From contig NZ_AP025461.1 in NCBI RefSeq assembly GCF_024347315.1, forward strand, positions 868,001 to 932,000: a stretch of 64,000 nucleotides of DNA, written 5' to 3'. Below are positions 1 through 64,000 of this stretch, one piece after another; within the stretch, counting starts at the first letter, position 1, and each line of letters begins with the position of its first letter. Made by a program: the position numbers and the translations under genes. Source of the stretch: Vibrio atlanticus (GTDB taxonomy: Bacteria; Pseudomonadota; Gammaproteobacteria; Enterobacterales; Vibrionaceae). The notes under the pieces are model-generated. The model worked only from the letters and a program-made list of their open reading frames with translations, was not told the DNA's origin and did no database searches.

Positions 1-85
1 TTACTGAATCGAGACCAGCGAGCTGTAAACACGCTTCGAGCTTAGTTTGGCGCTGAGGTTCAGTCTGAGTTTGGGTCTCAGTCAT
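1..85 (-). CDS. Partial hypothetical protein downstream of yaeQ
   Basis: An open frame begins at an ATG at 85-83 on the minus strand and runs off the window edge, giving 28 codons that begin MTETQTQTEPQRQTKLEACL. Its start overlaps the last 8 bases of yaeQ (ATGACTGA), an arrangement typical of translational coupling, so it is probably cotranscribed with yaeQ. The visible peptide is hydrophilic and Gln/Thr-rich and I do not recognise the family. Reality of the gene is inferred from the overlap and the absence of a stop; function is unknown. Confidence 0.5.
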   Translation of the reverse strand, partial: MTETQTQTEPQRQTKLEACLQLAGLDSV

Positions 86-617
86 TACTCTGTAGCTCTT
101 CCCACGTTACTTCTGCAGATTGCGTGTCGCTGTTTACGAACGCAGAGTTACCCGACAGCATCACTGAAAGGTCCATAGTACGTTGTGTCATCGCTGCTAG
201 CTGCTCAATACCATCGTTGTCTAGACGAACGATCTGAGCCTTCAGATAACCGAATTTACCTTTGTTCTGTTCCCACCAAACATTCGATTTAGTGTTGAAG
301 CTGAACACGCTCACAGACTTAGATAAGCGAGTCGCCTTCTTAACGCGTTCTGGATCGGGTTCACCAACATCAATCCACTCTAAGATTTGGTCATCTAACG
401 ACTTCTGCCATAAATCGGGTTCTTCAATGCTAGACAACCCTTTAGTGAACTCAAGTTCAGGAGATGCATTGATACAGAAAGCAATGATACGAGCCATCAT
501 GCGTTGTTCTGTTTCAGAAGGGTGTTGAGCAACCGTTAGATTAAAAGAGTCGTAATAGTCGCGATTCATATCGGTTAAAGAGATGCGAAACTTAAAGATT
601 GTTGGTTTGAGAGCCAT
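78..617 (-). CDS. yaeQ: YaeQ family protein
   Basis: The 179-residue product matches the YaeQ family in length and in its characteristic beginning MALKPTIFKFRISLTDMNR, followed by conserved stretches such as QRMMARIIAFCINA and the C-terminal half with GYLKAQIVRL. YaeQ proteins are small cytoplasmic proteins with a PD-(D/E)XK nuclease-like fold; the E. coli homologue was studied as a suppressor of rfaH defects, but the biochemical role is not settled. The stop overlaps the start of the next minus-strand gene by 8 bases. Its upstream side abuts the left copy of a 63-bp repeat that bounds a genomic island, so its native upstream DNA was separated from it by the insertion. Family assignment is confident, function is not. 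Confidence 0.9.
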   Translation of the reverse strand: MALKPTIFKFRISLTDMNRDYYDSFNLTVAQHPSETEQRMMARIIAFCINASPELEFTKGLSSIEEPDLWQKSLDDQILEWIDVGEPDPERVKKATRLSKSVSVFSFNTKSNVWWEQNKGKFGYLKAQIVRLDNDGIEQLAAMTQRTMDLSVMLSGNSAFVNSDTQSAEVTWEELQSND

Positions 618-654
618 TGATAGGGTGTCTTAGATAGAAATAGTGGGGGGATGT

Positions 655-717
655 TACCTTAAATCTCTGAATAGCGTGTAAAAAAATAGCCAGCAGAGGC
701 TGGCTATTTTTAGAAAG
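655..717. repeat. Left 63-bp direct repeat (attL-like), copy of a csp terminator
   Basis: This 63-bp segment is repeated at 5997-6059 with one mismatch (T at 677 versus G at 6019). Both copies contain the same hairpin, a 9-bp stem ATAGCCAGC/GCTGGCTAT with A-tract and T-tract flanks, which is the terminator of the cold-shock gene next to the right copy. The repeats bound about 5.3 kb containing a tyrosine recombinase and integron cassettes. They are read as attL/attR of an integrated island; the island boundary at base 717/718 is inferred from where identity stops. Confidence 0.8.
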
Positions 718-1070
718 ATGTTTACCACTCTGTTCGCTTCTGTTTTTTACGAATCGAAACAGTGCTCAGTGTGACTTTAGCGGCATTTATTCTGGCTGTG
801 ATTGCTGTGAGCTTAATTCTCAAATATTGCTTAGAGAGCTAAAATATTGAAAATTAAATGCAGCGTCTAACACATGTCTAATATTCAAAGGCTTAGCATC
901 ATATCCACCACAGTAATGGCGTGTTATAGTTCTTAGCGGTTTGCAGTTTATCGCAGGTAGTCATATACAATACCGATCTTAAACTGCGGCTATAGTTTGT
1001 TATGCGATGACTTCGTTACTAGGGTAATACGCTTTAATGTGCGCTTTAGTCTCTTTAAGGAGACTGGGTT
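718..1070. other. Gene-free left end of the island
   Basis: About 350 bases without a convincing gene. The only structure noted is at 1048-1065: an inverted repeat AGTCTC/GAGACT whose right arm and loop contain the AAGGAG ribosome-binding site (1057-1062) of the next gene, so the site could be partly hidden in a 6-bp hairpin. No promoter was assigned with confidence. Confidence 0.4.
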
Positions 1071-1655
1071 GTGAGTTTGTGGAGACAGGCTATTGCTAAG
1101 TCCATTTTCTGTTGGAATGATAAAACCATGAGAAACAATTGGTTAAGTGAATCTCATCACGTCATCGGTGACGATGTCACAGAGATTTCGAATGTTAAGT
1201 CTGTAAAAGCCACTTCTAAAATAGGCGATATGTGTGCTGTACCTGTATACAACGTTTATGCTTCCTGTGGGTTTGGTGCTCAAAACGATACCGAGTACCA
1301 ACTTAGAACCGAATTCCTACCTTGCTTATGGTTAAAACGTTTCGGCCTGACAGAAGAAGATGCTCGTATCATCATTTGCCACGGCGACTCAATGGAAGAC
1401 ACTTTAAGCGACGGCGATGAAGTATTAGTCGATACCCGAGAACTCGATCACCCAGTAAAGCACGGTGTCTATGTTGTTCGCATTGGTAAGCACGTTTACA
1501 TAAAACGCCTGAAGTACGACATCATGGCTGAGGGCTATAACGTCATCTCAGACAACAAAGAAGAATATGATTCGTTTATCGTGAATGAGGAGAAACTCAA
1601 CGAGTTCGCGGTAATCGGGAAAGTTATTACCACCGTCATGAAGGCGGTGATTTAG
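1071..1655 (+). CDS. S24/LexA-like self-cleaving peptidase without HTH domain
   Basis: The 194-residue protein carries the LexA/UmuD/CI peptidase fold. A candidate cleavage bond is Cys66-Gly67 in YASCGFGA (UmuD-like), with catalytic Ser107 in HGDSMEDT and Lys145 in VYIKRL; the spacings (41 and 38 residues) fit the S24 family. Residues 1-55 do not look like a helix-turn-helix, so this is either a UmuD-like protein or a repressor that lost its DNA-binding part. The start is GTG with AAGGAG 8 bases upstream. It lies alone at the left end of the repeat-bounded island and is followed directly by a strong terminator. No umuC follows, so a polymerase accessory role is unsupported. By family, self-cleavage would be stimulated by RecA. 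Confidence 0.8.
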   Translation: MSLWRQAIAKSIFCWNDKTMRNNWLSESHHVIGDDVTEISNVKSVKATSKIGDMCAVPVYNVYASCGFGAQNDTEYQLRTEFLPCLWLKRFGLTEEDARIIICHGDSMEDTLSDGDEVLVDTRELDHPVKHGVYVVRIGKHVYIKRLKYDIMAEGYNVISDNKEEYDSFIVNEEKLNEFAVIGKVITTVMKAVI

Positions 1656-1662
1656 AAAAGCG

Positions 1663-1690
1663 AAGGCGACCTCAGGGTCGCCTTTTTTAT
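1663..1690 (+). terminator. Rho-independent terminator after the S24 gene
   Basis: A GC-rich hairpin AGGCGACC-tca-GGGTCGCCT is followed directly by a T-run, 8 bases after the stop codon at 1655. Confidence 0.85.
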
Positions 1691-1979
1691 TGTTGAAATT
1701 GACAATAGTGGATATCACAACGCTGGCTTGTTTTGTTGAGTGCTTAGTCTTGTTTTGTCGATAAAGGATTTAGTCAGTCATTGTTTATCAATGGGTTTGT
1801 GATGATCATATGTTAGATAACACGCTGGCGCGTTTTTATGTGATGATAGAATACAAACTTGATATATTTACCTTAATTTTCAGTATTTTATGATGGGTTA
1901 ATTAAGATTTAGACAGGTGGAGAAGCGAAATTGCCTGCTATTAAGAATGTTACACCCCAATGAATTTGAGTTTTAGCAT
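1691..1979. other. AT-rich spacer, no gene seen
   Basis: No gene or convincing attC site was found here. The stretch is AT-rich and presumably holds the promoter of the DUF2971 gene; a weak inverted pair around 1818-1836 (AACACGCTGGCGCG) was not assigned. Confidence 0.3.
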
Positions 1980-3413
1980 ATGAAGAAAGAATTTTACAGG
2001 TTCAGACGCATCAATAGCTTGATCGGTGAATTTAAAGAATTAGAAAATCAAAGCATATATTTTGCAGAACCTGATTCATTGAATGATCCTATGGAAGGTT
2101 TTCGAGATATGTACTGGGCAGGTGACTTCATAGTATGGAGAAACCTATTTCAACATTATTTATTATGCCTTGAGAGGCTTTGTTATTTGTTGTTAATCTC
2201 AGGCGAAGATCTCCCTATATCCGCAACTGATATGCCGGTTTTTTCTGGTGACGATGATTTTCCAACGCCAATGTATAAAGAGTTATTCTCCAGTATTACA
2301 AACAAATTTTTTGATAATGAAAGCTTAGCTAAACTTATTGTTTCGATTTCTAAACGAACAACCCCAGTAAGAAGAGATGAGTTGTTTTTCTATCTTCGAA
2401 ATACCCATAGTTATGCATTGGAAGTCATTTATTCAGAATATGAGAAAAATGGCCTTATTCCAGAAAGAGACTGGAAAAATTCTGAAGCAGATAAACCAAT
2501 TATTGACCTGTTAAAAAAAGACTTTATAGGTATTCTAGAAAAAAACTTGAATGAACATGAAGGTGACGAAAAAATAGTAAATGCCATGTTTTCAGCCCAT
2601 CAGCATTGTAACCAGCAAATGGACCTTATATCTCGATATAATGGAAATATCGACAATGATAAAAAGAATAGAAATCTGGTAATTATTGAGTTTCCTAAAG
2701 AATATGTTTCACAAATTGAAAAATTAGTTTTTCCTGACTGGTATACAGCATGCTTTATGTCTGAGTGTAAGAGCTCTTCAGTATGGGGACATTATGGTGA
2801 TAACCACTCTGGTGCATGCTTAATTTTTAATGCCGATGTAATTAATGATGAATCCTTTCTTAAGCTAAAGGGGCGGAATGGTTACAGCTCAAAATCTGGC
2901 CCTACTTATGGGTTTAATAACAGAATGTTTTATCCTATAGATTACATTCAAGGTTATGGTCAAATAGACTTCTTTCGTATGCTTGGTCGTCTTCCTGTTC
3001 CGAAGTTGAATTCAGTATGGTACTCGTTAGATGGCGAGATGAGTGAATGCGCAGATGATATGATTAAATCTGAAGATGATTGGCGTAAAAGATACTGGAA
3101 AAACTTCTATAGAGATGTCACTGTTAAATCGAAAGATTGGGCGTACGAAAACGAATACCGCCTGATTCTCGCTAGCTCATTAGATAGTTTCTCTGACCCT
3201 AAAGACAGATCATTAAATTATGAGTTTTCTTCTCTTAAAGGCATTATTTTTGGTATTAAAACGACAACCGAAGATAAATTAGAAGTAGTAAAAATAATTG
3301 AAGAAAAATGTAGAGAAACAGATAGAGGTGACTTTAAGTTTTATCAGGCGCAGTACTCGTCGGATAAAAAGTGTATAACACACTCTGAAATGAGCTTGCT
3401 TAGCTTCACTTAA
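1980..3413 (+). CDS. DUF2971 domain protein
   Basis: The 477-residue protein has the DUF2971 hallmarks in order. Near residue 30 is the motif IYFAEPDSLNDPMEG, in the middle is SVWGHYGDNHSGACLIFN, and towards the C-terminus is KSKDWAYENEYRLI. DUF2971 proteins are cytoplasmic, of unknown reaction, and frequent in mobile islands and integron cassettes. This one is longer than many relatives because of an insertion between about residues 50 and 230, rich in charged helical sequence. Its stop is followed within 10 bases by a compact attC-like palindrome, as expected for a gene cassette. The ribosome-binding site is weak. A role in phage defence or stress is possible from context only. Confidence 0.75.
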   Translation: MKKEFYRFRRINSLIGEFKELENQSIYFAEPDSLNDPMEGFRDMYWAGDFIVWRNLFQHYLLCLERLCYLLLISGEDLPISATDMPVFSGDDDFPTPMYKELFSSITNKFFDNESLAKLIVSISKRTTPVRRDELFFYLRNTHSYALEVIYSEYEKNGLIPERDWKNSEADKPIIDLLKKDFIGILEKNLNEHEGDEKIVNAMFSAHQHCNQQMDLISRYNGNIDNDKKNRNLVIIEFPKEYVSQIEKLVFPDWYTACFMSECKSSSVWGHYGDNHSGACLIFNADVINDESFLKLKGRNGYSSKSGPTYGFNNRMFYPIDYIQGYGQIDFFRMLGRLPVPKLNSVWYSLDGEMSECADDMIKSEDDWRKRYWKNFYRDVTVKSKDWAYENEYRLILASSLDSFSDPKDRSLNYEFSSLKGIIFGIKTTTEDKLEVVKIIEEKCRETDRGDFKFYQAQYSSDKKCITHSEMSLLSFT

Positions 3414-3419
3414 GATGCG

Positions 3420-3512
3420 TAACAAGTTGCTTAAATGGAAAAATAACAATAGGCCATCGCTTCGTGATTATAGCCAACGGTTATTTGTCCACTTAACCGG
3501 CTGTTTTGTACT
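3420..3512 (+). repeat. Compact attC-like integron recombination site
   Basis: The outer arms of this roughly 90-bp segment are imperfectly complementary over about 30 bases: left arm TTGCTTAAATGG and AAATAACAATAGG, right arm CCAACGGTTATTT and CCACTTAACCGG. It begins with TAACAAG right after the DUF2971 stop and ends just before the next gene's ribosome-binding site, as an attC between two cassettes should. It differs in length and sequence from the Vibrio-type attC at 3944-4062. Inferred by eye; folding of the bottom strand would test it. Confidence 0.6.
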
Positions 3513-3522
3513 TGGAGGAAAA

Positions 3523-3945
3523 ATGTACGAATTTTCAAAAATGGTGAGAGAAGTCTTCTTAGAAAATAAGGAAAATATTGATCTGCCTTTTTTCTACAGC
3601 TTTCCCAAAAATAGCTGTGAAAGCGCTTCATATTTCTTGGCTGCACTGCTGGCTCAAAAATTCCCAGATAAAGAGTTCTTGGTTGTTCATGGTTACAAAC
3701 ACTCATCTGATGAACATCATTACTGGGTTGAAGTAGATGGCCGAGTGATAGACATTACCGCAGATCAATTTAATAAAGTACGCGAACCTATTTATGGAGC
3801 AGATACTCATCCTCTTGAAGGTAAATTTGTTCCAGATTCTAAAATAGAAACCATACTAGGTATCAAGCGGTTTGAATTAGTCGAGTTGGAGCGCAAGAAA
3901 GCGGTGTGGGGACATATCTCTGCACTGATTGCACAACGTACATAG
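3523..3945 (+). CDS. Cassette protein, transglutaminase-like Cys-His-Asp fold
   Basis: The best start is the ATG at 3523, preceded by GGAGG with 5-base spacing; an upstream in-frame start would place translation inside the attC site. The 140-residue product has Cys32 (NSCESAS), His65/His66 (DEHHYWVEVDG) and Asp77 (VIDITADQF), in the order and context of the papain/transglutaminase-like fold. This is the same Cys-His-Asp layout seen in transglutaminase-like proteins such as lasso-peptide leader peptidases. No signal peptide is visible. It is the sole gene between two attC sites, so it is an integron cassette. Catalytic activity and substrate are inferred and unknown; it could be a protease, amidase or toxin. 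Confidence 0.7.
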   Translation: MYEFSKMVREVFLENKENIDLPFFYSFPKNSCESASYFLAALLAQKFPDKEFLVVHGYKHSSDEHHYWVEVDGRVIDITADQFNKVREPIYGADTHPLEGKFVPDSKIETILGIKRFELVELERKKAVWGHISALIAQRT

Positions 3946-4062
3946 CAAACTGTTCAAGAGGGATTCGCGATATGTGGCATTCTTACTATGCGTTGGTTGT
4001 TGTGGTTAAGTTGATTTGCGGCGGCTTTGGTATTGCGTTGCTCACACCTTAAAAGGGCTATG
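3944..4062 (+). repeat. Vibrio-type attC (VCR-like) site
   Basis: The segment starts CATAGCAAACTGTTCAAGAG just after the cassette stop and ends CACACCTTAAAAGGGCTATG. This layout (AAACTGTTCAAGAGGGATTCGC, then TGGCATTC, GCGTTG, GGTTAAG, and a CCTTAA-AGGGC end) is that of the roughly 120-bp attC repeats in Vibrio superintegrons. The terminal boxes CATAGC and GCTATG are complementary but diverge from the usual GTTRRRY consensus, so it may recombine poorly. No integron integrase lies in the window. Confidence 0.8.
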
Positions 4063-4087
4063 CAGCACAAGTTTAAAAGGGTTTAGT

Positions 4088-5146
4088 ATGTCTAAAAAAG
4101 ATATGTTTGAAAGGTTAGTTGAGAATGCGTTCGATTTCTTAGATATGTCTGTCTCAGATATAGAGCAGCGCCCAAAATATTCAATTATTCACTTTCATGC
4201 AGCGTTGGAGCTAATTTTAAAAGCTAGGTTAATGCATGAGCATTGGACATTAGTCATATCTGACAATCAGAAACCGGACTGGAACAAGTTCGTTTCCGGG
4301 AATTTTCAATCAGTTTCCTTGTCAACCGCTACTGATCGTCTTGATAAGGTCGTACAAAGCGGGCTCACAAAGCAAGAGTTGCAAGCATTTAAAGATGTTA
4401 CTAACCATAGAAACAAGGTAGTACATTTTTTCCATGAAGCACACAGTGATATTGATAATAAAAAGAATGTTCAGGAAATAGTTAAACAGCAATTATCTGC
4501 TTGGCAATTTTTACACAATTTAATTGGTACTAGATGGAGACCAGTGTTTTCCGGATGGGAAAGTAAGCTGGCTATTATTGACTGGAAGCTACGATCATTA
4601 AATAGCTATCTGCAAGTTGTTTATGACCAGAAGAAAGAGCAAATAGAAATACTTAAAAAGAAAGGTGAAAAAGTCCGGACTTGCTCGTCATGTGGTTTTG
4701 AGTCTATGCGCCAAACTAAAGCAGGTTGTTTAGTTGAGGAGAGCACTTGTTTAGTCTGTCGGCATGAAGAGAAATGTTTAACGGTTGCGTGTTCTAACTG
4801 TGGTAAGGATGTAACGTTTATTAATGAGGGTTTTGGAAGTTGCCTAAGTTGCGATAAACAGTATGAACCTAGCGACCTTCTAGATATTTTAGGGGATGAA
4901 GGGGCTTCATATATGGCGGCAAAGGAAGGCGATAACTCTTGGGACCTTGGTCATTGTAGCTTTTGTGAGGGTTATGAAACAGTAGTGAGAACAGAAGCGG
5001 ATGAATTTGTATGCACTAGCTGCTTTACCGTTACTGAGTGTATGGAGCAATGCGGTTGGTGCAATTCTCTAAACAATGGCGATTTGGAATTTAGTTTCGC
5101 TAAAGGGTGTGTCGCGTGTGATGGTCGAGTAGGTTGGGGCGACTAG
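4088..5146 (+). CDS. HEPN-like RxxxxH protein with four zinc ribbons (cassette)
   Basis: The ATG at 4088 is preferred because the upstream in-frame extension to 4016 translates attC DNA. The 352-residue product has an N-terminal all-helical domain (about 1-190) containing R108-N-K-V-V-H113. This fits the RxxxxH motif of HEPN RNase toxins and follows a conserved-looking helix YSIIHFHAALELILKARL. From residue 199 come eight CxxC pairs (199/202, 221/224, 235/238, 252/255, 290/293, 309/312, 322/325, 341/344), enough for four zinc ribbons. No signal peptide or membrane segment is seen. It lies between a full attC and a truncated one. RNA cleavage, with the ribbons as a nucleic-acid sensor, is an inference; no antitoxin-like partner gene is adjacent. 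Confidence 0.75.
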   Translation: MSKKDMFERLVENAFDFLDMSVSDIEQRPKYSIIHFHAALELILKARLMHEHWTLVISDNQKPDWNKFVSGNFQSVSLSTATDRLDKVVQSGLTKQELQAFKDVTNHRNKVVHFFHEAHSDIDNKKNVQEIVKQQLSAWQFLHNLIGTRWRPVFSGWESKLAIIDWKLRSLNSYLQVVYDQKKEQIEILKKKGEKVRTCSSCGFESMRQTKAGCLVEESTCLVCRHEEKCLTVACSNCGKDVTFINEGFGSCLSCDKQYEPSDLLDILGDEGASYMAAKEGDNSWDLGHCSFCEGYETVVRTEADEFVCTSCFTVTECMEQCGWCNSLNNGDLEFSFAKGCVACDGRVGWGD

Positions 5147-5152
5147 CTCCAT

Positions 5153-5197
5153 ACAAAGCGTCTAAGAGGAATTCCTAACGCTCGGCATTTTCAGTTT
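5153..5197 (+). repeat. Truncated attC (5' half)
   Basis: ACAAAGCGTCTAAGAGGAATTCC followed by AACGCTCGGCATTTTC is the 5' half of a Vibrio-type attC, placed 6 bases after the cassette stop. The 3' half (GGTTAAG, CCTTAA and terminal box) is absent, so the array was broken here. The remaining DNA to 5371 is AT-rich with no gene seen. Confidence 0.65.
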
Positions 5198-5371
5198 GAT
5201 TCAGCTAATCAGTTATATCCTAATTTAGCAATATAACTGACAAGTTTTTGTATAGGAACTTTGATAGGTTTAATAGCTTTTGTTCACCGTTGGGAAGGGA
5301 TTCTATTTGTGAGCACAAACAGGTCCCTTCGAGTCAATCTGTTTATATTCACTACAAACCATTAATCGCTT

Positions 5372-5996
5372 TTATATTTTACGGTCATGCAATTTATGTG
5401 GGAACAGCTGGGTATAAACCTGCCACAAGGTATTTAGGTTCCTATGCCCAGTTACTTGTGCAACTTCCTCAATCGTAAAGCCTTTCTCGAACAAACGGCT
5501 TGCACCTTCACGGCGTAGGTCATGATAGCGCAGGTTATCAATCCCAACCTTTTGACACACTTCAACGAAGCCTCGGCCAACTGAGCGTGGGTTATATGGA
5601 AATATCAACTCACCTTTACGCTCTTGCCTCATTACAATATCAAATGCTTCACCAAGCAGAGGAACTACCATATGGTTGCCTTCTTTCTTACGTGGGTCTT
5701 TTCGGTCACGTACGATCACTGTTCTAAGTTCTTCGTTTAAGTCTTCCCAGCGAATACCACAGACTTCGCTGACTCTCATACAGCTCAGGATGCTGAAGTC
5801 TAGAAGCACGGAGTAGGGGATTTTGTTTTCTCTGCGTTGCTCACGTTCTTCTAGTGCTTCTTTCAACAGGTCTATTTCATCGGTTGTAGGGCGTCTTGTT
5901 CGTTTCTCTGATTTACCGATGAGCTTCATTTCATACAGGATGGGTGTTGCTTCTAAGAATGTGTTCACGTTCGCGAAAACGTTGAATAGAACTAAC
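5372..5996 (-). pseudogene. Tyrosine recombinase, N-terminally truncated
   Basis: The 198-residue catalytic domain (GTG start at 5968 if translated) retains Arg65 (CMRVSEVCG), Lys about 90 (RDRKDPRKK), His149 and Arg152 (YHDLRREG), His175 (VTGHRNLNT) and nucleophile Tyr185 (VYTQLF). The whole catalytic set is therefore present. The reading frame continues upstream for nine more integrase-like codons and then hits a TAG at the first base of the right 63-bp repeat (5996/5997). The core-binding N-terminal domain of roughly 100 or more residues is missing. The breakpoint coincides with the island edge, so the gene was cut when the repeat-bounded structure formed. It is not an IntI-type integron integrase by eye. 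Probably inactive on its own. Confidence 0.8.
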
Positions 5997-6059
5997 TACC
6001 TTAAATCTCTGAATAGCGGGTAAAAAAATAGCCAGCAGAGGCTGGCTATTTTTAGAAAG
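5997..6059. repeat. Right 63-bp direct repeat (attR-like)
   Basis: This is the second copy of the repeat at 655-717 (62 of 63 identical). It contains the native terminator of the adjacent cold-shock gene, so the original target was most likely the 3' side of that gene and the left copy was created on insertion. Identity ends at 5996/5997 on the island side. Confidence 0.8.
6022..6053 (-). terminator. Bidirectional terminator of the cold-shock gene
   Basis: A 9-bp perfect stem ATAGCCAGC/GCTGGCTAT with a 4-base loop has A-tracts on one side and T-tracts on the other, so it can terminate from both strands. An identical hairpin sits at 680-711. Confidence 0.85.
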
Positions 6060-6074
6060 CTTTAAAATACTAAA

Positions 6075-6284
6075 TTAAAGTACTTTGATGCTGTCAGCTT
6101 GTGGGCCTTTTTGACCTTGAGATACAGTGAACTCAACTTGTTGGCCTTCAGCAAGAGTTTTGAAACCATCGCCTGTGATTGCAGAGAAGTGTGCAAATAC
6201 GTCTGGGCCGTTTTCTTGCTCGATGAAGCCGAAGCCTTTAGTTTCGTTGAACCATTTTACTTTACCAGTAACTGTGTTAGACAT
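6075..6284 (-). CDS. CspA-family cold-shock protein
   Basis: The 69-residue single cold-shock domain contains RNP1 (KGFGFIEQ) and RNP2 (DVFAHFSAI) and ends [13 protein letters not shown], the standard length and layout of CspA-type RNA chaperones. The start ATG has AGGA about 8 bases upstream. The terminator follows within 25 bases. The gene is complete and its 3' side served as the insertion target of the island. Which paralogue it is (cold-induced or constitutive) cannot be told from sequence alone. Confidence 0.95.
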
Positions 6285-6732
6285 GATGATATCCTAAAAT
6301 TAAATTTTTATTTTGAGCCAATTGTGGCACTGATAGCGCGGAAAAGTTTATTGCTATTGCGTACAACACAACGGGGTTACTAGTAATCCAACGAAATGTT
6401 TATATACAAAGAACTTTCTTTCTAGCCGAGATGAAGTCTAAATCAAATTAGGGGATAGTCAATCGAATCCATAGTGAAAGGTTGCAGAAACTTGGGGGTA
6501 GTCAAACTTTGCATTCCTTAAATATCATGGAGTTACAGTTGTATGGTGATTTGTTGTAGTTTTTGTGAAAAAGGTGGTCGAAATTGATGACGAATTTGGA
6601 GTAATTGCACTGTTTTGGCACATTTATTTTCCAAATTATTAAGCCGCTAATTGGTGCCTGGCCCCAATTTTAACGGCTTATATTTATAAATCTCACGGTA
6701 AGCATCATGTGTCTATTGGAACGAGCTTTTGA
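6285..6732. other. Intergenic region with imperfect hairpin
   Basis: This region between two minus-strand genes is the promoter and 5' leader of the cold-shock gene. Such genes often have a long leader, but no cold-box was recognised. At 6641-6679 an imperfect inverted repeat AAGCCGCTAATTGG / CCAATTTTAACGGCTT lies downstream of the sugar dehydrogenase stop and may end its transcript, although a T-run is lacking. Confidence 0.4.
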
Positions 6733-7818
6733 CTACTTTTTCAAGCGATACAGGTTGCCATTATCGGTACTGAAAAAGATGTCGCCGCTTGGTGAAGTTT
6801 CAATGTCTCTTATCCTCTCGCCTAAATCTTCTAAAATACGTTCCTCTTTAATTGTTTCACCTTGTCCATTGACTGTCACAATATTGATGTGGGTAAGTTT
6901 AAGCGCGCCGGCCAGCAGCTTTCCTTTCAACTCTGGGTATTTGTCACCTTGGTAAACAATCAAGCTGCCCGGAGCGATTGAAGGAACGTAGACTTTTTTA
7001 GGCGCTTCAATGCCATCCTTAGTTTCAGACTCGCCTACGCTAATTGGGCCCCAATACTCTTTTCCGTGTGATGTGACAGGCCACCCGTAGTTGGCACCTG
7101 CTTTAATTAGGTTGATTTCGTCACCACCTCGCGGGCCGTGTTCAATCGACCACAGCTTCTGGGTCGGGAAGTCGTAATACAAGCCTTGTGGATTACGATG
7201 GCCATAGCTCCAAATCTCATTGAGTACCTTGCTGTTATCCGAGAACGGGTTATCGCTTGGTGTGCTTCCATCAGCATTCAATCGTAATATTGATCCGGCG
7301 TGAGTCATGGTGTCTTGGCCGTTGTCTCGATCACCACGGTCGCCGATTGAAAAATACAGGTGGCTATCATCAAAGGTGATACGGCTACCAAAGTGACGTC
7401 CGGTGTCCGTTCTGGATTTAGATACAAACACGTCTGTCCAATTGGTAACTTCATGATTGCTGTAATTAGCAGAAGCCAGTGTCGTTACGCCTTCACCATC
7501 GACGTCTTTACTGTAAGTGACGTAGAACTTTCCGATTTCAAAAGGGGAGAGCGCGATATCCAACAGACCACCTTGGCCTTTCGCCCAAACATTGGGCAGC
7601 CTGAACAGCGTGCTTTGCTCACCCGTCTTTAAATCAACCTGTTTAATGACGCCAGCTTTTTCTGTTACTAGCATGGAGTTATCGTTGATATAAGCCAACC
7701 CCCAAGGGATCACGAGTCCGTCGGTGATCTTCTCTACTTGCCATGCAAAAGCAGAGGATATTGGACTCGATGCGATGAGTGCCAAAGCACAGGAAATAAG
7801 ACGATGATGATTGTTCAT
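6733..7818 (-). CDS. PQQ-dependent aldose sugar dehydrogenase (YliI-like)
   Basis: The 361-residue protein starts with a Sec signal peptide (cleavage expected near SSAFA-WQ) followed by a glucose/sorbosone dehydrogenase beta-propeller. Visible family motifs include WGLAYINDNSMLVTEK, RHFGSRITFDD, GDRGDRDNGQ, YGHRNPQGLYYD and HGPRGGDEINLI. Family members oxidise aldoses in the periplasm with PQQ as bound cofactor and pass electrons to the respiratory chain. No PQQ synthesis genes are in the window, so the cofactor would have to come from elsewhere or be scavenged. It stands alone on its strand. Substrate cannot be deduced. Confidence 0.88.
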   Translation of the reverse strand: MNNHHRLISCALALIASSPISSAFAWQVEKITDGLVIPWGLAYINDNSMLVTEKAGVIKQVDLKTGEQSTLFRLPNVWAKGQGGLLDIALSPFEIGKFYVTYSKDVDGEGVTTLASANYSNHEVTNWTDVFVSKSRTDTGRHFGSRITFDDSHLYFSIGDRGDRDNGQDTMTHAGSILRLNADGSTPSDNPFSDNSKVLNEIWSYGHRNPQGLYYDFPTQKLWSIEHGPRGGDEINLIKAGANYGWPVTSHGKEYWGPISVGESETKDGIEAPKKVYVPSIAPGSLIVYQGDKYPELKGKLLAGALKLTHINIVTVNGQGETIKEERILEDLGERIRDIETSPSGDIFFSTDNGNLYRLKK

Positions 7819-7990
7819 GGGAGTCCTTTGTTTTCATGACGTGGTATTAGTTTAGCTTGTGGTCGACAGGTGCAAAGGTTGGGTTACTGAAAAGTGACTA
7901 TTCATTTATTTAGTTCAACCAGTGTTGTATGAGTAAGCAAGCTCACGTATGTTTAGCCTGCCATTCTCTATTCGATTCCTTCGGAGCATA

Positions 7991-8119
7991 ATGAATACTA
8001 CCCTTGCAACATCTTCGCTGTTTTCTCTGTCTGTATGTTGTCAGGTTGATACTCAAGCTATCTATTCTCAAACCACCCGATCTCAAAACAGCTGTTATAT
8101 TGGATACTTTACATCATGA
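7991..8119 (+). CDS. 42-codon leader ORF overlapping the MFS gene
   Basis: An ATG at 7991 has GGAG five bases upstream and opens a 42-codon frame. Its TGA stop overlaps the ATG of the downstream exporter (ATGA at 8116-8119). The exporter itself has no visible ribosome-binding site (TACTTTACATC precedes its ATG), so its translation likely depends on ribosomes finishing this leader. The peptide is Ser/Thr/Cys-rich and hydrophilic, begins MNTTLATSSLFSLSVCC, and resembles no family I know. It could be a regulatory leader peptide that senses translation inhibition or a metabolite; that is inference. Confidence 0.55.
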   Translation: MNTTLATSSLFSLSVCCQVDTQAIYSQTTRSQNSCYIGYFTS

Positions 8120-9309
8120 GTCGTCGATTTGACTTTAAATCGATCCTACTTGCGTGTTTGGTCATCAGCATCGGCCAACTCAGTATGGGGCTGGTATTTC
8201 CATCATTACCATGGATCGCGAAAGACTTTGATGTTTCGCTAGAGCAAGCTCAGCTTCTGGTGAGTGTCTATTTGTTAGGTTTTGGACCTTCTCAGTTTAT
8301 CTATGGCCCAATTTCCGATGCTCTAGGGCGTAAGAAGGTGCTGTTAAGTGGTTTGTTGATTGCGATGCTTGGCCTCTTGATGATCATCTTCTTTAGCCAT
8401 TCATTTACTAGCATGGTGATGGGACGTTTTCTGCAAGGCTTAGGAACGGGTTGTTGCGCTGTACTTGCTCGTGCTTCCACGCGGGATAGATTCAGTGGGG
8501 CAGATTTACCTTTAGCTATGTCCTACATTGCGATGGTCGCGTCTATTACACCTTTGATTGCGCCCGTAATCGGCGGCTTTATTAACTTCCATTTTGGCTG
8601 GAGCATGGTGTTCATCTCGCTACTTGGCTATGTCTCATTAGCTTGGATGGTTTTGGCGTTCAAGTTTAAGGAAACCGTCACTCAGATCTCCGCTATTCCT
8701 TCGCCAAATAAAATGGTTTCTCAATACAAAGAGTTGCTAACTTCTCGCTATTTTATGAGTTTTGCGAGTATTGGCTGGCTTAACTTTAGTTTGATGATCA
8801 CTACCGTATCAGTGATGCCATTTATTATGCAAAACCAGATTGGCATGACGTCTGATGAATACGCGATGTGGGCGGTGATTCCTGCTTTAGGCATGCTGGG
8901 TGGAACAAGTTTATGTAACCGTATTCGCCCCATGTTGGGCAACAAGAAAACTCTGTTATGTACCCCTGTATTGCATATCTCTGCGGCGTTGTGGCTTTTC
9001 TTTTGCCCACTTGAGCCTTTGTATCTCATGCTTGGCCAGTTCTTGATGATTCTTGGCAATGGTATTGCGTTGCCTTGTGCTCAGGCGTTGGTGATGTTGC
9101 CTTATAAGAAGAACGCTGGCGCGGCTGCTGCGATGTCTGGCGGCGGGCAGATGGTGGTGTCTTCAATGGTGAGTATGGGGCTAGTTCAACTAGGGCTAGG
9201 AGAAGCGTGGCATTTATCGCTTGTCATCATGTTGTTCACTATTATTACTCTGATTAATATTTTACGTGGTTTCAGTAGTCAAGAAGCGAGAGAGTCGCAG
9301 CTGAGCTAA
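8116..9309 (+). CDS. MFS drug/siderophore exporter (Bcr/CflA-type)
   Basis: The 397-residue protein shows about twelve hydrophobic segments and the MFS motif A GPISDALGRKKVL between helices 2 and 3 (residue about 65). RFLQGLGTGCCAVLARA in helix 4 and ITPLIAPVIGGF in helix 5 are both typical of the DHA1 Bcr/CflA/EmrD group. Such proteins expel drugs, amino-acid derivatives or siderophores by proton antiport across the inner membrane. Translation appears coupled to an upstream 42-codon ORF. It lies next to, but divergent in function from, the siderophore operon at 9459-11079 on the other strand, so export of a siderophore is possible but unproven. Confidence 0.85.
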   Translation: MSRRFDFKSILLACLVISIGQLSMGLVFPSLPWIAKDFDVSLEQAQLLVSVYLLGFGPSQFIYGPISDALGRKKVLLSGLLIAMLGLLMIIFFSHSFTSMVMGRFLQGLGTGCCAVLARASTRDRFSGADLPLAMSYIAMVASITPLIAPVIGGFINFHFGWSMVFISLLGYVSLAWMVLAFKFKETVTQISAIPSPNKMVSQYKELLTSRYFMSFASIGWLNFSLMITTVSVMPFIMQNQIGMTSDEYAMWAVIPALGMLGGTSLCNRIRPMLGNKKTLLCTPVLHISAALWLFFCPLEPLYLMLGQFLMILGNGIALPCAQALVMLPYKKNAGAAAAMSGGGQMVVSSMVSMGLVQLGLGEAWHLSLVIMLFTIITLINILRGFSSQEARESQLS

Positions 9310-9354
9310 TTAGTTAATTAGTTATTTAATTATTTAGCTAGCGAGTGAAAAACG

Positions 9355-9394
9355 AAAAGGCCATTAAAGTTCTGAGACTTCAATGGCCTTCTTT
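9355..9394. terminator. Bidirectional terminator between convergent genes
   Basis: The stem AAGGCCATT/AATGGCCTT, with an inner AAGT/ACTT pairing and A/T flanks, separates the MFS gene from the convergent fhuC. Confidence 0.8.
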
Positions 9395-9396
9395 AT

Positions 9397-9438
9397 GCTT
9401 AGAGCTTAGAGCTTAGAGCTTAGAGCTTAGAGCTTAGA
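9397..9438. repeat. Six tandem copies of a 7-bp unit
   Basis: GCTTAGA is repeated six times without interruption between the convergent terminator and the fhuC stop. It is non-coding; the copy number is likely to vary between strains by slippage. Confidence 0.9.
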
Positions 9439-9458
9439 CTTAAGCTGAAATACCCGAA

Positions 9459-10244
9459 CTATTCACAGACGACTGCAACCTTCTCACTTGCTGCTGTCTT
9501 AGCTGGAACTGGATGATCGATCAGTCGAATCGGAGACTCATACAAAGCTGATAGCGCTTGTTCATCAAGTAACTTATCCGCACTGCCTTCAAAAGCAATC
9601 TGACCTTTTTTCAGTGCAACGATGTGTGTCGCGTAACGCAGTGCTAAATTCAAATCGTGCAAAATGACGATCACCCCAACATTTTCCGTTTTGTTGAGTT
9701 CAGACAGTAAACCCATAAGCTGAAACTGATGATGCACATCCAGTGCCGAAGTTGGTTCATCAAGGATTAGTACTGGTGATTGTTGAGCCAACAACATCGA
9801 TACCCACGCGCGTTGACGTTCTCCTCCAGATAAATCATCCGCCAAGGCTTGCGAGAATTCAGTGACACCGGTTCTTTCCATCGCCTGTTGGATAATCGAC
9901 TTATCTTCTGAATTCCAACGGCCTAGCGCGCCTCTCCATGGAAAACGTCCTAAACGAACCAACTCTTCTACGGTTAAGCCAGCAGAAGCGGGGAGCTTTT
10001 GCGGTAAATAAGCAATTTTTTTCGCTAAATCTTTGCTTTTGAATGAAGAGAGGGAAGTGCCGTCTAGTTCCACGCTGCCGTGATCCGGCGACATCTGCCC
10101 AGAGAGCAAATTAACGAGTGTAGATTTACCCGAACCATTATGGCCAAGAACGACTGTCAGTTCATTGGTCGGAATCGCGAGGTCTTCGATTGAGAGAATG
10201 GTTCGTTCATCACGAATAACTTTGATGTTTGAAAGCTGAAACAT
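9459..10244 (-). CDS. fhuC: Ferric-siderophore ABC transporter ATPase (FhuC-like)
   Basis: The 261-residue ATPase has Walker A GHNGSGKST (residues 34-42), signature LSGGERQR (about 139), Walker B VLILDEPTSALD (about 155) and the H-loop in VILHDLNLALRYA. This is the pattern of FhuC/FecE/BtuD-type importers. It should power the FhuB permease encoded at 15642-17636 from the cytoplasmic face. It follows the ferric-siderophore reductase on the same strand after 76 bases, so the two are probably one Fur-controlled transcript. The split between fhuC here and fhuDB on the opposite strand is slightly unusual but they are parts of one cluster. Confidence 0.9.
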   Translation of the reverse strand: MFQLSNIKVIRDERTILSIEDLAIPTNELTVVLGHNGSGKSTLVNLLSGQMSPDHGSVELDGTSLSSFKSKDLAKKIAYLPQKLPASAGLTVEELVRLGRFPWRGALGRWNSEDKSIIQQAMERTGVTEFSQALADDLSGGERQRAWVSMLLAQQSPVLILDEPTSALDVHHQFQLMGLLSELNKTENVGVIVILHDLNLALRYATHIVALKKGQIAFEGSADKLLDEQALSALYESPIRLIDHPVPAKTAASEKVAVVCE

Positions 10245-10320
10245 GTCAGTCCTGTAATTAGGTCAGTAGCGAAGCTCAATGGAGAAGGCTCGTCGTATTG
10301 AACTTTAATAAATGGCGTGA

Positions 10321-11079
10321 CTAAGCGATTTTTTTGTTGTCTGGATGCCTAGGGCAATTATCACAGTACTTTCTTGAATCGCACTTATAAACCAGGCAGC
10401 AGCTGATTCTGATCAGTTTTAACATCCTCGAACTAGAGTCCACTTTAAGGCTGTCTAAATGATTTTCAGACAACTGGCATGCTTCTAACCAAAGCTTAGC
10501 TTGCGCAATAATGTAATCGTTGGTCAGGCTTGGTTCGTGTTGCTGAAGTTTTATCAAACTGCCTAACAATAGATCGGCCAATAAATGATTGGTAAATCCT
10601 GGGCGAATACGTGTCCATTCACTGATCTGGCTTCGATAAAACTCAGTCAGTGCAAGAATGGCTTCACCAGCATCGGGAATCAGCTCTTCTGGTGAACCAT
10701 GTTGATGATCACCATTAAAGAAGCGGTAGCCAGTAATGAACTCTTTGTATCTAAATTGACCGATATTCTTGATGTCGGGCAATGAATGAAGCCCATAGAT
10801 AGAAATGAAAGTCACATAGATAGGCTGCCAACACACGAGATCCCAGGTTCGCGTTAACCAATACGCTTTGCCTGCTTCTGGGTGGCTTTGCGAAAGACCA
10901 TCGTAAACTCGTTTGAGCTCTTTATGGCTATTCTCATTTGTTACCGCAATGCTCTTGTTATTATGTGCACCAAAGCTTCCGCTTAAATAAGGGCTCACTT
11001 GTTTTGAGTAAGCGAAGATTTTTTGATGTAGAGACGGGGCTTTCCGACGAGTGATAATATTGTGCAGTTGGGGAAGCAT
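10321..11079 (-). CDS. Siderophore ferric-iron reductase (FhuF-like)
   Basis: The 252-residue protein ends in CC-x10-C-x2-C (CCLVYKCDSRKYCDNC), the [2Fe-2S] ligand pattern of FhuF-type ferric-siderophore reductases. The body resembles the AHA_1954-like group of such reductases. The enzyme would reduce Fe(III) bound to the imported hydroxamate siderophore in the cytoplasm and release Fe(II). It heads a minus-strand operon with fhuC, and a candidate Fur box lies directly upstream at 11091-11111. No membrane segments are seen. The assignment rests mainly on the Cys pattern and the neighbourhood. Confidence 0.85.
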   Translation of the reverse strand: MLPQLHNIITRRKAPSLHQKIFAYSKQVSPYLSGSFGAHNNKSIAVTNENSHKELKRVYDGLSQSHPEAGKAYWLTRTWDLVCWQPIYVTFISIYGLHSLPDIKNIGQFRYKEFITGYRFFNGDHQHGSPEELIPDAGEAILALTEFYRSQISEWTRIRPGFTNHLLADLLLGSLIKLQQHEPSLTNDYIIAQAKLWLEACQLSENHLDSLKVDSSSRMLKLIRISCCLVYKCDSRKYCDNCPRHPDNKKIA

Positions 11080-11088
11080 CTTAAATCA

Positions 11089-11111
11089 ATAAATGAGAAT
11101 CAGTTGCGTTA
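11089..11111 (-). promoter_or_regulatory. Candidate Fur box upstream of the reductase-fhuC operon
   Basis: AAATGAGAATCAGTTGCGTTATC, read on either strand, resembles the GATAATGATAATCATTATC consensus in both half sites (AATGAGAATC and GTTATC). It lies just upstream of the reductase start at 11079. Matched by eye only. Confidence 0.55.
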
Positions 11112-11292
11112 TCATAACGAACATAGTCGAGGATAACCATACAAAATGGGGCATCTACTCGGTGCTTTTTACGTTTTTGAGATTTATAAAGTTTGGGTGG
11201 GCTGTCCTTTTTTCAGTGATAAAAGCCACTTTAAGTGATAAAAGTATTGTTGAACCCAACCCGCCCTAGTCAAAAATAGAGAAGATGAAAGC

Positions 11293-12207
11293 TTGAATAT
11301 GAACACACCTGCATTTGACCGTATCAGCCGCGTTCTGGCTTATATCCATGCGAATCTTAGCTCTGCGTTATCGCTAGAAGATTTGGCGACGCAAAGCTGT
11401 TGGTCTCGTTGGCAGCTGCAAAGAGTGTTTCAAGCCGAAACCGGGCTTACCGTGGCGAACTATGTGAGAGAGTTAAAGTTAAGTCAGGCTGCCGAAGAGC
11501 TGCTTGATGGAAAAGATCGTGTTATCGATATTGCGCTTGGTCTCGGATTCAATTCAGAAATAAGCTTTAGCCGTTCGTTTAAGCAAATGTTTGGGGTAAG
11601 CCCAAGTCAGTATAGAAAAGCAGGCAAAAGAGTAGGGTTAAAAAAGCCGATACAAGTATCAGAAACGGTGAGTAATTCTGAAAATAGGGCGTTAAGCTTT
11701 GTGGAAGTACGCATTGATGAAAGAGAGCCTTTCTTAGTGAAAGGAATGACATCGGAAATCAGTGGCTTGTTTTCACTCACGCAAGACTTCGCGCAGAAAG
11801 TCCCTCAGCTATGGTCACGTTTAGAAGGTGAGGTTGAAATCCCTGACGCCAACATGCTCCAGTTTATTGGCGTTGTTGACCTGACTCAGTCTTGTTTTGA
11901 CGGAACCAATATTTACTATTGGGCGGGCGTTGAGCTTCATGATGAGATCTCTATCCCGCAACTGCCTAGTATTATCTCTGATAAGTTAGAGGTGCTGACG
12001 ATTCCGAAGCAAACCTATGCTGTAGTGAAGCACCGTGGTCCTATAGAGCATCTACCCCATACTCTAAGTTGGTTTGTGCTTAATTGGCTTCCAAATTCAG
12101 GTTATCGTGGCGTTGATGGTTATGAACTTGAGATGTACCCATTTGGTTATCAAGCGCATGCTTCTGATGCGGAAATGGAGTACTGGGTTCCAATTATTAA
12201 ATCGTAG
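11293..12207 (+). CDS. AraC-family regulator with GyrI-like effector domain
   Basis: The protein has an N-terminal AraC DNA-binding region (about residues 10-110). Its two helix-turn-helices are seen in SLEDLATQSCWSRWQLQRVF and VIDIALGLGFNSEISFSRSF, ending with the family signature FKQMFGVSPSQYRK. A GyrI/Rob-like small-molecule-binding domain (about 135-304) follows. The start may be TTG 11293 (best spacing from GAGAAG) or ATG 11299. It sits directly before the TonB receptor gene and probably activates it in response to a ferric siderophore, as AraC-type regulators such as DesR do in other vibrios. That link is inference. Confidence 0.85.
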   Translation: MNMNTPAFDRISRVLAYIHANLSSALSLEDLATQSCWSRWQLQRVFQAETGLTVANYVRELKLSQAAEELLDGKDRVIDIALGLGFNSEISFSRSFKQMFGVSPSQYRKAGKRVGLKKPIQVSETVSNSENRALSFVEVRIDEREPFLVKGMTSEISGLFSLTQDFAQKVPQLWSRLEGEVEIPDANMLQFIGVVDLTQSCFDGTNIYYWAGVELHDEISIPQLPSIISDKLEVLTIPKQTYAVVKHRGPIEHLPHTLSWFVLNWLPNSGYRGVDGYELEMYPFGYQAHASDAEMEYWVPIIKS

Positions 12208-12255
12208 TCATATTTCAGCCCTCCGACTTTCTCCCCCCTTCTCAAAAGCCTTTGT

Positions 12256-12315
12256 GTTACAAGGTCAAAGGTTACAAGGTCAAACGCTACTAGGTCAAAT
12301 GCGACTAGAACAATT
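12256..12315. repeat. 15-bp direct repeats upstream of the TonB receptor
   Basis: Four head-to-tail 15-bp units read GTTACAAGGTCAAAG, GTTACAAGGTCAAAC, GCTACTAGGTCAAAT and a degenerate GCGACTAGAACAATT. They lie between the AraC regulator stop and the receptor promoter. The phased GGTCAAA core could be a regulator-binding array or simply a minisatellite. Confidence 0.75.
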
Positions 12316-12411
12316 GTGTGTTTAATCAGCAATTGACCTAGTTTTACTCAAAATAGGCCAAGTTCTTTTTGAATTTGCACCAAATTGTTAATTATCCCTT
12401 CTCTAGATACA

Positions 12412-12442
12412 TACAATGCAAATGAGATTTATTACTATTTAC
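12412..12442 (+). promoter_or_regulatory. Candidate Fur box and promoter of the TonB receptor
   Basis: ATGCAAATGAGATTTATTAC followed by TATTTACAAT resembles a Fur site (AAATGAGATTT/ATTACTATTT half sites). It lies 30-55 bases before the start of the receptor gene. Weak match by eye. Confidence 0.4.
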
Positions 12443-12468
12443 AATTAAGCATTGGTACCGAGGGAATC

Positions 12469-14598
12469 ATGACCACTCACACTCGTTTTAAGTATTCATC
12501 ATTGGCAGTCGCGTTGCTGACTGCGTTTTCAGCGCAAGCATTCGCGAAAGATACCGCTACTTCCGCAGATTCGAATGTAGAAACTATTACTGTTATGGGT
12601 AAAGCCTACCGTAATACAGCAACGAAAACCGTTTTAGCGCCAGAAGAAACGCCGCAAACACTTAACGTTATCGAAAGCGAACAGATGGAACAACGTGGTG
12701 TTAAGTCTGTAATGCAAGCTCTTCGTTATGCACCAGGTGTATCAACCGAGAATAAAGGTGGTGCAGTGGTTCTTAGTGATTGGGTTAAAATTCGCGGTTT
12801 TGACTCTACGAATAACTATTATGACGGAATGATGTTGCCAATCCTTCCTGGATGGAACGTACAACCTCAGATTGATCCTATTGCGATGGAGCGTTTGGAA
12901 ATATTTAAAGGTCCAACATCGGTTCTTTACGGATCAATGCCACCAGGAGGCATGGTTAATATCATTGCAAAAGCGCCTAAGTTCGAAGAGTCGACGAAAG
13001 TTGGCTTAGCAACGGGTTTAGATAACTTAGTTGAAGCTTCAATTGATACAACGGGTGCTTTGAGTGACAACGTTGCTTATCGCTTGGTTGCTCTGGGTCG
13101 TAAGAAAGATACGCAAGTAGACGGCGTTGAGGAAGAGCGCTATGTGATTGCGCCATCAATCGATTGGTATGTGTCTGATAAAACCTTTATTAACTTCAAT
13201 CTTTATTATCAGAATGACCCTGCACTAGGTCAGAACGTGACACTCCCATTAGCGGCGATTGAATCAGGAAAAGTCTCACCTTCGACATTTGCCGGGGATG
13301 TTAATTACAACACCATCAAACGTGATTTCTTGATTACTGGTTATAAATTTAACCATGATTTCAACTCAAATTGGGCATTTCTTCAGAATTTCCGTTATAT
13401 GAAAACTGACTTTTATCAAGAAAGTACTAGCAGTGGCAATTTTGATGCTTCAACTGGCTCATTAGCTCGTTCGGCATATAGCACCGATGAAAGTTCTACG
13501 GGTATTAGTGTTGATAACCAACTATCGGGCTTAGTGTCGACTGGCTCATTGGATCACTATTTACTTTTTGGTGTGGATTATCGAAACACAGAGGGTGATG
13601 TAGCCTACGACGCTTTCGCAGGTGTTGATAGCATCAACCTTTACAATCCAAATAACGATAAGCTGAACCCGAATGATTTTACTAAAACGTATTATCAAAA
13701 TAACGACATTGAAGTGAGTCAGCTTGGTTTCTATTTCCAAGACCAGATGTTGATTGATAATTGGGTGTTCATTGCTGGTGGTCGTTTTGACAAAGTCGAA
13801 ACAACGACAAAAGTATCAGTATTTGGTGGTGCACCAAGTAAAACGGATACTGATGATACTAATTTCTCATACCGCTTAGGTGCTTTGTACAAATTTGATA
13901 ACGGTTTATCTCCATTTGCTAACTTTGCTACCAGTTTTGAACCGAGTGTAAAGTTAGATACTAACGGTAATAACTTAGATCCTGAAACCGGTGAACAAGT
14001 CGAGTTTGGTCTTAAGTATGACTCATATGAGAATATGATTTCAGGTTCGATGGCTCTGTTCCAAGTGAATAAGAAAAATGTTGGAGTTCGTCCTGATGGC
14101 GCTTCACCATGGACTTCAGTTGGTGAGATTCGCTCACAAGGTATTGAGTTAGAAGGACGAGCACAAGTCACTGATAACTTGGATGTGTTAGCGAACTACA
14201 CATACACCGATATGGAAATTACGGAAGATAGAAATGCATCAAATATCGGACAAACACCAGTATTTGTACCAGATCATACTGCAAATGTTTGGGCTAACTA
14301 TTTTGTACGTAGTGGTGCAATGAGTGGTCTGAGAGTTGGCGGTGGCGTGCGTTATGTGGGAGAAACTGTTCTAAACGATACGTCAGACAAAAATAAAGGC
14401 CAAGTACCATCATATACTTTAGTTGATTTGTCTCTAGGTTATGACTTAGGAGAGGTTAACAGCTCGCTTAAGAACGCAACAGCTAATGTCGTTGCAAATA
14501 ACATATTCAATGAAGAGTATTACACTTGTTGGAATGAGAGCTATTGCTGGTACGGTCAAGAGCAAACTGTAGAATTTAATGTTAATTACGAATTCTAA
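12469..14598 (+). CDS. TonB-dependent ferric-siderophore receptor (FhuA/hydroxamate type)
   Basis: The start ATG at 12469 has GAGGGA upstream and gives a normal signal peptide ending AQAFA; the earlier in-frame start at 12385 would precede the signal peptide with 28 unlikely residues. The 709-residue protein has a TonB box-like ETITVMG and a plug domain with TPQTLNVIESEQM, LRYAPGV, IRGFDS, ERLEIFKGPTSVLYG and PPGGMVNIIAKAP. A 22-strand barrel follows, ending in Phe (NVNYEF). The plug motifs place it in the FhuA/FpvA-like siderophore receptor group. Downstream fhuD and fhuB support hydroxamate uptake; the exact ligand (ferrichrome or desferrioxamine, for example) is not deducible. Confidence 0.9.
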   Translation: MTTHTRFKYSSLAVALLTAFSAQAFAKDTATSADSNVETITVMGKAYRNTATKTVLAPEETPQTLNVIESEQMEQRGVKSVMQALRYAPGVSTENKGGAVVLSDWVKIRGFDSTNNYYDGMMLPILPGWNVQPQIDPIAMERLEIFKGPTSVLYGSMPPGGMVNIIAKAPKFEESTKVGLATGLDNLVEASIDTTGALSDNVAYRLVALGRKKDTQVDGVEEERYVIAPSIDWYVSDKTFINFNLYYQNDPALGQNVTLPLAAIESGKVSPSTFAGDVNYNTIKRDFLITGYKFNHDFNSNWAFLQNFRYMKTDFYQESTSSGNFDASTGSLARSAYSTDESSTGISVDNQLSGLVSTGSLDHYLLFGVDYRNTEGDVAYDAFAGVDSINLYNPNNDKLNPNDFTKTYYQNNDIEVSQLGFYFQDQMLIDNWVFIAGGRFDKVETTTKVSVFGGAPSKTDTDDTNFSYRLGALYKFDNGLSPFANFATSFEPSVKLDTNGNNLDPETGEQVEFGLKYDSYENMISGSMALFQVNKKNVGVRPDGASPWTSVGEIRSQGIELEGRAQVTDNLDVLANYTYTDMEITEDRNASNIGQTPVFVPDHTANVWANYFVRSGAMSGLRVGGGVRYVGETVLNDTSDKNKGQVPSYTLVDLSLGYDLGEVNSSLKNATANVVANNIFNEEYYTCWNESYCWYGQEQTVEFNVNYEF

Positions 14599-14619
14599 CT
14601 AAGTTAGGGTTATCAATTT

Positions 14620-14646
14620 AAAGCAGCCATTACTGGGCTGCTTTTG
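14620..14646 (+). terminator. Intercistronic terminator after the receptor gene
   Basis: AAAGCAGCC-attact-GGGCTGCTTTT forms a strong hairpin with T-run between the receptor and fhuD. It probably sets the receptor:transporter expression ratio by partial termination. Confidence 0.75.
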
Positions 14647-14688
14647 TCGTTTGAATAAATATAGAATTTAGATTGAGTAGGCAACAAT

Positions 14689-15642
14689 ATGAATTTACAA
14701 CGAATAGCTTCCCATGTTTCTAAAATAAAGAGCTTGCATATAAAGCTGGCGGTATCCGTATTAGCGAGCGCTTTATCGTTTAATGCGATGGCCGATTACC
14801 AAGTTGAAGACAGCGAGGGCGTTAAAACCCTTGAAGCTCAGCCTGTTAGAGTGGCGGCGCTGAACTGGGACATAGCCGAACAAGTGATTGAACTCGGTAT
14901 AACACCAGTGGCAGTGCCTGATATCGCTGGCTATACCGATTGGGTTGTTCAACCTGCGATCCCAGAAGGCGTGGCGGACATTGGCACTCGAACTGAGCCC
15001 AACTTTTCTGCTTTGAAGAAGCTAAACCCTGATGTGATTCTCATCGCTTCACCGCAGAAAGATCTTCAGGATCGACTCTCTGAAATTGCGCCCGTACTTT
15101 ACTACCAAACGTACAGTGACCAGCACAGCAATGCTGCGGCTGCTATCGAGAACTTCAAGAAGATTGGCCAGTTACTTGGTAAAGAAGAACAAGCGAACCA
15201 AAAGCTGGCCGCAATGGATGAGCGTATCGCTGTCCTTAAGGCTGAACTGGATAAAGCGTATCCGGGCGACAAACCGAAAGTGACCTCTTTCCGTTTTGCG
15301 AGCACAACTTCTGTGTTCATTTATGGCGATAACTCGATTCCACAATATGCGCTTGAACAGTTAGGTTTTGAAAATGCGATGGATCTTCCTGCGAGTCAGT
15401 GGGGCATCAGTCAAAAACGAATGACAGAGCTTAAGAACGTAAAGAAGGGCATTGCACTTTACTTTGAACCTTTCCCATATCAAGACAAACTAGACCGTTC
15501 TCCGGTTTGGAAGAGCATGCCTTTTGTTCGTAATGGTCAATTTAGCCCAGTAGCGGCAAGTTGGAGTTACGGCGGTGCCATGTCGATTTTGTATAACGCA
15601 GAAGCTATGGCGCAATCGCTGTTGACGTTAGCGGAGCAGTAA
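14689..15642 (+). CDS. fhuD: Periplasmic iron-siderophore binding protein (FhuD-like)
   Basis: The 317-residue protein has a long n-region then a signal peptide with cleavage near NAMA-DY. A class III periplasmic-binding fold follows: QPVRVAALNWDIAEQVIELG, then ADIGTRTEPNFSALKKLNPDVI, the long linker helix (about residues 165-195) and AASWSYGGAMSILY near the end. It should carry the ferric hydroxamate from the receptor to FhuB. Its stop overlaps the fhuB start (TAATG), indicating coupled translation. Family is clear; ligand identity is inferred from neighbours. Confidence 0.9.
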   Translation: MNLQRIASHVSKIKSLHIKLAVSVLASALSFNAMADYQVEDSEGVKTLEAQPVRVAALNWDIAEQVIELGITPVAVPDIAGYTDWVVQPAIPEGVADIGTRTEPNFSALKKLNPDVILIASPQKDLQDRLSEIAPVLYYQTYSDQHSNAAAAIENFKKIGQLLGKEEQANQKLAAMDERIAVLKAELDKAYPGDKPKVTSFRFASTTSVFIYGDNSIPQYALEQLGFENAMDLPASQWGISQKRMTELKNVKKGIALYFEPFPYQDKLDRSPVWKSMPFVRNGQFSPVAASWSYGGAMSILYNAEAMAQSLLTLAEQ

Positions 15643-17636
15643 TGAAATCCAGTGGTTTGGTGATGGGGGCAGCGCTGTTTTTCGCTTCCCTTGTTCATTT
15701 ATGGTTAGGGCAATCTGAATTTGGCCCTATCGGTGAGCTGCTCCAGCAAGTTTCACTGATCAGTGACAGCGCGGCATTCAACTCAATGGTTGATGATTCA
15801 TTCGAGTTGATGGCGTTAATCTATGTCAACTTGCCTCGCTTGGTCATGGCGATCTTGGTTGGCGGAACACTCGGCACCATAGGTAGCCTGTTTCAACAAC
15901 TGACGCAGAACCGAATGATGTCGCCGCTTACTTTAGGTACGTCGTCAGGAGCATGGCTTGGTCTGGTTATTCTGAATGTGGTTGCGCCGATGTTGGTCGC
16001 TCAGTATTCAGTTTGGTTCGCTCTGATCGGTGCACTGCTGGCGATGGGGCTGATTGTTTCTATTGTCGGAATCAAAAACATGAGCGGCTTGCCAATTGTA
16101 TTGGCGGGCATGGCGGTCAACTTGTTGCTAGGGGCATTTGCGACAGCAATTATCTTGCTTAACGACCAGTACGCACAGAACTTGTTTGTATGGGGAGCGG
16201 GTGATCTAGGGCAGAATGGTTGGGAACAAGTAATTTGGCTGATGCCTAAGCTACTTCCGATCTTCGCCATCTTCTTATTGGCGCCAAGAGTCCTGACTTT
16301 ACTTTCGATTGGCACTGAAGGGGCAGCAGCACGCGGGCTCAATATTGGCGCAACATTCTTTGTGCTAATGGCAATTGGCGTTTGGTTGGTCTCAGTGTCG
16401 ATTACCTCAGTGGGCGTGATCAGCTTTATTGGTTTGATAGCTCCGAACATTGCGAGGCATTTAGGTTTTCTAAAGGCCAAATCTGAACTCGTCGCAAGCT
16501 GTGTATTAGGTGCGCTACTGCTTTGTGTGACCGACAGCTTGGCGATTTTCTTGGCGCAATGGTCTTTGGATATGATTCCAACAGGAACGGCAACCGCGGT
16601 GATTGGCGCTCCAGCGTTGATCATTATTGCGAGAAAGCAATTATCGGCTCAAGATCAGCTGTTTTTCTCGATGCCTAAAGGCCCAAAGTTTATTTCACCT
16701 TTGGCTTACTTCTTGTTGGGCACAGTGCTTTTCGGGTTGTTGGCGTTGAGTACGCTCTCACAGCCTTCTTCTGATATGGGCTATTTTGTTATCCCAGACG
16801 CTTTTGAATGGTCGATTCGTTGGCCGAGAATGTTAACCGCGATATTCGCTGGTGGCGGTTTGGCGGTTGCTGGCGTAATTTTACAAAGGTTAGTCTACAA
16901 TCCGCTTGCAAGCCCGGACATTCTTGGTGTGTCGGCGGGCGCAGTTCTGGCGTTGATTTTCAGTAGCCTGTTTATGGGATATTCGATTCACTCCTTGAGC
17001 CCGTGGGTTGCGTTTTTGGGCAGTGCGATTGCACTGTGTTTATTGTTACTTCTTGGCAAGAAGCACCAGTTTGCGCCGTCTATTTTAATCCTGACTGGTA
17101 TCTCGCTCACCGCAATGCTAGAAGCTTTGGTGCAATTCTCTTTAACGCGAGTGGGTGAGGGGAAATACACTTTATTGGCTTGGTTAGCGGGGTCTACCTA
17201 TCGTGTTGAACCTGAATCAGCAATGATTTTGGCCATGGTGATAACGGCTTCTATCGGGGCTGCTTTACTGTTGAGTCGTTGGGTGACCTTAATTGCGACT
17301 GGACGTCAGTTCGCGAGTGCCAGAGGGTTAAATATCAATCTCGCCTACGTGGCATTGTTGTGTATTGTTGCGATCTTATGCTCGGTCGTGACAACCACCA
17401 TGGGGCCAGTCGCATTTGTCGGCTTGTTAGCTCCGCATATCGCTGCAATGATGGGGGCTCGCTTGGTTCGAGAGCAGATCATCTTGTCGTTTTTAATTGG
17501 TGCTGCTCTCATGCTATTTGCAGACTGGTTAGGGCAAGTGGTGGTGTTCCCAGCGCAGCTTGCAGCAGGGACGTTAGTTTCCATTATTGGTGGCAGTTAC
17601 TTCATCTTCTTGTTATTGAAATCTCGAAGAACATAG
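15642..17636 (+). CDS. fhuB: Fused ferric-hydroxamate ABC permease (FhuB-like)
   Basis: The 664-residue protein consists of two FecCD-type permease halves in tandem (about 1-330 and 335-664). Each carries the family motif with LPRL/WPRMLTAI-GG near its start, GTSSGAWLGL or GVSAGAVLAL, and the ATPase-contacting region SFIGLIAPNIARHLG or AFVGLLAPHIAAMMG. Length and fusion match E. coli FhuB (about 660). It forms the inner-membrane channel, powered by the FhuC-like ATPase at 9459-10244. Start overlaps the fhuD stop by one base. Confidence 0.93.
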   Translation: MKSSGLVMGAALFFASLVHLWLGQSEFGPIGELLQQVSLISDSAAFNSMVDDSFELMALIYVNLPRLVMAILVGGTLGTIGSLFQQLTQNRMMSPLTLGTSSGAWLGLVILNVVAPMLVAQYSVWFALIGALLAMGLIVSIVGIKNMSGLPIVLAGMAVNLLLGAFATAIILLNDQYAQNLFVWGAGDLGQNGWEQVIWLMPKLLPIFAIFLLAPRVLTLLSIGTEGAAARGLNIGATFFVLMAIGVWLVSVSITSVGVISFIGLIAPNIARHLGFLKAKSELVASCVLGALLLCVTDSLAIFLAQWSLDMIPTGTATAVIGAPALIIIARKQLSAQDQLFFSMPKGPKFISPLAYFLLGTVLFGLLALSTLSQPSSDMGYFVIPDAFEWSIRWPRMLTAIFAGGGLAVAGVILQRLVYNPLASPDILGVSAGAVLALIFSSLFMGYSIHSLSPWVAFLGSAIALCLLLLLGKKHQFAPSILILTGISLTAMLEALVQFSLTRVGEGKYTLLAWLAGSTYRVEPESAMILAMVITASIGAALLLSRWVTLIATGRQFASARGLNINLAYVALLCIVAILCSVVTTTMGPVAFVGLLAPHIAAMMGARLVREQIILSFLIGAALMLFADWLGQVVVFPAQLAAGTLVSIIGGSYFIFLLLKSRRT

Positions 17637-17680
17637 GTTCTCCCAAAACTGAGAGTCCTTGATTATCAAAGCTACGAATG

Positions 17681-17718
17681 AAAAGCAGTGAATGGAGCGA
17701 TCCATCACTGCTTTTTTG
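17681..17718 (+). terminator. Terminator of the fhu operon
   Basis: AAAAGCAGTG-AATGGA-gcga-TCCATC-ACTGCTTTTTT is a long stem with a T-run, 45 bases after fhuB. Confidence 0.9.
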
Positions 17719-17841
17719 TTGATGTTGTTTATGTAAGGGAGAATCGTTAAGCAACACAGGTCTCGCTTCTCAATGTGCAAGTTTGGCATATGTTAATAAA
17801 ATGTATAATCTAAAGGTCTGACCACTGATAAGGTAGCCACC

Positions 17842-18654
17842 ATGCCAAACCTCGATCGTATTACTTGTTCCATTGATGAAAACCAAATTGCGACGGTTGT
17901 TTTGAATCGACCCGATAAGCTCAATGCTATTGATATGGCAATGTTTCAAGGCGTGAATAACATGGTGACTCAGCTGAAAAAGAACACCGAGATTCGAGCT
18001 GTAATAGTAAAAGGCGAGGGTTCTGATTTTTGTTCAGGGCTTGATGTTAAGTCTCTTTTGACCAGTAAATCCGGGGCGATGAAGCTGTTGTTTAAATGGC
18101 TACCGACATTGCCTAACGCTGCACAACGCTTTTCATTGGGTTGGCGAGATATTCCATGCCCTGTCATTTTTGCGATTCACGGGCGTTGTTGGGGAGGTGG
18201 GCTTCAATTAGCGAGTGGTGGTGATTTTAGAATCGCTAGCCCTGATGCAAATTTCTCGATATTGGAAGCGAAGTGGGGGTTGATTCCTGACATGGGAGGC
18301 GCTATCGCATTTAGAGAGCTGATGCGTAAAGATCACACCTTAGAAATGGCAATGACGGCCAAAGTGATCGACTGTGAAACCGCGAAAGAATATGGATTGG
18401 TGACCAAGATTGCTGAAGACCCTTACGCTGAAGCCTATGCGTTGGCACTTGAGTGCGCGAATCGGTCGCCAGATGTTGTCGCTGCTAATAAGAAACTCTA
18501 CAACAAGACTTGGTGGTCCAGTCCTGGGTTCGCCTTATTTTACGAGACTTGGTATCAAATAAAGGTAGGGTTAGGTAAGAACAGAGCAATTGCTGCTCAA
18601 CGTGAAATTCATCGAGACAAGCCGCGTCCATACGTCGCTAGAAAGTTCAAATAA
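17842..18654 (+). CDS. Crotonase/enoyl-CoA hydratase family protein
   Basis: The 270-residue protein is a complete crotonase. It has VVLNRPDKLNAID near the start, the oxyanion-hole strands FCSGLDVKSL and RCWGGGLQLASGGDFR, and the active-site region LEAKWGLIPDMGG. The C-terminal helix includes AAQREIHRDKPRPYVARKFK. Such enzymes act on acyl-CoA thioesters in the cytoplasm (hydration, isomerisation or related chemistry). It precedes a FadL-like lipid porin by 80 bases, which suggests a link to uptake or breakdown of fatty or hydrophobic compounds, but the spacing and a palindrome argue for a separate promoter. Exact reaction unknown. Confidence 0.88.
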   Translation: MPNLDRITCSIDENQIATVVLNRPDKLNAIDMAMFQGVNNMVTQLKKNTEIRAVIVKGEGSDFCSGLDVKSLLTSKSGAMKLLFKWLPTLPNAAQRFSLGWRDIPCPVIFAIHGRCWGGGLQLASGGDFRIASPDANFSILEAKWGLIPDMGGAIAFRELMRKDHTLEMAMTAKVIDCETAKEYGLVTKIAEDPYAEAYALALECANRSPDVVAANKKLYNKTWWSSPGFALFYETWYQIKVGLGKNRAIAAQREIHRDKPRPYVARKFK

Positions 18655-18669
18655 CGCTTGTAAAGTAAT

Positions 18670-18685
18670 AATGGGTATTCCCATT
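18670..18685. promoter_or_regulatory. Palindrome upstream of the FadL-like gene
   Basis: AATGGG-tatt-CCCATT is a perfect 6-bp inverted repeat with a 4-base spacer, 50 bases before the porin start. It may be an operator; no regulator can be named. Confidence 0.35.
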
Positions 18686-18735
18686 GTTTATAGGGCTTTG
18701 CGGTAACCTTAGATCAATTTAATGTCTAAGGCTAA

Positions 18736-19911
18736 ATGAGCAATCTGATGAACAAAACTTTTACTTACTCGCTAGCTGCCACCGCAATTTTTACAAGTTT
18801 AAATGCTTTCGCAAGTGGTCTATTTTTACAAGAAGCTGTTATTGCTAATGCCGGTACAACTGGTGCAGGTGACGGTGTTTACTCTCGTTCAGCTGCTGCG
18901 ATGTGGACTAACCCAGCAACCATGTCTCACATGGGCGAAAGCAAAACGACCATCAATACCATGGCGTTCGATCTTGAGATGAAATATCAAGACAACCAAG
19001 ACTCTAGCGATGATGGAAAAGGGCACTCAGTTCTTCCCTCATTTGGTGCCTTTCATGCTCATCAAGTAACAGACCAACTGCACCTTGGTATCGCACTTGG
19101 CGCTGTCGGTGGCTCAAGCCTTGATTATGGCAGTGAGTGGGCAGGCAGCCCTTTACTTGAAGATATCACTCTTACTGCGATGCAGGTGAACCCGTCACTG
19201 AGCTATCAACTGAATGACCAATGGTCTGTTGGCGCGGGTATTCAATTGAGTTGGGCTGCATTACAACAGTCAACATCTGCGTTGACCGTCAAACAAGACA
19301 CAGATTGGGCATACGGCTATAACCTTGGCGTGATGTATACCCCGACAGATAAGCTTAAGTTGGGTGCGAGTTACCGTTCGAAGCTAGAACATGAGTTCAA
19401 TAATGACGTAAAAGGTCCAACAAATATCGGACTACTGAACTCTTTATCTACAGATATTGTAGTTCCAGAAATTATTGACTTAAGTGCGAGTTATGCGTTG
19501 AACCAACAGCTTGACCTGTTGACGAGTATTCAGCTGCACCGTTGGAGTGAGTGGGATACTACTGTTCTCGATTTTGGAACCCAAATAGGGGGGCTCCAGA
19601 TCGATCGTGACTGGGATGATGTTTGGAAATTTGCGGTTGGTGCTGATTATCAACTTAACTCAGACTGGCGTCTAAAAGCCGGCATCTCTTACGAAACCTC
19701 TCCGCAAGACGACCCAACAATGCAGTATGTTGACCTTCCAGTAGGCGAGCAATATCGCTACTCGGTAGGCGCGTCTACTTACTGGGATGATATTTCAATC
19801 GACGTGTTCTACGAATACGCTGATTTAGGGTCGGTTGATATGGACAGATTTATGGTAGATGGCTCATTCGACGGTCGTATCCACTTTGTTGGCGTTAGTG
19901 CGACCTTCTAA
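18736..19911 (+). CDS. FadL/TodX-family outer-membrane transporter
   Basis: The 391-residue product has a signal peptide (cleavage near NAFA-SG). The mature part begins with the FadL-type N-terminal hatch sequence GLFLQEAVIANAGTTGAG and contains the conserved NPA motif in MWTNPATMSHMG. Fourteen or so beta-strands follow, ending HFVGVSATF with a terminal Phe. Family members let long-chain fatty acids or aromatic hydrocarbons cross the outer membrane. An alternative start at 18748 (MNKTFTY) gives a more typical signal peptide. The stop overlaps the next gene's ATG (TAATG), so the two are coupled. Confidence 0.88.
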   Translation: MSNLMNKTFTYSLAATAIFTSLNAFASGLFLQEAVIANAGTTGAGDGVYSRSAAAMWTNPATMSHMGESKTTINTMAFDLEMKYQDNQDSSDDGKGHSVLPSFGAFHAHQVTDQLHLGIALGAVGGSSLDYGSEWAGSPLLEDITLTAMQVNPSLSYQLNDQWSVGAGIQLSWAALQQSTSALTVKQDTDWAYGYNLGVMYTPTDKLKLGASYRSKLEHEFNNDVKGPTNIGLLNSLSTDIVVPEIIDLSASYALNQQLDLLTSIQLHRWSEWDTTVLDFGTQIGGLQIDRDWDDVWKFAVGADYQLNSDWRLKAGISYETSPQDDPTMQYVDLPVGEQYRYSVGASTYWDDISIDVFYEYADLGSVDMDRFMVDGSFDGRIHFVGVSATF

Positions 19912-20600
19912 TGACATTACGTAATCTATTACTTATTGCTACGGCAACGCTCGGATCGATGGGTGCTTTGGCTGAAGAGAAGCACCCTGATGATCCGACT
20001 AAAATCGTGACCAAAGCGGGCGTTGCTTATAACGAAGATTTGCAGTTCTCAGGCTCTATCGGTTTAGATGAAGCGCGAATGATCAATGCTCGTGTCAATG
20101 CGGACGGCGAAGAGTGGCGATTAGGCGGTTCATGGCTGTTGCCGATGGGTATCGTGAATTTCAACTTTAGCCGTTCTGAATATGATAACGATGCTTATAA
20201 GAACAACTACAGTATTGGCACATTTATACCACTGAGCTATTTCGATATTGAGCCGTTCGGTTGGCAAATCTTCCCAATGGCTGGCTACAGCTATAACGAT
20301 GGTGAAGTAGCCGTATTCGATGATGATAACGTTGGCTCTGACTATGTATTGATGCCGAGCTCAACACACGGTGGCTATATTGGTGCGTTTGGCTTAAAAA
20401 CGATAACCGATGAATGGTCTATCATGGGATTTGGTGGTGGTTCAATGGGTTCTGACGATTACTCAGGCTATTGGGCTGGCGTTGGTGCGAGCTATAAATT
20501 GAGTGATGCTCAATCATTCAACTTCTTCACTATCTTTGCTGAGGATGACTTCGGTGAAAACAACAGTGTTGGTGCATCTTACACCTATGAGTTTAAATAG
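19911..20600 (+). CDS. Small outer-membrane beta-barrel protein, unknown function
   Basis: The 229-residue protein has a clear signal peptide (cleavage near GALA-EE). Alternating hydrophobic/polar segments rich in Gly, Tyr and Asp follow, such as GGYIGAFGLK, GGGSMGSDDYSGYWAGVGASYKL and the C-terminal GASYTYEFK, as in 8-10-stranded barrels. It is translationally coupled to the FadL-like gene (ATG overlaps the upstream TAA). I do not recognise the family. The coupling suggests a partner or accessory of the FadL-like porin in the outer membrane. Confidence 0.75.
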   Translation: MTLRNLLLIATATLGSMGALAEEKHPDDPTKIVTKAGVAYNEDLQFSGSIGLDEARMINARVNADGEEWRLGGSWLLPMGIVNFNFSRSEYDNDAYKNNYSIGTFIPLSYFDIEPFGWQIFPMAGYSYNDGEVAVFDDDNVGSDYVLMPSSTHGGYIGAFGLKTITDEWSIMGFGGGSMGSDDYSGYWAGVGASYKLSDAQSFNFFTIFAEDDFGENNSVGASYTYEFK

Positions 20601-20673
20601 CTGTTAGCAGGCAGCAATTCGCAGGTGGACACCTCTCGTAAGAACCATTGACTTAGTTCAGATTAAATTGAAC

Positions 20674-20706
20674 AAAGTCGCTTATTAAAACTGAGCGACT
20701 TTCTTT
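20674..20706 (+). terminator. Terminator after the barrel gene
   Basis: AAAGTCGCT-tattaaaactg-AGCGACTTT followed by a T-rich run. Apart from this hairpin, 20601-20920 shows no gene; it should contain the promoter of the flavin oxidoreductase. Confidence 0.8.
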
Positions 20707-20920
20707 TATTCTATTTCCCAATCTTTTTTATCTCTTTCTCATGTGAGAGTACTGCTCTCTTAATCTAGATTAAGTTTTCCTCGCCTTATTCTCTGTACTA
20801 TCCGCATAAATCAACGCCCATTCAGTAATGGACAAAAGAGAGTCACTTTGTGAAAAAGAAGTGGTTCTCTTTTGTCTTTTAAAATGGGCAAACATAATAA
20901 AGATTTAATGAGGATAAGAC

Positions 20921-22033
20921 TTGAGCACTTTGTTTACAGAAACCCACATTGGCAAGATGACACTAAAGAACCGCTTCATGAGAAGTGCAACGTGGGAAAA
21001 TATGGCTACCGAAGATGGGCATATGACAGATAAACTGTACGCTATCTATGAAGAGTTGGCTCAAGGTGAAGTCGGCCTGATCGTAACGGGTTACGCGAAC
21101 ATCGTTGAAGAAGAAAAGCCAAATGCGGGCATGATGGGGATGTATAACGACTCATTCATTGAAGAGTATCAAAAGCTGACTCAATTGGTGCACGACAACG
21201 ACTCTAAAATCGTGATGCAATTGGCTTATGGTGGCACGAAAACCACGCATGATCTTGGCGAACGAGTGATCTACGCACCAAGTGAGGTTCCAGAAAAAGG
21301 AACTCAAACACTAGGCAAAGCGATGACCAATGATGAGATCGACTACATTGTTGATGCGTTTGCTCAAGCATCTTTGAGAGCACAAAAATCAGGTTTTGAT
21401 GGCGTTGAAATTCATGCCGCTCACACTTACCTGATTAATCAGTTCTTAAGCCCTTACTACAACCAACGTGAAGATGAGTACGGCGGTAGTTTAGAAAACC
21501 GCATGAGATTCTTGTTAGAGATCTATATCGCGACGCGTAAGTTGGTGGGAGATGATTTCCCTATCTTGGTTAAGCTTACAGCTTCGGAGTTTTTTGAAGG
21601 TGGTGTTACCTTCGATGAAACACGTCTCGTGTGCAAAAAGTTAGAAGAAGTGGGTGTTGATGGCATCGTGGTGTCAGGCAACATCCATGGCAAAGCCGAC
21701 ACCATGATTGGCGAATCTCACGATGGATTCATCATTCAAGCTGAAGGTTATTTTCACGAATATGGTCATGCTATCAGCCAAGACGTTAATATTCCGGTGA
21801 TCACGGTTGGCGGCCTAACGGATTTCGATGCCATTGAAGCCATCGCAAATAACACGGGCATTGAATACTTCGCGCTTTCAAGACCGCTGCTTTCTGAACC
21901 ACATTTGGTTAAGCGTTGGAAGGAAGGGGATAGAAGCCCTGTTGAATGCGAACGATGCTCTAAGTGTCGTACTAAGCGCGGTAACTTCTGCGTGGTGAAT
22001 AAAGACAGAAAAGTACAGCTTGCACGCATGTAG
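20921..22033 (+). CDS. NADH:flavin oxidoreductase, Old Yellow Enzyme family
   Basis: The start is TTG at 20921 with AGGAT 5-9 bases upstream; the nearby ATG at 20908 is out of frame. The 370-residue TIM barrel carries IGKMTLKNRFMRSATWE, VEIHAAHTYLINQFLSP followed by YNQREDEYGGSLENRMRF, and VITVGGLTDFDAIEAI with an FMN phosphate-binding end. His-Ala-Ala-His supplies the usual active-site proton donor region. The C-terminus has CERCSKCRTKRGNFC, a Cys cluster reminiscent of the iron-sulfur ligands in larger 2,4-dienoyl-CoA-reductase-type relatives, although the rest of that protein is absent. Cytoplasmic reduction of electrophilic alkenes is likely; the substrate is unknown. Confidence 0.88.
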   Translation: MSTLFTETHIGKMTLKNRFMRSATWENMATEDGHMTDKLYAIYEELAQGEVGLIVTGYANIVEEEKPNAGMMGMYNDSFIEEYQKLTQLVHDNDSKIVMQLAYGGTKTTHDLGERVIYAPSEVPEKGTQTLGKAMTNDEIDYIVDAFAQASLRAQKSGFDGVEIHAAHTYLINQFLSPYYNQREDEYGGSLENRMRFLLEIYIATRKLVGDDFPILVKLTASEFFEGGVTFDETRLVCKKLEEVGVDGIVVSGNIHGKADTMIGESHDGFIIQAEGYFHEYGHAISQDVNIPVITVGGLTDFDAIEAIANNTGIEYFALSRPLLSEPHLVKRWKEGDRSPVECERCSKCRTKRGNFCVVNKDRKVQLARM

Positions 22034-22086
22034 TCGCTGAGCCCAGCTCCAAGCGAGCTCCGAAGTTTATAGCTGAGTCTAAGTTT

Positions 22087-22114
22087 GAGCCTGTGTAATC
22101 GCGCAGGCTCTTGT
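22087..22114 (+). terminator. Terminator after the flavin oxidoreductase
   Basis: GAGCCTG-tgtaatcgcg-CAGGCTC followed by TTGTT. The remaining DNA to 22453 is gene-free and shows no repeat or RNA structure I can support. Confidence 0.7.
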
Positions 22115-22453
22115 TCATTCCGTATTCCACGAAACGAAATTTGAAACCTTATTACTCACATCTTCCTGTCAAATTGGCGCGACTAAACAGTTACACTACG
22201 CCTGTAAATTATCCAACCAAGTTATCGATAAAAACTGGGCAAACTTTGAAACTACTTCCTCTTCTTAAGCAACCTCGAATCCACTGACGCCTCTTTAGTT
22301 TTAGCGACATTGCTATGATTTAAGCGTGATACTCACTATTCGTCCCTGTGAACCCTGTGTTTGTGGGCCGTTAGTTTGTGCACCTTGGATTTGCATCGTC
22401 GAACACTTTGATATTGAAACGAATAAAACTAAATAGATCATTCAGAGGTAAAA

Positions 22454-23089
22454 ATGCAAAAGAAGCATTGGTCCAAATTCGAGTTGTTGCATGAAGTCGT
22501 AACCAACCCCAATATTCATGTAAAAGGTCAACACAGTTATTACAGTGATTGCTGGGATAACGGTTTTGAACAATCGGTAGTGCGTTATTTACACGGCGAC
22601 GAAGTCAGCCGCCAGTGGGAGCCTCGATGGGAAATCGACGAACTCTATATCGGTGATTATGTCTGTATTGGCGCAGAGGTCGTGATTTTGATGGGTGGCA
22701 ACCATACCCACAGAGTTGATTGGTTTTCGCTGTATCCATTTATGGATGTCATCGACGATGCCTACATTGGCAAAGGTGGCACTCACATTGAAGATGGGGT
22801 GTGGTTAGGCATGAGAGCGATGGTGATGCCCGGTGTGACGATTGGCGAAGGCGCTGTAGTTGCAGCGAATAGTGTGGTGACTAAAGACGTCGCTCCATAC
22901 AGCATTGTCGGTGGTTCTCCAGCTAAAGTCGTCAAATACCGCTTTGGTGAGTCCGTTATTGACGAACTCATGTCATTCAAAATATACGAGTGGCCCTCAG
23001 ATAAATTTGAAGCGCTGAAACCGTATTTATGTAACTCAGACTTTTCAAAGTTAAAGCAGGCGATAACGGATTACGACAATTGTTTGTAA
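22454..23089 (+). CDS. Hexapeptide (CatB/Vat-type) xenobiotic acetyltransferase
   Basis: The 211-residue protein starts after a good GAGG site. It contains the left-handed beta-helix repeats IGDYVCIGAEVVILMGG, IEDGVWLGMRAMVMPGVTIGEGAVVAANSVVTKDV and YSIVGGSPAKVV, and the catalytic histidine loop GGNHTHRVDWFSLYPF. This is the layout of the xenobiotic acetyltransferases (type B chloramphenicol and streptogramin A enzymes), which transfer acetyl from acetyl-CoA as trimers. Chromosomal members in Vibrio often have unknown natural substrates, so resistance should not be assumed. It stands alone between two operons. Confidence 0.85.
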   Translation: MQKKHWSKFELLHEVVTNPNIHVKGQHSYYSDCWDNGFEQSVVRYLHGDEVSRQWEPRWEIDELYIGDYVCIGAEVVILMGGNHTHRVDWFSLYPFMDVIDDAYIGKGGTHIEDGVWLGMRAMVMPGVTIGEGAVVAANSVVTKDVAPYSIVGGSPAKVVKYRFGESVIDELMSFKIYEWPSDKFEALKPYLCNSDFSKLKQAITDYDNCL

Positions 23090-23267
23090 GGAGCGCTTGT
23101 AACGAGCATTTGTAAGGTGCGTTTTTAAGGTACGGGTATAGCCACAGATTTGTATAGAAAGATCTGTGTCATATTTATATTGAAAAACACGTTAAATCAG
23201 TCCGTTACCTTGCAATACTCAACATGGTGTACCAATCTTATTTCATAAGCATGGATAAGGATTGTGT

Positions 23268-24914
23268 ATGCCCGCAAGTTCAATGAAAAACAAAGGGGTG
23301 GTGGGGAAAGTCCTACTGCCTTCTTTACTCATAAATCTTCTCTCTCTCGCCGTTCCGTTAACGGTTTTACAAATTTACGATCGTATTTTACCTAACCAAA
23401 GTTACGGTACTGCCACTTTGTTGTTGGCGGGTGCAGCGTTGGCTGTTGCCATGGAAGCATTAATCCGGTTTGTGCGTACTTGGCTTTTGTCAGCCGCGGC
23501 CAGCAATACCGAGAAAGCGACCTATCAAACTTTGGTTGAAAGAGTAACAACGGCTTCATCAGGCCATCTCCGCCACATTGGTGTTGGCGGCGTGGAAGAG
23601 GGGCTTGGTTCTGTATCCAAAGTCAAAGATTGGTATTCCGGTGGTGTGATTGCAGGCTTTATTGATTTGCCTTTTGCCTTGATCTTCTTGGGCTTGGTGG
23701 CTTACATCGGCGGTGAGCTGGTGGCGATACCTTTGGCAGTTTGGCTGATTACTCTTGGAATCGTTTGGTTATCTTCTATTCGCGTAAAAAGCTTAAGTGA
23801 AGAGGCTTCCCAAGATGAGCAGGAGCGAAAAGCGTTCTTGATTTTGCTGAGCCAAACCATTCAAGGAATAAAACGTCAGGCCGTTGAGTCTCGAATCTTC
23901 AACCAGTTTAAATCCCTCAATAATGTTCGCTCTCAGTCTAAAGCGAGAGAAGAAGAACAGAACGCCTTCGCCCAAGAATGTATTCAGCTTGCCGCATTAG
24001 CCACGTCAGTGTTACTCGTGATTACGGGGAGCTTATGGGTGTTGGATGGTCAGTTAACTACTGGTGGCTTGGCGGCATGTTCTATCTTATCTGGCAGAGC
24101 GGTTGCGCCTTTGAGTGCACTGGTTGGGGTTCGAATCAAGCTTAATTCAATACACAGTGCTAATCAGGCAATTGAAAAATTGAGTGACTTGTCACTATCT
24201 GAGTTTTCAGATTCTGAGCAACCTGAGATCCCTTTATCTGACTTTGAGACGTTGGAAATCAAGCAAGCGACCGTTGAAAGATACGGTGAACTCTCTCATG
24301 CAGATGTCACACTGAATAAAGGTGAGTTGGTATTGTTAGAGAGTGAGGATCGCCACACTAACAGTCATTTATTGTCGTCGATTGCAGGTATTGATGATCT
24401 AAAAGCGGGGGAGTGCTTCATTAACGGAGCTGCAGTTTCAATCGCATCCGTAACCAATATTGTGGCCTACTGTGGCGTTAAAGGGCAGTTGGTGTCGGGT
24501 ACTATTCTCGACAACTTGTGCGGGTTTGACCCTGAGAAAACGCAAAGCGCCAGTGACTATGCAAAGCGTTTGGGTTTAACCAAAGAGATTACTCGATTAC
24601 CCGATGGACTAGAGACACAAATTGGCCATACGAGTGCTTCTTTGTTGAGTATGGGTAACGTGAAAATGCTCAATATCGCGGCTCAATTGGCAAGTGATAA
24701 ACCCATAATCATGTTGGAAAGGCCGGATTCTTCACTTGATTTAGACGCCCTTGGGAATCTAGCTAAGGTGTTGGAAGAAGAAGTAACGGCAGGACGCACG
24801 ATACTGATGGTGAGCTACCATTCGAAGCTTCGCGAATTGGCTAATCGAATCATTACAGTGGAAAGTCGAGCTATTACGGTCGACAGCGAGAGCAATCAGG
24901 AGGCCGTCGTATGA
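23268..24914 (+). CDS. T1SS ABC subunit with degenerate ATPase domain (first of pair)
   Basis: ATG 23268 has AAGGA six bases upstream and is preferred to TTG 23262. The protein has a type I secretion ABC membrane domain (about 1-300: SLLINLLSLAVPLTVLQIYDRILPNQSYGT is the classic start) without an N-terminal peptidase domain. In the ATPase domain the Walker A region near residue 357 reads LESEDRHTNS instead of GxxGxGKS/T. The signature near 457 reads LLSMGNVKML, and Walker B reads IIMLERPDSSLD with Arg at the catalytic Glu position. The H-loop His is kept (SYHSKL). It should dimerise with the product of the next gene, whose start overlaps its stop by four bases. The substrate is probably the adhesin at 36510-47546. 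Confidence 0.85.
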   Translation: MPASSMKNKGVVGKVLLPSLLINLLSLAVPLTVLQIYDRILPNQSYGTATLLLAGAALAVAMEALIRFVRTWLLSAAASNTEKATYQTLVERVTTASSGHLRHIGVGGVEEGLGSVSKVKDWYSGGVIAGFIDLPFALIFLGLVAYIGGELVAIPLAVWLITLGIVWLSSIRVKSLSEEASQDEQERKAFLILLSQTIQGIKRQAVESRIFNQFKSLNNVRSQSKAREEEQNAFAQECIQLAALATSVLLVITGSLWVLDGQLTTGGLAACSILSGRAVAPLSALVGVRIKLNSIHSANQAIEKLSDLSLSEFSDSEQPEIPLSDFETLEIKQATVERYGELSHADVTLNKGELVLLESEDRHTNSHLLSSIAGIDDLKAGECFINGAAVSIASVTNIVAYCGVKGQLVSGTILDNLCGFDPEKTQSASDYAKRLGLTKEITRLPDGLETQIGHTSASLLSMGNVKMLNIAAQLASDKPIIMLERPDSSLDLDALGNLAKVLEEEVTAGRTILMVSYHSKLRELANRIITVESRAITVDSESNQEAVV

Positions 24915-27163
24915 ATCGTTTAGATATTGGTAACCCTTCAGGTACGAACAACCGTGCAGATACCAGCGGTCGACAAGAGGTGATGAACCATTTAGAAACC
25001 GAGAGCCTTTCCGTTCTTAAGCAGTTGGAAGTTAATGCTAATATCCAGTTGTTCGCACATCAATGGGTCGATGAAAATGGCATTGAATCAATCGACGATA
25101 TGTTTGCCTTGTTCGACAGGCTTGCACTGCCTTATCGCTTGGTTGCCAACCTAGATGACGTTGGTGAACATAAATTGGTCTTGCTGGTGCTTGGTGAAAA
25201 TGAGCTTGTCTCTGGTCATTTAGAATCCAAACAATTTGTTGCCTTTAATGCCAATGACGACATCACCGATGTCCCTCAGTTTTGCATCGTTATCGAAGGG
25301 CCACCATTAGAGAAGGCCTCTCCTGATTGGGTTGGCGAAAGGTTACATGCGTTTCGTCCCATCATTCCTAAATTGTTGTTGGTCAGCTTTATCACTAACT
25401 TATTTGCGCTTGCCGTTCCTTTCATCACGATGTCGATTTATGACCATGTGATTGGCGGTGATGCAGGGCATGAGTTGCAAGGTATCGCCATTGGCGCGGC
25501 GTTGTTGTTTGTGATGATGGGTTGGTTGAGAACATTACGTAGCCGCGTGTTTGCTTCAGTGTCGAACCGAGTAAGTCGTGAGATTTCTCAATCCCTCGTG
25601 CAGCGTCTGCTTCGTAATAGCTATGCTCAAAATCAGCAAACAGCTTCTTCTAGTCAGCAAAACCAAGTGATGTTGTCAGAGCGTATTTCAGGTGTGCTAT
25701 CGGGGCCATTAGGAAATGCGTTATTTGACCTACCATTCATTCTTATTTTTGTACTTGCGATAGGTGTTTTAGGCGGATGGTTGGTACTGGTTCCAGTCGT
25801 CTCTTTAATCCTTTATTACTTGCTAGCAAAACGTTCGATACGCTCTAGCAGCAAGCGCTCGATGCAATCGACAGTGGCAGGTACGAATCGTCAAAACATG
25901 ACTAATGAGCTGTCATCCAAGCTTGCCTTTATTCGCAGTGCTGGATTCTCAGAGCACTGGATTCAACGTTTCAAAAAAGCCAATCTTCTTGCTTCAACAG
26001 TGACCTTTAATCAATCGGTTCTCCAGAGCCGGTACACCTCGATTTACTATTTCATTGGTGTGGGGTCGACACTCGCCGCGATGGGGTTAGGAATAGGACT
26101 TATTTTTGAACAAGTGATGACGCCCGGTGGTTTGATTGCTTCAATGATGTTGATATCTAAGGTGACGGGTCCAGCTCAGGTGTTGGCAAACAGTGCGATG
26201 CGTTTTAATAGCTTTAATCAATCCAAGCTGCAAGTGAACCGTATTTTGTCTCAGCCGTCTGAGCGTGAATTCAGTTACCAGCATCACCCGTTACCTGTGG
26301 TAGCGCCTAACTTGAAATTAGAGCAAGTGACACTGCGCTATCCCAAACAGAGTCGCCCGGCCTTGAATGGTGTGAGTTTTGATATTGAAGCCGGTGAAAT
26401 TGTCGCGATTACCGGCCCTTCTGGGAGCGGTAAATCAACATTAATTGAAGTGCTGTCTGGCTTGCAGCCTATCCAAAATGGCATGGTTGAGCTTGAAGGC
26501 GTTAACCTCGTTCAATACGATCCGCAGCTTTATCGCCACTGGTGTTTTATTCGAGCCGCATATCCTGATTTGCTTACGCTGAGTATTCGAGAGTGGCTAA
26601 ACGACGGTCACAAAGTCGAAGATAAGAAAATGATATCTGCAATTGAAATGGTGGGCGGAAAGCGTTGGTTCGAGACATTATCAGGTGGGCTCGATACTTC
26701 CATCAGCAGTATTCAGCCGGACAGCCTTTTTGACATGTTGTCTGGCAGCGTCGCGCAGATCCTCATTGATGCAAAAGCGCTGGTTTATGACTACCCAATG
26801 TTCTTAATGGATAATCCTGTGCCTGATGCTCACCCAAATGCTAAACGTATATTTGGTGAGTTTGTGCAGTCGAAAAAAGGAAAAGCAACGGTGATTTACA
26901 CGTCCCACGATCCGGATTTAATCAAGCTTGCCGATAAAGTGGTGGTATTAAATGAAGGTGCAGTGGTTTATGCCGGTCCATTAGAGCCGGAGCAGTCTTC
27001 GAAGCAGGAACAGCCTTCAGAGCCTCAAGCTTCTCAAGAACCGCAGTTATCTGAGCAACCGTTATCTCAAGAGCTACAGCCGTCAACTCAAGAGGCGTCT
27101 GCTCAAAAAAATGCAGCCCAACAAGAACAATCAAAGTCTAAGCAAGGAGTCGCTAATGACTAA
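24911..27163 (+). CDS. T1SS ABC subunit, second of heterodimeric pair
   Basis: The 750-residue protein has an N-terminal region (about 40-140) that may be a degenerate C39-peptidase-like domain without the catalytic Cys. The membrane domain follows (from FRPIIPKLLLVSFITNLFALAVPF, about 155-420), then an ATPase domain. Walker A is canonical (GPSGSGKST, about 502). The signature is altered (DMLSGSVAQ, about 610) and Walker B reads MFLMDNPVPDAHP with Asn at the catalytic Glu position. The H-loop reads TSHDPDL. A Q/E/S-rich low-complexity tail occupies about 690-750. Together with the preceding subunit neither composite ATP site looks standard. It overlaps the HlyD gene by 8 bases, so the three genes form one operon. 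Confidence 0.87.
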   Translation: MNRLDIGNPSGTNNRADTSGRQEVMNHLETESLSVLKQLEVNANIQLFAHQWVDENGIESIDDMFALFDRLALPYRLVANLDDVGEHKLVLLVLGENELVSGHLESKQFVAFNANDDITDVPQFCIVIEGPPLEKASPDWVGERLHAFRPIIPKLLLVSFITNLFALAVPFITMSIYDHVIGGDAGHELQGIAIGAALLFVMMGWLRTLRSRVFASVSNRVSREISQSLVQRLLRNSYAQNQQTASSSQQNQVMLSERISGVLSGPLGNALFDLPFILIFVLAIGVLGGWLVLVPVVSLILYYLLAKRSIRSSSKRSMQSTVAGTNRQNMTNELSSKLAFIRSAGFSEHWIQRFKKANLLASTVTFNQSVLQSRYTSIYYFIGVGSTLAAMGLGIGLIFEQVMTPGGLIASMMLISKVTGPAQVLANSAMRFNSFNQSKLQVNRILSQPSEREFSYQHHPLPVVAPNLKLEQVTLRYPKQSRPALNGVSFDIEAGEIVAITGPSGSGKSTLIEVLSGLQPIQNGMVELEGVNLVQYDPQLYRHWCFIRAAYPDLLTLSIREWLNDGHKVEDKKMISAIEMVGGKRWFETLSGGLDTSISSIQPDSLFDMLSGSVAQILIDAKALVYDYPMFLMDNPVPDAHPNAKRIFGEFVQSKKGKATVIYTSHDPDLIKLADKVVVLNEGAVVYAGPLEPEQSSKQEQPSEPQASQEPQLSEQPLSQELQPSTQEASAQKNAAQQEQSKSKQGVAND

Positions 27164-28469
27164 ACAATCTATCGAGAAGGGCAAGCGCTACGGTGAACTT
27201 GTTGAATCACAAAATACGGCTCGTACATTGGCGCTGGCCACATGGTCGGTTGCCTTATGTGTTATTGCTTTTGCCACTTGGTCTGTAGTCACTCAAGTTG
27301 ATGAAATCGCCAAAGCCAAAGGTGCTGTGATTCCGGAAGGCGAGAAGCAAGTATTACAAAGCGCGATTGGCGGGAAGTTAAAGCAAATTCTCGTTAAAGA
27401 AGGGCAGTTGGTTGAGAAAGGCCAGCCGCTTGTTGAGTTTGATGCCACTTTCCAGCGTACCGCCCTTGAAGAGCTAAAGTCCCAACAAGTGACGCTTCTA
27501 GCCAGTGTGGAACGTATGAATGCGCTGCTTGAGCAGCGTGAGCCTAACCTTGCTGAGTTTGAGGTCGATTACCCAGAGATCGTCAGCCAACAAAAAGCGC
27601 AGCTGAACGCGCAAAAAGCCCTCTACTTCCAAAAGCGTGTGGTGCTTGAGAAAGAGAGCGAACAAATTGCAGAGCAGCTTCGTAGTGTAGAAAAGGCCTT
27701 GCCGAGTTATGAGAAAGAGTTGAATGCGACTAAGCAAGAGTTGAATATACTAGAAAAGGGTTATAAATCGGGCAACATTTCACGCTTACGTGTGCTTGAA
27801 ATGCGTCAAAAACTGGCCAGTATTGAGCAGAAAATTGAAGAAGCTCGTGGCAAGAAGTCGGTATTGATTAGACAAGCTGACAGTAATGACCAAAAAATCA
27901 TACAGCTTCTGGCCGAGGCGAAAGCTAAAGTGAGCGATGATCGTTCTAAAGCCGTCTCTGACTTGTCAGCCCTGAACGCCAGAGTACGTTCAAGCCAAGC
28001 GAAACTGACCAACACCATGTTAGTGTCGCCGCTACAAGGTTTGGTGCAAAGCCTGCCAAGTACAAAGAACGGAGGTGTTATTCAGCCGGGTGGCACTGTG
28101 GTTGAAATTGTTCCTGTTGGTGGGAAAGCCGACTTTAAAGCTCGTTTGTCGCCAAGAGATATTGGTTTTGTGAGTGTAGGGCAGCCGACTCGTATCAAGA
28201 TTGATGCGTTTGATTACAGCCGCTTTGGGGCGCTAAAAGGGGCGGTTGAGAGTATTTCACCGACCACAAGTCAAAGCGAGCGTGGCGAGATCTATTATGA
28301 AGTCGTCGTCTCGGTGGATGTTCCCTATTTCCGTGATAATCCTGAGAGCTTTTCTATCTTGCCAGGTATGACGGGCGAGGTAGATATTACAACCGGTGAG
28401 AAGTCAGTATTCCAGTATTTATGGAAACCGATTTATACCAACGTGAGTGTCGCGTTTGGGGAGCGTTAG
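27156..28469 (+). CDS. HlyD-family type I secretion adaptor
   Basis: ATG 27156 with AAGGAG nine bases upstream is chosen; an in-frame start at 27111 lies inside the previous gene's tail. The 437-residue protein has one N-terminal membrane helix (about 23-45), a lipoyl/barrel-sandwich half (AIGGKLKQILVKEGQLVEKGQPLVEFD), a long periplasmic coiled coil (about 105-290) and the second lipoyl half. The C-terminal beta domain has PTRIKIDAFDYSRFGALKG and ILPGMTGEVDITTGEKSVFQYLWKP, the HlyD/LapC signature. It links the ABC pair to a TolC-like outer-membrane protein, which must come from elsewhere: the only TolC homologue in the window belongs to the copper cluster. Confidence 0.93.
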   Translation: MTKQSIEKGKRYGELVESQNTARTLALATWSVALCVIAFATWSVVTQVDEIAKAKGAVIPEGEKQVLQSAIGGKLKQILVKEGQLVEKGQPLVEFDATFQRTALEELKSQQVTLLASVERMNALLEQREPNLAEFEVDYPEIVSQQKAQLNAQKALYFQKRVVLEKESEQIAEQLRSVEKALPSYEKELNATKQELNILEKGYKSGNISRLRVLEMRQKLASIEQKIEEARGKKSVLIRQADSNDQKIIQLLAEAKAKVSDDRSKAVSDLSALNARVRSSQAKLTNTMLVSPLQGLVQSLPSTKNGGVIQPGGTVVEIVPVGGKADFKARLSPRDIGFVSVGQPTRIKIDAFDYSRFGALKGAVESISPTTSQSERGEIYYEVVVSVDVPYFRDNPESFSILPGMTGEVDITTGEKSVFQYLWKPIYTNVSVAFGER

Positions 28470-28940
28470 TTTGTTTTATAGTTAAAAGTTAGAACTTAAC
28501 CGAACTAAACGACTGTCTTGTATTTCAAGGTGTTAGAATAAATATCAATAGGTTATGGAAAGTTTAACTGCGTATAAAAACATATAACTTTGTCTTTCGG
28601 GAGATTCTGTCGCCAATTTGTCGCCATAAAATCTTCTCTTTAATAAGGATAAATTGTTGGAGAGATAAAGATTAAAGTTAATTCGAAGTAGATTCACAGA
28701 TAGTTAAAACCATCGGCAAGTTCTGGCTAGAAACAATTTAAGGCGTTTGAGTTAATTTTTACGTTTTAGGTTACGCAAAGCAACTTGAAACTAGAAGTAT
28801 TGGGGGATTTATGGTTGTCTTATCTTCTTGTTGCATAACCAAGTATCAATGCTTTACTACCAATGACTGTATTATATTGATAAAATACCGCGAAACTCCA
28901 GAAAGTTGGTAATTATGATAGACAATAACGTACCCAAACT
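28470..28940. other. Gene-free region between T1SS operon and accessory block
   Basis: No gene or terminator could be supported. It is AT-rich and contains a short direct pair of CTGTCGCCA/TTGTCGCCA at 28608-28626. A related AATTTGCCGCCA at 36331 lies on the far side of the accessory block. This may be chance or decayed att remnants. Confidence 0.3.
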
Positions 28941-29440
28941 ATGAAAGTGATTATTTTATCAGGTGCTGGGCTTTCTGTTCCTTCAGAACTGCCTGCATAT
29001 GAAGATATTAAAAATACACCTGAATACCAAGCATTCCAAGGAGCTTCACCTTGTGAAGTATTGGCTCTTGTAAAGAAAATTCGGCATCAATATGAATAAT
29101 TTTTGCCGAATCGAGCACATTACGAATGTATGTATCTCGAAACATATTGTCAATCACTAGGAGTTGAGTTTCTACATTACACTTTAAATATTGATGACTT
29201 AATTGAGAAAGCTGGAGGGAGTGCGGTACATCTTCATGGTTGTATAAATGAACCAGACAGTATCGTTCAATGCAAAGATGTCCCTTGTGTAGACCTTTTC
29301 AATATTGAGTGGGAAGTAAACGATCTCCTAATAGTACTTGGTGTTAGTAACAATGGTTTTCCTTTAGCTGCATTAGAGGCAAATGCTTTGGCGTCTGGAG
29401 CTAAATTTGTAAACTACAACATTGTTTCTAATAGTGAAAC
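28941..29440 (+). pseudogene. SIR2-like NAD-binding protein remnant
   Basis: From ATG 28941 the frame reads MKVIILSGAGLSVPSELPAY, the GAG-x-S nucleotide-binding start of sirtuins. An in-frame TAA at 29097-29099 interrupts it, and in the same frame it continues to NIDDLIEKAGGSAVHLHGC, matching the sirtuin TQNID and catalytic His (LHG) motifs. Next come LLIVLGVSNNGFPLAALEANALASGAKFVNYN, the C-terminal Rossmann part, before it runs into an IS5-type element at 29441. The region between the first and second motifs is short compared with sirtuins, so sequence may also be deleted. It could be a remnant of a small sirtuin or of a SIR2 defence effector; it is very likely non-functional. Confidence 0.7.
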
Positions 29441-29442
29441 TA

Positions 29443-30104
29443 GGGCGTGTTGATCTTTCGTGAATGTTTTTTGAACAGCATGGTAAAGAGTTATAATTTG
29501 CTTCGCCAAAAGTAAAACCATAACCAATACCATGCCAAGAACAATGCTAACTGATAGGGTTCGCTGGGAACTGATACTCCAAGTTATGAAAAGTACAGGT
29601 CGTATTTACGATAAAACTGAACATCGAATGACATTTGAAGGAATACTTTATCGAATGAGAACAGGTATTCCTTGGCGAGATCTACCCTCTGAGTTCGGAG
29701 AGTGGACTGCCGATTTGCTTTGATTTATCAGAGGGACAACGCCACGATATAGTGCATGCCGAAAGCTTAGTTGAGCAACTCGATGAAGTTAATACCATCG
29801 TTTGTGATAAAGGATGTGACAGCGAACCTTTCCGTACTTTTGTTAAGGAACGTGGCGGAGAAACGGTAATTGCTAAACGCAATTACGGACAAGATATAGA
29901 CAAAGACAGTATGGATTGGTGTCTATACAAGTATCGTCACTTGGTCGAAAATGCCTTTGGGAGAATTAAACATTATCGAGCTATTTCAAGTAGATATGAC
30001 AAGCTAGAAAGGAATTATGCCAGCATGTTATCGCTGGCATTCATGTTAATGTGGCTACCGATGTATTGTTGAACGCGAAATGTACAGCAAAGATCAACAC
30101 GCCC
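29443..30104. mobile_element. IS5-family (IS427-type) element, internally deleted
   Basis: The ends are 15-bp perfect inverted repeats GGGCGTGTTGATCTT/AAGATCAACACGCCC, flanked on both sides by TA (29441-29442, 30105-30106), the target duplication expected for the IS427 subgroup. The 662-bp length is shorter than complete relatives because the transposase gene lacks its middle. It is inserted at the end of the SIR2-like remnant. Confidence 0.85.
29532..30072 (+). pseudogene. Truncated IS5-type transposase (two pieces)
   Basis: The first piece (29532 to about 29706) encodes the N-terminal DNA-binding part ending at DLPSEFGEW. The second piece, in another frame, begins around 29707 with LPICFDLSEGQRHD and contains the second catalytic Asp (VCDKGCDS) and the Glu (HLVENAFGRIKH). 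The segment between, which includes the first catalytic Asp, is deleted, so the transposase cannot work. It could be mobilised in trans by an intact relative because both ends are preserved. Confidence 0.85.
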
Positions 30105-30119
30105 TAGTTAATGACCAAT

Positions 30120-30818
30120 TTAGTTCGTTGGAGCATTTCCATACAAAATACCCGTGTCATTACCTAACACCCCTGCAATGTAATCTTTACCGTTGTGCTT
30201 AACCGTTAAGAAAACCCCGTTGTAACTGCCATTTAGCGCTGATTGCGAGCAAGAAACGGCACTTGCGTTATCTGCATTAAAGTAAGATCCATTACGAACC
30301 AATTTACCTGTAATTGTACAAACGCCATTAACGACATATGAACCATCTGCGTTAATCGTCCACGTACTACCATCTGTTGTATTGGTATGAGTACCGGTGA
30401 TTTGGGCAAGAGCTAATGAGTCAGTTGTTTTATTCATTGAGTAAACAAGGTTTGACCCGCTAACAACGGCTGTTAGAGTTGCAATATTGTTTGTAAATTT
30501 AGCATGCATTAACTGAATTCTTTCTTTCACAAAAACATTGTTGCTAGTAAAAGATAGACCTCTAGTTGTCATCGATGTTTCTGTCGTGGTCGCACTATCA
30601 ACAAAGTAAACGCTGTTGTTCGCGAAGTCACCCACAATTAGGTTGTTCTTAGATCGCTTTGAGTCAACAAGCATGACGGTCAAGTCAGTCGGGTTAACGT
30701 ATAGGCCATTACCACTAAACGTTTTTACTGTTGCACTCGGTGCCGCTGACGAACCACCGCCACAACCTACAAGTACTACTGAAGCGAAAACACCTAAAAT
30801 GAAGCCTTTGTTTTTCAT
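30120..30818 (-). CDS. Hypothetical lipoprotein
   Basis: The 232-residue protein has a lipoprotein signal peptide with lipobox VLVGC (Cys19) followed by Gly/Ser residues (GGGSSAAPS), so the mature protein should be anchored to a membrane facing the periplasm or outside. The body is Thr/Asn/Ser-rich and beta-predicted, with two Cys pairs towards the end (GVCTITG, SAVSCSQS) and a repeated pattern GSYVVNGV/GSYFNADN/GSYNGVFL. I do not recognise the family. It lies between two IS elements in the accessory block and ends only 15 bases from the IS427-type element, which may have replaced its downstream DNA. Confidence 0.75.
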   Translation of the reverse strand: MKNKGFILGVFASVVLVGCGGGSSAAPSATVKTFSGNGLYVNPTDLTVMLVDSKRSKNNLIVGDFANNSVYFVDSATTTETSMTTRGLSFTSNNVFVKERIQLMHAKFTNNIATLTAVVSGSNLVYSMNKTTDSLALAQITGTHTNTTDGSTWTINADGSYVVNGVCTITGKLVRNGSYFNADNASAVSCSQSALNGSYNGVFLTVKHNGKDYIAGVLGNDTGILYGNAPTN

Positions 30819-31113
30819 TGTGATTACTCTTTATTATGTATAAAGATCTTATCATATCTAAAAATAATAAATCCCGCAAAGTTGCGAGAGAACCGGCGAC
30901 GCTGACGGATCCCCTCATATTTTCCCTAGTCCTGCATTGTGTGTGAGCCTTTGATATTCGAACATGATCTGCACCATCAATACTGGACGTTACGTTAAGC
31001 GACTTTGTCATTACGTTAACTACGGACTAGGTGATATAAAGGTATGAATCAGTTAGTTGATACTTAACGGTGTACTCTTAAGAACTAAAGTTTTTAATTT
31101 TCCACTCTTGGAA
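30819..31113. other. Gene-free DNA before the IS903-type element
   Basis: About 295 bases with no gene. It holds the lipoprotein promoter region. A fragment TGATCTGCACCATCAATAC (30966-30984) resembles TGATCTGTACCATTAATAC just outside the IS6-type copy at 35592-35610, suggesting a shared flank from an older duplication. Confidence 0.35.
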
Positions 31114-32154
31114 GGCGTTGTTGCCTAAATCAGTTGAACCTTTTTCGAGTCTTGCGATCTGATCCTTTATGATGGTTAGAGCGGTGGTGACATGGGTAAG
31201 GCAAAAAAGAAGATAACTAACTGGGCGGAGTACAATAAGGCTCTGTGCAAACGGGGCTCGGTTACGTTCTGGATAGATGATTCAGCCGTAGATGCATGGC
31301 GATGCAAAGCCCATCATGGTAAGCGTGGTAGAGGCTTCCAGTACTCTGATACAGCGATTGAAACTGCATTGATGATTAAGGGGATATTCTCTCTACCATT
31401 GCGGGCTCTTCAAGGTTTTATCGACTCTATCTTTGAGCTACTGGAGGTTCCACTGACGCCCCCTGACTACACGTGTATCAGCAAACGCTCGAAGACAGTT
31501 CAGGTCAAATATCATAACAAATCCAGAGGAGCTATTCGCCATATCGCTATTGACTCGACTGGTCTCAAAGTCTTTGGCGAAGGTGAGTGGAAGGTGAAAA
31601 AGCACGGCGCCGAAAAACGCAGAACTTGGCGCAAACTGCACTTAGCCGTTGATGTAGAAACTCATGAGGCCATTAGTGCAGAAGTCAGTCTTGTAAGTGT
31701 TGGCGATAGCGAAGTGCTGCCAACATTACTCAACCCTTTACGTAGAAAGGTAGATACCGTATCTGCTGATGGAGCGTATGACACAAAAAGTTGCTATGAG
31801 ACCCTGCAAAATAAGGGCAGTACGCCGTTGATACCGCCTCGAAAGAATGCGGCGCTTTGGGAAGAAGGGCATCCCAGAAATGAAGCAGTAAAGGCTTTGA
31901 AAAACGGAACAATAGCGGAGTGGAAATCTGAGTCGGGTTATCACTATCGCTCAATATCTGAGACCGCAATGTCTCGATATAAAGGACTAACCAGCGGTAA
32001 ATTGAGCTTGAGATGTTATAACGCTCAAGTGGGAGAAATCATGGCGAATGTCAAAGCTATAAACAAAGTCATAGGACTAGGTATGCCTGTTCGAAGCTAA
32101 CGGTGAGTCAAATATGGCGTCGTTGGTCTTTAAACCGATTTGATCAACAACGCC
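31114..32154. mobile_element. IS5-family (IS903-type) insertion sequence
   Basis: The element is bounded by imperfect inverted repeats: left GGCGTTGTTGCCTAAATC and right complement GGCGTTGTTGATCAAATC. It contains one uninterrupted transposase. The 9-bp flanks (CTCTTGGAA and GTCGTATTG) do not match, so a neighbouring rearrangement has probably removed one original flank. Confidence 0.8.
31192..32100 (+). CDS. IS5-family transposase (IS903 type)
   Basis: The 302-residue DDE transposase is full length. N-terminal MGKAKKKITNWAEYNKALCK and SVTFWIDDSAVDAW are typical of IS903/IS1-like DDE enzymes of Vibrio. The catalytic residues are in AIDSTGLK (Asp), SADGAYDT (Asp) and SETAMSRYKGL (Glu, with the YREK-like Arg/Lys). 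No frameshift or stop is seen, so it may be active, in contrast to the other IS remnants here. Confidence 0.93.
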   Translation: MGKAKKKITNWAEYNKALCKRGSVTFWIDDSAVDAWRCKAHHGKRGRGFQYSDTAIETALMIKGIFSLPLRALQGFIDSIFELLEVPLTPPDYTCISKRSKTVQVKYHNKSRGAIRHIAIDSTGLKVFGEGEWKVKKHGAEKRRTWRKLHLAVDVETHEAISAEVSLVSVGDSEVLPTLLNPLRRKVDTVSADGAYDTKSCYETLQNKGSTPLIPPRKNAALWEEGHPRNEAVKALKNGTIAEWKSESGYHYRSISETAMSRYKGLTSGKLSLRCYNAQVGEIMANVKAINKVIGLGMPVRS

Positions 32155-32202
32155 GTCGTATTGACTAAAAAGCATGCGAAACGGGGTGCCTCTATCTCCA
32201 TT

Positions 32203-32220
32203 GAATTACGCAACAAAGCC
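32203..32220. repeat. Orphan IS5-type terminal repeat
   Basis: GAATTACGCAACAAAGCC is the complement of GGCTTTGTTGCGTAATTC, the typical end of IS903-group elements. It lies 49 bases beyond the complete IS and abuts the decayed IS6-type copy. It is probably the relic of a second IS5-family insertion that truncated that copy. Confidence 0.6.
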
Positions 32221-32792
32221 TTATCGACCACAGCTCCACCCCAGGCACTGATTTATTTTACTTTTCACTTTTCGATGACTTTGCTCAACTATATTGTTCA
32301 GATATTTAATTTGACACACTTCAATCAAGTTGAGTATTTTTCCCATCAGCCAGAGTTGAACATTGACATTATGCAACGCTAACGCGTTGGCACCACTCTT
32401 ATCGCTAACCACTTTTCCTGGTAAACCATTATAGCAGATTGCCTTGGTAAAGAAGGCGCGAGCCGCTTTCTCATCACGGCGTTTGCAGAGTGAAAAATCA
32501 ATGAAATGACCGTGCTTCTAACGACTCGAGAGTAATATTTCCACTGACCTTTGACGTTAATGTACGTCTCGTCCATTCACCACGAAGAAGCGACTGGCTT
32601 CTTTATTTACGTGCCTGGTGCTCAAGCAGGGGAGCGTATTTAATGACCCAACGGTTCAATGTTGAGTGGTCAACACTGAGGCCGCGCTTAGCTAACAGCT
32701 CTTCAATTTCACGGTAGCTCAGTTTGTAGGAAATATAGTAACGAACGGACTGCAGTATGATCAGAACCTACCACCCTTGTTCGCGACAACCC
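32221..32792 (-). mobile_element. Decayed IS6-family copy (left)
   Basis: On the minus strand, pieces of an IS6-type DDE transposase are readable: YREIEELLAKRG-like and LNRWVIKYAPLLEHQAR regions, then MDETYINVKGQWKYY, then VVSDKSGANALALHNVNV and IKYLNNIVEQSHRKVKSKI. A one-base deletion near 32519 and other changes break the frame. It is closely similar to 35793-36250. The terminal repeat survives at one end (TCGCGACAACC, 32781-32791); the other end is cut at 32221. Confidence 0.8.
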
Positions 32793-32816
32793 CCCTAGGA
32801 GAAGGCAATGCCAACC

Positions 32817-33005
32817 TCACTTGAGAAGAAGAGATTTGAGTTCCATAATAAGATCGTTTGCGGGATAATTATCGATTAAAGAACAAAAGTCTTCTTCTAA
32901 TTGAAGATATTTAAAAGCACGATGTCTCAAATTCCGTCTATCTTCTTCACCAAGCCACTTACTTTGGATAAAGGTACACTTTAATTCCAGCTTTAGGTCA
33001 TCCAT
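32817..33005 (-). CDS. Small ORF downstream of the P450 gene
   Basis: A 62-residue helical, charged peptide beginning MDDLKLELKCTFIQ is encoded 20 bases after the P450 stop, with AAGGA eight bases before its ATG. Same strand and tight spacing suggest the P450 operon continues into it. I do not recognise it, and it stops 25 bases from an IS6 remnant, so it may be the intact start of a longer gene truncated by that insertion. Confidence 0.5.
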   Translation of the reverse strand: MDDLKLELKCTFIQSKWLGEEDRRNLRHRAFKYLQLEEDFCSLIDNYPANDLIMELKSLLLK

Positions 33006-33025
33006 ATGCTGTCCTTCTTGCCCAG

Positions 33026-34426
33026 TTAAAGTTTGATATTCCTCTTGTCAGCATCAGCAACTTTTTTAATTTTGACTTTAAATCCAACAGGCGACATGGT
33101 GAACGCGAACTGTTCGAACACATCTTCAGGAGCTTGCTGAGGCTCTAACGTAAATTCATTAAATAAAGAATGAAACGCCAATTTTATTTCCATAATAGCG
33201 AGTGAACGACCCGGACAAAGCCTTGCCCCCCCGCCAAATGGTTGAAGGTTCGAAAATGACGCCCCTTTTTTATTTATCCAACGATTAGGATCGAACGACA
33301 TTGGATCTTCAAACAAATCGGGATCAAAACCGTTAGCATGCAGTATTACGAAAACAGGCGTGCCTTTTTTTATTTCAAAATCACCAAGATAAGTATCTTT
33401 TGTCGGCTCTAGGTAAAGCTGAGGAGCCACAGGTTTAAGGCGCATCGCTTCATACATAATTGCTGTCATGTAGGGAACCCGAGGGATCGGCCACTCTAAT
33501 ACAGAAGCTTCTCCCAGATCAGCCAGTTCACTTTGTAAAGCTTGCTCGCTACCTTGGTTTCCACTCACAAGAAACGCCATCCAAGCAAGAGTGTTTGCTG
33601 TGGTATCTTCCCCTGCTAATAACAGAGTAATGGCGTTCGCTAGAATATCTCGATCAGTCAGTGATGTATCCAATTCTTGTTCCAGCAGCATTATTTGAAG
33701 CATATTTTCTGGCGACTCTCTAAGTTCAGGACACTCAGCCAAACGCGTGCGCTGCTTATCAATACAAGTCGACACAAAATGACCGATCTCTTCTAAACTT
33801 GCATCGAACTGAGTATCTTTCTTGGTTTTGAAAAATCGCCATAAAGGAATAGGAGACTTAGAGCGCTGGCTAATCACAGGAAAGACATGTCGTAAACTTT
33901 CTCCAAGAGGAGTGTCTGATTGCTCAATCGAATTAAAGTCTTCACCAAAAGCCAACAATGATGTGACATCTACTGTGTATTTTTTGAATTCGCTAACTAA
34001 ATCAACGACAGTTCCTGATTCTGATAACTTTTCAAAGTGCTTTCTTAAACGTTCGGTAATCACACTTAACTTAGGGTAAAAATGTTTAAGGTGGCTAGGC
34101 TGGAACATAGGCTCAGTCAACTTTCTCTGATGTTTCCAACGATCACCTTCTGCAGAAAAAATACCGTTAAGCCCTGCTTCTTCAAACACACTTTCAATGC
34201 TTTTCAAACGGCGAAAGTCATCTGGCCTCGATTTTAAAATCGCCTTAATCTGAGAGGGTTCAGAGAGAACCATTACATCCTTCATTCCCAGTTTCAAACG
34301 AAAATAAGCACCATATTCATTCACCCAAGACAGCATCTGTTGATGAACATTGGGTTTCTTCAAATAACTCACATGCCCCAAAATCCCCGATTTAGGAGGC
34401 ATTGGAAGCTGTTCAATTTTCTGCAT
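33026..34426 (-). CDS. Cytochrome P450
   Basis: The 466-residue protein is a complete bacterial P450. It has the I-helix oxygen-binding motif LLLAGEDTTANT (near residue 275), the K-helix ExxR in EAMRLKP, the PERF-like SFDPNRW, and the heme loop FGGGARLCPGRSLA with Cys near residue 404. There is no N-terminal membrane anchor, so it should be soluble. It is related by eye to the AGEDTT class that includes BM3-like and carotenoid/fatty acid-oxidising enzymes. No ferredoxin or reductase gene is nearby. It follows the CruF-like gene by about 160 bases on the same strand, so both may act on one terpenoid or lipid. P450 genes are uncommon in vibrios; the two flanking IS6-type relics suggest transfer. 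Confidence 0.93.
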   Translation of the reverse strand: MQKIEQLPMPPKSGILGHVSYLKKPNVHQQMLSWVNEYGAYFRLKLGMKDVMVLSEPSQIKAILKSRPDDFRRLKSIESVFEEAGLNGIFSAEGDRWKHQRKLTEPMFQPSHLKHFYPKLSVITERLRKHFEKLSESGTVVDLVSEFKKYTVDVTSLLAFGEDFNSIEQSDTPLGESLRHVFPVISQRSKSPIPLWRFFKTKKDTQFDASLEEIGHFVSTCIDKQRTRLAECPELRESPENMLQIMLLEQELDTSLTDRDILANAITLLLAGEDTTANTLAWMAFLVSGNQGSEQALQSELADLGEASVLEWPIPRVPYMTAIMYEAMRLKPVAPQLYLEPTKDTYLGDFEIKKGTPVFVILHANGFDPDLFEDPMSFDPNRWINKKGASFSNLQPFGGGARLCPGRSLAIMEIKLAFHSLFNEFTLEPQQAPEDVFEQFAFTMSPVGFKVKIKKVADADKRNIKL

Positions 34427-34584
34427 TTGTATTACCTTAACTTGATCTGAATGCTATGAATAGGAGGTGCTGAGAGCGGCTTAGCATGCTTGTTATCGTA
34501 ATACGAAACTTTGGTTGTGATACAACGCTAGCGCGTGTAAACAATGTGAGTACCGTATTGTGTGAACTAAAGAACTCTTGTCGC

Positions 34585-35433
34585 TCAGAGCGAGTGACTG
34601 CGGTGTCGGTAGATCTTATAGATAGATTGGATACCGATTGGCAGCATAGTAAAGATACCAATAAGCATCACACTTCCATAAATGTCTTTTGAGCTAAAAA
34701 TTTCGCCATGCAAAGTGGCGACATCAAGGTTGTCTTTGAACAAGAAGCAAAGGATGTATTTTGACATTATGGTAACGTAAATGATTGAGGGCAGGTATAA
34801 GTAACCATGGGGCGGGATTTGCTTCAAATGTACTTTATCGTTGTAGCACCATAATGAGAAAGGCAAATAAAAGGTAAATACGCATAAAAACCACCCAAAG
34901 AAATTACTTAACGGAACGCCAAAATACACACCACGATCGGTCCAGACCCACAGCGATTTGATGAGCGAATTCACAGGATCCATAACGACATCCCATGAAA
35001 CCATTACAAATGAGGCAGTAAGAGAGATGATGATTGCTTTACTTTTCGTTTGTATCGGTTTATCAAACTGATTAAGAAGGATGGTTGATATAAACCAAGA
35101 GACATAACCCAAACTGAAGTAGGTCGGCATGATTGCTAATGGGACGTCAAATATTTTAATTCCTAGTCGGTCAGAATAATAATAGTGACCGAAAGGAAAT
35201 CCACTTGAAATACTAACGCTTTCGTAGAAAACACTGACAACGAAGACTAATAGAAAGAAACATGACATTTTCTTTATACCGCAATAGACACTACCGTGTA
35301 ATATTGCAAACGGGAACAAAATTAGTGGAGTAAATACGCTCGATATATGTAAGTCGGTATAACCTCGAAGAAATGAATAAACAATATAAATAATGGTGAT
35401 TGCAAGCAAGAATAAAGGTGCTCTAGGCTTCAT
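34585..35433 (-). CDS. CruF-like carotenoid biosynthesis membrane protein
   Basis: The 282-residue integral membrane protein has about seven hydrophobic helices and the PF04240 hallmarks: SSGFPFGHYYYSDRLG, DVPLAIMPTYF, VMVSWDVVMDPVNS, LWVWTDRGVYFGVPLSNFFGWF. This family contains the C50 carotenoid hydratase and the C-1',2' carotenoid hydratase CruF. Acidic residues in WDVVMDP and the FGHYYY region are the likely active site. AAGAG lies upstream of the ATG. No phytoene synthase or desaturase occurs in the window, so either the substrate comes from elsewhere or the protein acts on another isoprenoid or long-chain lipid. It and the P450 form the cargo between two IS6-type relics. Confidence 0.85.
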   Translation of the reverse strand: MKPRAPLFLLAITIIYIVYSFLRGYTDLHISSVFTPLILFPFAILHGSVYCGIKKMSCFFLLVFVVSVFYESVSISSGFPFGHYYYSDRLGIKIFDVPLAIMPTYFSLGYVSWFISTILLNQFDKPIQTKSKAIIISLTASFVMVSWDVVMDPVNSLIKSLWVWTDRGVYFGVPLSNFFGWFLCVFTFYLPFSLWCYNDKVHLKQIPPHGYLYLPSIIYVTIMSKYILCFLFKDNLDVATLHGEIFSSKDIYGSVMLIGIFTMLPIGIQSIYKIYRHRSHSL

Positions 35434-35610
35434 ATACTACTCTTATTTTTGAAACTAAAAGTCATGATAACGATTAGGCAAGATGAATAATGGTGCTAAT
35501 CAATTGATATCAAATAGACGATAATAATAAAGCGGGACAGAATATCATGAAAAGTTTGTTGCCTGGTCTAATCAGTGGCTTTGATGTAATGTGATCTGTA
35601 CCATTAATAC

Positions 35611-36312
35611 GGTTGTGTCGCAAAGTTATGACGAAGTACAAGTGTACAGATCTTCAGATGCAATTAGGCTGCTAGGGCGTAAAATTGCTCCCAAGCAGAT
35701 AAGCCTTCAGGATTATCGAGCTGTTCACTTTTAATTATCGACCACAGTTCCACGCCTGCCAGGGTGGAACTGGCTCCCTCATCTGATTTCCCATCAGCCA
35801 GAGTTAAACATTGACATTATGTAACGCTAACGCGTTGGCACCACTCTTATCGCTAACCACTTTTCCTAGTAAACCCTTATAGCAGATTGCCTTGGCAAAG
35901 AAGGCGCGAGCCGTTTTCTCATCACGGCGTTTGCAGAGTAAAAAATCAATGAAATGACCGTGCTTCTCAACGACTCGATAGTAATATTTCCACTGACATT
36001 TGACGTTAATGTATGTCTCGTCCATTCGCCACGCAGACGCGACTGGCTTCTTTATTTACGTGCCTGGTGCTCAAGCAGGGGAGCGTATTTAATGATCCAA
36101 CGGTTCAATGTTGAGTGGTCAACACTGATGCCGTGCTCAGCTAACACCTCTTTAATTTCACGGTAGCTCAGCTTGTAGGAAACATAGTAACGAACGGACT
36201 GTAGTCTGATCTCAGAAGGAAAGTGACGGCCAGTAAACTTAATAGTCATAATGTTAAAGCTGAAGAATGTTGAGGGGTGATCATAACCTACCCCCTTGTT
36301 TGCGACACAACC
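35611..36312 (-). mobile_element. Decayed IS6-family copy (right)
   Basis: Terminal inverted repeats GGTTGTGTCGCAAA (35611) and TTTGCGACACAACC (36299-36312) bound 702 bp. It contains minus-strand transposase pieces: FTGRHFPSEIRLQSVRYYVS, YREIKEVLAEHGI and WIIKYAPLLEHQARK, then MDETYINVKCQWKYYYRVVE, and KHGHFIDFLLCKRRDEKTA with DKSGANALAL. The C-terminal part is deleted or rearranged between 35640 and 35793. The copy is in the same orientation as the one at 32221-32792. Matching 8-bp flanks are absent (ATTAATAC versus CCTGTTTC). Confidence 0.82.
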
Positions 36313-36453
36313 CCTGTTTCTTGTGATTAAAATTTGCCGCCACTATATCGCCATTCGGGTACTGGAAGTAAGCATAACTCCATGATTTTTCGTTACATTA
36401 AGTTAGCTTTGAGATTATAGGTTATAACTGAAATTTAAAAGAGAATAGAAATA

Positions 36454-36484
36454 AAAAGGAACACTAAATAGTGTTCCTTTTTTG
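36454..36484 (-). terminator. Terminator of the adhesin gene
   Basis: AAAAAGGAACAC-taaata-GTGTTCCTTTTTT is a near-perfect stem with A/T flanks, 25 bases after the adhesin stop (reading the minus strand). The rest of 36313-36509 is non-coding. Confidence 0.9.
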
Positions 36485-36509
36485 GTTTTAGTGATTGGCA
36501 TTTTATGCG

Positions 36510-39500
36510 TTAACTATTTGGATCAATGTCCGGTAACCCATCGATATCGTTGTGGTGGTGGTGCTCATCATCTTGGTTATGGTTGATGTTTGCATCATGG
36601 TGTTCCAGCGCGTCTGACATATCCAAGTGCGCTTGGTCATGTGTTGCTGCATCTGGTTGGTCGACTTGTGCAAGTACGATATCCATATCCGCAGGTTGAT
36701 CGTGAACCGTTGTCGATGTCGCATCGGGTTTAATGCCCAATGCATCCAGATAAGCGGCTGCACCATGGTGACTGCTTTTCTGATCGGGTTCTTGATGGGT
36801 CTGCTGGGTTAAATCTAGATTGCTATCATCGCTTAGTGTGACCGTAAAGTCGGCTTGCGAAGCCATGTCTGGCTCGTCATGTTGAACAGGAGGCGGTGGC
36901 GGTGGAGCAGGGTGCGATGTATGGACTAAAGGTGTGATCGTCATATCAACCACTTCAGTTCCAACTGTCAGCTTTCCACTATTTCCTGGCCCATGACTGA
37001 GTATCTGGATGTTCACATGGGCGACCACTTCATCTTGATTTGACCCTTGTAATGCTACTTCAAATTTATCTTCGTGTTGACCGATACCTGAAGCGCTGCC
37101 ATGTGGGCCCGTATGAACCTGAGCTTGCTCTTGGTAATGTAAGTGGCCGGTTTGAGGGTCAATGGTTAATGTTCCATATTGCCCATGGTGGCTGGTGACA
37201 TATTGTCCATTAGGTAAATGGATTCGCCAACCGCTTTGTGCTGTTGGTACCGGAGTTAACGATGGTAATAGTGGTGGCACCCCAAGTGTGCCAGACACTT
37301 GGTGGCTTCCCGATGGCGGTCTGACAATAATTGGTTCAGGAATAGCGCTTGCAGCAAAACCTTGGCTACCTGCGGTATTACCGTGTTCGTCAGTCATTGT
37401 TGCTTGTACATTAGAACCCGGATGAACTTCAATTTGTATTCCGTGCTGTAGAGTATGAGCATCTAATACATGATCCTGACCGTTAACGACAAGATGCTCA
37501 CCGATTTTGGCATCACCAGGAGGCGTAACGGTTGCAGTGATCGTGTTTGCTTGTCCTCGGGCGATTTCAGCTTTGCTGTATAAGTTGTCTGCCCCTGCGT
37601 TTTCAAAGGTAATCGTAGGAACGCTAACCTGTGTATCGACTTGGTAAGTAACATCTGCAGTGGCATGAGCGCTATTACCTGCGGTATCTGTTACCGCTAC
37701 TGATGCCTCTATTTTTTGGTCAGCATCGGCAATGAGTTCACTGCCAGGTACGGCAATTGAATAGTGTCCTTTTGCATCGACCACGCCAGTATGCTGTGTC
37801 CCATTTACATCTAAAGTCACAATGTCGCCTGCATTATAATCGCCAGAAACGGATCCGGTGATGTCAATGGAGCTGTTGGATTCTTGAGCATTTATCACAT
37901 TGTCGGCGGTAATTGGGTCTGTTTGAATACCGACGTGTACTTGTGTATCTATATGGACGGAAAGAAGCGAAGAGGTAGCCGGTAGCACTGACGAAGGAGC
38001 CAATGCTTTGGCGGATAGATTATGATCGCCATCGGTTAAGCTATCGACCACTACGCTATATTGACCTGAAGCATTAGATACCGCATGTCCAATAGGTTTT
38101 GAACCATCGTATATCGTCACTTGAGAATATGGAATATCGGTGTGTCCGTTAATCGTTGGGGTAGTGTCGTTGGTCAGGTTGTCAGTTTGCGATGAACCTG
38201 AATCGCTTGTTGACGCGAGATCCAGAGTAACGGTGTTCGTTGGCGCGACGTTAGTGCCTGAAGGCAAGGTTGGTTGCGTCGCAGTTACCACAGGTTGGTG
38301 CGGAACAGTCGTCGAGGTGACTAAGCTACCCGTTGGTGACATGGTGACATGTCCCGAGGCATCAAAGGTGATGAATTTCGAATCTTCCGTATGGCCGTCA
38401 CTGACTTTTACTTCGAATACATCGACACCATGATAGGAGTTGGTGGCAGAGTTATAACTCATTCCTGTGATAGACGTATTTGGTGTGTAGACGTAGTCAC
38501 CAGTATTTGGATCTACCGACAATGAACCGAATTGCCCTGTTGAGCTGACGACAGAGAACATATGAGTGTCATTAACGTCTACATCTGTCTCTGTTAATGT
38601 ACCTGCTGTTGATGATGTTTGGTTAACGCCGAGAATCGGTGCGTCATTGGTTCCGGTAATGGTAACCACGATATCATGGTGCGTGCCATCTGCAGATTGA
38701 ACCGTGATGGTTTCAGTGTCTGTCTGACCTTCGCCAAGCTGTTGAACGATTGGGTGTTTGTTGTAAAGGTCGTAAGTCCAGTGACCATTACTATCAATGT
38801 GTGCATGCCCATAACCTTTACTTCCTACTATCCCAGCACCACCTTGAACGGCAATAAAGCCTGTAGTTCCATCTGGATCGCTAGATGTCAACGTACCTGA
38901 CGCTTGAAGTGTCATGTCTTCTTGAGCTACCCCTGTGGAATCGCCTCCGAATGTTGCTGGGTCGGCGGCATTAGCAATGTTAATGAATATTGACCCTTCT
39001 TTTGAATCAGCTTGGCCATCGTTTGCGGTAAATTGCACCGCACCCAGCCCGCTGACACCAGAACTAAAATAGTTGTGAGTTGGGGTGAAGATGAGTGATG
39101 AAACGTCGGAGGCGCTGACGTCATCACCAACATTCACTGTGGCGCCATTCAGCGATAACACGCCATGGGCGACATTGGTAATCGTGATGTGGTTTAACGC
39201 ATCTCCATCAATATCAGAATATTTAAAGTCTGCGGTGGTGAACGCATGAGGCTTATCTTCTAAAGAACTAATAAAACTCGATCCAACGATAGGTGCATCA
39301 TTGACTGCATTGACATCCACTACCATCGTTGCGCTTGCCGAATTTTTATGGCCATCATTCGCAGTAAATGTAAATTGCGCATAGTTGGCGCCGTTTTCAT
39401 TATTGCTCGGCGTGAAAGTTAAATGGCCTGCGTCTAAGTCAGCCTTGCTGATTTGCTGGTTGGCGGTTACGGCGTTACCGTTTAAAAGTAATAATCCATG

Positions 39501-42500
39501 ACTCGGTAAGCTGCTAATAGTCACGAACTGTAACGCATCGCCATCTTGATCACTGTAACCAAATTCACTGGTCGTAATGGTTCTGGTGATGTCTTCATTT
39601 GTAGAAACGGTTTGCCCTGTCACCGTTGGCGCATGTTGTAGAGGAGGGGTGACTTCAATAGAGAGAGAGTTTTGAGAAGAGTCTCCTATTGGGTTACCGC
39701 CATCATCGCCGACGCGATAAACCATACTTGGCACTTTACCTGTAAAGCCAGCTTCCGGGGTGAAGGTATAATGACCATTCGCTTCGATCGCGAGTGTACC
39801 GATACCGGCCATAGTATGTGGTTGCCCCGGCCTTACCGCGACATAACCTGACACCGGGTCTTTTATTTGAATATCTTGCAACACCAGATGTGCGTTGGAA
39901 TCGGTGTCTGTTGCTGCACCACTCAATCCTTGATCCGTCCCAGAGCCAGTAAGTAGATTCCCTTCAACTGGACCACTATGTTGAACACCAGAATCACTGA
40001 GGCTGTGTAGAACAGGATCATCGGTGGTCCCATTAATCGTGACGGTTATTGAATGCTTGGTACCGTCTTTTGATGTGACTTCAATGCTATCTGTGAGTGT
40101 TTGTCCATTGTCTAAGTCTTGAATCTGCGTACTCTTGTTGTCTGCTTTATAAACCCATGTCCCAGTACTAGTGATGTCGAAATGACCATAGGTTCCATCC
40201 AGAGATATTTTCGGTTGCCCCTTAAGATCTAATGCAGCTTCGCCATGACCATCAGCGTCAGATACAATCAGGTGCCCATGGCAAGAAAGGGCATCTGGAA
40301 TAGTTGCTGACCCCGTGATATGCGCGTTGTGGTGAATGTTTGTATCTTCTTTTATGCTGCTGGAGTCACCGGCAAATGTGGCGGCATCATTAACTGCTGC
40401 AAGGGTTGTGATTGCTCCTGTATGAGTCGTTCCGCCATGCGCATCTGTGACGTCATAGCTAAAATGAACTTGGCCGTTATAGTCTTTGGTTGGAGTAAAA
40501 GTGTAGGTGCCGTCTTTGTTATCGACTACAGAGCCGTGATCGACTAACAGATTCTCAATGGAAAGCTTACCTGCGTCATTGGCATCCACGTCGACAGTAT
40601 TGGCTAATAAATCAGCTTTGGTGAAAGTAAGAGCTGTATCTTCTGTGCCTGTGGAAAGTGTTACTTCAGAACTGATATAAGGTCTATCATTATCACCATG
40701 AATGGTAATGACTATGTCTTGCGCAGTACCATCTTTAGAATAAATGGTAATCGTATCTGTTAATTCTTGCCCATCGCCTAATTGATCGATCTTTGTGGCT
40801 ACGTTTTGTTGGTTACTACCAACGGTAACCTTATAATGCCAATTACCATCGGCATTTAGTATTAATTGACCATAAGTGCCATGGTAGGAGTAGCCTATGC
40901 CTTTTGTATCAAATTGTGCTTCGCCAGTGTCTGGGTCAATAATCTCTAACTTGCCATCAGTATATAAAGGGTCATTGGTTAATTTAGCCATCCCAAGCTG
41001 TGCGTAGTTTGGTGACCGATCATGATAGGTACCATGCCCTTCATCGACATCGCCCGTTGTCGTTCCAGTGATTACTGCTGTGTCACCAACTGCATCAATA
41101 TGAAGAGTGTTAGTAGCCTCTTGTGAGTCATCATGCCCATCGTTAACAGTATATTTAAACTGAACATCGCCATTAAAATCTTGCGCAGGAACGAACTGAA
41201 GTTTACTGATGTCAGCTGTAGGGATGTGTTGCCCCGCTGTAACATCGTGTCCATCAAGCACAAATTTACCTTGTGTTGCTGATGGTAGATCTGTGATTGC
41301 GATGGAATGTAACGTATCGCCTGTGTCGATATCACTGAATCCAAACTGATTGGCTTGCATTTGGTAATGCGTATCTTCAGTGCCATGTGCAAGTGTCGTC
41401 GCAGTAATGCTCGGTTGATCGTTGGTGCCTGTCACCGTTATTGTTATATCGTGGGCAGTGTGGTCTGCAGAGTAAACACGATATACAACTTTTTCTACTT
41501 CACCTTCAGCTAATGATTGCAAGCGACTATTGGCTACTTCATATCCCCAAGCGCCACTTGGTGTAATGCGTAAAAAACCACCAAAGGGATCGTGAATCGC
41601 CTGTTCTCCTAATAACAGATTGACCTGAAAATGGTCTTGCCCTGCATCAGGATCTGTCACACTCAGCAAACCCGATGCAACGACAGGCTGTAATGAACTG
41701 TGACCCACATTATGATCTTCAATAATCGTTCCGGTATCACTACCGCTTATAACCGCTTTATCAGCAACTGCACTTAAACTGCTGGTAGCTCCAGTATGAG
41801 TGACACCGCCATGTGCATCTTTGACATCATAGGTGAAATGAACTTTACCGTTATAGTCTTTTTCTGGTGTGAAAGTGTATGTACCATTTTGGTTATCTAA
41901 AATCGAGCCGTGATCTGGATGAAGGTTTGCTACTGTAAGCAGTCCAGAGTCATTTTTATCGACATCTATTGAATTTTGTAACAGTTGTGCAGCTGTAATG
42001 GTTTGTCTTGTATCTTCAGTACCTGCGTTGAGTTGAACTTCTGAAGAGCAATAAGGCCGGTCGTTACTACCATTGATAGTGATGACTATATTATGTGGTG
42101 TTCCATCTTTTGTGTGAACGGTGATAGTGTCTGTGAGTGTTTCACCCTCACCTAATTTATCGATAGCGGAGCCTCTGGTTGTGGGCCTTCCACCAATGTG
42201 AGTGAGACTTCCAGCATCGGCATAGTAATTCCAATCGCCATTTGGATTTAAAATTAAGTCACCATATGTACCGTGATAGTTATACCCCACATTATTATCA
42301 GCAAAGCCAGACTGACCAGAGTCAGGATCAATCACAGATAAATGTCCATTAGCGTTTAGTGTACTAACTCGAAGTGTCGCCATACCGGATTGAGCATGAT
42401 CTGGTGACATATTATCTCCAGCCGCTTTCTCAGTGACGCTTGCAGTATCTACTCCACCGACCACAGCATTATCATTAGTGCCGTTCACCGTAATGGTGAC

Positions 42501-45500
42501 TTGATGAGGTGTGCCATCGGCTGAATGAACGGTAATGGTATCAGTAGCGGTTGCGCCATTACCTAACGCTTGAACTGCTGGGTTAGTGTTATCTAAGTCG
42601 TAGGTCCAAGCGCCATTATCTGTTAGATGTAATGTCCCTAAGGTGCCTTGGATATCAGCATTCGCAAAGTGTGCTTCACCAGTATCGATATCCGTAACGG
42701 TCAATATGCCTGAGGTTTGCAGTTGTGTTTCTTCTGTCACTGCGCCAGTAGAACTTCCACCAATTACAGCTGTATCATTAGTACCATTGATGGTTACCAC
42801 GACATCATGCGTTGTACCGTCTTTCGAAGTCACTTTAATTGTGTCTGTTAACTGCTCACCTTCGCCTAAGGATTGAATCGCTGTTTGAGAATTATCGGCA
42901 GAGTAACTCCAGCTCCCATCTTGACTGATCTCCAATTTACCATAATGACCTTGTAGGGCCGTTTTGTTAAATCCATGGGATACAAAACTACCTTCACCTG
43001 TATCTATATCGACAATATCTAACTTACCTGTCGCAGTCAGTTCATTACTCTGAGGATTAGCGCTCACATCTTCTTTTAATGCCCCCGTATCGACACCACT
43101 AATGACCGGCGTATCATTCGTGCCCGTCACCGTAATCACTAAATCTTTAGTATCTGTTGCACCTACAGAATCGGTCACGGTAACAGGGATAGTGAACGTG
43201 CTTATCTCACCTGCTTTAAGGTGTTGGAAGCTTGCATCTGTTGGGTCTAGGTTGTAGCTACCATCTGCATTGAGTGTAAATCCACCCTGTGTTGATGTGG
43301 TTGTGAAGGTTGCAGTATCACCCGCATCAATATCCGTTGAGGTGAGTTGACCTGTGACTACTGCACCATCTTCAGTGGCGTTCACTGGCACAATCGGATT
43401 AATAACGGGCGCATCGTTTGCCGGTGTTACATCAACATTGATAGTTTGACTGGTTGTCGTATGCCCATCAGTCACTGAAAGAACAACTGAAGCAGGACCA
43501 TTGTAATTAGCATCAGGCGTAAACACGATTTCACCTTGCGCATTCAGCGAGGCACTACCGTGTGTCGCTGACACACTCGGGGTCAACGTATCCGTCGTAT
43601 CAATATCCGTTGCATGGAAGGTAATGGTTTTACTGCCATCCTCGGTTACCGTTTGCGTCGCAACAGGGGTGATAACAGGTGCATCATTGGTACCATTGAT
43701 GGTTACCAAAATAGTTTTCTGTGTGCCATCAACCGAGGTTATTGTTGTCGACTCTGTTAAAGTTTCACCAACACCTAAAGCCTGAACAGCCGCTTGTTTT
43801 GAATCTGCGGAAAATAGCCAAATGCCACTTGGTATAAGTGTAAATGAGCCGATCCCGTGGTCGCCAACAATGCCAGATTGCATCGGAAATGTAGCTTCAT
43901 TCGTATCTACATCGCTAATGAATAGCTTGCCTTGTGTAAGCATGTAGTTTGGGTGAACATTCAACTGATTTGTTAAATCTTGATCTTCGGTAACTGCTCC
44001 CGTATTTGTACCAGTAATAACAGCCTTGTCATTAGTTCCATTAACGGCAATGGTCACTTGGTGAGTTGTACCATCTGCTGAAGTAACTGTAATGGTATCG
44101 GTTGTTGCAGCGCCTTTACCTAGGGCTTGTACCGTTGGGTTTGTGTTATCTAAATCGTAAGTCCACTGCCCAGCATCGGTTAAATGCAATGTCCCAAGCG
44201 AGCCTTTAATATCAGTATTTGAGAAGTGTGCTTCACCGGTATCGGTATCTGTAATAGTCAGCGAGCCTGAGGTTTGTAACTGCGTTTCTTCGGTCACTGC
44301 GCCTGCAGAAGTCCCACCAATTACAGCCGTATCATTAGTCCCACTCACCGTAATGGTAATTTGATGCGGCGTACCATCTGCTGAGTTGACAGTAATAGTA
44401 TCAGTCGCTGTCGCGCTTTTACCTAAGGCTTGAACTTGTGGATTCGTATTATCTAAATCGTAAGTCCAAGTGCCGTTATCAGTTAAATGTAAAGTGCCTA
44501 ATGTGCCTGCAATATCAGTGTTGGAGAAGTGTGCTTCGCCAGTATCTACGTCAGTGACAGTCAGTGTACCTGACGTCTGAAGTTGAGATTCTTCAGTCAC
44601 TGCACCAGAGTTTGTCCCGCCAATGATGGCCTTGTCGTTAGTGCCATTAACCGTGATAGTAATTTGATGTGGTGTGCCGTCAGCAGAATGAACAGTAATG
44701 GTATCGGTAGCGGTTGTTCCTTTACCTAACGCTTGAACGGTTGGGTTGGTGTTATCTAAGTCGTAAGTCCATGTCCCCGAATTAGTGAGGTGTAAGGTGC
44801 CTAAAGTCCCAGCAATATCGGTATTGGAGAAGTGTGCTTGACCGGCATCAACATCAGTCACAGTCAGTGAGCCAGAGGTTTTAAGCTGAGATTCTTCGGT
44901 TACCACGCCGGTACTTGTTCCGCTTATCACGGCTTTGTCATTGGTTCCGTTAATCGTGACCTTGATGGTCGAGGATGTGCCATCAATAGACGATACAGTG
45001 AAGGTCTCTTCGACCTTATCGCCGACGTTCAATTGATTAAACGCGCTGTTGGCTGTAAAGGCCCAATGACCATTGGCATCAATAGTCAGGTCACCGTTGG
45101 TACCTGAAATCGAATCCGGCGTAAACGTATTGTCTGGGTTGTCTACATCGGTACTGGTCAATGTTCCTGATGTCGTTATCGCTTTGTCAGTCTCATCCAC
45201 ACTGACTGTTGCGGTACTGACTGTCGCTGCATCGTTAGTGCCATTAATCGTGACCTTGATCGTCGAAGGGGTGCCATCGATGGACGACACCGTGAAGGTT
45301 TCTTCGACCTTATCGCCGACGTTTAATTGGTTAAACGCACCGTTCGCGGTGAACGCCCAATGACCATTAGCATCGATAGTCAGGTCACCGTTGGTGCCTG
45401 AAATAGAATCCGGCGTAAACGCATTGTCTGGGTTATCCACGTCAGTACTGGTTAGCGTGCCTGAGGTGGTTACCGCTTTGTCGGTTTCATAGATGGCAAC

Positions 45501-47546
45501 GGTCGCACTGCTGACAGTAGCGGTGTCGTTAGTGCCATTTACTGTGATAGTCACTTGATGCGGCGTGCCATCAGCAGAATGAACGGTGATGGTATCAGTA
45601 GCTGTCGAGCCTTTACCTAATGCTTGAACGGTCGGGTTAGTGTTATCAAGATCGTACGTCCAAGAACCAGTATCGGTCAGATGAAGCGTACCAAACGAGC
45701 CTGCAATATCGGTACTTCCTGTGGATGAAGTAGCGAAGTGCGCTTCACTGGTATCTACATCCGTTACCGCAAGTGTGCCCGAGGTCTTAAGTTGGGACTC
45801 TTCGGTTACCGCGCCGGCACTGGTTCCGCTTATCACGGCTTTATCATTGGTGCCGTTAACGGTAATTGCAATTTGATGAGGAGTGCCGTCGGCGGAGTGG
45901 ATGGTTATGATGTCTGTTGTCGCAGAGCCTTGACCAAGAGCCTGAACTTGTGGATTTTTATTATCTAGATCGTAGGTCCAATCGCCATTGTCTTTAAGGT
46001 GTAAAGTACCCAGTGTCCCCTTGAGGTCGGAATTAGAAAAATGCGCCTCTTTTGAGTCGATATCGGTGATGTTGAGTTGGCCCGAAACCGTTAGGTCTTT
46101 ATCTTCAGTAACTTGGCTTGAGCCATTACTTGTCCCGATAGCGAAAAACGAACTTGGTGAATTTGCTGTACTACTCGTGATTACCGCATGGTCGTTGGTG
46201 CCATTAATCGTAACCGTAACTTGATGTGCTGTGCCATCGGCAGAGTGAACAGTGACGATGTCTGTCGCAGTTGAACCTTGGCCAAGTCTTTGAACTACTG
46301 GGCTATTGTTGTCTAAATTGTATGTCCACGCACCGTCTTTGGTGATGCTTAGCGTACCGAAATTGCTAGTTACTTGTGATGCCTGGAAATGATCTTCTCC
46401 AAGATCTGAATCTGTTACCGAAAGCTGCCCTTGAACTTGTGTCGTTAAATCTTCAGTTAACGTGCCAGCATCCACACCCGTAATTACGGCATTGTCGTCG
46501 TTCCCGCCAATCGTCATATCGATGGTTTGCGGTGTGCCATCTTTGGTGTGAATTGTGAAACTTTCATGCAGTGAAGTGGCTGCGGTTAAAGCTTGAACAT
46601 TAGAGAGCGAGTTATCAACTTGATACTGCCAATGTCCATCAGCATCGATAGTTAATGAACCATATTTACCTGAGATAACTTCCGGTGTAACCGAACTTTC
46701 ATTTTGGTCAGGGTCTATGACATCGATTTTGCCGTTCGCATGTAACAAGCCTTGTGAATCAATATTGTGATCTTCTGTTACGACACCTGTTAAGTCTCCA
46801 GAAATACTTGGCGTGTCTTGCTTACCTGTTACCGGTATCTGAACAATGATGCTCGAGCCATTAGATAGGTGTAACGCAAAATGGTCAGTACCTGGTTGGT
46901 GCTGATTCAACAGTATGTATTGAGGAGAATTTGGATTCAATACGAATGTGTATTGACCATTTGCATCAACATGAAGCTCTCCGTACGTACCTTTTATGAC
47001 TTCTGGCATAAAGGTGACGGGTAAAGCGGGCGTCGTAGGCGCATTCGAATGAGTCGGCTGACCGTTACTTCCTGAGGAGATAGTCGGCATCGATACCGAA
47101 GGAATGTAATGGACTTGCGGGTGAGAAAGCGTCGATAAATGATGAGAAGGAACCAAGTGAGAGCTCGAACCATGGGCGGCATGACTTGCACTTAAGGTGG
47201 AGTTTACGTCGTTGTCACTCGTTTGAGCCTCTTGATGAGCAACCGCTGATGAGTCCGCCTTGCTATGGTCATCGGTGACATCTTTTTCGGTCACGTTATT
47301 TGCGGTTACTTGATCTGCAGCGTCGCTGGAATTGTCTATACTCTCTGCAGCAGCGTGTTTAGCCAATGATGGCAAAATCATCATGAGTGACTGAAAAAGT
47401 GGGATATTCACTTTTAGATGTGAATGCAGTCTGCGCTTCTTTTTTTGTGTTGGTTTCTTTTGCTCTAGCTCGTTACTTTTCTTATTTTTGATTTCTGTAT
47501 TTTTCTTGTTTGTTTCGACGTTTTTTTTGTTAGCCATTTTTATCAT
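36510..47546 (-). CDS. Giant VCBS/cadherin-like repeat adhesin
   Basis: The product is about 3,675 residues; the second ATG (47537, MANKKN) has a better GGA site than the first (47546). After a Lys-rich start and a hydrophobic stretch (VNIPLFQSLMMILPSLAKHAAA) come about 25 repeats of roughly 100 residues. Most are VCBS repeats of the type GAVTEESQL, TSGTLTVTD, GTLGTLHLTDNGTWTYDLDN and ITVNGTND; others are cadherin-like tandem-95 repeats (TEDT, FTPDANYNG, ATDID). Near 3080-3350 are Ig-like domains (ITGSVSGDYNAGDIVTLDVN). A Pro-rich linker and a His/Asp-rich tail (DDEHHHHNDIDGLPDIDPNS) end it. No RTX nonapeptides are seen. It is probably a surface or biofilm adhesin exported by the T1SS at 23268-28469, now 8 kb away. 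Confidence 0.88.
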   Translation of the reverse strand: MIKMANKKNVETNKKNTEIKNKKSNELEQKKPTQKKKRRLHSHLKVNIPLFQSLMMILPSLAKHAAAESIDNSSDAADQVTANNVTEKDVTDDHSKADSSAVAHQEAQTSDNDVNSTLSASHAAHGSSSHLVPSHHLSTLSHPQVHYIPSVSMPTISSGSNGQPTHSNAPTTPALPVTFMPEVIKGTYGELHVDANGQYTFVLNPNSPQYILLNQHQPGTDHFALHLSNGSSIIVQIPVTGKQDTPSISGDLTGVVTEDHNIDSQGLLHANGKIDVIDPDQNESSVTPEVISGKYGSLTIDADGHWQYQVDNSLSNVQALTAATSLHESFTIHTKDGTPQTIDMTIGGNDDNAVITGVDAGTLTEDLTTQVQGQLSVTDSDLGEDHFQASQVTSNFGTLSITKDGAWTYNLDNNSPVVQRLGQGSTATDIVTVHSADGTAHQVTVTINGTNDHAVITSSTANSPSSFFAIGTSNGSSQVTEDKDLTVSGQLNITDIDSKEAHFSNSDLKGTLGTLHLKDNGDWTYDLDNKNPQVQALGQGSATTDIITIHSADGTPHQIAITVNGTNDKAVISGTSAGAVTEESQLKTSGTLAVTDVDTSEAHFATSSTGSTDIAGSFGTLHLTDTGSWTYDLDNTNPTVQALGKGSTATDTITVHSADGTPHQVTITVNGTNDTATVSSATVAIYETDKAVTTSGTLTSTDVDNPDNAFTPDSISGTNGDLTIDANGHWAFTANGAFNQLNVGDKVEETFTVSSIDGTPSTIKVTINGTNDAATVSTATVSVDETDKAITTSGTLTSTDVDNPDNTFTPDSISGTNGDLTIDANGHWAFTANSAFNQLNVGDKVEETFTVSSIDGTSSTIKVTINGTNDKAVISGTSTGVVTEESQLKTSGSLTVTDVDAGQAHFSNTDIAGTLGTLHLTNSGTWTYDLDNTNPTVQALGKGTTATDTITVHSADGTPHQITITVNGTNDKAIIGGTNSGAVTEESQLQTSGTLTVTDVDTGEAHFSNTDIAGTLGTLHLTDNGTWTYDLDNTNPQVQALGKSATATDTITVNSADGTPHQITITVSGTNDTAVIGGTSAGAVTEETQLQTSGSLTITDTDTGEAHFSNTDIKGSLGTLHLTDAGQWTYDLDNTNPTVQALGKGAATTDTITVTSADGTTHQVTIAVNGTNDKAVITGTNTGAVTEDQDLTNQLNVHPNYMLTQGKLFISDVDTNEATFPMQSGIVGDHGIGSFTLIPSGIWLFSADSKQAAVQALGVGETLTESTTITSVDGTQKTILVTINGTNDAPVITPVATQTVTEDGSKTITFHATDIDTTDTLTPSVSATHGSASLNAQGEIVFTPDANYNGPASVVLSVTDGHTTTSQTINVDVTPANDAPVINPIVPVNATEDGAVVTGQLTSTDIDAGDTATFTTTSTQGGFTLNADGSYNLDPTDASFQHLKAGEISTFTIPVTVTDSVGATDTKDLVITVTGTNDTPVISGVDTGALKEDVSANPQSNELTATGKLDIVDIDTGEGSFVSHGFNKTALQGHYGKLEISQDGSWSYSADNSQTAIQSLGEGEQLTDTIKVTSKDGTTHDVVVTINGTNDTAVIGGSSTGAVTEETQLQTSGILTVTDIDTGEAHFANADIQGTLGTLHLTDNGAWTYDLDNTNPAVQALGNGATATDTITVHSADGTPHQVTITVNGTNDNAVVGGVDTASVTEKAAGDNMSPDHAQSGMATLRVSTLNANGHLSVIDPDSGQSGFADNNVGYNYHGTYGDLILNPNGDWNYYADAGSLTHIGGRPTTRGSAIDKLGEGETLTDTITVHTKDGTPHNIVITINGSNDRPYCSSEVQLNAGTEDTRQTITAAQLLQNSIDVDKNDSGLLTVANLHPDHGSILDNQNGTYTFTPEKDYNGKVHFTYDVKDAHGGVTHTGATSSLSAVADKAVISGSDTGTIIEDHNVGHSSLQPVVASGLLSVTDPDAGQDHFQVNLLLGEQAIHDPFGGFLRITPSGAWGYEVANSRLQSLAEGEVEKVVYRVYSADHTAHDITITVTGTNDQPSITATTLAHGTEDTHYQMQANQFGFSDIDTGDTLHSIAITDLPSATQGKFVLDGHDVTAGQHIPTADISKLQFVPAQDFNGDVQFKYTVNDGHDDSQEATNTLHIDAVGDTAVITGTTTGDVDEGHGTYHDRSPNYAQLGMAKLTNDPLYTDGKLEIIDPDTGEAQFDTKGIGYSYHGTYGQLILNADGNWHYKVTVGSNQQNVATKIDQLGDGQELTDTITIYSKDGTAQDIVITIHGDNDRPYISSEVTLSTGTEDTALTFTKADLLANTVDVDANDAGKLSIENLLVDHGSVVDNKDGTYTFTPTKDYNGQVHFSYDVTDAHGGTTHTGAITTLAAVNDAATFAGDSSSIKEDTNIHHNAHITGSATIPDALSCHGHLIVSDADGHGEAALDLKGQPKISLDGTYGHFDITSTGTWVYKADNKSTQIQDLDNGQTLTDSIEVTSKDGTKHSITVTINGTTDDPVLHSLSDSGVQHSGPVEGNLLTGSGTDQGLSGAATDTDSNAHLVLQDIQIKDPVSGYVAVRPGQPHTMAGIGTLAIEANGHYTFTPEAGFTGKVPSMVYRVGDDGGNPIGDSSQNSLSIEVTPPLQHAPTVTGQTVSTNEDITRTITTSEFGYSDQDGDALQFVTISSLPSHGLLLLNGNAVTANQQISKADLDAGHLTFTPSNNENGANYAQFTFTANDGHKNSASATMVVDVNAVNDAPIVGSSFISSLEDKPHAFTTADFKYSDIDGDALNHITITNVAHGVLSLNGATVNVGDDVSASDVSSLIFTPTHNYFSSGVSGLGAVQFTANDGQADSKEGSIFINIANAADPATFGGDSTGVAQEDMTLQASGTLTSSDPDGTTGFIAVQGGAGIVGSKGYGHAHIDSNGHWTYDLYNKHPIVQQLGEGQTDTETITVQSADGTHHDIVVTITGTNDAPILGVNQTSSTAGTLTETDVDVNDTHMFSVVSSTGQFGSLSVDPNTGDYVYTPNTSITGMSYNSATNSYHGVDVFEVKVSDGHTEDSKFITFDASGHVTMSPTGSLVTSTTVPHQPVVTATQPTLPSGTNVAPTNTVTLDLASTSDSGSSQTDNLTNDTTPTINGHTDIPYSQVTIYDGSKPIGHAVSNASGQYSVVVDSLTDGDHNLSAKALAPSSVLPATSSLLSVHIDTQVHVGIQTDPITADNVINAQESNSSIDITGSVSGDYNAGDIVTLDVNGTQHTGVVDAKGHYSIAVPGSELIADADQKIEASVAVTDTAGNSAHATADVTYQVDTQVSVPTITFENAGADNLYSKAEIARGQANTITATVTPPGDAKIGEHLVVNGQDHVLDAHTLQHGIQIEVHPGSNVQATMTDEHGNTAGSQGFAASAIPEPIIVRPPSGSHQVSGTLGVPPLLPSLTPVPTAQSGWRIHLPNGQYVTSHHGQYGTLTIDPQTGHLHYQEQAQVHTGPHGSASGIGQHEDKFEVALQGSNQDEVVAHVNIQILSHGPGNSGKLTVGTEVVDMTITPLVHTSHPAPPPPPPVQHDEPDMASQADFTVTLSDDSNLDLTQQTHQEPDQKSSHHGAAAYLDALGIKPDATSTTVHDQPADMDIVLAQVDQPDAATHDQAHLDMSDALEHHDANINHNQDDEHHHHNDIDGLPDIDPNS

Positions 47547-47714
47547 CCGTGAATCGTGGTTGCACTATCTTAAGTAAAATACACAGATAGAGGTTTCGCT
47601 AGCTAATTGGATAATTTTTAAAGAAAAAACTGCAAAGTCGAAGAATTATCTCATTTTGATGAAAGAGAGGATGAATACTTTTTCAACGGTCAGGTAAATA
47701 TCGGCACAATGGCA

Positions 47715-47745
47715 TTGACCTTACCCTAAGGGGAACGTTTATAGT
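47715..47745 (+). promoter_or_regulatory. CueR/MerR-type copper promoter
   Basis: TTGACC (-35, 47715-47720) and TATAGT (-10, 47740-47745) are separated by 19 bases containing the dyad CCTTACCC-TAA-GGGGAACG. The long spacer with an embedded dyad is the hallmark of CueR-type activation, and the sequence strongly resembles E. coli cueO/copA promoters. It should drive the Met-rich protein and the cus genes. Confidence 0.8.
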
Positions 47746-47770
47746 TGCGTTGTAAATTCAAAGGTAAGCT

Positions 47771-48235
47771 ATGACAAACACATTCCGAAAAACTTGGATT
47801 ATTGTTTTCAGCATCATTGCGATGTTGATGTCTAGCTATGCCTCAAGCTCCTCAGCCTTGATGACTAAAGTAATGATGATGGAAATGGGGTCGAGCAAGT
47901 CGGCTTGTTACCACAGCGATACTTCGGTTAATGATTCAATGGCAGGGTGTCATGTGATGAGTGAAGAAGTACACGCTGAAGACTCTAACATGAGTGCCCA
48001 TGCTTTGATGGCTCAATTCGATATGCCTTCAATGAGCGAAGACGGCAGTCCGATGATGGGTAACCATTGTTCGAGTGCCGATTGCTGTGCCTCAATGTGT
48101 TCTGCAAGCCCCTATCCAATTCAGACTGTTCAAGCCGTTGATCAACTTTCCTTTTCATTAGCTCGTTTTCAATCGGTCACGATTGGCCAGAAAGTCGCAC
48201 GCGCTCAATCTTTGCTACGCCCACCTTCCGCATAA
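47771..48235 (+). CDS. Met/Cys/His-rich exported metal-binding protein
   Basis: The 154-residue protein has a hydrophobic N-terminal segment (about 9-30, probable signal peptide). It is then rich in Met, His and Cys, with clusters KVMMMEMGSSKSACYHSD, MAGCHVMSEEVH, MPSMSEDGSPMMGNHCSSADCCASMC. These are typical soft-metal ligands. It is the first gene behind a CueR-like promoter and heads the cus cluster, so a periplasmic copper-sensing or copper-buffering role is likely. It resembles CopL-like small regulators of copper operons in layout, but I cannot name the family securely. Confidence 0.75.
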   Translation: MTNTFRKTWIIVFSIIAMLMSSYASSSSALMTKVMMMEMGSSKSACYHSDTSVNDSMAGCHVMSEEVHAEDSNMSAHALMAQFDMPSMSEDGSPMMGNHCSSADCCASMCSASPYPIQTVQAVDQLSFSLARFQSVTIGQKVARAQSLLRPPSA

Positions 48236-48328
48236 ATCTATATCTAAAAATACAGCTCTATCAGTTAGATAAATCTGATAAGCCATTCTTTTTTATGCGC
48301 TAATTAGCGCTAGATATGGACATTCATT

Positions 48329-49777
48329 GTGAATATGAAACCAACAACCTCTGTGTTTGTCATGAACACGAGCTTAGTGGTTGCTGCTGCCTTGCCTATG
48401 GCCTTGTTTTCAAGTGCTACGCTCGCGGCTACCACGGCGTCAGCTTCAAATGCTCAACACATTTCAGCACATGACCAAGCAAGCTCGACGCAGCAACTCA
48501 ATACACTGATTGAGATTGCTTTAAGCGAAGATGGAAATCGCAAACAGTACTTTGCTCAGTCTCAAGCGATGCGAGAAACGGGCATTGCCAGCTCGACCTT
48601 AATGGACCCGAAATTGAAAGTTGGATTTGGCGGTTTGCCTGTCGATAGCTTTCAATTCGACGAAGACCCGATGACCAATATATCGGTAGGGCTGATGCAG
48701 CAGTTTGAGCGTGGCGATACGCTTAACCTTCAACAGAAAAAGGCAGGCCAACAGGCAGATGCTTTAGCTTTGCAGGTGCAAGCAAGAGAATTGACGGTTG
48801 CGAATAGCATGACGCAGCTTTGGCTTGAGTTAGGTTATCAGCAAAAGGCTGAGTCGGTGATTCGTCAAAATCGTCGTTTGTTGGTTGAGCTTGAAAACTA
48901 TGTACAAACCAATTACTCAATTGGTAAAAGTGAAGCTCAAGATCTGCTTAATGCTCAGCTTCAAGTGAGCAAGCTTGATGAGAAACTTCAGGCAAACCAG
49001 CAGGTTCAGCGCCGCTTAATCTCTCAGCTTTCTGAATGGTTGGGTTCTGATTGGCTAGGCTCTCAGGTTCTTGATTCTCAGGGTACACTGAATGCAACTA
49101 ACCAAATCGATTGGTCGTTGTTGGAAAGCAAATTAGCGACCAATATCGATTCAACTAAGCACTACCAGCTACTGACTGACCATCCTTTGGTTAAGATCTC
49201 CGATGTCAGTATTGCCTCCAATCAAACTCAGGTTGAGTTAGCCGAGCAAGCTTATACCCCGCAGTTTGGGGTGGAAGTGATGTATGCACACCGTCAAGCC
49301 AATAACATGGCGGGTGAACCAGCTTCTGATCTTGTGAGTGCTTATCTGACAGTCGACATCCCGCTGTTTACAGGGAGCCGACAAGATAAAAACTTATCGG
49401 CTGCTCAGTATCAAGTTGGTGCGGCTAAATCTCAAAAAGACACCTTACTTTCCCAAATGAACGCGCAAGTCAACGCATTGCTGGTGGACAGATCAAATCT
49501 GATCCAGCGATTAGATCGCTATCAAACGTCCTTGCTTCCTCAAACCGCAGCACGAATCAGCGCGGTTGAGAGGGGCTATCAAAACAACACCGCCCAGTTT
49601 AACGATGTCATTTCAGCAACGACCGATGAGCTGGCGCTTCAGTTAGAGCAACAACGTTTGATCACCGATCTCAACATCGTTAACAGCAAACTGGCGGCGT
49701 TAGTCAGTGGCTTTGAATACCAAGTAAACCAACCACAACTCAGCTCAAGCGCAACTAAACACACAGCCAATCAATAA
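48329..49777 (+). CDS. cusC: CusC-like outer-membrane efflux protein
   Basis: The start is GTG 48329 or ATG 48335; neither has a strong ribosome-binding site. The 482-residue protein has a signal peptide (near ATLA-AT) and the TolC/CusC pattern of two structural repeats, each a long helical hairpin and beta-strand. LYGLSxG-like turns are seen in GLMQQFERGDTLNLQQKKAG and TVDIPLFTGSRQDKNLSAAQ. The second repeat ends before NTAQFNDVISATTDELALQLEQQRL. It is the outer-membrane channel of the CusCBA copper/silver exporter; the CusB and CusA genes follow directly. It is not lipobox-bearing, unlike E. coli CusC. Confidence 0.88.
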   Translation: MNMKPTTSVFVMNTSLVVAAALPMALFSSATLAATTASASNAQHISAHDQASSTQQLNTLIEIALSEDGNRKQYFAQSQAMRETGIASSTLMDPKLKVGFGGLPVDSFQFDEDPMTNISVGLMQQFERGDTLNLQQKKAGQQADALALQVQARELTVANSMTQLWLELGYQQKAESVIRQNRRLLVELENYVQTNYSIGKSEAQDLLNAQLQVSKLDEKLQANQQVQRRLISQLSEWLGSDWLGSQVLDSQGTLNATNQIDWSLLESKLATNIDSTKHYQLLTDHPLVKISDVSIASNQTQVELAEQAYTPQFGVEVMYAHRQANNMAGEPASDLVSAYLTVDIPLFTGSRQDKNLSAAQYQVGAAKSQKDTLLSQMNAQVNALLVDRSNLIQRLDRYQTSLLPQTAARISAVERGYQNNTAQFNDVISATTDELALQLEQQRLITDLNIVNSKLAALVSGFEYQVNQPQLSSSATKHTANQ

Positions 49778-49788
49778 GGGAATAGACA

Positions 49789-51531
49789 ATGAATACAGTA
49801 AAAGTAGCAACAATCGCTTTATTGGTCGGTGGTGCATTGGGTTTTTGTGTGAACCATTTTCTAATTAACCCAGCACACGACATGTCAGCAATGGCAACGA
49901 GTACAGACGCCGAAGTAAGTAAACAAACCAAGGATGAACCTCTGTACTGGGTGGCTCCGATGGACCCAAATTATCAGCGTGATAAGCCGGGCCAGTCACC
50001 AATGGGGATGGATCTTATCCCTGTATATGCTGACGATGTGAACGGCGGAGCCAAAGATAAGCCCGGTACCGTGTTCATTGATTCTTCGGTAGAAAATAAC
50101 CTGGGTGTCAAAACAGCGAAAGTTAAGTTCGAAGCGCTGTCTCCTCGGATTGAAACCGTGGGTTATGTGGCGTTCGATGAAAGTACATTGTGGCAAACCA
50201 ACGTAAGAGCAGCTGGTTGGGTTGAGAAGCTCTACATCAACGCTGTGGGTGAGAAGGTAAACAAAGGTGATGTGCTGTTCACGCTTTACTCGCCAGAGCT
50301 TGTAAAGGCACAAGAAGAGTTACTGAGTGCTTATAAAACGGGTCGCAAAGGATTGGTCAAGGGCTCTACTGAACGCTTGGTTACCTTAGGTGTAGATAAA
50401 GCGCAGATACGATCCATCGCTCGTAAAGGGAAAGCCTCGCAAACCATCGAAATCAAAGCGCCTGCGGATGGTGTCATCGCTAGCCTGAATATTCGAGAGG
50501 GTGGTTACCTTTCGCCTGCTCAAGCGGTAATCAGCGCAGGGCCTCTAAATGAAGTGTGGGTTGATGCTGAAGTCTTTGAACGCCAAGCACACTGGATCTC
50601 ATCAGGCAGCAATGCCGAAATGACACTGGATGCGATTCCCGGTAAGGAGTGGCAGGGCAACGTAGATTATGTCTACCCAATTCTGGACCCGAAAACTCGA
50701 ACCTTGCGCGTTCGTTTGAAGTTCTCTAACCCGCATGGCGAGCTTAAGCCGAACATGTTCGCCAATATTGCACTGAAACCGATCAGTGATGAATCTGTTC
50801 TTACTATCCCAAGATCGTCGGTGATTCATTCAGGTGGCATGACACGAGTTGTGCTGTCTGAAGGTGCTGGCAAATACCGTTCAGCGCGTATTGAGGTTGG
50901 TCGTGAAGCCGGCGAAAAAATAGAGGTGATTCAAGGGTTGCAGCAAGGTGAGGACATTGTCACTTCTGCACACTTCATGTTGGATTCTGAATCGAGTCAA
51001 TCGGCTGATCTTTCACGCATTAATGGTGTTGAAGAAGAAGCTGAAACGGTGTGGGCGAACGGTGAAATTTCCGATGTGATGCAAGGCAGCCGTATGGTGA
51101 CAATTAACCATCAGCCAGTCCCTGAATGGGATTGGCCGGGCATGGTGATGAATTTCACCTTTGCGGAAGGCTTAGACATGAGTGACGTGCAACGTGGTAA
51201 GGCAATTGACTTTGAGATGCGAAAGACAGAGTCAGGGCAGTACGAGGTTGTGGATTACAAGGTCAACAAACACAAGATCGCCGGCGAAGTTTGGGTAACG
51301 GGTGACATCACCATATTGATGTCAGATTTTGGCATGATCACTGTAAAGCATCAGCCAGTCCCTGAGTGGAATTGGAAAGCGGGTGAAATGAATTTCCAAG
51401 CCAGTGATGACCTTGATTTATCTGAGTTTGCCGAGGGTCAAACCATTCGGTTTCTAGTGGCGAAGCAAGGTTCTGATTATGTGCTCAAATCTCTCGAACC
51501 GACGAATAGCACGGGTGAGGGCACATTATGA
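49789..51531 (+). CDS. cusB: CusB-like adaptor fused to two CusF-like domains
   Basis: Residues 1-25 are a signal or anchor segment. Residues 51-80 form a heavy-metal-binding motif (YWVAPMDPNYQRDKPGQSPM, then GMDL). Residues about 85-410 are the membrane-fusion core with barrel-sandwich and beta-barrel domains. After about residue 420 there are two CusF-like copper-chaperone domains. The first has INHQPVPEWDWPGMVMNF, with the His, Trp, Met, Met ligands of CusF. The second has VKHQPVPEWNWKAGEMNF, which keeps His, Trp and one Met but lacks the first Met. The start lies 11 bases after cusC and the end overlaps cusA by 4 bases. Fusion of the chaperone to the adaptor should deliver Cu(I) or Ag(I) in cis; the double CusF is unusual. 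Confidence 0.9.
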   Translation: MNTVKVATIALLVGGALGFCVNHFLINPAHDMSAMATSTDAEVSKQTKDEPLYWVAPMDPNYQRDKPGQSPMGMDLIPVYADDVNGGAKDKPGTVFIDSSVENNLGVKTAKVKFEALSPRIETVGYVAFDESTLWQTNVRAAGWVEKLYINAVGEKVNKGDVLFTLYSPELVKAQEELLSAYKTGRKGLVKGSTERLVTLGVDKAQIRSIARKGKASQTIEIKAPADGVIASLNIREGGYLSPAQAVISAGPLNEVWVDAEVFERQAHWISSGSNAEMTLDAIPGKEWQGNVDYVYPILDPKTRTLRVRLKFSNPHGELKPNMFANIALKPISDESVLTIPRSSVIHSGGMTRVVLSEGAGKYRSARIEVGREAGEKIEVIQGLQQGEDIVTSAHFMLDSESSQSADLSRINGVEEEAETVWANGEISDVMQGSRMVTINHQPVPEWDWPGMVMNFTFAEGLDMSDVQRGKAIDFEMRKTESGQYEVVDYKVNKHKIAGEVWVTGDITILMSDFGMITVKHQPVPEWNWKAGEMNFQASDDLDLSEFAEGQTIRFLVAKQGSDYVLKSLEPTNSTGEGTL

Positions 51532-54500
51532 TCAATGCAATCATTCGTTGGTCCATCAGTAACCGATTCTTGGTTCTGATTGCCACGGTCGCCATCGTAT
51601 TTGGTGGCTTATACAGTGTTAAAAATACACGTGTCGATGCCATTCCTGATTTGTCAGATGTTCAGGTAATCATCAAAACCAGTTATCCGGGTCAAGCCCC
51701 GCAGGTGGTCGAGGATCAGGTGACCTATCCATTAACCACCGCCATGTTAGCCGTTCCGGGTGCAGAAACGGTTCGTGGTTATTCGTTCTTTGGCGATTCC
51801 TACGTCTATATCATCTTCAATGATGATACTGATATGTACTGGGCACGTTCACGAGTGTTGGAGTACTTAAGCCAAGTTGCACCTAACTTGCCATCGAGTG
51901 CCAAGCCTACACTAGGGCCGGATGCAACTGGTGTGGGCTGGGTTTACAGCTACGTGTTGCAAGATAAAACCGGTCAGCACGACTTAGCGGAACTTCGTAG
52001 TTTGCAAGATTGGTTCTTGAAGTATGAGTTGCAAACCGTAGAAGGCGTGTCTGAAGTGGCGACCGTTGGCGGCATGGTGAAGCAGTATCAAGTACAGATT
52101 GATCCGGCCAAGTTACGTGCATATGACCTGACACTTCAGCAAGTTAACAAGGCAATCCAAGATGGTAATCAAGAAACAGGAGCGTCTGTTGTTGAGATTG
52201 CGGAAGCCGAGCATATGGTTCGTACCACCGGTTACCTGACAAGCATCGAAGACATTCAATCTCTGCCGCTAAAAGTGACTGACAAAGGTACTTCGCTGTT
52301 ACTGGGCGACATTGCTGACATTAACCTTGGCCCGCAAATGCGTCGTGGTATCTCTGAACTCAATGGTGAGGGTGAAGCGGTTGGCGGCGTTATTGTGATG
52401 CGCTTTGGTGAAAATGCCAGTGAAGTGATCGACTCGGTTAAAACCAAGCTTGCTGAACTGCAAGCTGGCTTACCGGATGGTGTCGAGATTGTCGCAACTT
52501 ATGACCGTTCGACTTTGATTGATTCAGCCGTTGAAAACCTTTGGAAGAAGCTGGCTGAAGAGTTCATCGTGGTCGCCGTGGTGTGTGCGCTGTTCTTGTT
52601 CCATATCCGCTCGTCGTTGGTTATCGCGCTAAGTCTGCCTGTCGGTATCTTAGGCGCATTCATCGTTATGCATTGGCAGGGTATTAACGCCAACATTATG
52701 TCTCTTGGCGGGATCGCGATTGCGATTGGCGCCATGGTGGATGGTGCCATAGTGATGATTGAGAACGTTCATAAACACATTGAACGGACTCCGCTCACTG
52801 ACAAAAACCGTTGGCAGGTGATTGGTAAGGCAGCAGAAGAAGTCGGCGCACCACTGTTCTTCTCCCTGATTATCATTACCTTGAGTTTTGTGCCTGTGTT
52901 CGCGCTAGAAGGGCAAGAGGGCAAGATGTTCTCGCCACTTGCGTTTACCAAGACGTATGCAATGGCCGCTGCAGCCGGTTTGGCTATCACGCTTGTGCCT
53001 GTGCTAATGGGTTACTTCATTCGCGGTAACGTGTTGCCTGAACACAAAAACCCAGTCAACCGCAGCCTAGTGGCGATGTATAAACCGCTTCTAAACCTCA
53101 GCCTAAAATATCCCAAGGTGATGATTGTTATCGCACTTGGCTTAATGGCGTCTGCTTATTACCCAACCAGTAAGCTTGGCAGCGAGTTCATCCCTCCTTT
53201 GGACGAAGGGGATTTGATGTACATGCCAACCACGTATCCGGGCATCTCAATAGGTAAGGCTCGTGAGTTGTTGCAACAAACCAACAAGCCCATCAAAACC
53301 ATTCCAGAAGTCGAAACCACGTGGGGCAAAATTGGTCGAGCAGAGACGGCAACCGATCCTGCGCCACTGACCATGATTGAAACGGTTATTCAGCTTAAAC
53401 CGCGAGAACAGTGGCGTGACGGTGTCACTACGGAGTCTCTGCGTAAAGAGTTTGATGATCTGATTCAATTCCCCGGTTTGACCAACGCTTGGGTCATGCC
53501 AATCAAAACACGTATCGACATGTTGGCGACGGGTATTAAAACGCCAATTGGTATCAAAATCGCAGGCCCAGATCTGAGCGTGATTGAGGATATTGGCTCT
53601 CAACTTGAACCCATCCTCAATAGCTTGAGTGGTACTGCTTCTGTCTACGCTGAGCGTGTTGCGGGTGGTCGTTATGTGACGATAGACATCAAGCGCCGCT
53701 CTGCTGCTCGTTACGGATTAAGCATCAAAGAGGTTCAGCAGGTTATTTCGACCGCAGTTGGCGGTATGAATGTCGGCGAAACGGTAGAAGGGCTAGAGCG
53801 TTATCCAATCAATGTCCGTTATCCGCAAAGCTATCGTGATTCTGTCGTTAAGTTGCAGAACCTGCCGTTAGTGACACCAAACGGAGCGCGAATTGCTTTG
53901 TCTGATGTTGCAGATATTCGCTATGAAGATGGACCACCAATGATTAAGACGGAGAACGCGCGTCCTAATGGCTGGGTGTTCGTTGACATCGAAGGTCGCG
54001 ACCTTGGTTCTTATGTGGCAGAGGCGCAAAAAGTCGTTACAGATAAAATCGTCTTGCCTGCTGGATATTCATTGGCGTGGTCTGGTCAATACGAATACAT
54101 GGAGCGCGCCAAAGAACGTTTAAGTGTCGTTGTGCCAATCACCATCGCCATCATCATGTTGTTGCTCTACCTCAGCTTCCGCCGCGTTGGTGAGGTGATG
54201 ATGATCATGCTGACGTTGCCACTCGCAATGGTTGGTGGTTTATGGCTGATGCATGTCCTCAATTACAACTTCTCCATTGCAGTGGGGGTGGGCTTTATCG
54301 CCCTTGCCGGGGTAGCTGTTGAGATAGGTGTGATCATGTTGGTCTACCTAAATCAAGCATGGCACTACAAGAAGTTGGATGCGGAGCAGAACCAGAAAGC
54401 ACTTCAGCGTGAAGACCTAACGGATGCTATTCGTGAGGGCGCAGGACTGCGTGTTCGCCCAGTTATGATGACAGTACTTACGGTGATTATTGGCCTCATT

Positions 54501-54671
54501 CCAATTATGTATGGCGAGGGTACGGGCTCTGAAGTGATGCAGCGAATTGCTGCGCCGATGATAGGCGGAATGGCGTCTGCACTATTGCTTACCCTACTGG
54601 TGTTGCCTGCAATCTTTAAGCTCTGGAAACAGCGTGAGATTACGCATAGCCAAAACGAACCAAACAAATAA
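51528..54671 (+). CDS. cusA: CusA-like heavy-metal RND efflux pump
   Basis: The 1,047-residue pump has the RND twelve-helix, two-large-loop architecture. The strongest match is to CusA: MPTTYPGISIGKARELL, GKIGRAETATDPAPLTMIET with the Met of the metal site, TRIDMLATGIKTPIGIKI, AVGGMNVGETVEGLERYPIN. The helix 4 proton-relay motif is GAMVDGAIVMIENVHKH. Length and motifs place it in the HME-RND monovalent Cu/Ag group rather than CzcA. ATGA overlap with cusB couples translation. The trimer moves Cu(I)/Ag(I) from periplasm (via CusB/CusF domains) through CusC. Confidence 0.95.
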   Translation: MINAIIRWSISNRFLVLIATVAIVFGGLYSVKNTRVDAIPDLSDVQVIIKTSYPGQAPQVVEDQVTYPLTTAMLAVPGAETVRGYSFFGDSYVYIIFNDDTDMYWARSRVLEYLSQVAPNLPSSAKPTLGPDATGVGWVYSYVLQDKTGQHDLAELRSLQDWFLKYELQTVEGVSEVATVGGMVKQYQVQIDPAKLRAYDLTLQQVNKAIQDGNQETGASVVEIAEAEHMVRTTGYLTSIEDIQSLPLKVTDKGTSLLLGDIADINLGPQMRRGISELNGEGEAVGGVIVMRFGENASEVIDSVKTKLAELQAGLPDGVEIVATYDRSTLIDSAVENLWKKLAEEFIVVAVVCALFLFHIRSSLVIALSLPVGILGAFIVMHWQGINANIMSLGGIAIAIGAMVDGAIVMIENVHKHIERTPLTDKNRWQVIGKAAEEVGAPLFFSLIIITLSFVPVFALEGQEGKMFSPLAFTKTYAMAAAAGLAITLVPVLMGYFIRGNVLPEHKNPVNRSLVAMYKPLLNLSLKYPKVMIVIALGLMASAYYPTSKLGSEFIPPLDEGDLMYMPTTYPGISIGKARELLQQTNKPIKTIPEVETTWGKIGRAETATDPAPLTMIETVIQLKPREQWRDGVTTESLRKEFDDLIQFPGLTNAWVMPIKTRIDMLATGIKTPIGIKIAGPDLSVIEDIGSQLEPILNSLSGTASVYAERVAGGRYVTIDIKRRSAARYGLSIKEVQQVISTAVGGMNVGETVEGLERYPINVRYPQSYRDSVVKLQNLPLVTPNGARIALSDVADIRYEDGPPMIKTENARPNGWVFVDIEGRDLGSYVAEAQKVVTDKIVLPAGYSLAWSGQYEYMERAKERLSVVVPITIAIIMLLLYLSFRRVGEVMMIMLTLPLAMVGGLWLMHVLNYNFSIAVGVGFIALAGVAVEIGVIMLVYLNQAWHYKKLDAEQNQKALQREDLTDAIREGAGLRVRPVMMTVLTVIIGLIPIMYGEGTGSEVMQRIAAPMIGGMASALLLTLLVLPAIFKLWKQREITHSQNEPNK

Positions 54672-54685
54672 CGTATTGATTATTA

Positions 54686-54719
54686 GCCCTTACTGACCAA
54701 AAACAGAGTGAGTAAGGGC
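54686..54719 (+). terminator. Hairpin after cusA (weak terminator)
   Basis: GCCCTTACT...AGTAAGGGC forms a 9-bp stem, but no T-run follows, so it may stabilise the 3' end rather than terminate; transcription may continue into the cupredoxin gene. Confidence 0.5.
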
Positions 54720-54778
54720 GTACCACATGAACATGTGAAACTAACAAATAAATAACTGAATTAATCTAAGGAACGATC

Positions 54779-55348
54779 ATGAAAAAGACACTTATTGCGA
54801 TTGCACTGACGTTAACTACTTCAACGGCTTTTGCTGAAATGGACCACTCAAATATGGACCACTCAAATATGGATCACTCGATGATGAAGAGTGGAGAGAT
54901 GGATCATTCAAAAATGGATCACAGCATGATGAAGGATGGAAAGATGGACCATTCAATGATGAATATGGAAGGCATGTCTGAAGTGGGTATGCCTGCGACA
55001 GGCGCAAAGCCGGATAAAGTGGTTCATGTTCTGCTAAGTGACGATATGAAAATCACATTTAAGAATAAGATTGATATTGAGCCGAACGACGTGGTGCAGT
55101 TCGTTGTGATGAACACAGGCAAGATAGATCACGAATTCTCGATTGGTTCTGCTTCAGAGCAATTAGAGCACCGTGAAATGATGAAAAGCATGGGTAACCA
55201 CGCTCATGACTCAGGCAGTACAGTGACGGTAAAGCCCGGTAAAGCGAAGCAATTGCTATGGCATTTTCATGGCGACAACAACGTAGAGTTTGCGTGCAAT
55301 ATCCAAGGTCATGCTGAAGCGGGTATGCTGAAAAAAATTGAGTTGTAG
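54779..55348 (+). CDS. Met-rich cupredoxin copper-resistance protein (CopI-like)
   Basis: The 189-residue protein has a Sec signal peptide (cleavage near TAFA-EM). Residues about 20-60 contain seven MDHS-type repeats (MDHSNMDHSNMDHSMM and variants), a Met/His/Asp tract of the kind that binds Cu(I) or Ag(I). A single cupredoxin domain (about 78-189) follows, with likely type 1 copper ligands His in KIDHEFS, Cys in FACNIQ, His in GHAEAG and the following Met. It is located after cusA with its own GGAA site. A periplasmic copper-binding or copper-oxidising detoxification role is expected from relatives. Domain call is firm; the exact role is inferred. Confidence 0.88.
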   Translation: MKKTLIAIALTLTTSTAFAEMDHSNMDHSNMDHSMMKSGEMDHSKMDHSMMKDGKMDHSMMNMEGMSEVGMPATGAKPDKVVHVLLSDDMKITFKNKIDIEPNDVVQFVVMNTGKIDHEFSIGSASEQLEHREMMKSMGNHAHDSGSTVTVKPGKAKQLLWHFHGDNNVEFACNIQGHAEAGMLKKIEL

Positions 55349-55360
55349 TATCGATTAATA

Positions 55361-55408
55361 AAGCGCACCAGACTTATATTGATTAGTTTGGTGCGTTTTC
55401 TTGTTTTT
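55361..55408 (+). terminator. Terminator after the cupredoxin gene
   Basis: AAGCGCACCAGAC ... GTTTGGTGCGTTTTC followed by TTGTTTTT. It marks the end of the copper cluster. Confidence 0.85.
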
Positions 55409-55483
55409 CTCGTATTAGACGATTAAGTTTAATAGGTAAATAGAAAAAATTTTCAGTTAGAACAAGTAAGTAGGAGTTTAAGG

Positions 55484-55969
55484 ATGAACAAAACAGTACT
55501 CGTCGTTGCCGTATCAAGTGCTTTACTATCATGGTCTAATTACAGCATTGCTGCTAAACCTGAGTGGGCTGGTAAAGGTAAGCCCAATTTAGAAGAAGTC
55601 AAAACGTTCGCTGAGGCAAAAAAAGTTGAAGGCGAAATTAACGATCGTGAGAAGCAGCTTGATTCAATGATCGAAGAGAAAAAGAAGAAAGCCAAAAAAA
55701 GTAAGAATAAAAAAGATAAGCAGAAGCTAGATAAAGAGCTCGACGATTTGGAAGACGAGAAAGAAGCCCTCGAAGAGAGTAAAGAGAAGCTCAAGGATAA
55801 GAAAGAAAAGCTTAAAGATGATATGGATAATGACGAAGCAAAGTCGGGATTAGAAAAGCAGAAAGACAAGAAAGCGGAACAAGAGCGTAAAGAAGAAGGA
55901 AAAGGGTCAGAGAAAGGCCAACAGCAGCGTGAAGAAAACAGCAAAAAGTGGTGGAACTTCTGGGAGTAA
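55484..55969 (+). CDS. Exported Lys/Glu-rich coiled-coil protein
   Basis: The 161-residue protein has a signal peptide (cleavage near SIAA-KP). Almost all the rest is a charged coiled coil made of K/E/D-rich heptads (EKQLDSMIEEKKKKAKKSKN, DDLEDEKEALEESKEKLKDK). It ends in an aromatic tail SKKWWNFWE. GAGTTTAAGG precedes the start. Neither enzyme nor metal motif is visible. The aromatic end could contact membrane or peptidoglycan. I do not recognise the family; it stands alone after the copper-cluster terminator. Confidence 0.75.
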   Translation: MNKTVLVVAVSSALLSWSNYSIAAKPEWAGKGKPNLEEVKTFAEAKKVEGEINDREKQLDSMIEEKKKKAKKSKNKKDKQKLDKELDDLEDEKEALEESKEKLKDKKEKLKDDMDNDEAKSGLEKQKDKKAEQERKEEGKGSEKGQQQREENSKKWWNFWE

Positions 55970-56060
55970 TGCGAGGGTCTTACATCACCAATTCATTTCA
56001 ACCTATCAGCACAGCTTTGTGTGACCGCTAAGTCATTGGTTAAACATTGTGACCAGTTAA

Positions 56061-56120
56061 AGATAAGTCTCAACCTGTTCAGGAATACATGAACTAACTT
56101 GTATTGGCTGAGGCTTATCT
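56061..56120. terminator. Long imperfect inverted repeat between convergent genes
   Basis: AGATAAGTCTCAACC ... GGCTGAGGCTTATCT pair with a nested AATACA/TGTATT stem. There is no clear T-run; it may act as a bidirectional transcript end between the coiled-coil gene and the small minus-strand gene. Confidence 0.4.
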
Positions 56121-56130
56121 GTAGTTAGAA

Positions 56131-56388
56131 TCACTGTAGCAAGATAGAAGTTTCAAGCAGGTGGTGTGCCTCGCCGCTCAGGTGTGGTAGTTCTGACATG
56201 ATCTTCTTAAGTTTGTCGTCGATTGATTCCACTTCATTCAAAGAACGAAACGCAAGCACGGCCTGTTCTGGTTCGCTGCTCACATAACCTTTCAACGTAT
56301 TAAGCTGAATCTTGTTCGCATTTTCGACTTTTGACAGTGCAACATTGATTGCTTCGATGTTTATTGTTAACTCATTGCTTTTAAACAT
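56131..56388 (-). CDS. Small helical protein, unknown function
   Basis: An 85-residue soluble, helical protein beginning MFKSNELTINIEAINVALSK with no signal peptide. The ribosome-binding site is poor (AAAAATAATTAAAA before ATG). I do not recognise the family; composition and the isolated position are consistent with a conserved small Vibrio protein, but evidence is limited to the open frame. Confidence 0.5.
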   Translation of the reverse strand: MFKSNELTINIEAINVALSKVENANKIQLNTLKGYVSSEPEQAVLAFRSLNEVESIDDKLKKIMSELPHLSGEAHHLLETSILLQ

Positions 56389-56709
56389 TTTTAATTATTT
56401 TTGGTTGTTGCTAATGCGCGCACATTAACACAACTGTTTTTTCGGATATTGACCAAGATTATTAAATTGGAACAATTTTGAAAATCGTTCAAAGCTAGAC
56501 TGCAATATGTGATGGGAAAGGTTTAAGAAATTCGAAGCGATTTATGGAGTTAATAGCGCTAGCTGCTTAATTAACGTTGGTTGATCAATCTAGACTTAAC
56601 AAAATAGGCTTAAGCTATATGGATTAATGCTTATAGATTTAACGAACGGAGAAGTTTTCTGAATAGGGTGTCGCTGGTGGAAAGCACGTCATGGAGCTTA
56701 AGGAGAAGT
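56389..56709. other. Gene-free region before the tRNA pair
   Basis: AT-rich, no gene supported. It is downstream of the minus-strand tRNA genes and upstream of the small minus-strand gene; no clear terminator for the tRNAs was seen. Confidence 0.3.
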
Positions 56710-56784
<75 letters not shown>

Positions 56785-56822
56785 ACACTGTCTTAAGAGT
56801 AAGACTGAGGCATCAAGAAGAC

Positions 56823-56897
<75 letters not shown>

Positions 56898-57408
56898 ACA
56901 TCGTCTTAACGAGTTTGATAATGCCACATCTAACTGAAAACGAAACCTTTTTCTTTCATTTTTATTCTAAGTGCTCGCATAACCACCACTCCGCTAGTTT
57001 TTCCATCATGTTCGACGTTTTCAGAATGAATAAAATGTGACTAAACTCTCGTTAAGCATAGGGCGAGAAACAACAAAGAGCCTTCTCCAATGTCTAGGAT
57101 AAACTCAGTTTGATTTAGAAACCTAGTTAGTGGTGTGCCTCATAACTAATACAGGCTATTTGACTGTTAACATAAACTGATTTCCATGCGTATTGTGACG
57201 CTCATTAATAACAATCCGGATGCATGATATTAACTTGGCAAGCCGTCAAAGCATTCACCAAGTCAATCTCAAACCAGTGGCATTATAGACTTATCAAAGT
57301 GTTCGAAGGGAAAAGTAACTAATTTAGTTGATAATTCGTGCAAAACTCTCGTCATTACGTCTATCGTTTGGTACATTTGCCGCACATTTTGTCTCCCCAA
57401 AAATTCCC
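56898..57408. other. Gene-free region between tRNAs and the ThrE-like gene
   Basis: No gene or structured element supported. It should contain the tRNA promoter on the minus strand and the promoter of the exporter on the plus strand. If the exporter begins at TTG 57328 the region is shorter. Confidence 0.3.
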
Positions 57409-58572
57409 ATGCCTTCTCAGTTCCGAATTAACAAAATTGTTGAAATTGGTGACACTCTTCATCGCAGTGGTTGTGCTCCTTACAAGCTAGAGAAATACAC
57501 CCAATTCTATGCAAAAAAGCATGGTGTTGATGTGATGATCCAAGCAACGCCAACCGCGATTAATTATCAATTTCCAGACGATAACAACGCCGTTATTCTT
57601 AAACGTCTAAAGCCCGCTTCGATTAACTTGAGTTTGTTGGCCAATACCATCATTCGTATTAACCAACCGAGCAGTGAGCCTGTGCCAGAGCCTGTCGGTT
57701 ACTCTAAACTTGTGACGGCACTGGCCAATATGGGTATTCCGCCAGCGTATCTGATGCTTATTGGCAGTACGTTAGAAGCGGTTGGCTTTTCTGCGTTACT
57801 GGGTCTGATGGTTTGGGTATGCCAGCAAGTTCTTCATTCACGTCGCGCAATAGCGGTTGAATTCATTTCAGCATTATTGACGGGAGTCTTTGTGGCATTT
57901 TTGGCAAGCACAGGGTTGCCGATCCCAGTATGGGCGTTATGTATCGCTTCGATCGTCTTGTTTGTCCCCGGGTTATCCATAGCCAACGCACTAGAATGTT
58001 TGGCGTTTAATGATCTCGTCTCTGGTACCAGTTTGTTAGGGCAGAGTGCATTAACCCTGATAAAGCTGTTTGTCGGGATTATTATGGGGCTCAACATTGG
58101 TGAAGCGATATGGGGACAAGCGGTCTCCATTGACTATACGAATGCGGTTCCGACATGGATGCACATATCTGGTTTGGTGTTGATCTCGGTGTCGATTGGT
58201 GTGATGTTCAATGCGCGTCCTAAAGACATCTTGCTTGGCTTGCCAGTGGCGGTTCTGGGTATGTGGGGGCCGTTTTACCTCGGTTTTGATAGTGGTTGGG
58301 TTGTGGGTACTTGGGTAACCACGGTTCTTATTACTCTGTACGGAACTTGGATTGCCAAGAAGATGGAGCTCACAGGCTCTATTTATATCGTGCAAGGGAT
58401 CATCATTTTGGTTCCTGGTAGCCGAGTATTAGTGAGTGCCAGCCAGTCGGTGTTTGAACAATCTATTTTGCCTATTCCAAGTATTGGTTTGTCGGCGTTA
58501 TTCATGTTCTCTGCAATTGTGGCAGGGCAAATCACCGCTTACTCGATTTATTCGCCAAAAGTCGAACGTTAA
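57409..58572 (+). CDS. Threonine/serine exporter family protein (ThrE-like)
   Basis: The start is uncertain: ATG 57409 lacks a Shine-Dalgarno site and an in-frame TTG at 57328 would add 27 residues with no family similarity. The 387-residue form has the soluble N-terminal ThrE region (INKIVEIGDTLHRSGCAPYKLEKYTQFYAKKHGV, about 6-110). About ten membrane helices follow, with conserved pieces VGFSALLGLMVW, FVPGLSIANALECLAFNDLVSGTS and IIILVPGSRVLVSA. This combines the PF06738 and PF12821 halves in one chain. Relatives export threonine and serine by proton-coupled antiport. Substrate not verified. Confidence 0.85.
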   Translation: MPSQFRINKIVEIGDTLHRSGCAPYKLEKYTQFYAKKHGVDVMIQATPTAINYQFPDDNNAVILKRLKPASINLSLLANTIIRINQPSSEPVPEPVGYSKLVTALANMGIPPAYLMLIGSTLEAVGFSALLGLMVWVCQQVLHSRRAIAVEFISALLTGVFVAFLASTGLPIPVWALCIASIVLFVPGLSIANALECLAFNDLVSGTSLLGQSALTLIKLFVGIIMGLNIGEAIWGQAVSIDYTNAVPTWMHISGLVLISVSIGVMFNARPKDILLGLPVAVLGMWGPFYLGFDSGWVVGTWVTTVLITLYGTWIAKKMELTGSIYIVQGIIILVPGSRVLVSASQSVFEQSILPIPSIGLSALFMFSAIVAGQITAYSIYSPKVER

Positions 58573-58596
58573 TCGGTTCCGCTTCCTAGGCCTTTA

Positions 58597-58629
58597 AACA
58601 AACACAGCTTAATGGCTGTGTTTGTTCGT
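58597..58629 (+). terminator. Terminator after the ThrE-like gene
   Basis: AAACAAACACAGC-ttaatg-GCTGTGTTTGTT is a 12-bp stem ending in a T-rich tract. Confidence 0.85.
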
Positions 58630-58751
58630 TTTAGGTGCTGTTCTTTTCAACGTTAAGTTACGCTACCGAAAATTGGTTCGATTTGTGCTCGCTAAGCCTA
58701 ACAAGAGTCATTAAAATGGGGACAAATTCTATTTAAATGAAGTATTAGCGT

Positions 58752-59090
58752 ATGTCTTTACCTCCTTGTCCGCAATGCCAATCTGAATATGTCTACCCAG
58801 ACCAAAACAACCTAGTCTGCCCTGAGTGTGCCTATGAATGGAACCCAGAAGAAGAGCGTTTAGAAAGAGAAGCTGCACGTGTAAAGGACGTTAATGGCGC
58901 AGTGTTAGATACCGGTGATAAAGTCACCTTCATTAAAGATTTAAAAGTGAAAGGCAGCTCTAGCGTACTGAAAATCGGTACCAAAGCGGTAATAAGAAGA
59001 ATCAATGAAGGCAAAGATCACCAGCTAGATTGTAAGCTTGATGGTGGCGGTGAAATGCTCGTTACGGCGAAGTACGTTAAGAAGCAATAG
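58752..59090 (+). CDS. yjdM: YjdM/PhnA zinc-ribbon protein
   Basis: The 112-residue protein begins with a zinc ribbon (PPCPQCQSEYVYPDQNN with CPECAYEW, Cys6/Cys9 and Cys24/Cys27) and continues with the PhnA domain VKDVNGAVLDTGDKVTFIKDLKVKGSSS through the conserved end GEMLVTAKYVKK. Length and motifs match E. coli YjdM (formerly PhnA). The family is cytoplasmic and its function is not established; it is not needed for phosphonate breakdown despite the old name. It stands alone. Confidence 0.95.
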   Translation: MSLPPCPQCQSEYVYPDQNNLVCPECAYEWNPEEERLEREAARVKDVNGAVLDTGDKVTFIKDLKVKGSSSVLKIGTKAVIRRINEGKDHQLDCKLDGGGEMLVTAKYVKKQ

Positions 59091-59225
59091 CGGCCAATGG
59101 TATTGACCTATCATTGCCGTTCAATAATTCTGACTGAGACATTGTCGTAAATCTTCAATAACTTTACGTAGCTTCTCGGCATACTGGTTCGCCTATTAAA
59201 CAGCATTAATTGCCTGAGAATTAAA

Positions 59226-59648
59226 ATGATTAGAGAGTACAACCCAACCGATATTGAAGCCGTTTTAGATATTTGGTTAACCGCCTCGATCAAGGCGCAT
59301 GACTTTGTGGTTCCTGAGTTTTGGGAGTCGCAAGTGGCTAAAATGCGCGACCTATATATTCCTGCATCAACAACTTACGTGTATCAAGTAGACGGTGAGG
59401 TTCGTGGCTTTTATTCGCTTTATGAAGGGATCTTAGCGGCGATCTTTGTCAGTACAGAACATCAAGGCAGTGGTATTGGTAAGCAGCTTATTCATCACGC
59501 GAAGCTTGAATGCCCGAACTTGTCATTGAATGTGTATAAAGAGAACCAAGCGACGATTCAATTCTACTTGTCCCAAGGATTTTCTATTGTGAGTGAACAA
59601 GTTGATGAACATACAGGGTATCAAGAATACACCATGCACTTAGCTTAG
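59226..59648 (+). CDS. GNAT N-acetyltransferase (YjaB-like)
   Basis: The 140-residue protein follows the GNAT fold: MIREYNPTDIEAVLDIW (beta1-alpha1), KAHDFVVPEFWESQV as in the YjaB group, the acetyl-CoA loop EHQGSGIGKQLIHHA (Q/R-x-x-G-x-G/A) and the C-terminal NQATIQFYLSQGFSIV. YjaB-like enzymes acetylate small amines or protein termini; the substrate is unknown. It is the first of three successive acetyltransferase genes on this strand. Confidence 0.9.
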   Translation: MIREYNPTDIEAVLDIWLTASIKAHDFVVPEFWESQVAKMRDLYIPASTTYVYQVDGEVRGFYSLYEGILAAIFVSTEHQGSGIGKQLIHHAKLECPNLSLNVYKENQATIQFYLSQGFSIVSEQVDEHTGYQEYTMHLA

Positions 59649-59695
59649 ACTTGATAGCTCAACCCGAAAGAGCAGTAACTAGGAATCGAAACTAT

Positions 59696-60190
59696 ATGGA
59701 CATGGTCAAAGCTGATATTTCGCACTCAAGAGCCTTTTATCATTATGTGAATGCTTGCTCTGAGGATGGGTTAGATATTTATACGGGCATTTCTGACAGT
59801 AGTGATACGTATTTAAAAAGGCGAGTCGCTTATTCAAAAGGTGAGGAACTGCCAGAAGGTTGGACGCCTGCTTCTACGTATTTTTGTATCGACTATGGTC
59901 AAATTCTTGGTGTGATAAGAGTTCGTCATGGTACCAGTGAATACATTCATAACGTTATCGGCCACATAGGCTACGAGACTTTGCCACAAGCGAGAGGGCA
60001 AGGTATCGCTAGTCATATGTTGTCTTGGGTTCAACGCCACGTACTGACCGAAAACGCTATAATTACTTGTGAGATAGGCAATATTGCTTCGCAAAAGGTC
60101 ATTGAGAAGTGCGGTGGACAATTCTTGAATACCTTTTACTCGGAACAAGATAAACACGAAGTCTTACGTTACCAACTAGAACCAAAATGA
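59696..60190 (+). CDS. GNAT N-acetyltransferase
   Basis: ATG 59696 (with AGGA about 12 bases upstream) is preferred over TTG 59651, which overlaps the preceding region. The 164-residue product has the GNAT core ILGVIRVRHG then ETLPQARGQGIASHMLSWV (acetyl-CoA P-loop RGQGIA) and EIGNIASQKVIEKCGGQF, the usual C-terminal sequence of this subfamily. It is close behind the YjaB-like gene and may be cotranscribed. Substrate unknown. Confidence 0.85.
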   Translation: MDMVKADISHSRAFYHYVNACSEDGLDIYTGISDSSDTYLKRRVAYSKGEELPEGWTPASTYFCIDYGQILGVIRVRHGTSEYIHNVIGHIGYETLPQARGQGIASHMLSWVQRHVLTENAIITCEIGNIASQKVIEKCGGQFLNTFYSEQDKHEVLRYQLEPK

Positions 60191-60282
60191 ACATTTAACC
60201 GTGGTATTTTTGGTTGTGTCGGGGGCTCTGAATTCCGGCTTAAACGAAAATGAAACCATAGCCAATTATTGTTGGAGATATT

Positions 60283-60753
60283 TTGAAGTATTCGACAAGA
60301 CCCGCTCAGTCATCAGATTATGAATTTCTGTTCGAGCTAAAAAAGGCGGCTGAATTTGAGCCAATCAAAGCTGTTTTTGGCTGGGATGAGCAAATTCAAC
60401 GAGATATACACGCCGAAGAGTGGGCTGAAGAACGGCCCGAGATCATTGAATATCACGGCAAAGCGATTGGTAGTGTTTTGCTGCAAGATAAAGGCGACCA
60501 CTTCTATTTTTGCCGATTCTTCTTGCTGCCTGAGTATCATGGAAAGGGAATTGGTAGCCAAGTACTGAAAGACTTCTTAACTAAAGCTGATTGCTTAACC
60601 AAGGCTGATAGCCTCAATAAGCCTGTCGAACTATGCTATTTACAAGGCAATCGAGTTGGAGATTTGTATCTGAGGTTTGGATTTGAAATTACTTCGCAGA
60701 ATGACCAGTTTGTTTATATGTGGCGATCACCTGGCCAACATAGCGGATGTTAA
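60283..60753 (+). CDS. GNAT N-acetyltransferase
   Basis: The start is TTG 60283 with GGAG five bases before it; no nearby ATG is in frame. The 156-residue GNAT protein begins MKYSTRPAQSSDYEFLFELK and has the acetyl-CoA loop PEYHGKGIGSQVLKDFL and the C-terminal LYLRFGFEITSQND. A short tandem duplication (LTKADCLTKADS, an 18-bp repeat) lengthens the loop after alpha3. Substrate unknown. Confidence 0.85.
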   Translation: MKYSTRPAQSSDYEFLFELKKAAEFEPIKAVFGWDEQIQRDIHAEEWAEERPEIIEYHGKAIGSVLLQDKGDHFYFCRFFLLPEYHGKGIGSQVLKDFLTKADCLTKADSLNKPVELCYLQGNRVGDLYLRFGFEITSQNDQFVYMWRSPGQHSGC

Positions 60754-60800
60754 ATCTAGCCTTTTAAAGTTATAGAACGGATAGTTTTATATCAATGTAA

Positions 60801-61814
60801 CTAAGTCTTAATCGCTATATCTTGTGGCGGCACACCGAAGGTTTTCTTAAAAGCATTGGTGAAATTAGAAGGGTGCTGATAACCCGCTTCATAGGCGGCC
60901 TCGGTGATTGAAACCAACCCTCGTTCTAAATGCTGGCGTGCGATCTCTAATCGTCTCAAACGGATGTAACCGTTGATTGTCATGTTGTATGACTGCTTAA
61001 AACGCCTTTGAATATTAGATACACTCATCGAAAAGTGCTCCGCAAGCATTTTTAGGCTCAGCTCTTGGTCGAGATGAATTTCAATAAAGCAGATTACAGC
61101 CTCAATTCGTTCGTCATAACTTTGATGTTCAATGTTAGTTGCACGTGTCGCTGGTTTTGTTACTTTTGGTTTAGTTTGGTAAGCCAGACAGCAAGTTTGT
61201 GGTAGTTGATGCATCGAATTCTCAAGGATCTGTTGAGTTAAGGATTCTATATGTAACTTCTGATGGAAGTTATTGGGTGAAGAGCAAGTCGTCAATTCTT
61301 GTGTAAGCTTCCAGATTTCTTCTGTCACTTCTAATTGGAAGTTGGCATTATGTGTATTGATGAAGTTTCGGCATGTACACCCTTCGGTCACTCGAGATTC
61401 GAACCATTTTGGTTTAACTAAAATATTAATTTTATTGAGCTGATTATTTGCAGCCAGCACTCGGCGGAAGTTAGCAGGTTTGGTAAGGTTGACCACCACG
61501 CCTTGGGGTTGATGAGTGGCATCGAGATTGAATTCGAGATTATCGTAACCAAATGACAGCCTACCTTCCAAAAGAATGGTGATCAGAACTGACGCGTGAG
61601 CGGTAGAGATTATCTTGGTATCGACGAGCTCAACACAGCGGCTACCGTGGATAAATATTAGTTCATTATATTGATAAGAAAGAAATTGACCCTCAGCCAA
61701 TGATGTCTGTGTCGTTTGACCTTGTGTGACAATAATCTGCTTTTCTGTTTGCTCCAATTTTTTAGTCAGAGTGACTTTGCCAATTTTAGCCCGTTTAGAC
61801 GTTACTTCACTCAT
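60801..61814 (-). CDS. AraC/PchR-like siderophore-uptake regulator
   Basis: ATG 61814 is chosen because it has GAGGAA eight bases upstream, and starts further out would run into the Fur box. The 337-residue protein has an N-terminal sensing domain and a C-terminal AraC HTH domain (about 240-337) with LSLKMLAEHFSMSVSNIQRRFK, ITEAAYEAGYQHPSNFTNAFKKTFGVPP. PchR-type regulators combine such domains, bind an iron-siderophore and activate the receptor gene. It is divergently transcribed from the adjacent TonB receptor with a shared Fur box, so iron repression and ligand-dependent induction are both expected. CxC in TEGCTCRNF is notable but unexplained. Confidence 0.87.
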   Translation of the reverse strand: MSEVTSKRAKIGKVTLTKKLEQTEKQIIVTQGQTTQTSLAEGQFLSYQYNELIFIHGSRCVELVDTKIISTAHASVLITILLEGRLSFGYDNLEFNLDATHQPQGVVVNLTKPANFRRVLAANNQLNKINILVKPKWFESRVTEGCTCRNFINTHNANFQLEVTEEIWKLTQELTTCSSPNNFHQKLHIESLTQQILENSMHQLPQTCCLAYQTKPKVTKPATRATNIEHQSYDERIEAVICFIEIHLDQELSLKMLAEHFSMSVSNIQRRFKQSYNMTINGYIRLRRLEIARQHLERGLVSITEAAYEAGYQHPSNFTNAFKKTFGVPPQDIAIKT

Positions 61815-61892
61815 TTGACCGTTCCTCATAACAGCTGTGCGTTTTTGCATAAGAAAATCATCTGTGCATTTATAGGTTACAACTCTATCATG

Positions 61893-61911
61893 ATTGATAA
61901 TTATTATCATT
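61893..61911. promoter_or_regulatory. Fur box in the divergent regulator/receptor promoter
   Basis: ATTGATAATTATTATCATT is a near-perfect palindrome close to the Fur consensus GATAATGATAATCATTATC. It lies between the start of the AraC regulator (minus) and the TonB receptor (plus) and should control both. Confidence 0.85.
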
Positions 61912-61930
61912 TGTATCTAGGATTAAATCT

Positions 61931-63937
61931 ATGGAAAGCCCAGTCAGATCAACAATTAAGCTTTCAGCCCTCTATATCGCAATCGCCAGCGCGTTTAGTA
62001 GCTCTGTTATTGCCGAAGAAAGTACGTCGCACTTCGATGAAATCGTCGTGTGGGGAACGAAAGTATCAAGTAACACTGAATCGATCATTGCTGATGATAT
62101 GTCACTCAAGCAAGCTGATCATATGTCAGATTTACTGCGTGAAATTCCCGGTGTTGATGTTGGGGGAACGCACTCGATCAACCAGAGAATTACGATTCGC
62201 GGCCTAAGCGAAACTGACTTAGACATTCGATTAGATGGCGCTTCTCAGCACGCCAACATGTTTCACCATATCGGTAACTTAACCCTAAACCCAGACATCT
62301 TGAAGTCGGCGGATATTCAAGTGGGTAATAACTCGGTGACGCAAAGTGGGTTAGGTGGCTCAGTACTGTTTGAAACCAAAGATGCCAAAGACCTGCTTCG
62401 TTATGACGAGAGTTTTGGCGCTCGTGTTTATGGCGGCTACGCAACCAACGCAAGCAAGCAAGGTTCACTCACTGTGTATGGTTTGTTGTCAGATAACGTC
62501 GATGCCATGCTTTACAGCCATTACATGAGCCGTGACAACTTTGAAGATGGTGATGGTACTGAAACCTTTGGCTCAGAAGGGGATGTATACAATATTCTAG
62601 GTAAGATTGGTTTTGAGCCAAGTGACTTACACCGTTTTGAACTCTCTTATGATATGTACCGTGATAACGGTGATTACAGTCCACGCCCTGATATGTCGGG
62701 TGGTACGAACGTGGGTTTGTCTAAAAACATCCTCATTCCCACCGATTACAACCGTGACACCATCACGGCCAGCTATGAGCTGCGCGGTGAAAGTCATCAA
62801 GGTAACGTGACTCTATACAACACGGAAACTGAGATTCAGCGAGATGAAAGTGTTATGGCACCACGTTGGCCTGCTAATCGCTTATCCAAAAACACGGCTA
62901 AAAACCAAAACTTTGGTCTCAACGCAAAGTTCCAATCCGATTATCGCCTGATGTCGTTTGATAACATCGCGACTTATGGCTTTGACTATATGGACAAGTC
63001 ATCGAGCAGCTATTACGGCAGCAGCAAGTTTATGGACGAGTCAGCAATCTCTACAGCCCTTTTTGTTGAAGATCAGTTCTACTTTACTCAAGCATTCTCG
63101 GTCACGGCAGGGCTTCGTTTTGATGATTACCAACGTAAAGCAGAAGTTGGTAGCGAAGATTTTGACGATGTAACTTGGTCGTTGGCCACTCAATGGGATG
63201 TTACTCAAGATTGGACGCTGTTCGCGAGTACACGTTCGTTGTTCAAAGGCCCGGAGTTGATGGAGAGCTTTATTGCTTACCAAGATGTCGCTTATTTGGC
63301 TAACGATCTGAAGGCTGAGACAGGGCAGAACACGCAAGGTGGTGTCCGTTTCGATAAGCGCTTGGATAATCACTTTATTGGTGCCAACCTGACAGTATTC
63401 CAAACTAATATTGATGACTATATTGCCGAAAAGTATCAACGTGCAAGTAAGAGTTATTTGATTTATAACCTAGGTGACGTTGAGATAAAGGGCTTCGAGG
63501 CGAGCCTATCTTATGGCTACGAGATGTTTAACAGTAAGCTGTCCTATGCGCTTTCAGAGACTAAAAATAAAGATACAGGCGGTGCAGTCGCAGGTGGCAA
63601 TGGTCGAAGTATTGATATGGGTGACAGCATTACGCTGACACTCGATTATCAGTCTGAAGCGCTTGAGACTATCTTTGGTTGGAATTCGATGTTTGTTAAA
63701 GACGAAGACAACGTATTTGATGCTCAGCCGATCAAAGAAGGCTATGACGTTCATAACCTGTTTGCTCAGTGGGTGCCTTCGAATCTTGATGGATTGTCTG
63801 TCACCTTTGGTATCGATAACGTGTTTGATGAGCAATACACCTCACACGCTTCTCGTTCAGGCACGGCAAGAGGCTTTACCTTGGATGACTATGAACCAGG
63901 CCGTAACTACAAGCTTTCAGCTGCGTATCAGTTCTAG
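61931..63937 (+). CDS. TonB-dependent outer-membrane receptor
   Basis: The 668-residue protein has a signal peptide (cleavage near SVIA-EE), a TonB box-like DEIVVWGTK and a plug with ADHMSDLLREIPGVDVG, NQRITIRGLSETDLDIRLDG and ADIQVGNNSVTQSGLGGSVLFET. A beta-barrel follows, closing with NVFDEQYTSHASRSG and terminal Phe (SAAYQF). It fits a siderophore- or heme-type receptor rather than the FhuA type; the long conserved plug lacks the typical heme FRAP/NPNL motif by eye. Iron control by the upstream Fur box and a PchR-like neighbour favour a siderophore. The ligand cannot be named. Confidence 0.9.
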   Translation: MESPVRSTIKLSALYIAIASAFSSSVIAEESTSHFDEIVVWGTKVSSNTESIIADDMSLKQADHMSDLLREIPGVDVGGTHSINQRITIRGLSETDLDIRLDGASQHANMFHHIGNLTLNPDILKSADIQVGNNSVTQSGLGGSVLFETKDAKDLLRYDESFGARVYGGYATNASKQGSLTVYGLLSDNVDAMLYSHYMSRDNFEDGDGTETFGSEGDVYNILGKIGFEPSDLHRFELSYDMYRDNGDYSPRPDMSGGTNVGLSKNILIPTDYNRDTITASYELRGESHQGNVTLYNTETEIQRDESVMAPRWPANRLSKNTAKNQNFGLNAKFQSDYRLMSFDNIATYGFDYMDKSSSSYYGSSKFMDESAISTALFVEDQFYFTQAFSVTAGLRFDDYQRKAEVGSEDFDDVTWSLATQWDVTQDWTLFASTRSLFKGPELMESFIAYQDVAYLANDLKAETGQNTQGGVRFDKRLDNHFIGANLTVFQTNIDDYIAEKYQRASKSYLIYNLGDVEIKGFEASLSYGYEMFNSKLSYALSETKNKDTGGAVAGGNGRSIDMGDSITLTLDYQSEALETIFGWNSMFVKDEDNVFDAQPIKEGYDVHNLFAQWVPSNLDGLSVTFGIDNVFDEQYTSHASRSGTARGFTLDDYEPGRNYKLSAAYQF

Positions 63938-63945
63938 AGAAGGCT

Positions 63946-64000
63946 TTAGCGTTTAGGTTTGGTTAGCGCAATAAACTGGCGGTCGTAGGGATCCGCAAAG
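63946..64000 (-). CDS. C-terminal fragment of a convergent gene
   Basis: On the minus strand an open frame enters from the window edge and ends at TAA 63946-63948, encoding FADPYDRQFIALTKPKR. It lies 8 bases from the receptor stop. The 17 residues are too few to identify the protein. Confidence 0.35.
   Translation of the reverse strand, partial: FADPYDRQFIALTKPKR

Follow-up and report, generated by a model that had tools for sequence, protein, structure and literature searches.

A HEC-08 family protein combining a HEPN-like domain with eight CxxC pairs on a degenerate integron cassette of Vibrio atlanticus

RESULTS

The island between yaeQ and csp

The window, a 64,000-nucleotide stretch of the Vibrio atlanticus genome, carries between yaeQ and csp a 5.3-kb island (655-6059) bounded by 63-bp direct repeats (Table 1). 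A same-genus search covered 148 genomes, and the yaeQ-csp site was compared in the 25 best-matching loci. In 20 of these 25 the site is empty, i.e., yaeQ and csp are joined with one repeat copy, and in five, our own included, it is occupied; the other four occupied sites hold different DNA. Two relatives (L112 and L114) encode at the same site a recombinase of 371 aa, as against 198 aa in the window, and this reduction suggests that the island is probably immobile. The S24-type regulator has a longer counterpart of 276-296 aa in L112 and L114, whose islands are filled differently; the DNA identity is 94-95% over about 1166-1691. The true start of the YunG-like ORF is possibly a later ATG near 3523. 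The DUF2971/PDC-S31 protein gives the island another defence candidate besides HEC-08.

Table 1. Features of the island (positions in the window)
Feature	Position	Strand	Remarks
Left copy of 63-bp direct repeat	655..717	+	island boundary
S24-type regulator	1071..1655	+	
DUF2971 protein	1980..3413	+	Pfam E 6.7e-8; PADLOC PDC-S31 E 1.9e-22
YunG-like ORF of preceding cassette	3415..3945	+	Pfam YunG E 1.1e-4, below cut-off
attC 5' of gene	3940..4058	+	degenerate; end substitutions relative to RE88 copies
HEC-08 family protein	4088..5146	+	352 aa: HEPN-like (DUF3644-type) N-domain and Cys-rich C-terminal half
HEPN-like domain, about residues 1-160	4088..4567	+	PADLOC DUF3644, Pfam DUF3644, DUF4145 profile comparison
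E41, invariant acidic residue	4208..4210	+	probably in helix 2; K45 likewise invariant
R108-NKVV-H113, putative HEPN catalytic motif	4409..4426	+	invariant R, N, H
Zinc site 1: CxxC 199/202 and 221/224	4682..4759	+	putative pairing, from order
Zinc site 2: CxxC 235/238 and 252/255	4790..4852	+	putative pairing; weak ribbon profile matches
Zinc site 3: CxxC 290/293 and 309/312	4955..5023	+	putative pairing
Zinc site 4: CxxC 322/325 and 341/344	5051..5119	+	putative pairing
Left part of 3' attC	5153..5195	+	right part missing; ends at about 5195
Tyrosine recombinase, 198 aa	5372..5968	-	N-terminal part missing
Right copy of 63-bp direct repeat	5997..6059	+	62/63 identical; beside csp; island boundary

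The ORF at 4088-5146 (+) is intact, its 352 aa being read without a stop. The longer frame that opens with TTG at 4016 is not needed, because the start Met of the 4088 frame is also that of an 80% homologue (P0002). Both features for which the initial annotation had singled out this gene, R108-N-K-V-V-H113 and eight CxxC pairs, are read in the ORF, and the pairs begin at residues 199, 221, 235, 252, 290, 309, 322, and 341. When residues 1-160 were shuffled 10,000 times, an RxxxxH motif arose in 33% of cases; the motif by itself thus says little, and it is conservation that decides. With the C-terminal half shuffled 5,000 times, the number of CxxC pairs averaged 2.1 and reached at most 8, compared with the 8 seen. 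The protein additionally holds a second RxxxxH, R47-LMHE-H52, which was absent from that annotation.

Cassette origin

HEC-08 genes are mobile as integron cassettes. The gene in the window had been described as cassette-borne, and attC sequence does flank it, though both attC sites in the window are damaged. The sequence at 3940-4058 shares 76-84% identity with four long attC copies of Vibrio sp. RE88 (L002), and a fifth copy there is 70% identical. The 5' site of the window is also 78-81% identical to two single attC copies elsewhere in its own genome, which encodes a complete-length integron integrase (C1:2127040). In RE88, an 81% homologue stands between attC sites at 5850-5975 and 7063-7200, and this 13-kb locus gave 18 merged matches to attC probes, some of them partial. 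Among other Vibrionaceae, attC-like sequence lies before the gene in L048 and L049 and also after it in L049; these probes, which are blind to other types of attC, detected none beside the gene in L042, L050, and L051. Two papers from 2025 reportedly describe defence genes in integron cassettes.

The bottom strand of the 5' attC of the window gave a folding z of +1.90, and three other attC copies were also weak (0.44, -1.06, and -1.87). A z of -2.27 was reached around the 3' remnant, owing mainly to a hairpin that lies beyond the remnant itself. Since known attC copies score weakly too, hairpin folding does not discriminate here. Before the YunG-like gene, the sequence at 3405-3525 resembles another attC type by eye (GCGTAACAAGTTGCTTAAAT...CTTAACCGG), with a folding z of -0.89, which is not significant.

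Family assignment

The protein is a further member of an already catalogued candidate antiviral family, HEC-08. The PADLOC profile HEC-08 (PDLC04162) matches it over its full length (residues 4-350 against positions 13-355 of 358 in the model; E 5.8e-92) and is matched by all 40 rows of our first alignment, the window included. The initial annotation had known no named system of this layout, and this claim does not stand: PADLOC-DB names HEC-08, and the available text of the HEPN survey (PMC3710099) lists EC042_2821 HEPN-ZnR fusions. Its reading of the sequence was good; its claim of novelty was not. HEC stands for Hma-embedded candidate according to the accessible part of PMC12111858. Antiviral activity has been shown for several HECs, HEC-06 among them (PMC12988326, in excerpt), and a bioleaching consortium is enriched in defence genes that include HEC-08 (PMC13407799, in excerpt). 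We recognised no study of HEC-08 function in the literature searched on HEC-08, DUF3644, PDC-S64/S31/S19, and anti-phage HEPN with zinc ribbon, a coverage outside which the HEC source preprint lies.

Conservation among relatives

A sequence search gave 192 relatives at E up to 1e-3, 120 of them listed, and a profile search gave 702, likewise with 120 listed. Alignment A1 has 40 rows, the window protein and 39 of the 120 relatives listed by the sequence search. A wider alignment of 24 rows joins the window to 23 loci at 27-81% identity, with L033 and L034 as near-duplicates. E41, K45, R108, N109, and H113 are invariant in A1 (40/40, window included), and all 24 divergent rows keep E41, K45, E51, W53, S75, R108, N109, H113, and F114. 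Conservation of RxxxxH among homologues had been named beforehand as a point on which the HEPN reading could fail, and R108 and H113 are invariant in 40/40 and 24/24 rows. The second motif is also kept, with R47 present in 40/40 rows of A1 and 22/24 of the wider set, and H52 in at least 90% of A1; the catalytic pair may therefore be either of the two.

The cysteines are conserved to a similar extent. In A1, all CxxC cysteines are invariant but C309 (at least 90%), and in the divergent set every one of the 16 occurs in 22-24 of 24 rows. The wider set counts eight CxxC pairs in 20 rows, nine in L046, seven in L052, six in L038, and two in L037. Between the window gene and its RE88 homologue, dN is 0.11 against a saturated dS of 3.3 (NG86), which indicates purifying selection.

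The N-terminal domain and the zinc-ribbon half

The N-terminal domain of the window protein is probably a HEPN domain, as judged from sequence comparison. The HEPN-like character proposed for it agrees with the invariant motif in both alignments and with weak profile similarity to other HEPN families. The PADLOC DUF3644 profile matches residues 2-154 (E 4.5e-54), and Pfam DUF3644 matches residues 26-118 with an E of 1.2e-4 that falls short of its cut-off. At E up to 0.1, 21/40 A1 members match Pfam DUF3644 and 7/40 match HEPN PF05168 (best 0.033), and PADLOC CARF_HEPN PDLC01800 is matched by 4/40 at 0.01 (best E 7.8e-4). The accessible text of the 2013 HEPN survey (PMC3710099) counts both DUF3644 and DUF4145 among the HEPN families.

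We compared an N-domain profile, built from A1 and the homologues of the 23 loci, with 23 DUF4145 segments from 30 DUF4145 loci; 24 of the 30 loci were used first, and L072, cut too short, was then dropped. The comparison scored 21.5, compared with a maximum of 15.6 for 100 column-permuted templates, a lenient control because permutation breaks helix periodicity too, and 11.2 for the reversed template. The alignment places E41, K45, N109, and H113 on Glu, Lys, Asn, and His, and R108 on Gly, and the hhalign probability is low (4-5%). Owing to the placement of R108 on Gly, we rate both the HEPN assignment and our best explanation of the protein lower. No HEPN entry was met in the PDB among 23 matches up to E 10 to the A1 profile, or among three matches up to E 10 in the single-protein sequence search. 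A search with PF18739 (ApeA) returned two loci only. The NCBIfam match PRK07326 (E 0.0079, far below cut-off) was dismissed as a chance match.

The zinc-ribbon character attributed to the C-terminal half is borne out by Pfam, with 15/40 A1 members matching DZR_2 and 8/40 matching Zn_Ribbon_TF at E up to 0.1. In a PDB profile search, residues 219-262 weakly resemble the zinc ribbons of eS27 (E 0.018) and RPB12 (E 0.12).

Distribution of relatives

The distribution of the HEC-08 family is patchy. Counting our own genome each time, carriers of a full-length homologue number 6 among 329 family genomes, 3 among 369 class genomes, one of which has it with an in-frame stop, and 3 among 398 phylum genomes; the other four matches in these searches are short and weak. 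A single-sequence scan of genome contigs gave one locus only. The named phage collection held no match at E 1e-5, and IMG/VR yielded ten loci with a homologue, which are putatively viral. Plasmids gave 197 matching records, 110 of which cover at least 80% of the query.

This distribution bears on the view that the protein is a non-catalytic or housekeeping regulator, whose HEPN-like domain would bind RNA while its ribbons bring in a partner, either nucleic acid or protein. Some relatives are named predicted RNA-binding Zn-ribbon protein or HsdR in their source, and the RNase activity of the family is putative, both of which suit such a role. The strict invariance of R108, N109, and H113 argues against it, and occurrence in 6/329 family genomes is unlike a housekeeping gene, so that we consider a regulator quite unlikely.

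Gene neighbourhoods

The gene apparently forms a one-gene unit, in line with the single-gene layout first proposed for it. Among ORFs of at least 60 aa within five genes on each side, the 24 loci show no adjacent partner that recurs (E 1e-5); smaller partners would escape this search. Setting aside the duplicates L033 and L034, the genes that do recur within five genes are a tyrosine recombinase (window, L029, L032, and L035) and an S24-like regulator (window and L031). An ORF of no assigned family lies four or five genes off in L037, L047, and L052 (23-36% identity).

The absence of a recurring partner weighs on the possibility that the protein is a toxin with a separate or unlinked antitoxin gene, which would stabilise cassettes or plasmids and have no anti-phage role. 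HEPN domains do occur as toxins of toxin-antitoxin systems, as the accessible text of PMC3710099 has it, and two of the four plasmid relatives that we opened lie near toxin-antitoxin genes: the one on a Vibrio nigripulchritudo plasmid near HipA and VapBC, and the one on a Leptospira plasmid near HepT-like and nucleotidyltransferase genes, with AbiJ-NTD4 also in the vicinity. Of the other two, one adjoins a recombinase and a HEPN/Toprim gene, and one has a recombinase about 3 kb away. No conserved antitoxin gene of at least 60 aa adjoins it in the 24 loci, however, and the RE88 homologue has an attC site on either side. We regard such a toxin as unlikely.

The defence context of relatives is frequent but not universal. 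Neighbouring defence systems are present in some relatives. In L046 (G153; 34% identity), the homologue (5781-6818) lies between HmaA (6818-10342) and HmaB pieces (4587-5780 and 2902-4788); in L047 (G216), it stands directly before gajA-gajB (Gabija); and in L031, it is followed by a small ORF and then by an R-M methylase and specificity gene. There were 115 neighbour ORFs within three genes (L034, L037, L038, and the window left out), and 20 hand-picked ORFs were scanned. Hand-picked neighbours matched PADLOC in 8/10 cases at 1e-5 (two of them pieces of one HmaB) and in 4/10 at 1e-10, rates that apply to hand-picked ORFs and come without a background control. The HEC-08 cassette of Vibrio sp. 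RE88 is directly preceded by an ORF (L002:4913-5842) for a DUF4238-Pers protein (PADLOC E 6.4e-103).

Such neighbours could mean that the protein is an accessory subunit of Hma, Gabija, or R-M systems and not a stand-alone effector. The homologue ORF touches or overlaps the hmaA/hmaB ORFs in L046, and gajA adjoins it in L047, as might be expected of a subunit. The neighbouring system nevertheless differs among L046, L047, and L031, and neighbours do not recur across the 24 loci; a subunit role is very unlikely in our judgement.

DISCUSSION

HEC-08 is best explained as a single-gene, probably antiviral RNase that is held and triggered by its zinc-ribbon half and acts by abortive infection, a reading to which we give a probability of roughly 0.58. 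The N-terminal HEPN domain, with E41, K45, R108, N109, and H113, would cut RNA, probably as a dimer; both the RNase chemistry and the dimer are carried over by analogy from the HEPN superfamily. The four-site zinc-ribbon half may keep the HEPN domain inactive and detect a sign of infection, such as phage RNA, DNA, or protein. Once released, the HEPN domain would cleave RNA of both host and phage, with tRNA or mRNA as the probable targets, and this cleavage would arrest growth before phage is made. Sensing or restraint by the ribbons is putative, as is abortive infection as the outcome. Family membership, the conserved motif and cysteines, the lack of a recurring neighbour of at least 60 aa next to the gene, the defence systems beside some relatives, and mobility as a cassette are the observations on which this proposal builds.

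The same proposal can be taken further, toward a self-contained sensor and executioner. Four tandem zinc ribbons would directly recognise either a product of the phage or aberrant RNA and thereby free the built-in HEPN RNase, making the protein a one-polypeptide receptor that works without antitoxin, nucleotide signal, or guide RNA and has spread as integron cassettes among vibrios. We put this extended form forward tentatively, as a possibility that we would not bet on.

Our analysis supplies the anatomy of a catalogued candidate, namely a near-invariant catalytic motif and eight CxxC pairs across the 40-row and 24-row alignments, together with the settings of HEC-08 genes on an integron cassette, an island, and plasmids. 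One gene without a recurring partner offers a clean test of a zinc-ribbon array controlling a HEPN RNase, and how the zinc array and the HEPN domain cooperate is a real, testable question.

Comparison with known systems

The integron cassette HEPN protein of PDB 3jrt, named in the accessible text of PMC3710099, parallels the window protein, a probable HEPN protein, in being found on integron cassettes; it differs in being absent from the 23 PDB sequences that match the A1 profile up to E 10. Two further PADLOC profiles, PDC-S64 (PDLC05059) and PDC-S19 (PDLC04954), are matched by 38/40 and 19/40 A1 members, respectively, at E up to 0.01, both much more weakly than HEC-08. The DUF3644/EC042_2821 HEPN families share the type of N-terminal domain, going by what is available of PMC3710099. 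That text describes EC042_2821 as having a conserved motif, as fused to wHTH, REase, and ZnR domains, and as overlapping DUF3644. Our likening to EC042_2821 follows this partial description only, and unlike those fusions the window protein has no wHTH or REase match in Pfam. The closest counterpart is HEC-08 itself, with a full-length profile match and one relative embedded between hmaA and hmaB, whereas the window copy lies outside any Hma locus, on a damaged integron cassette inside an island.
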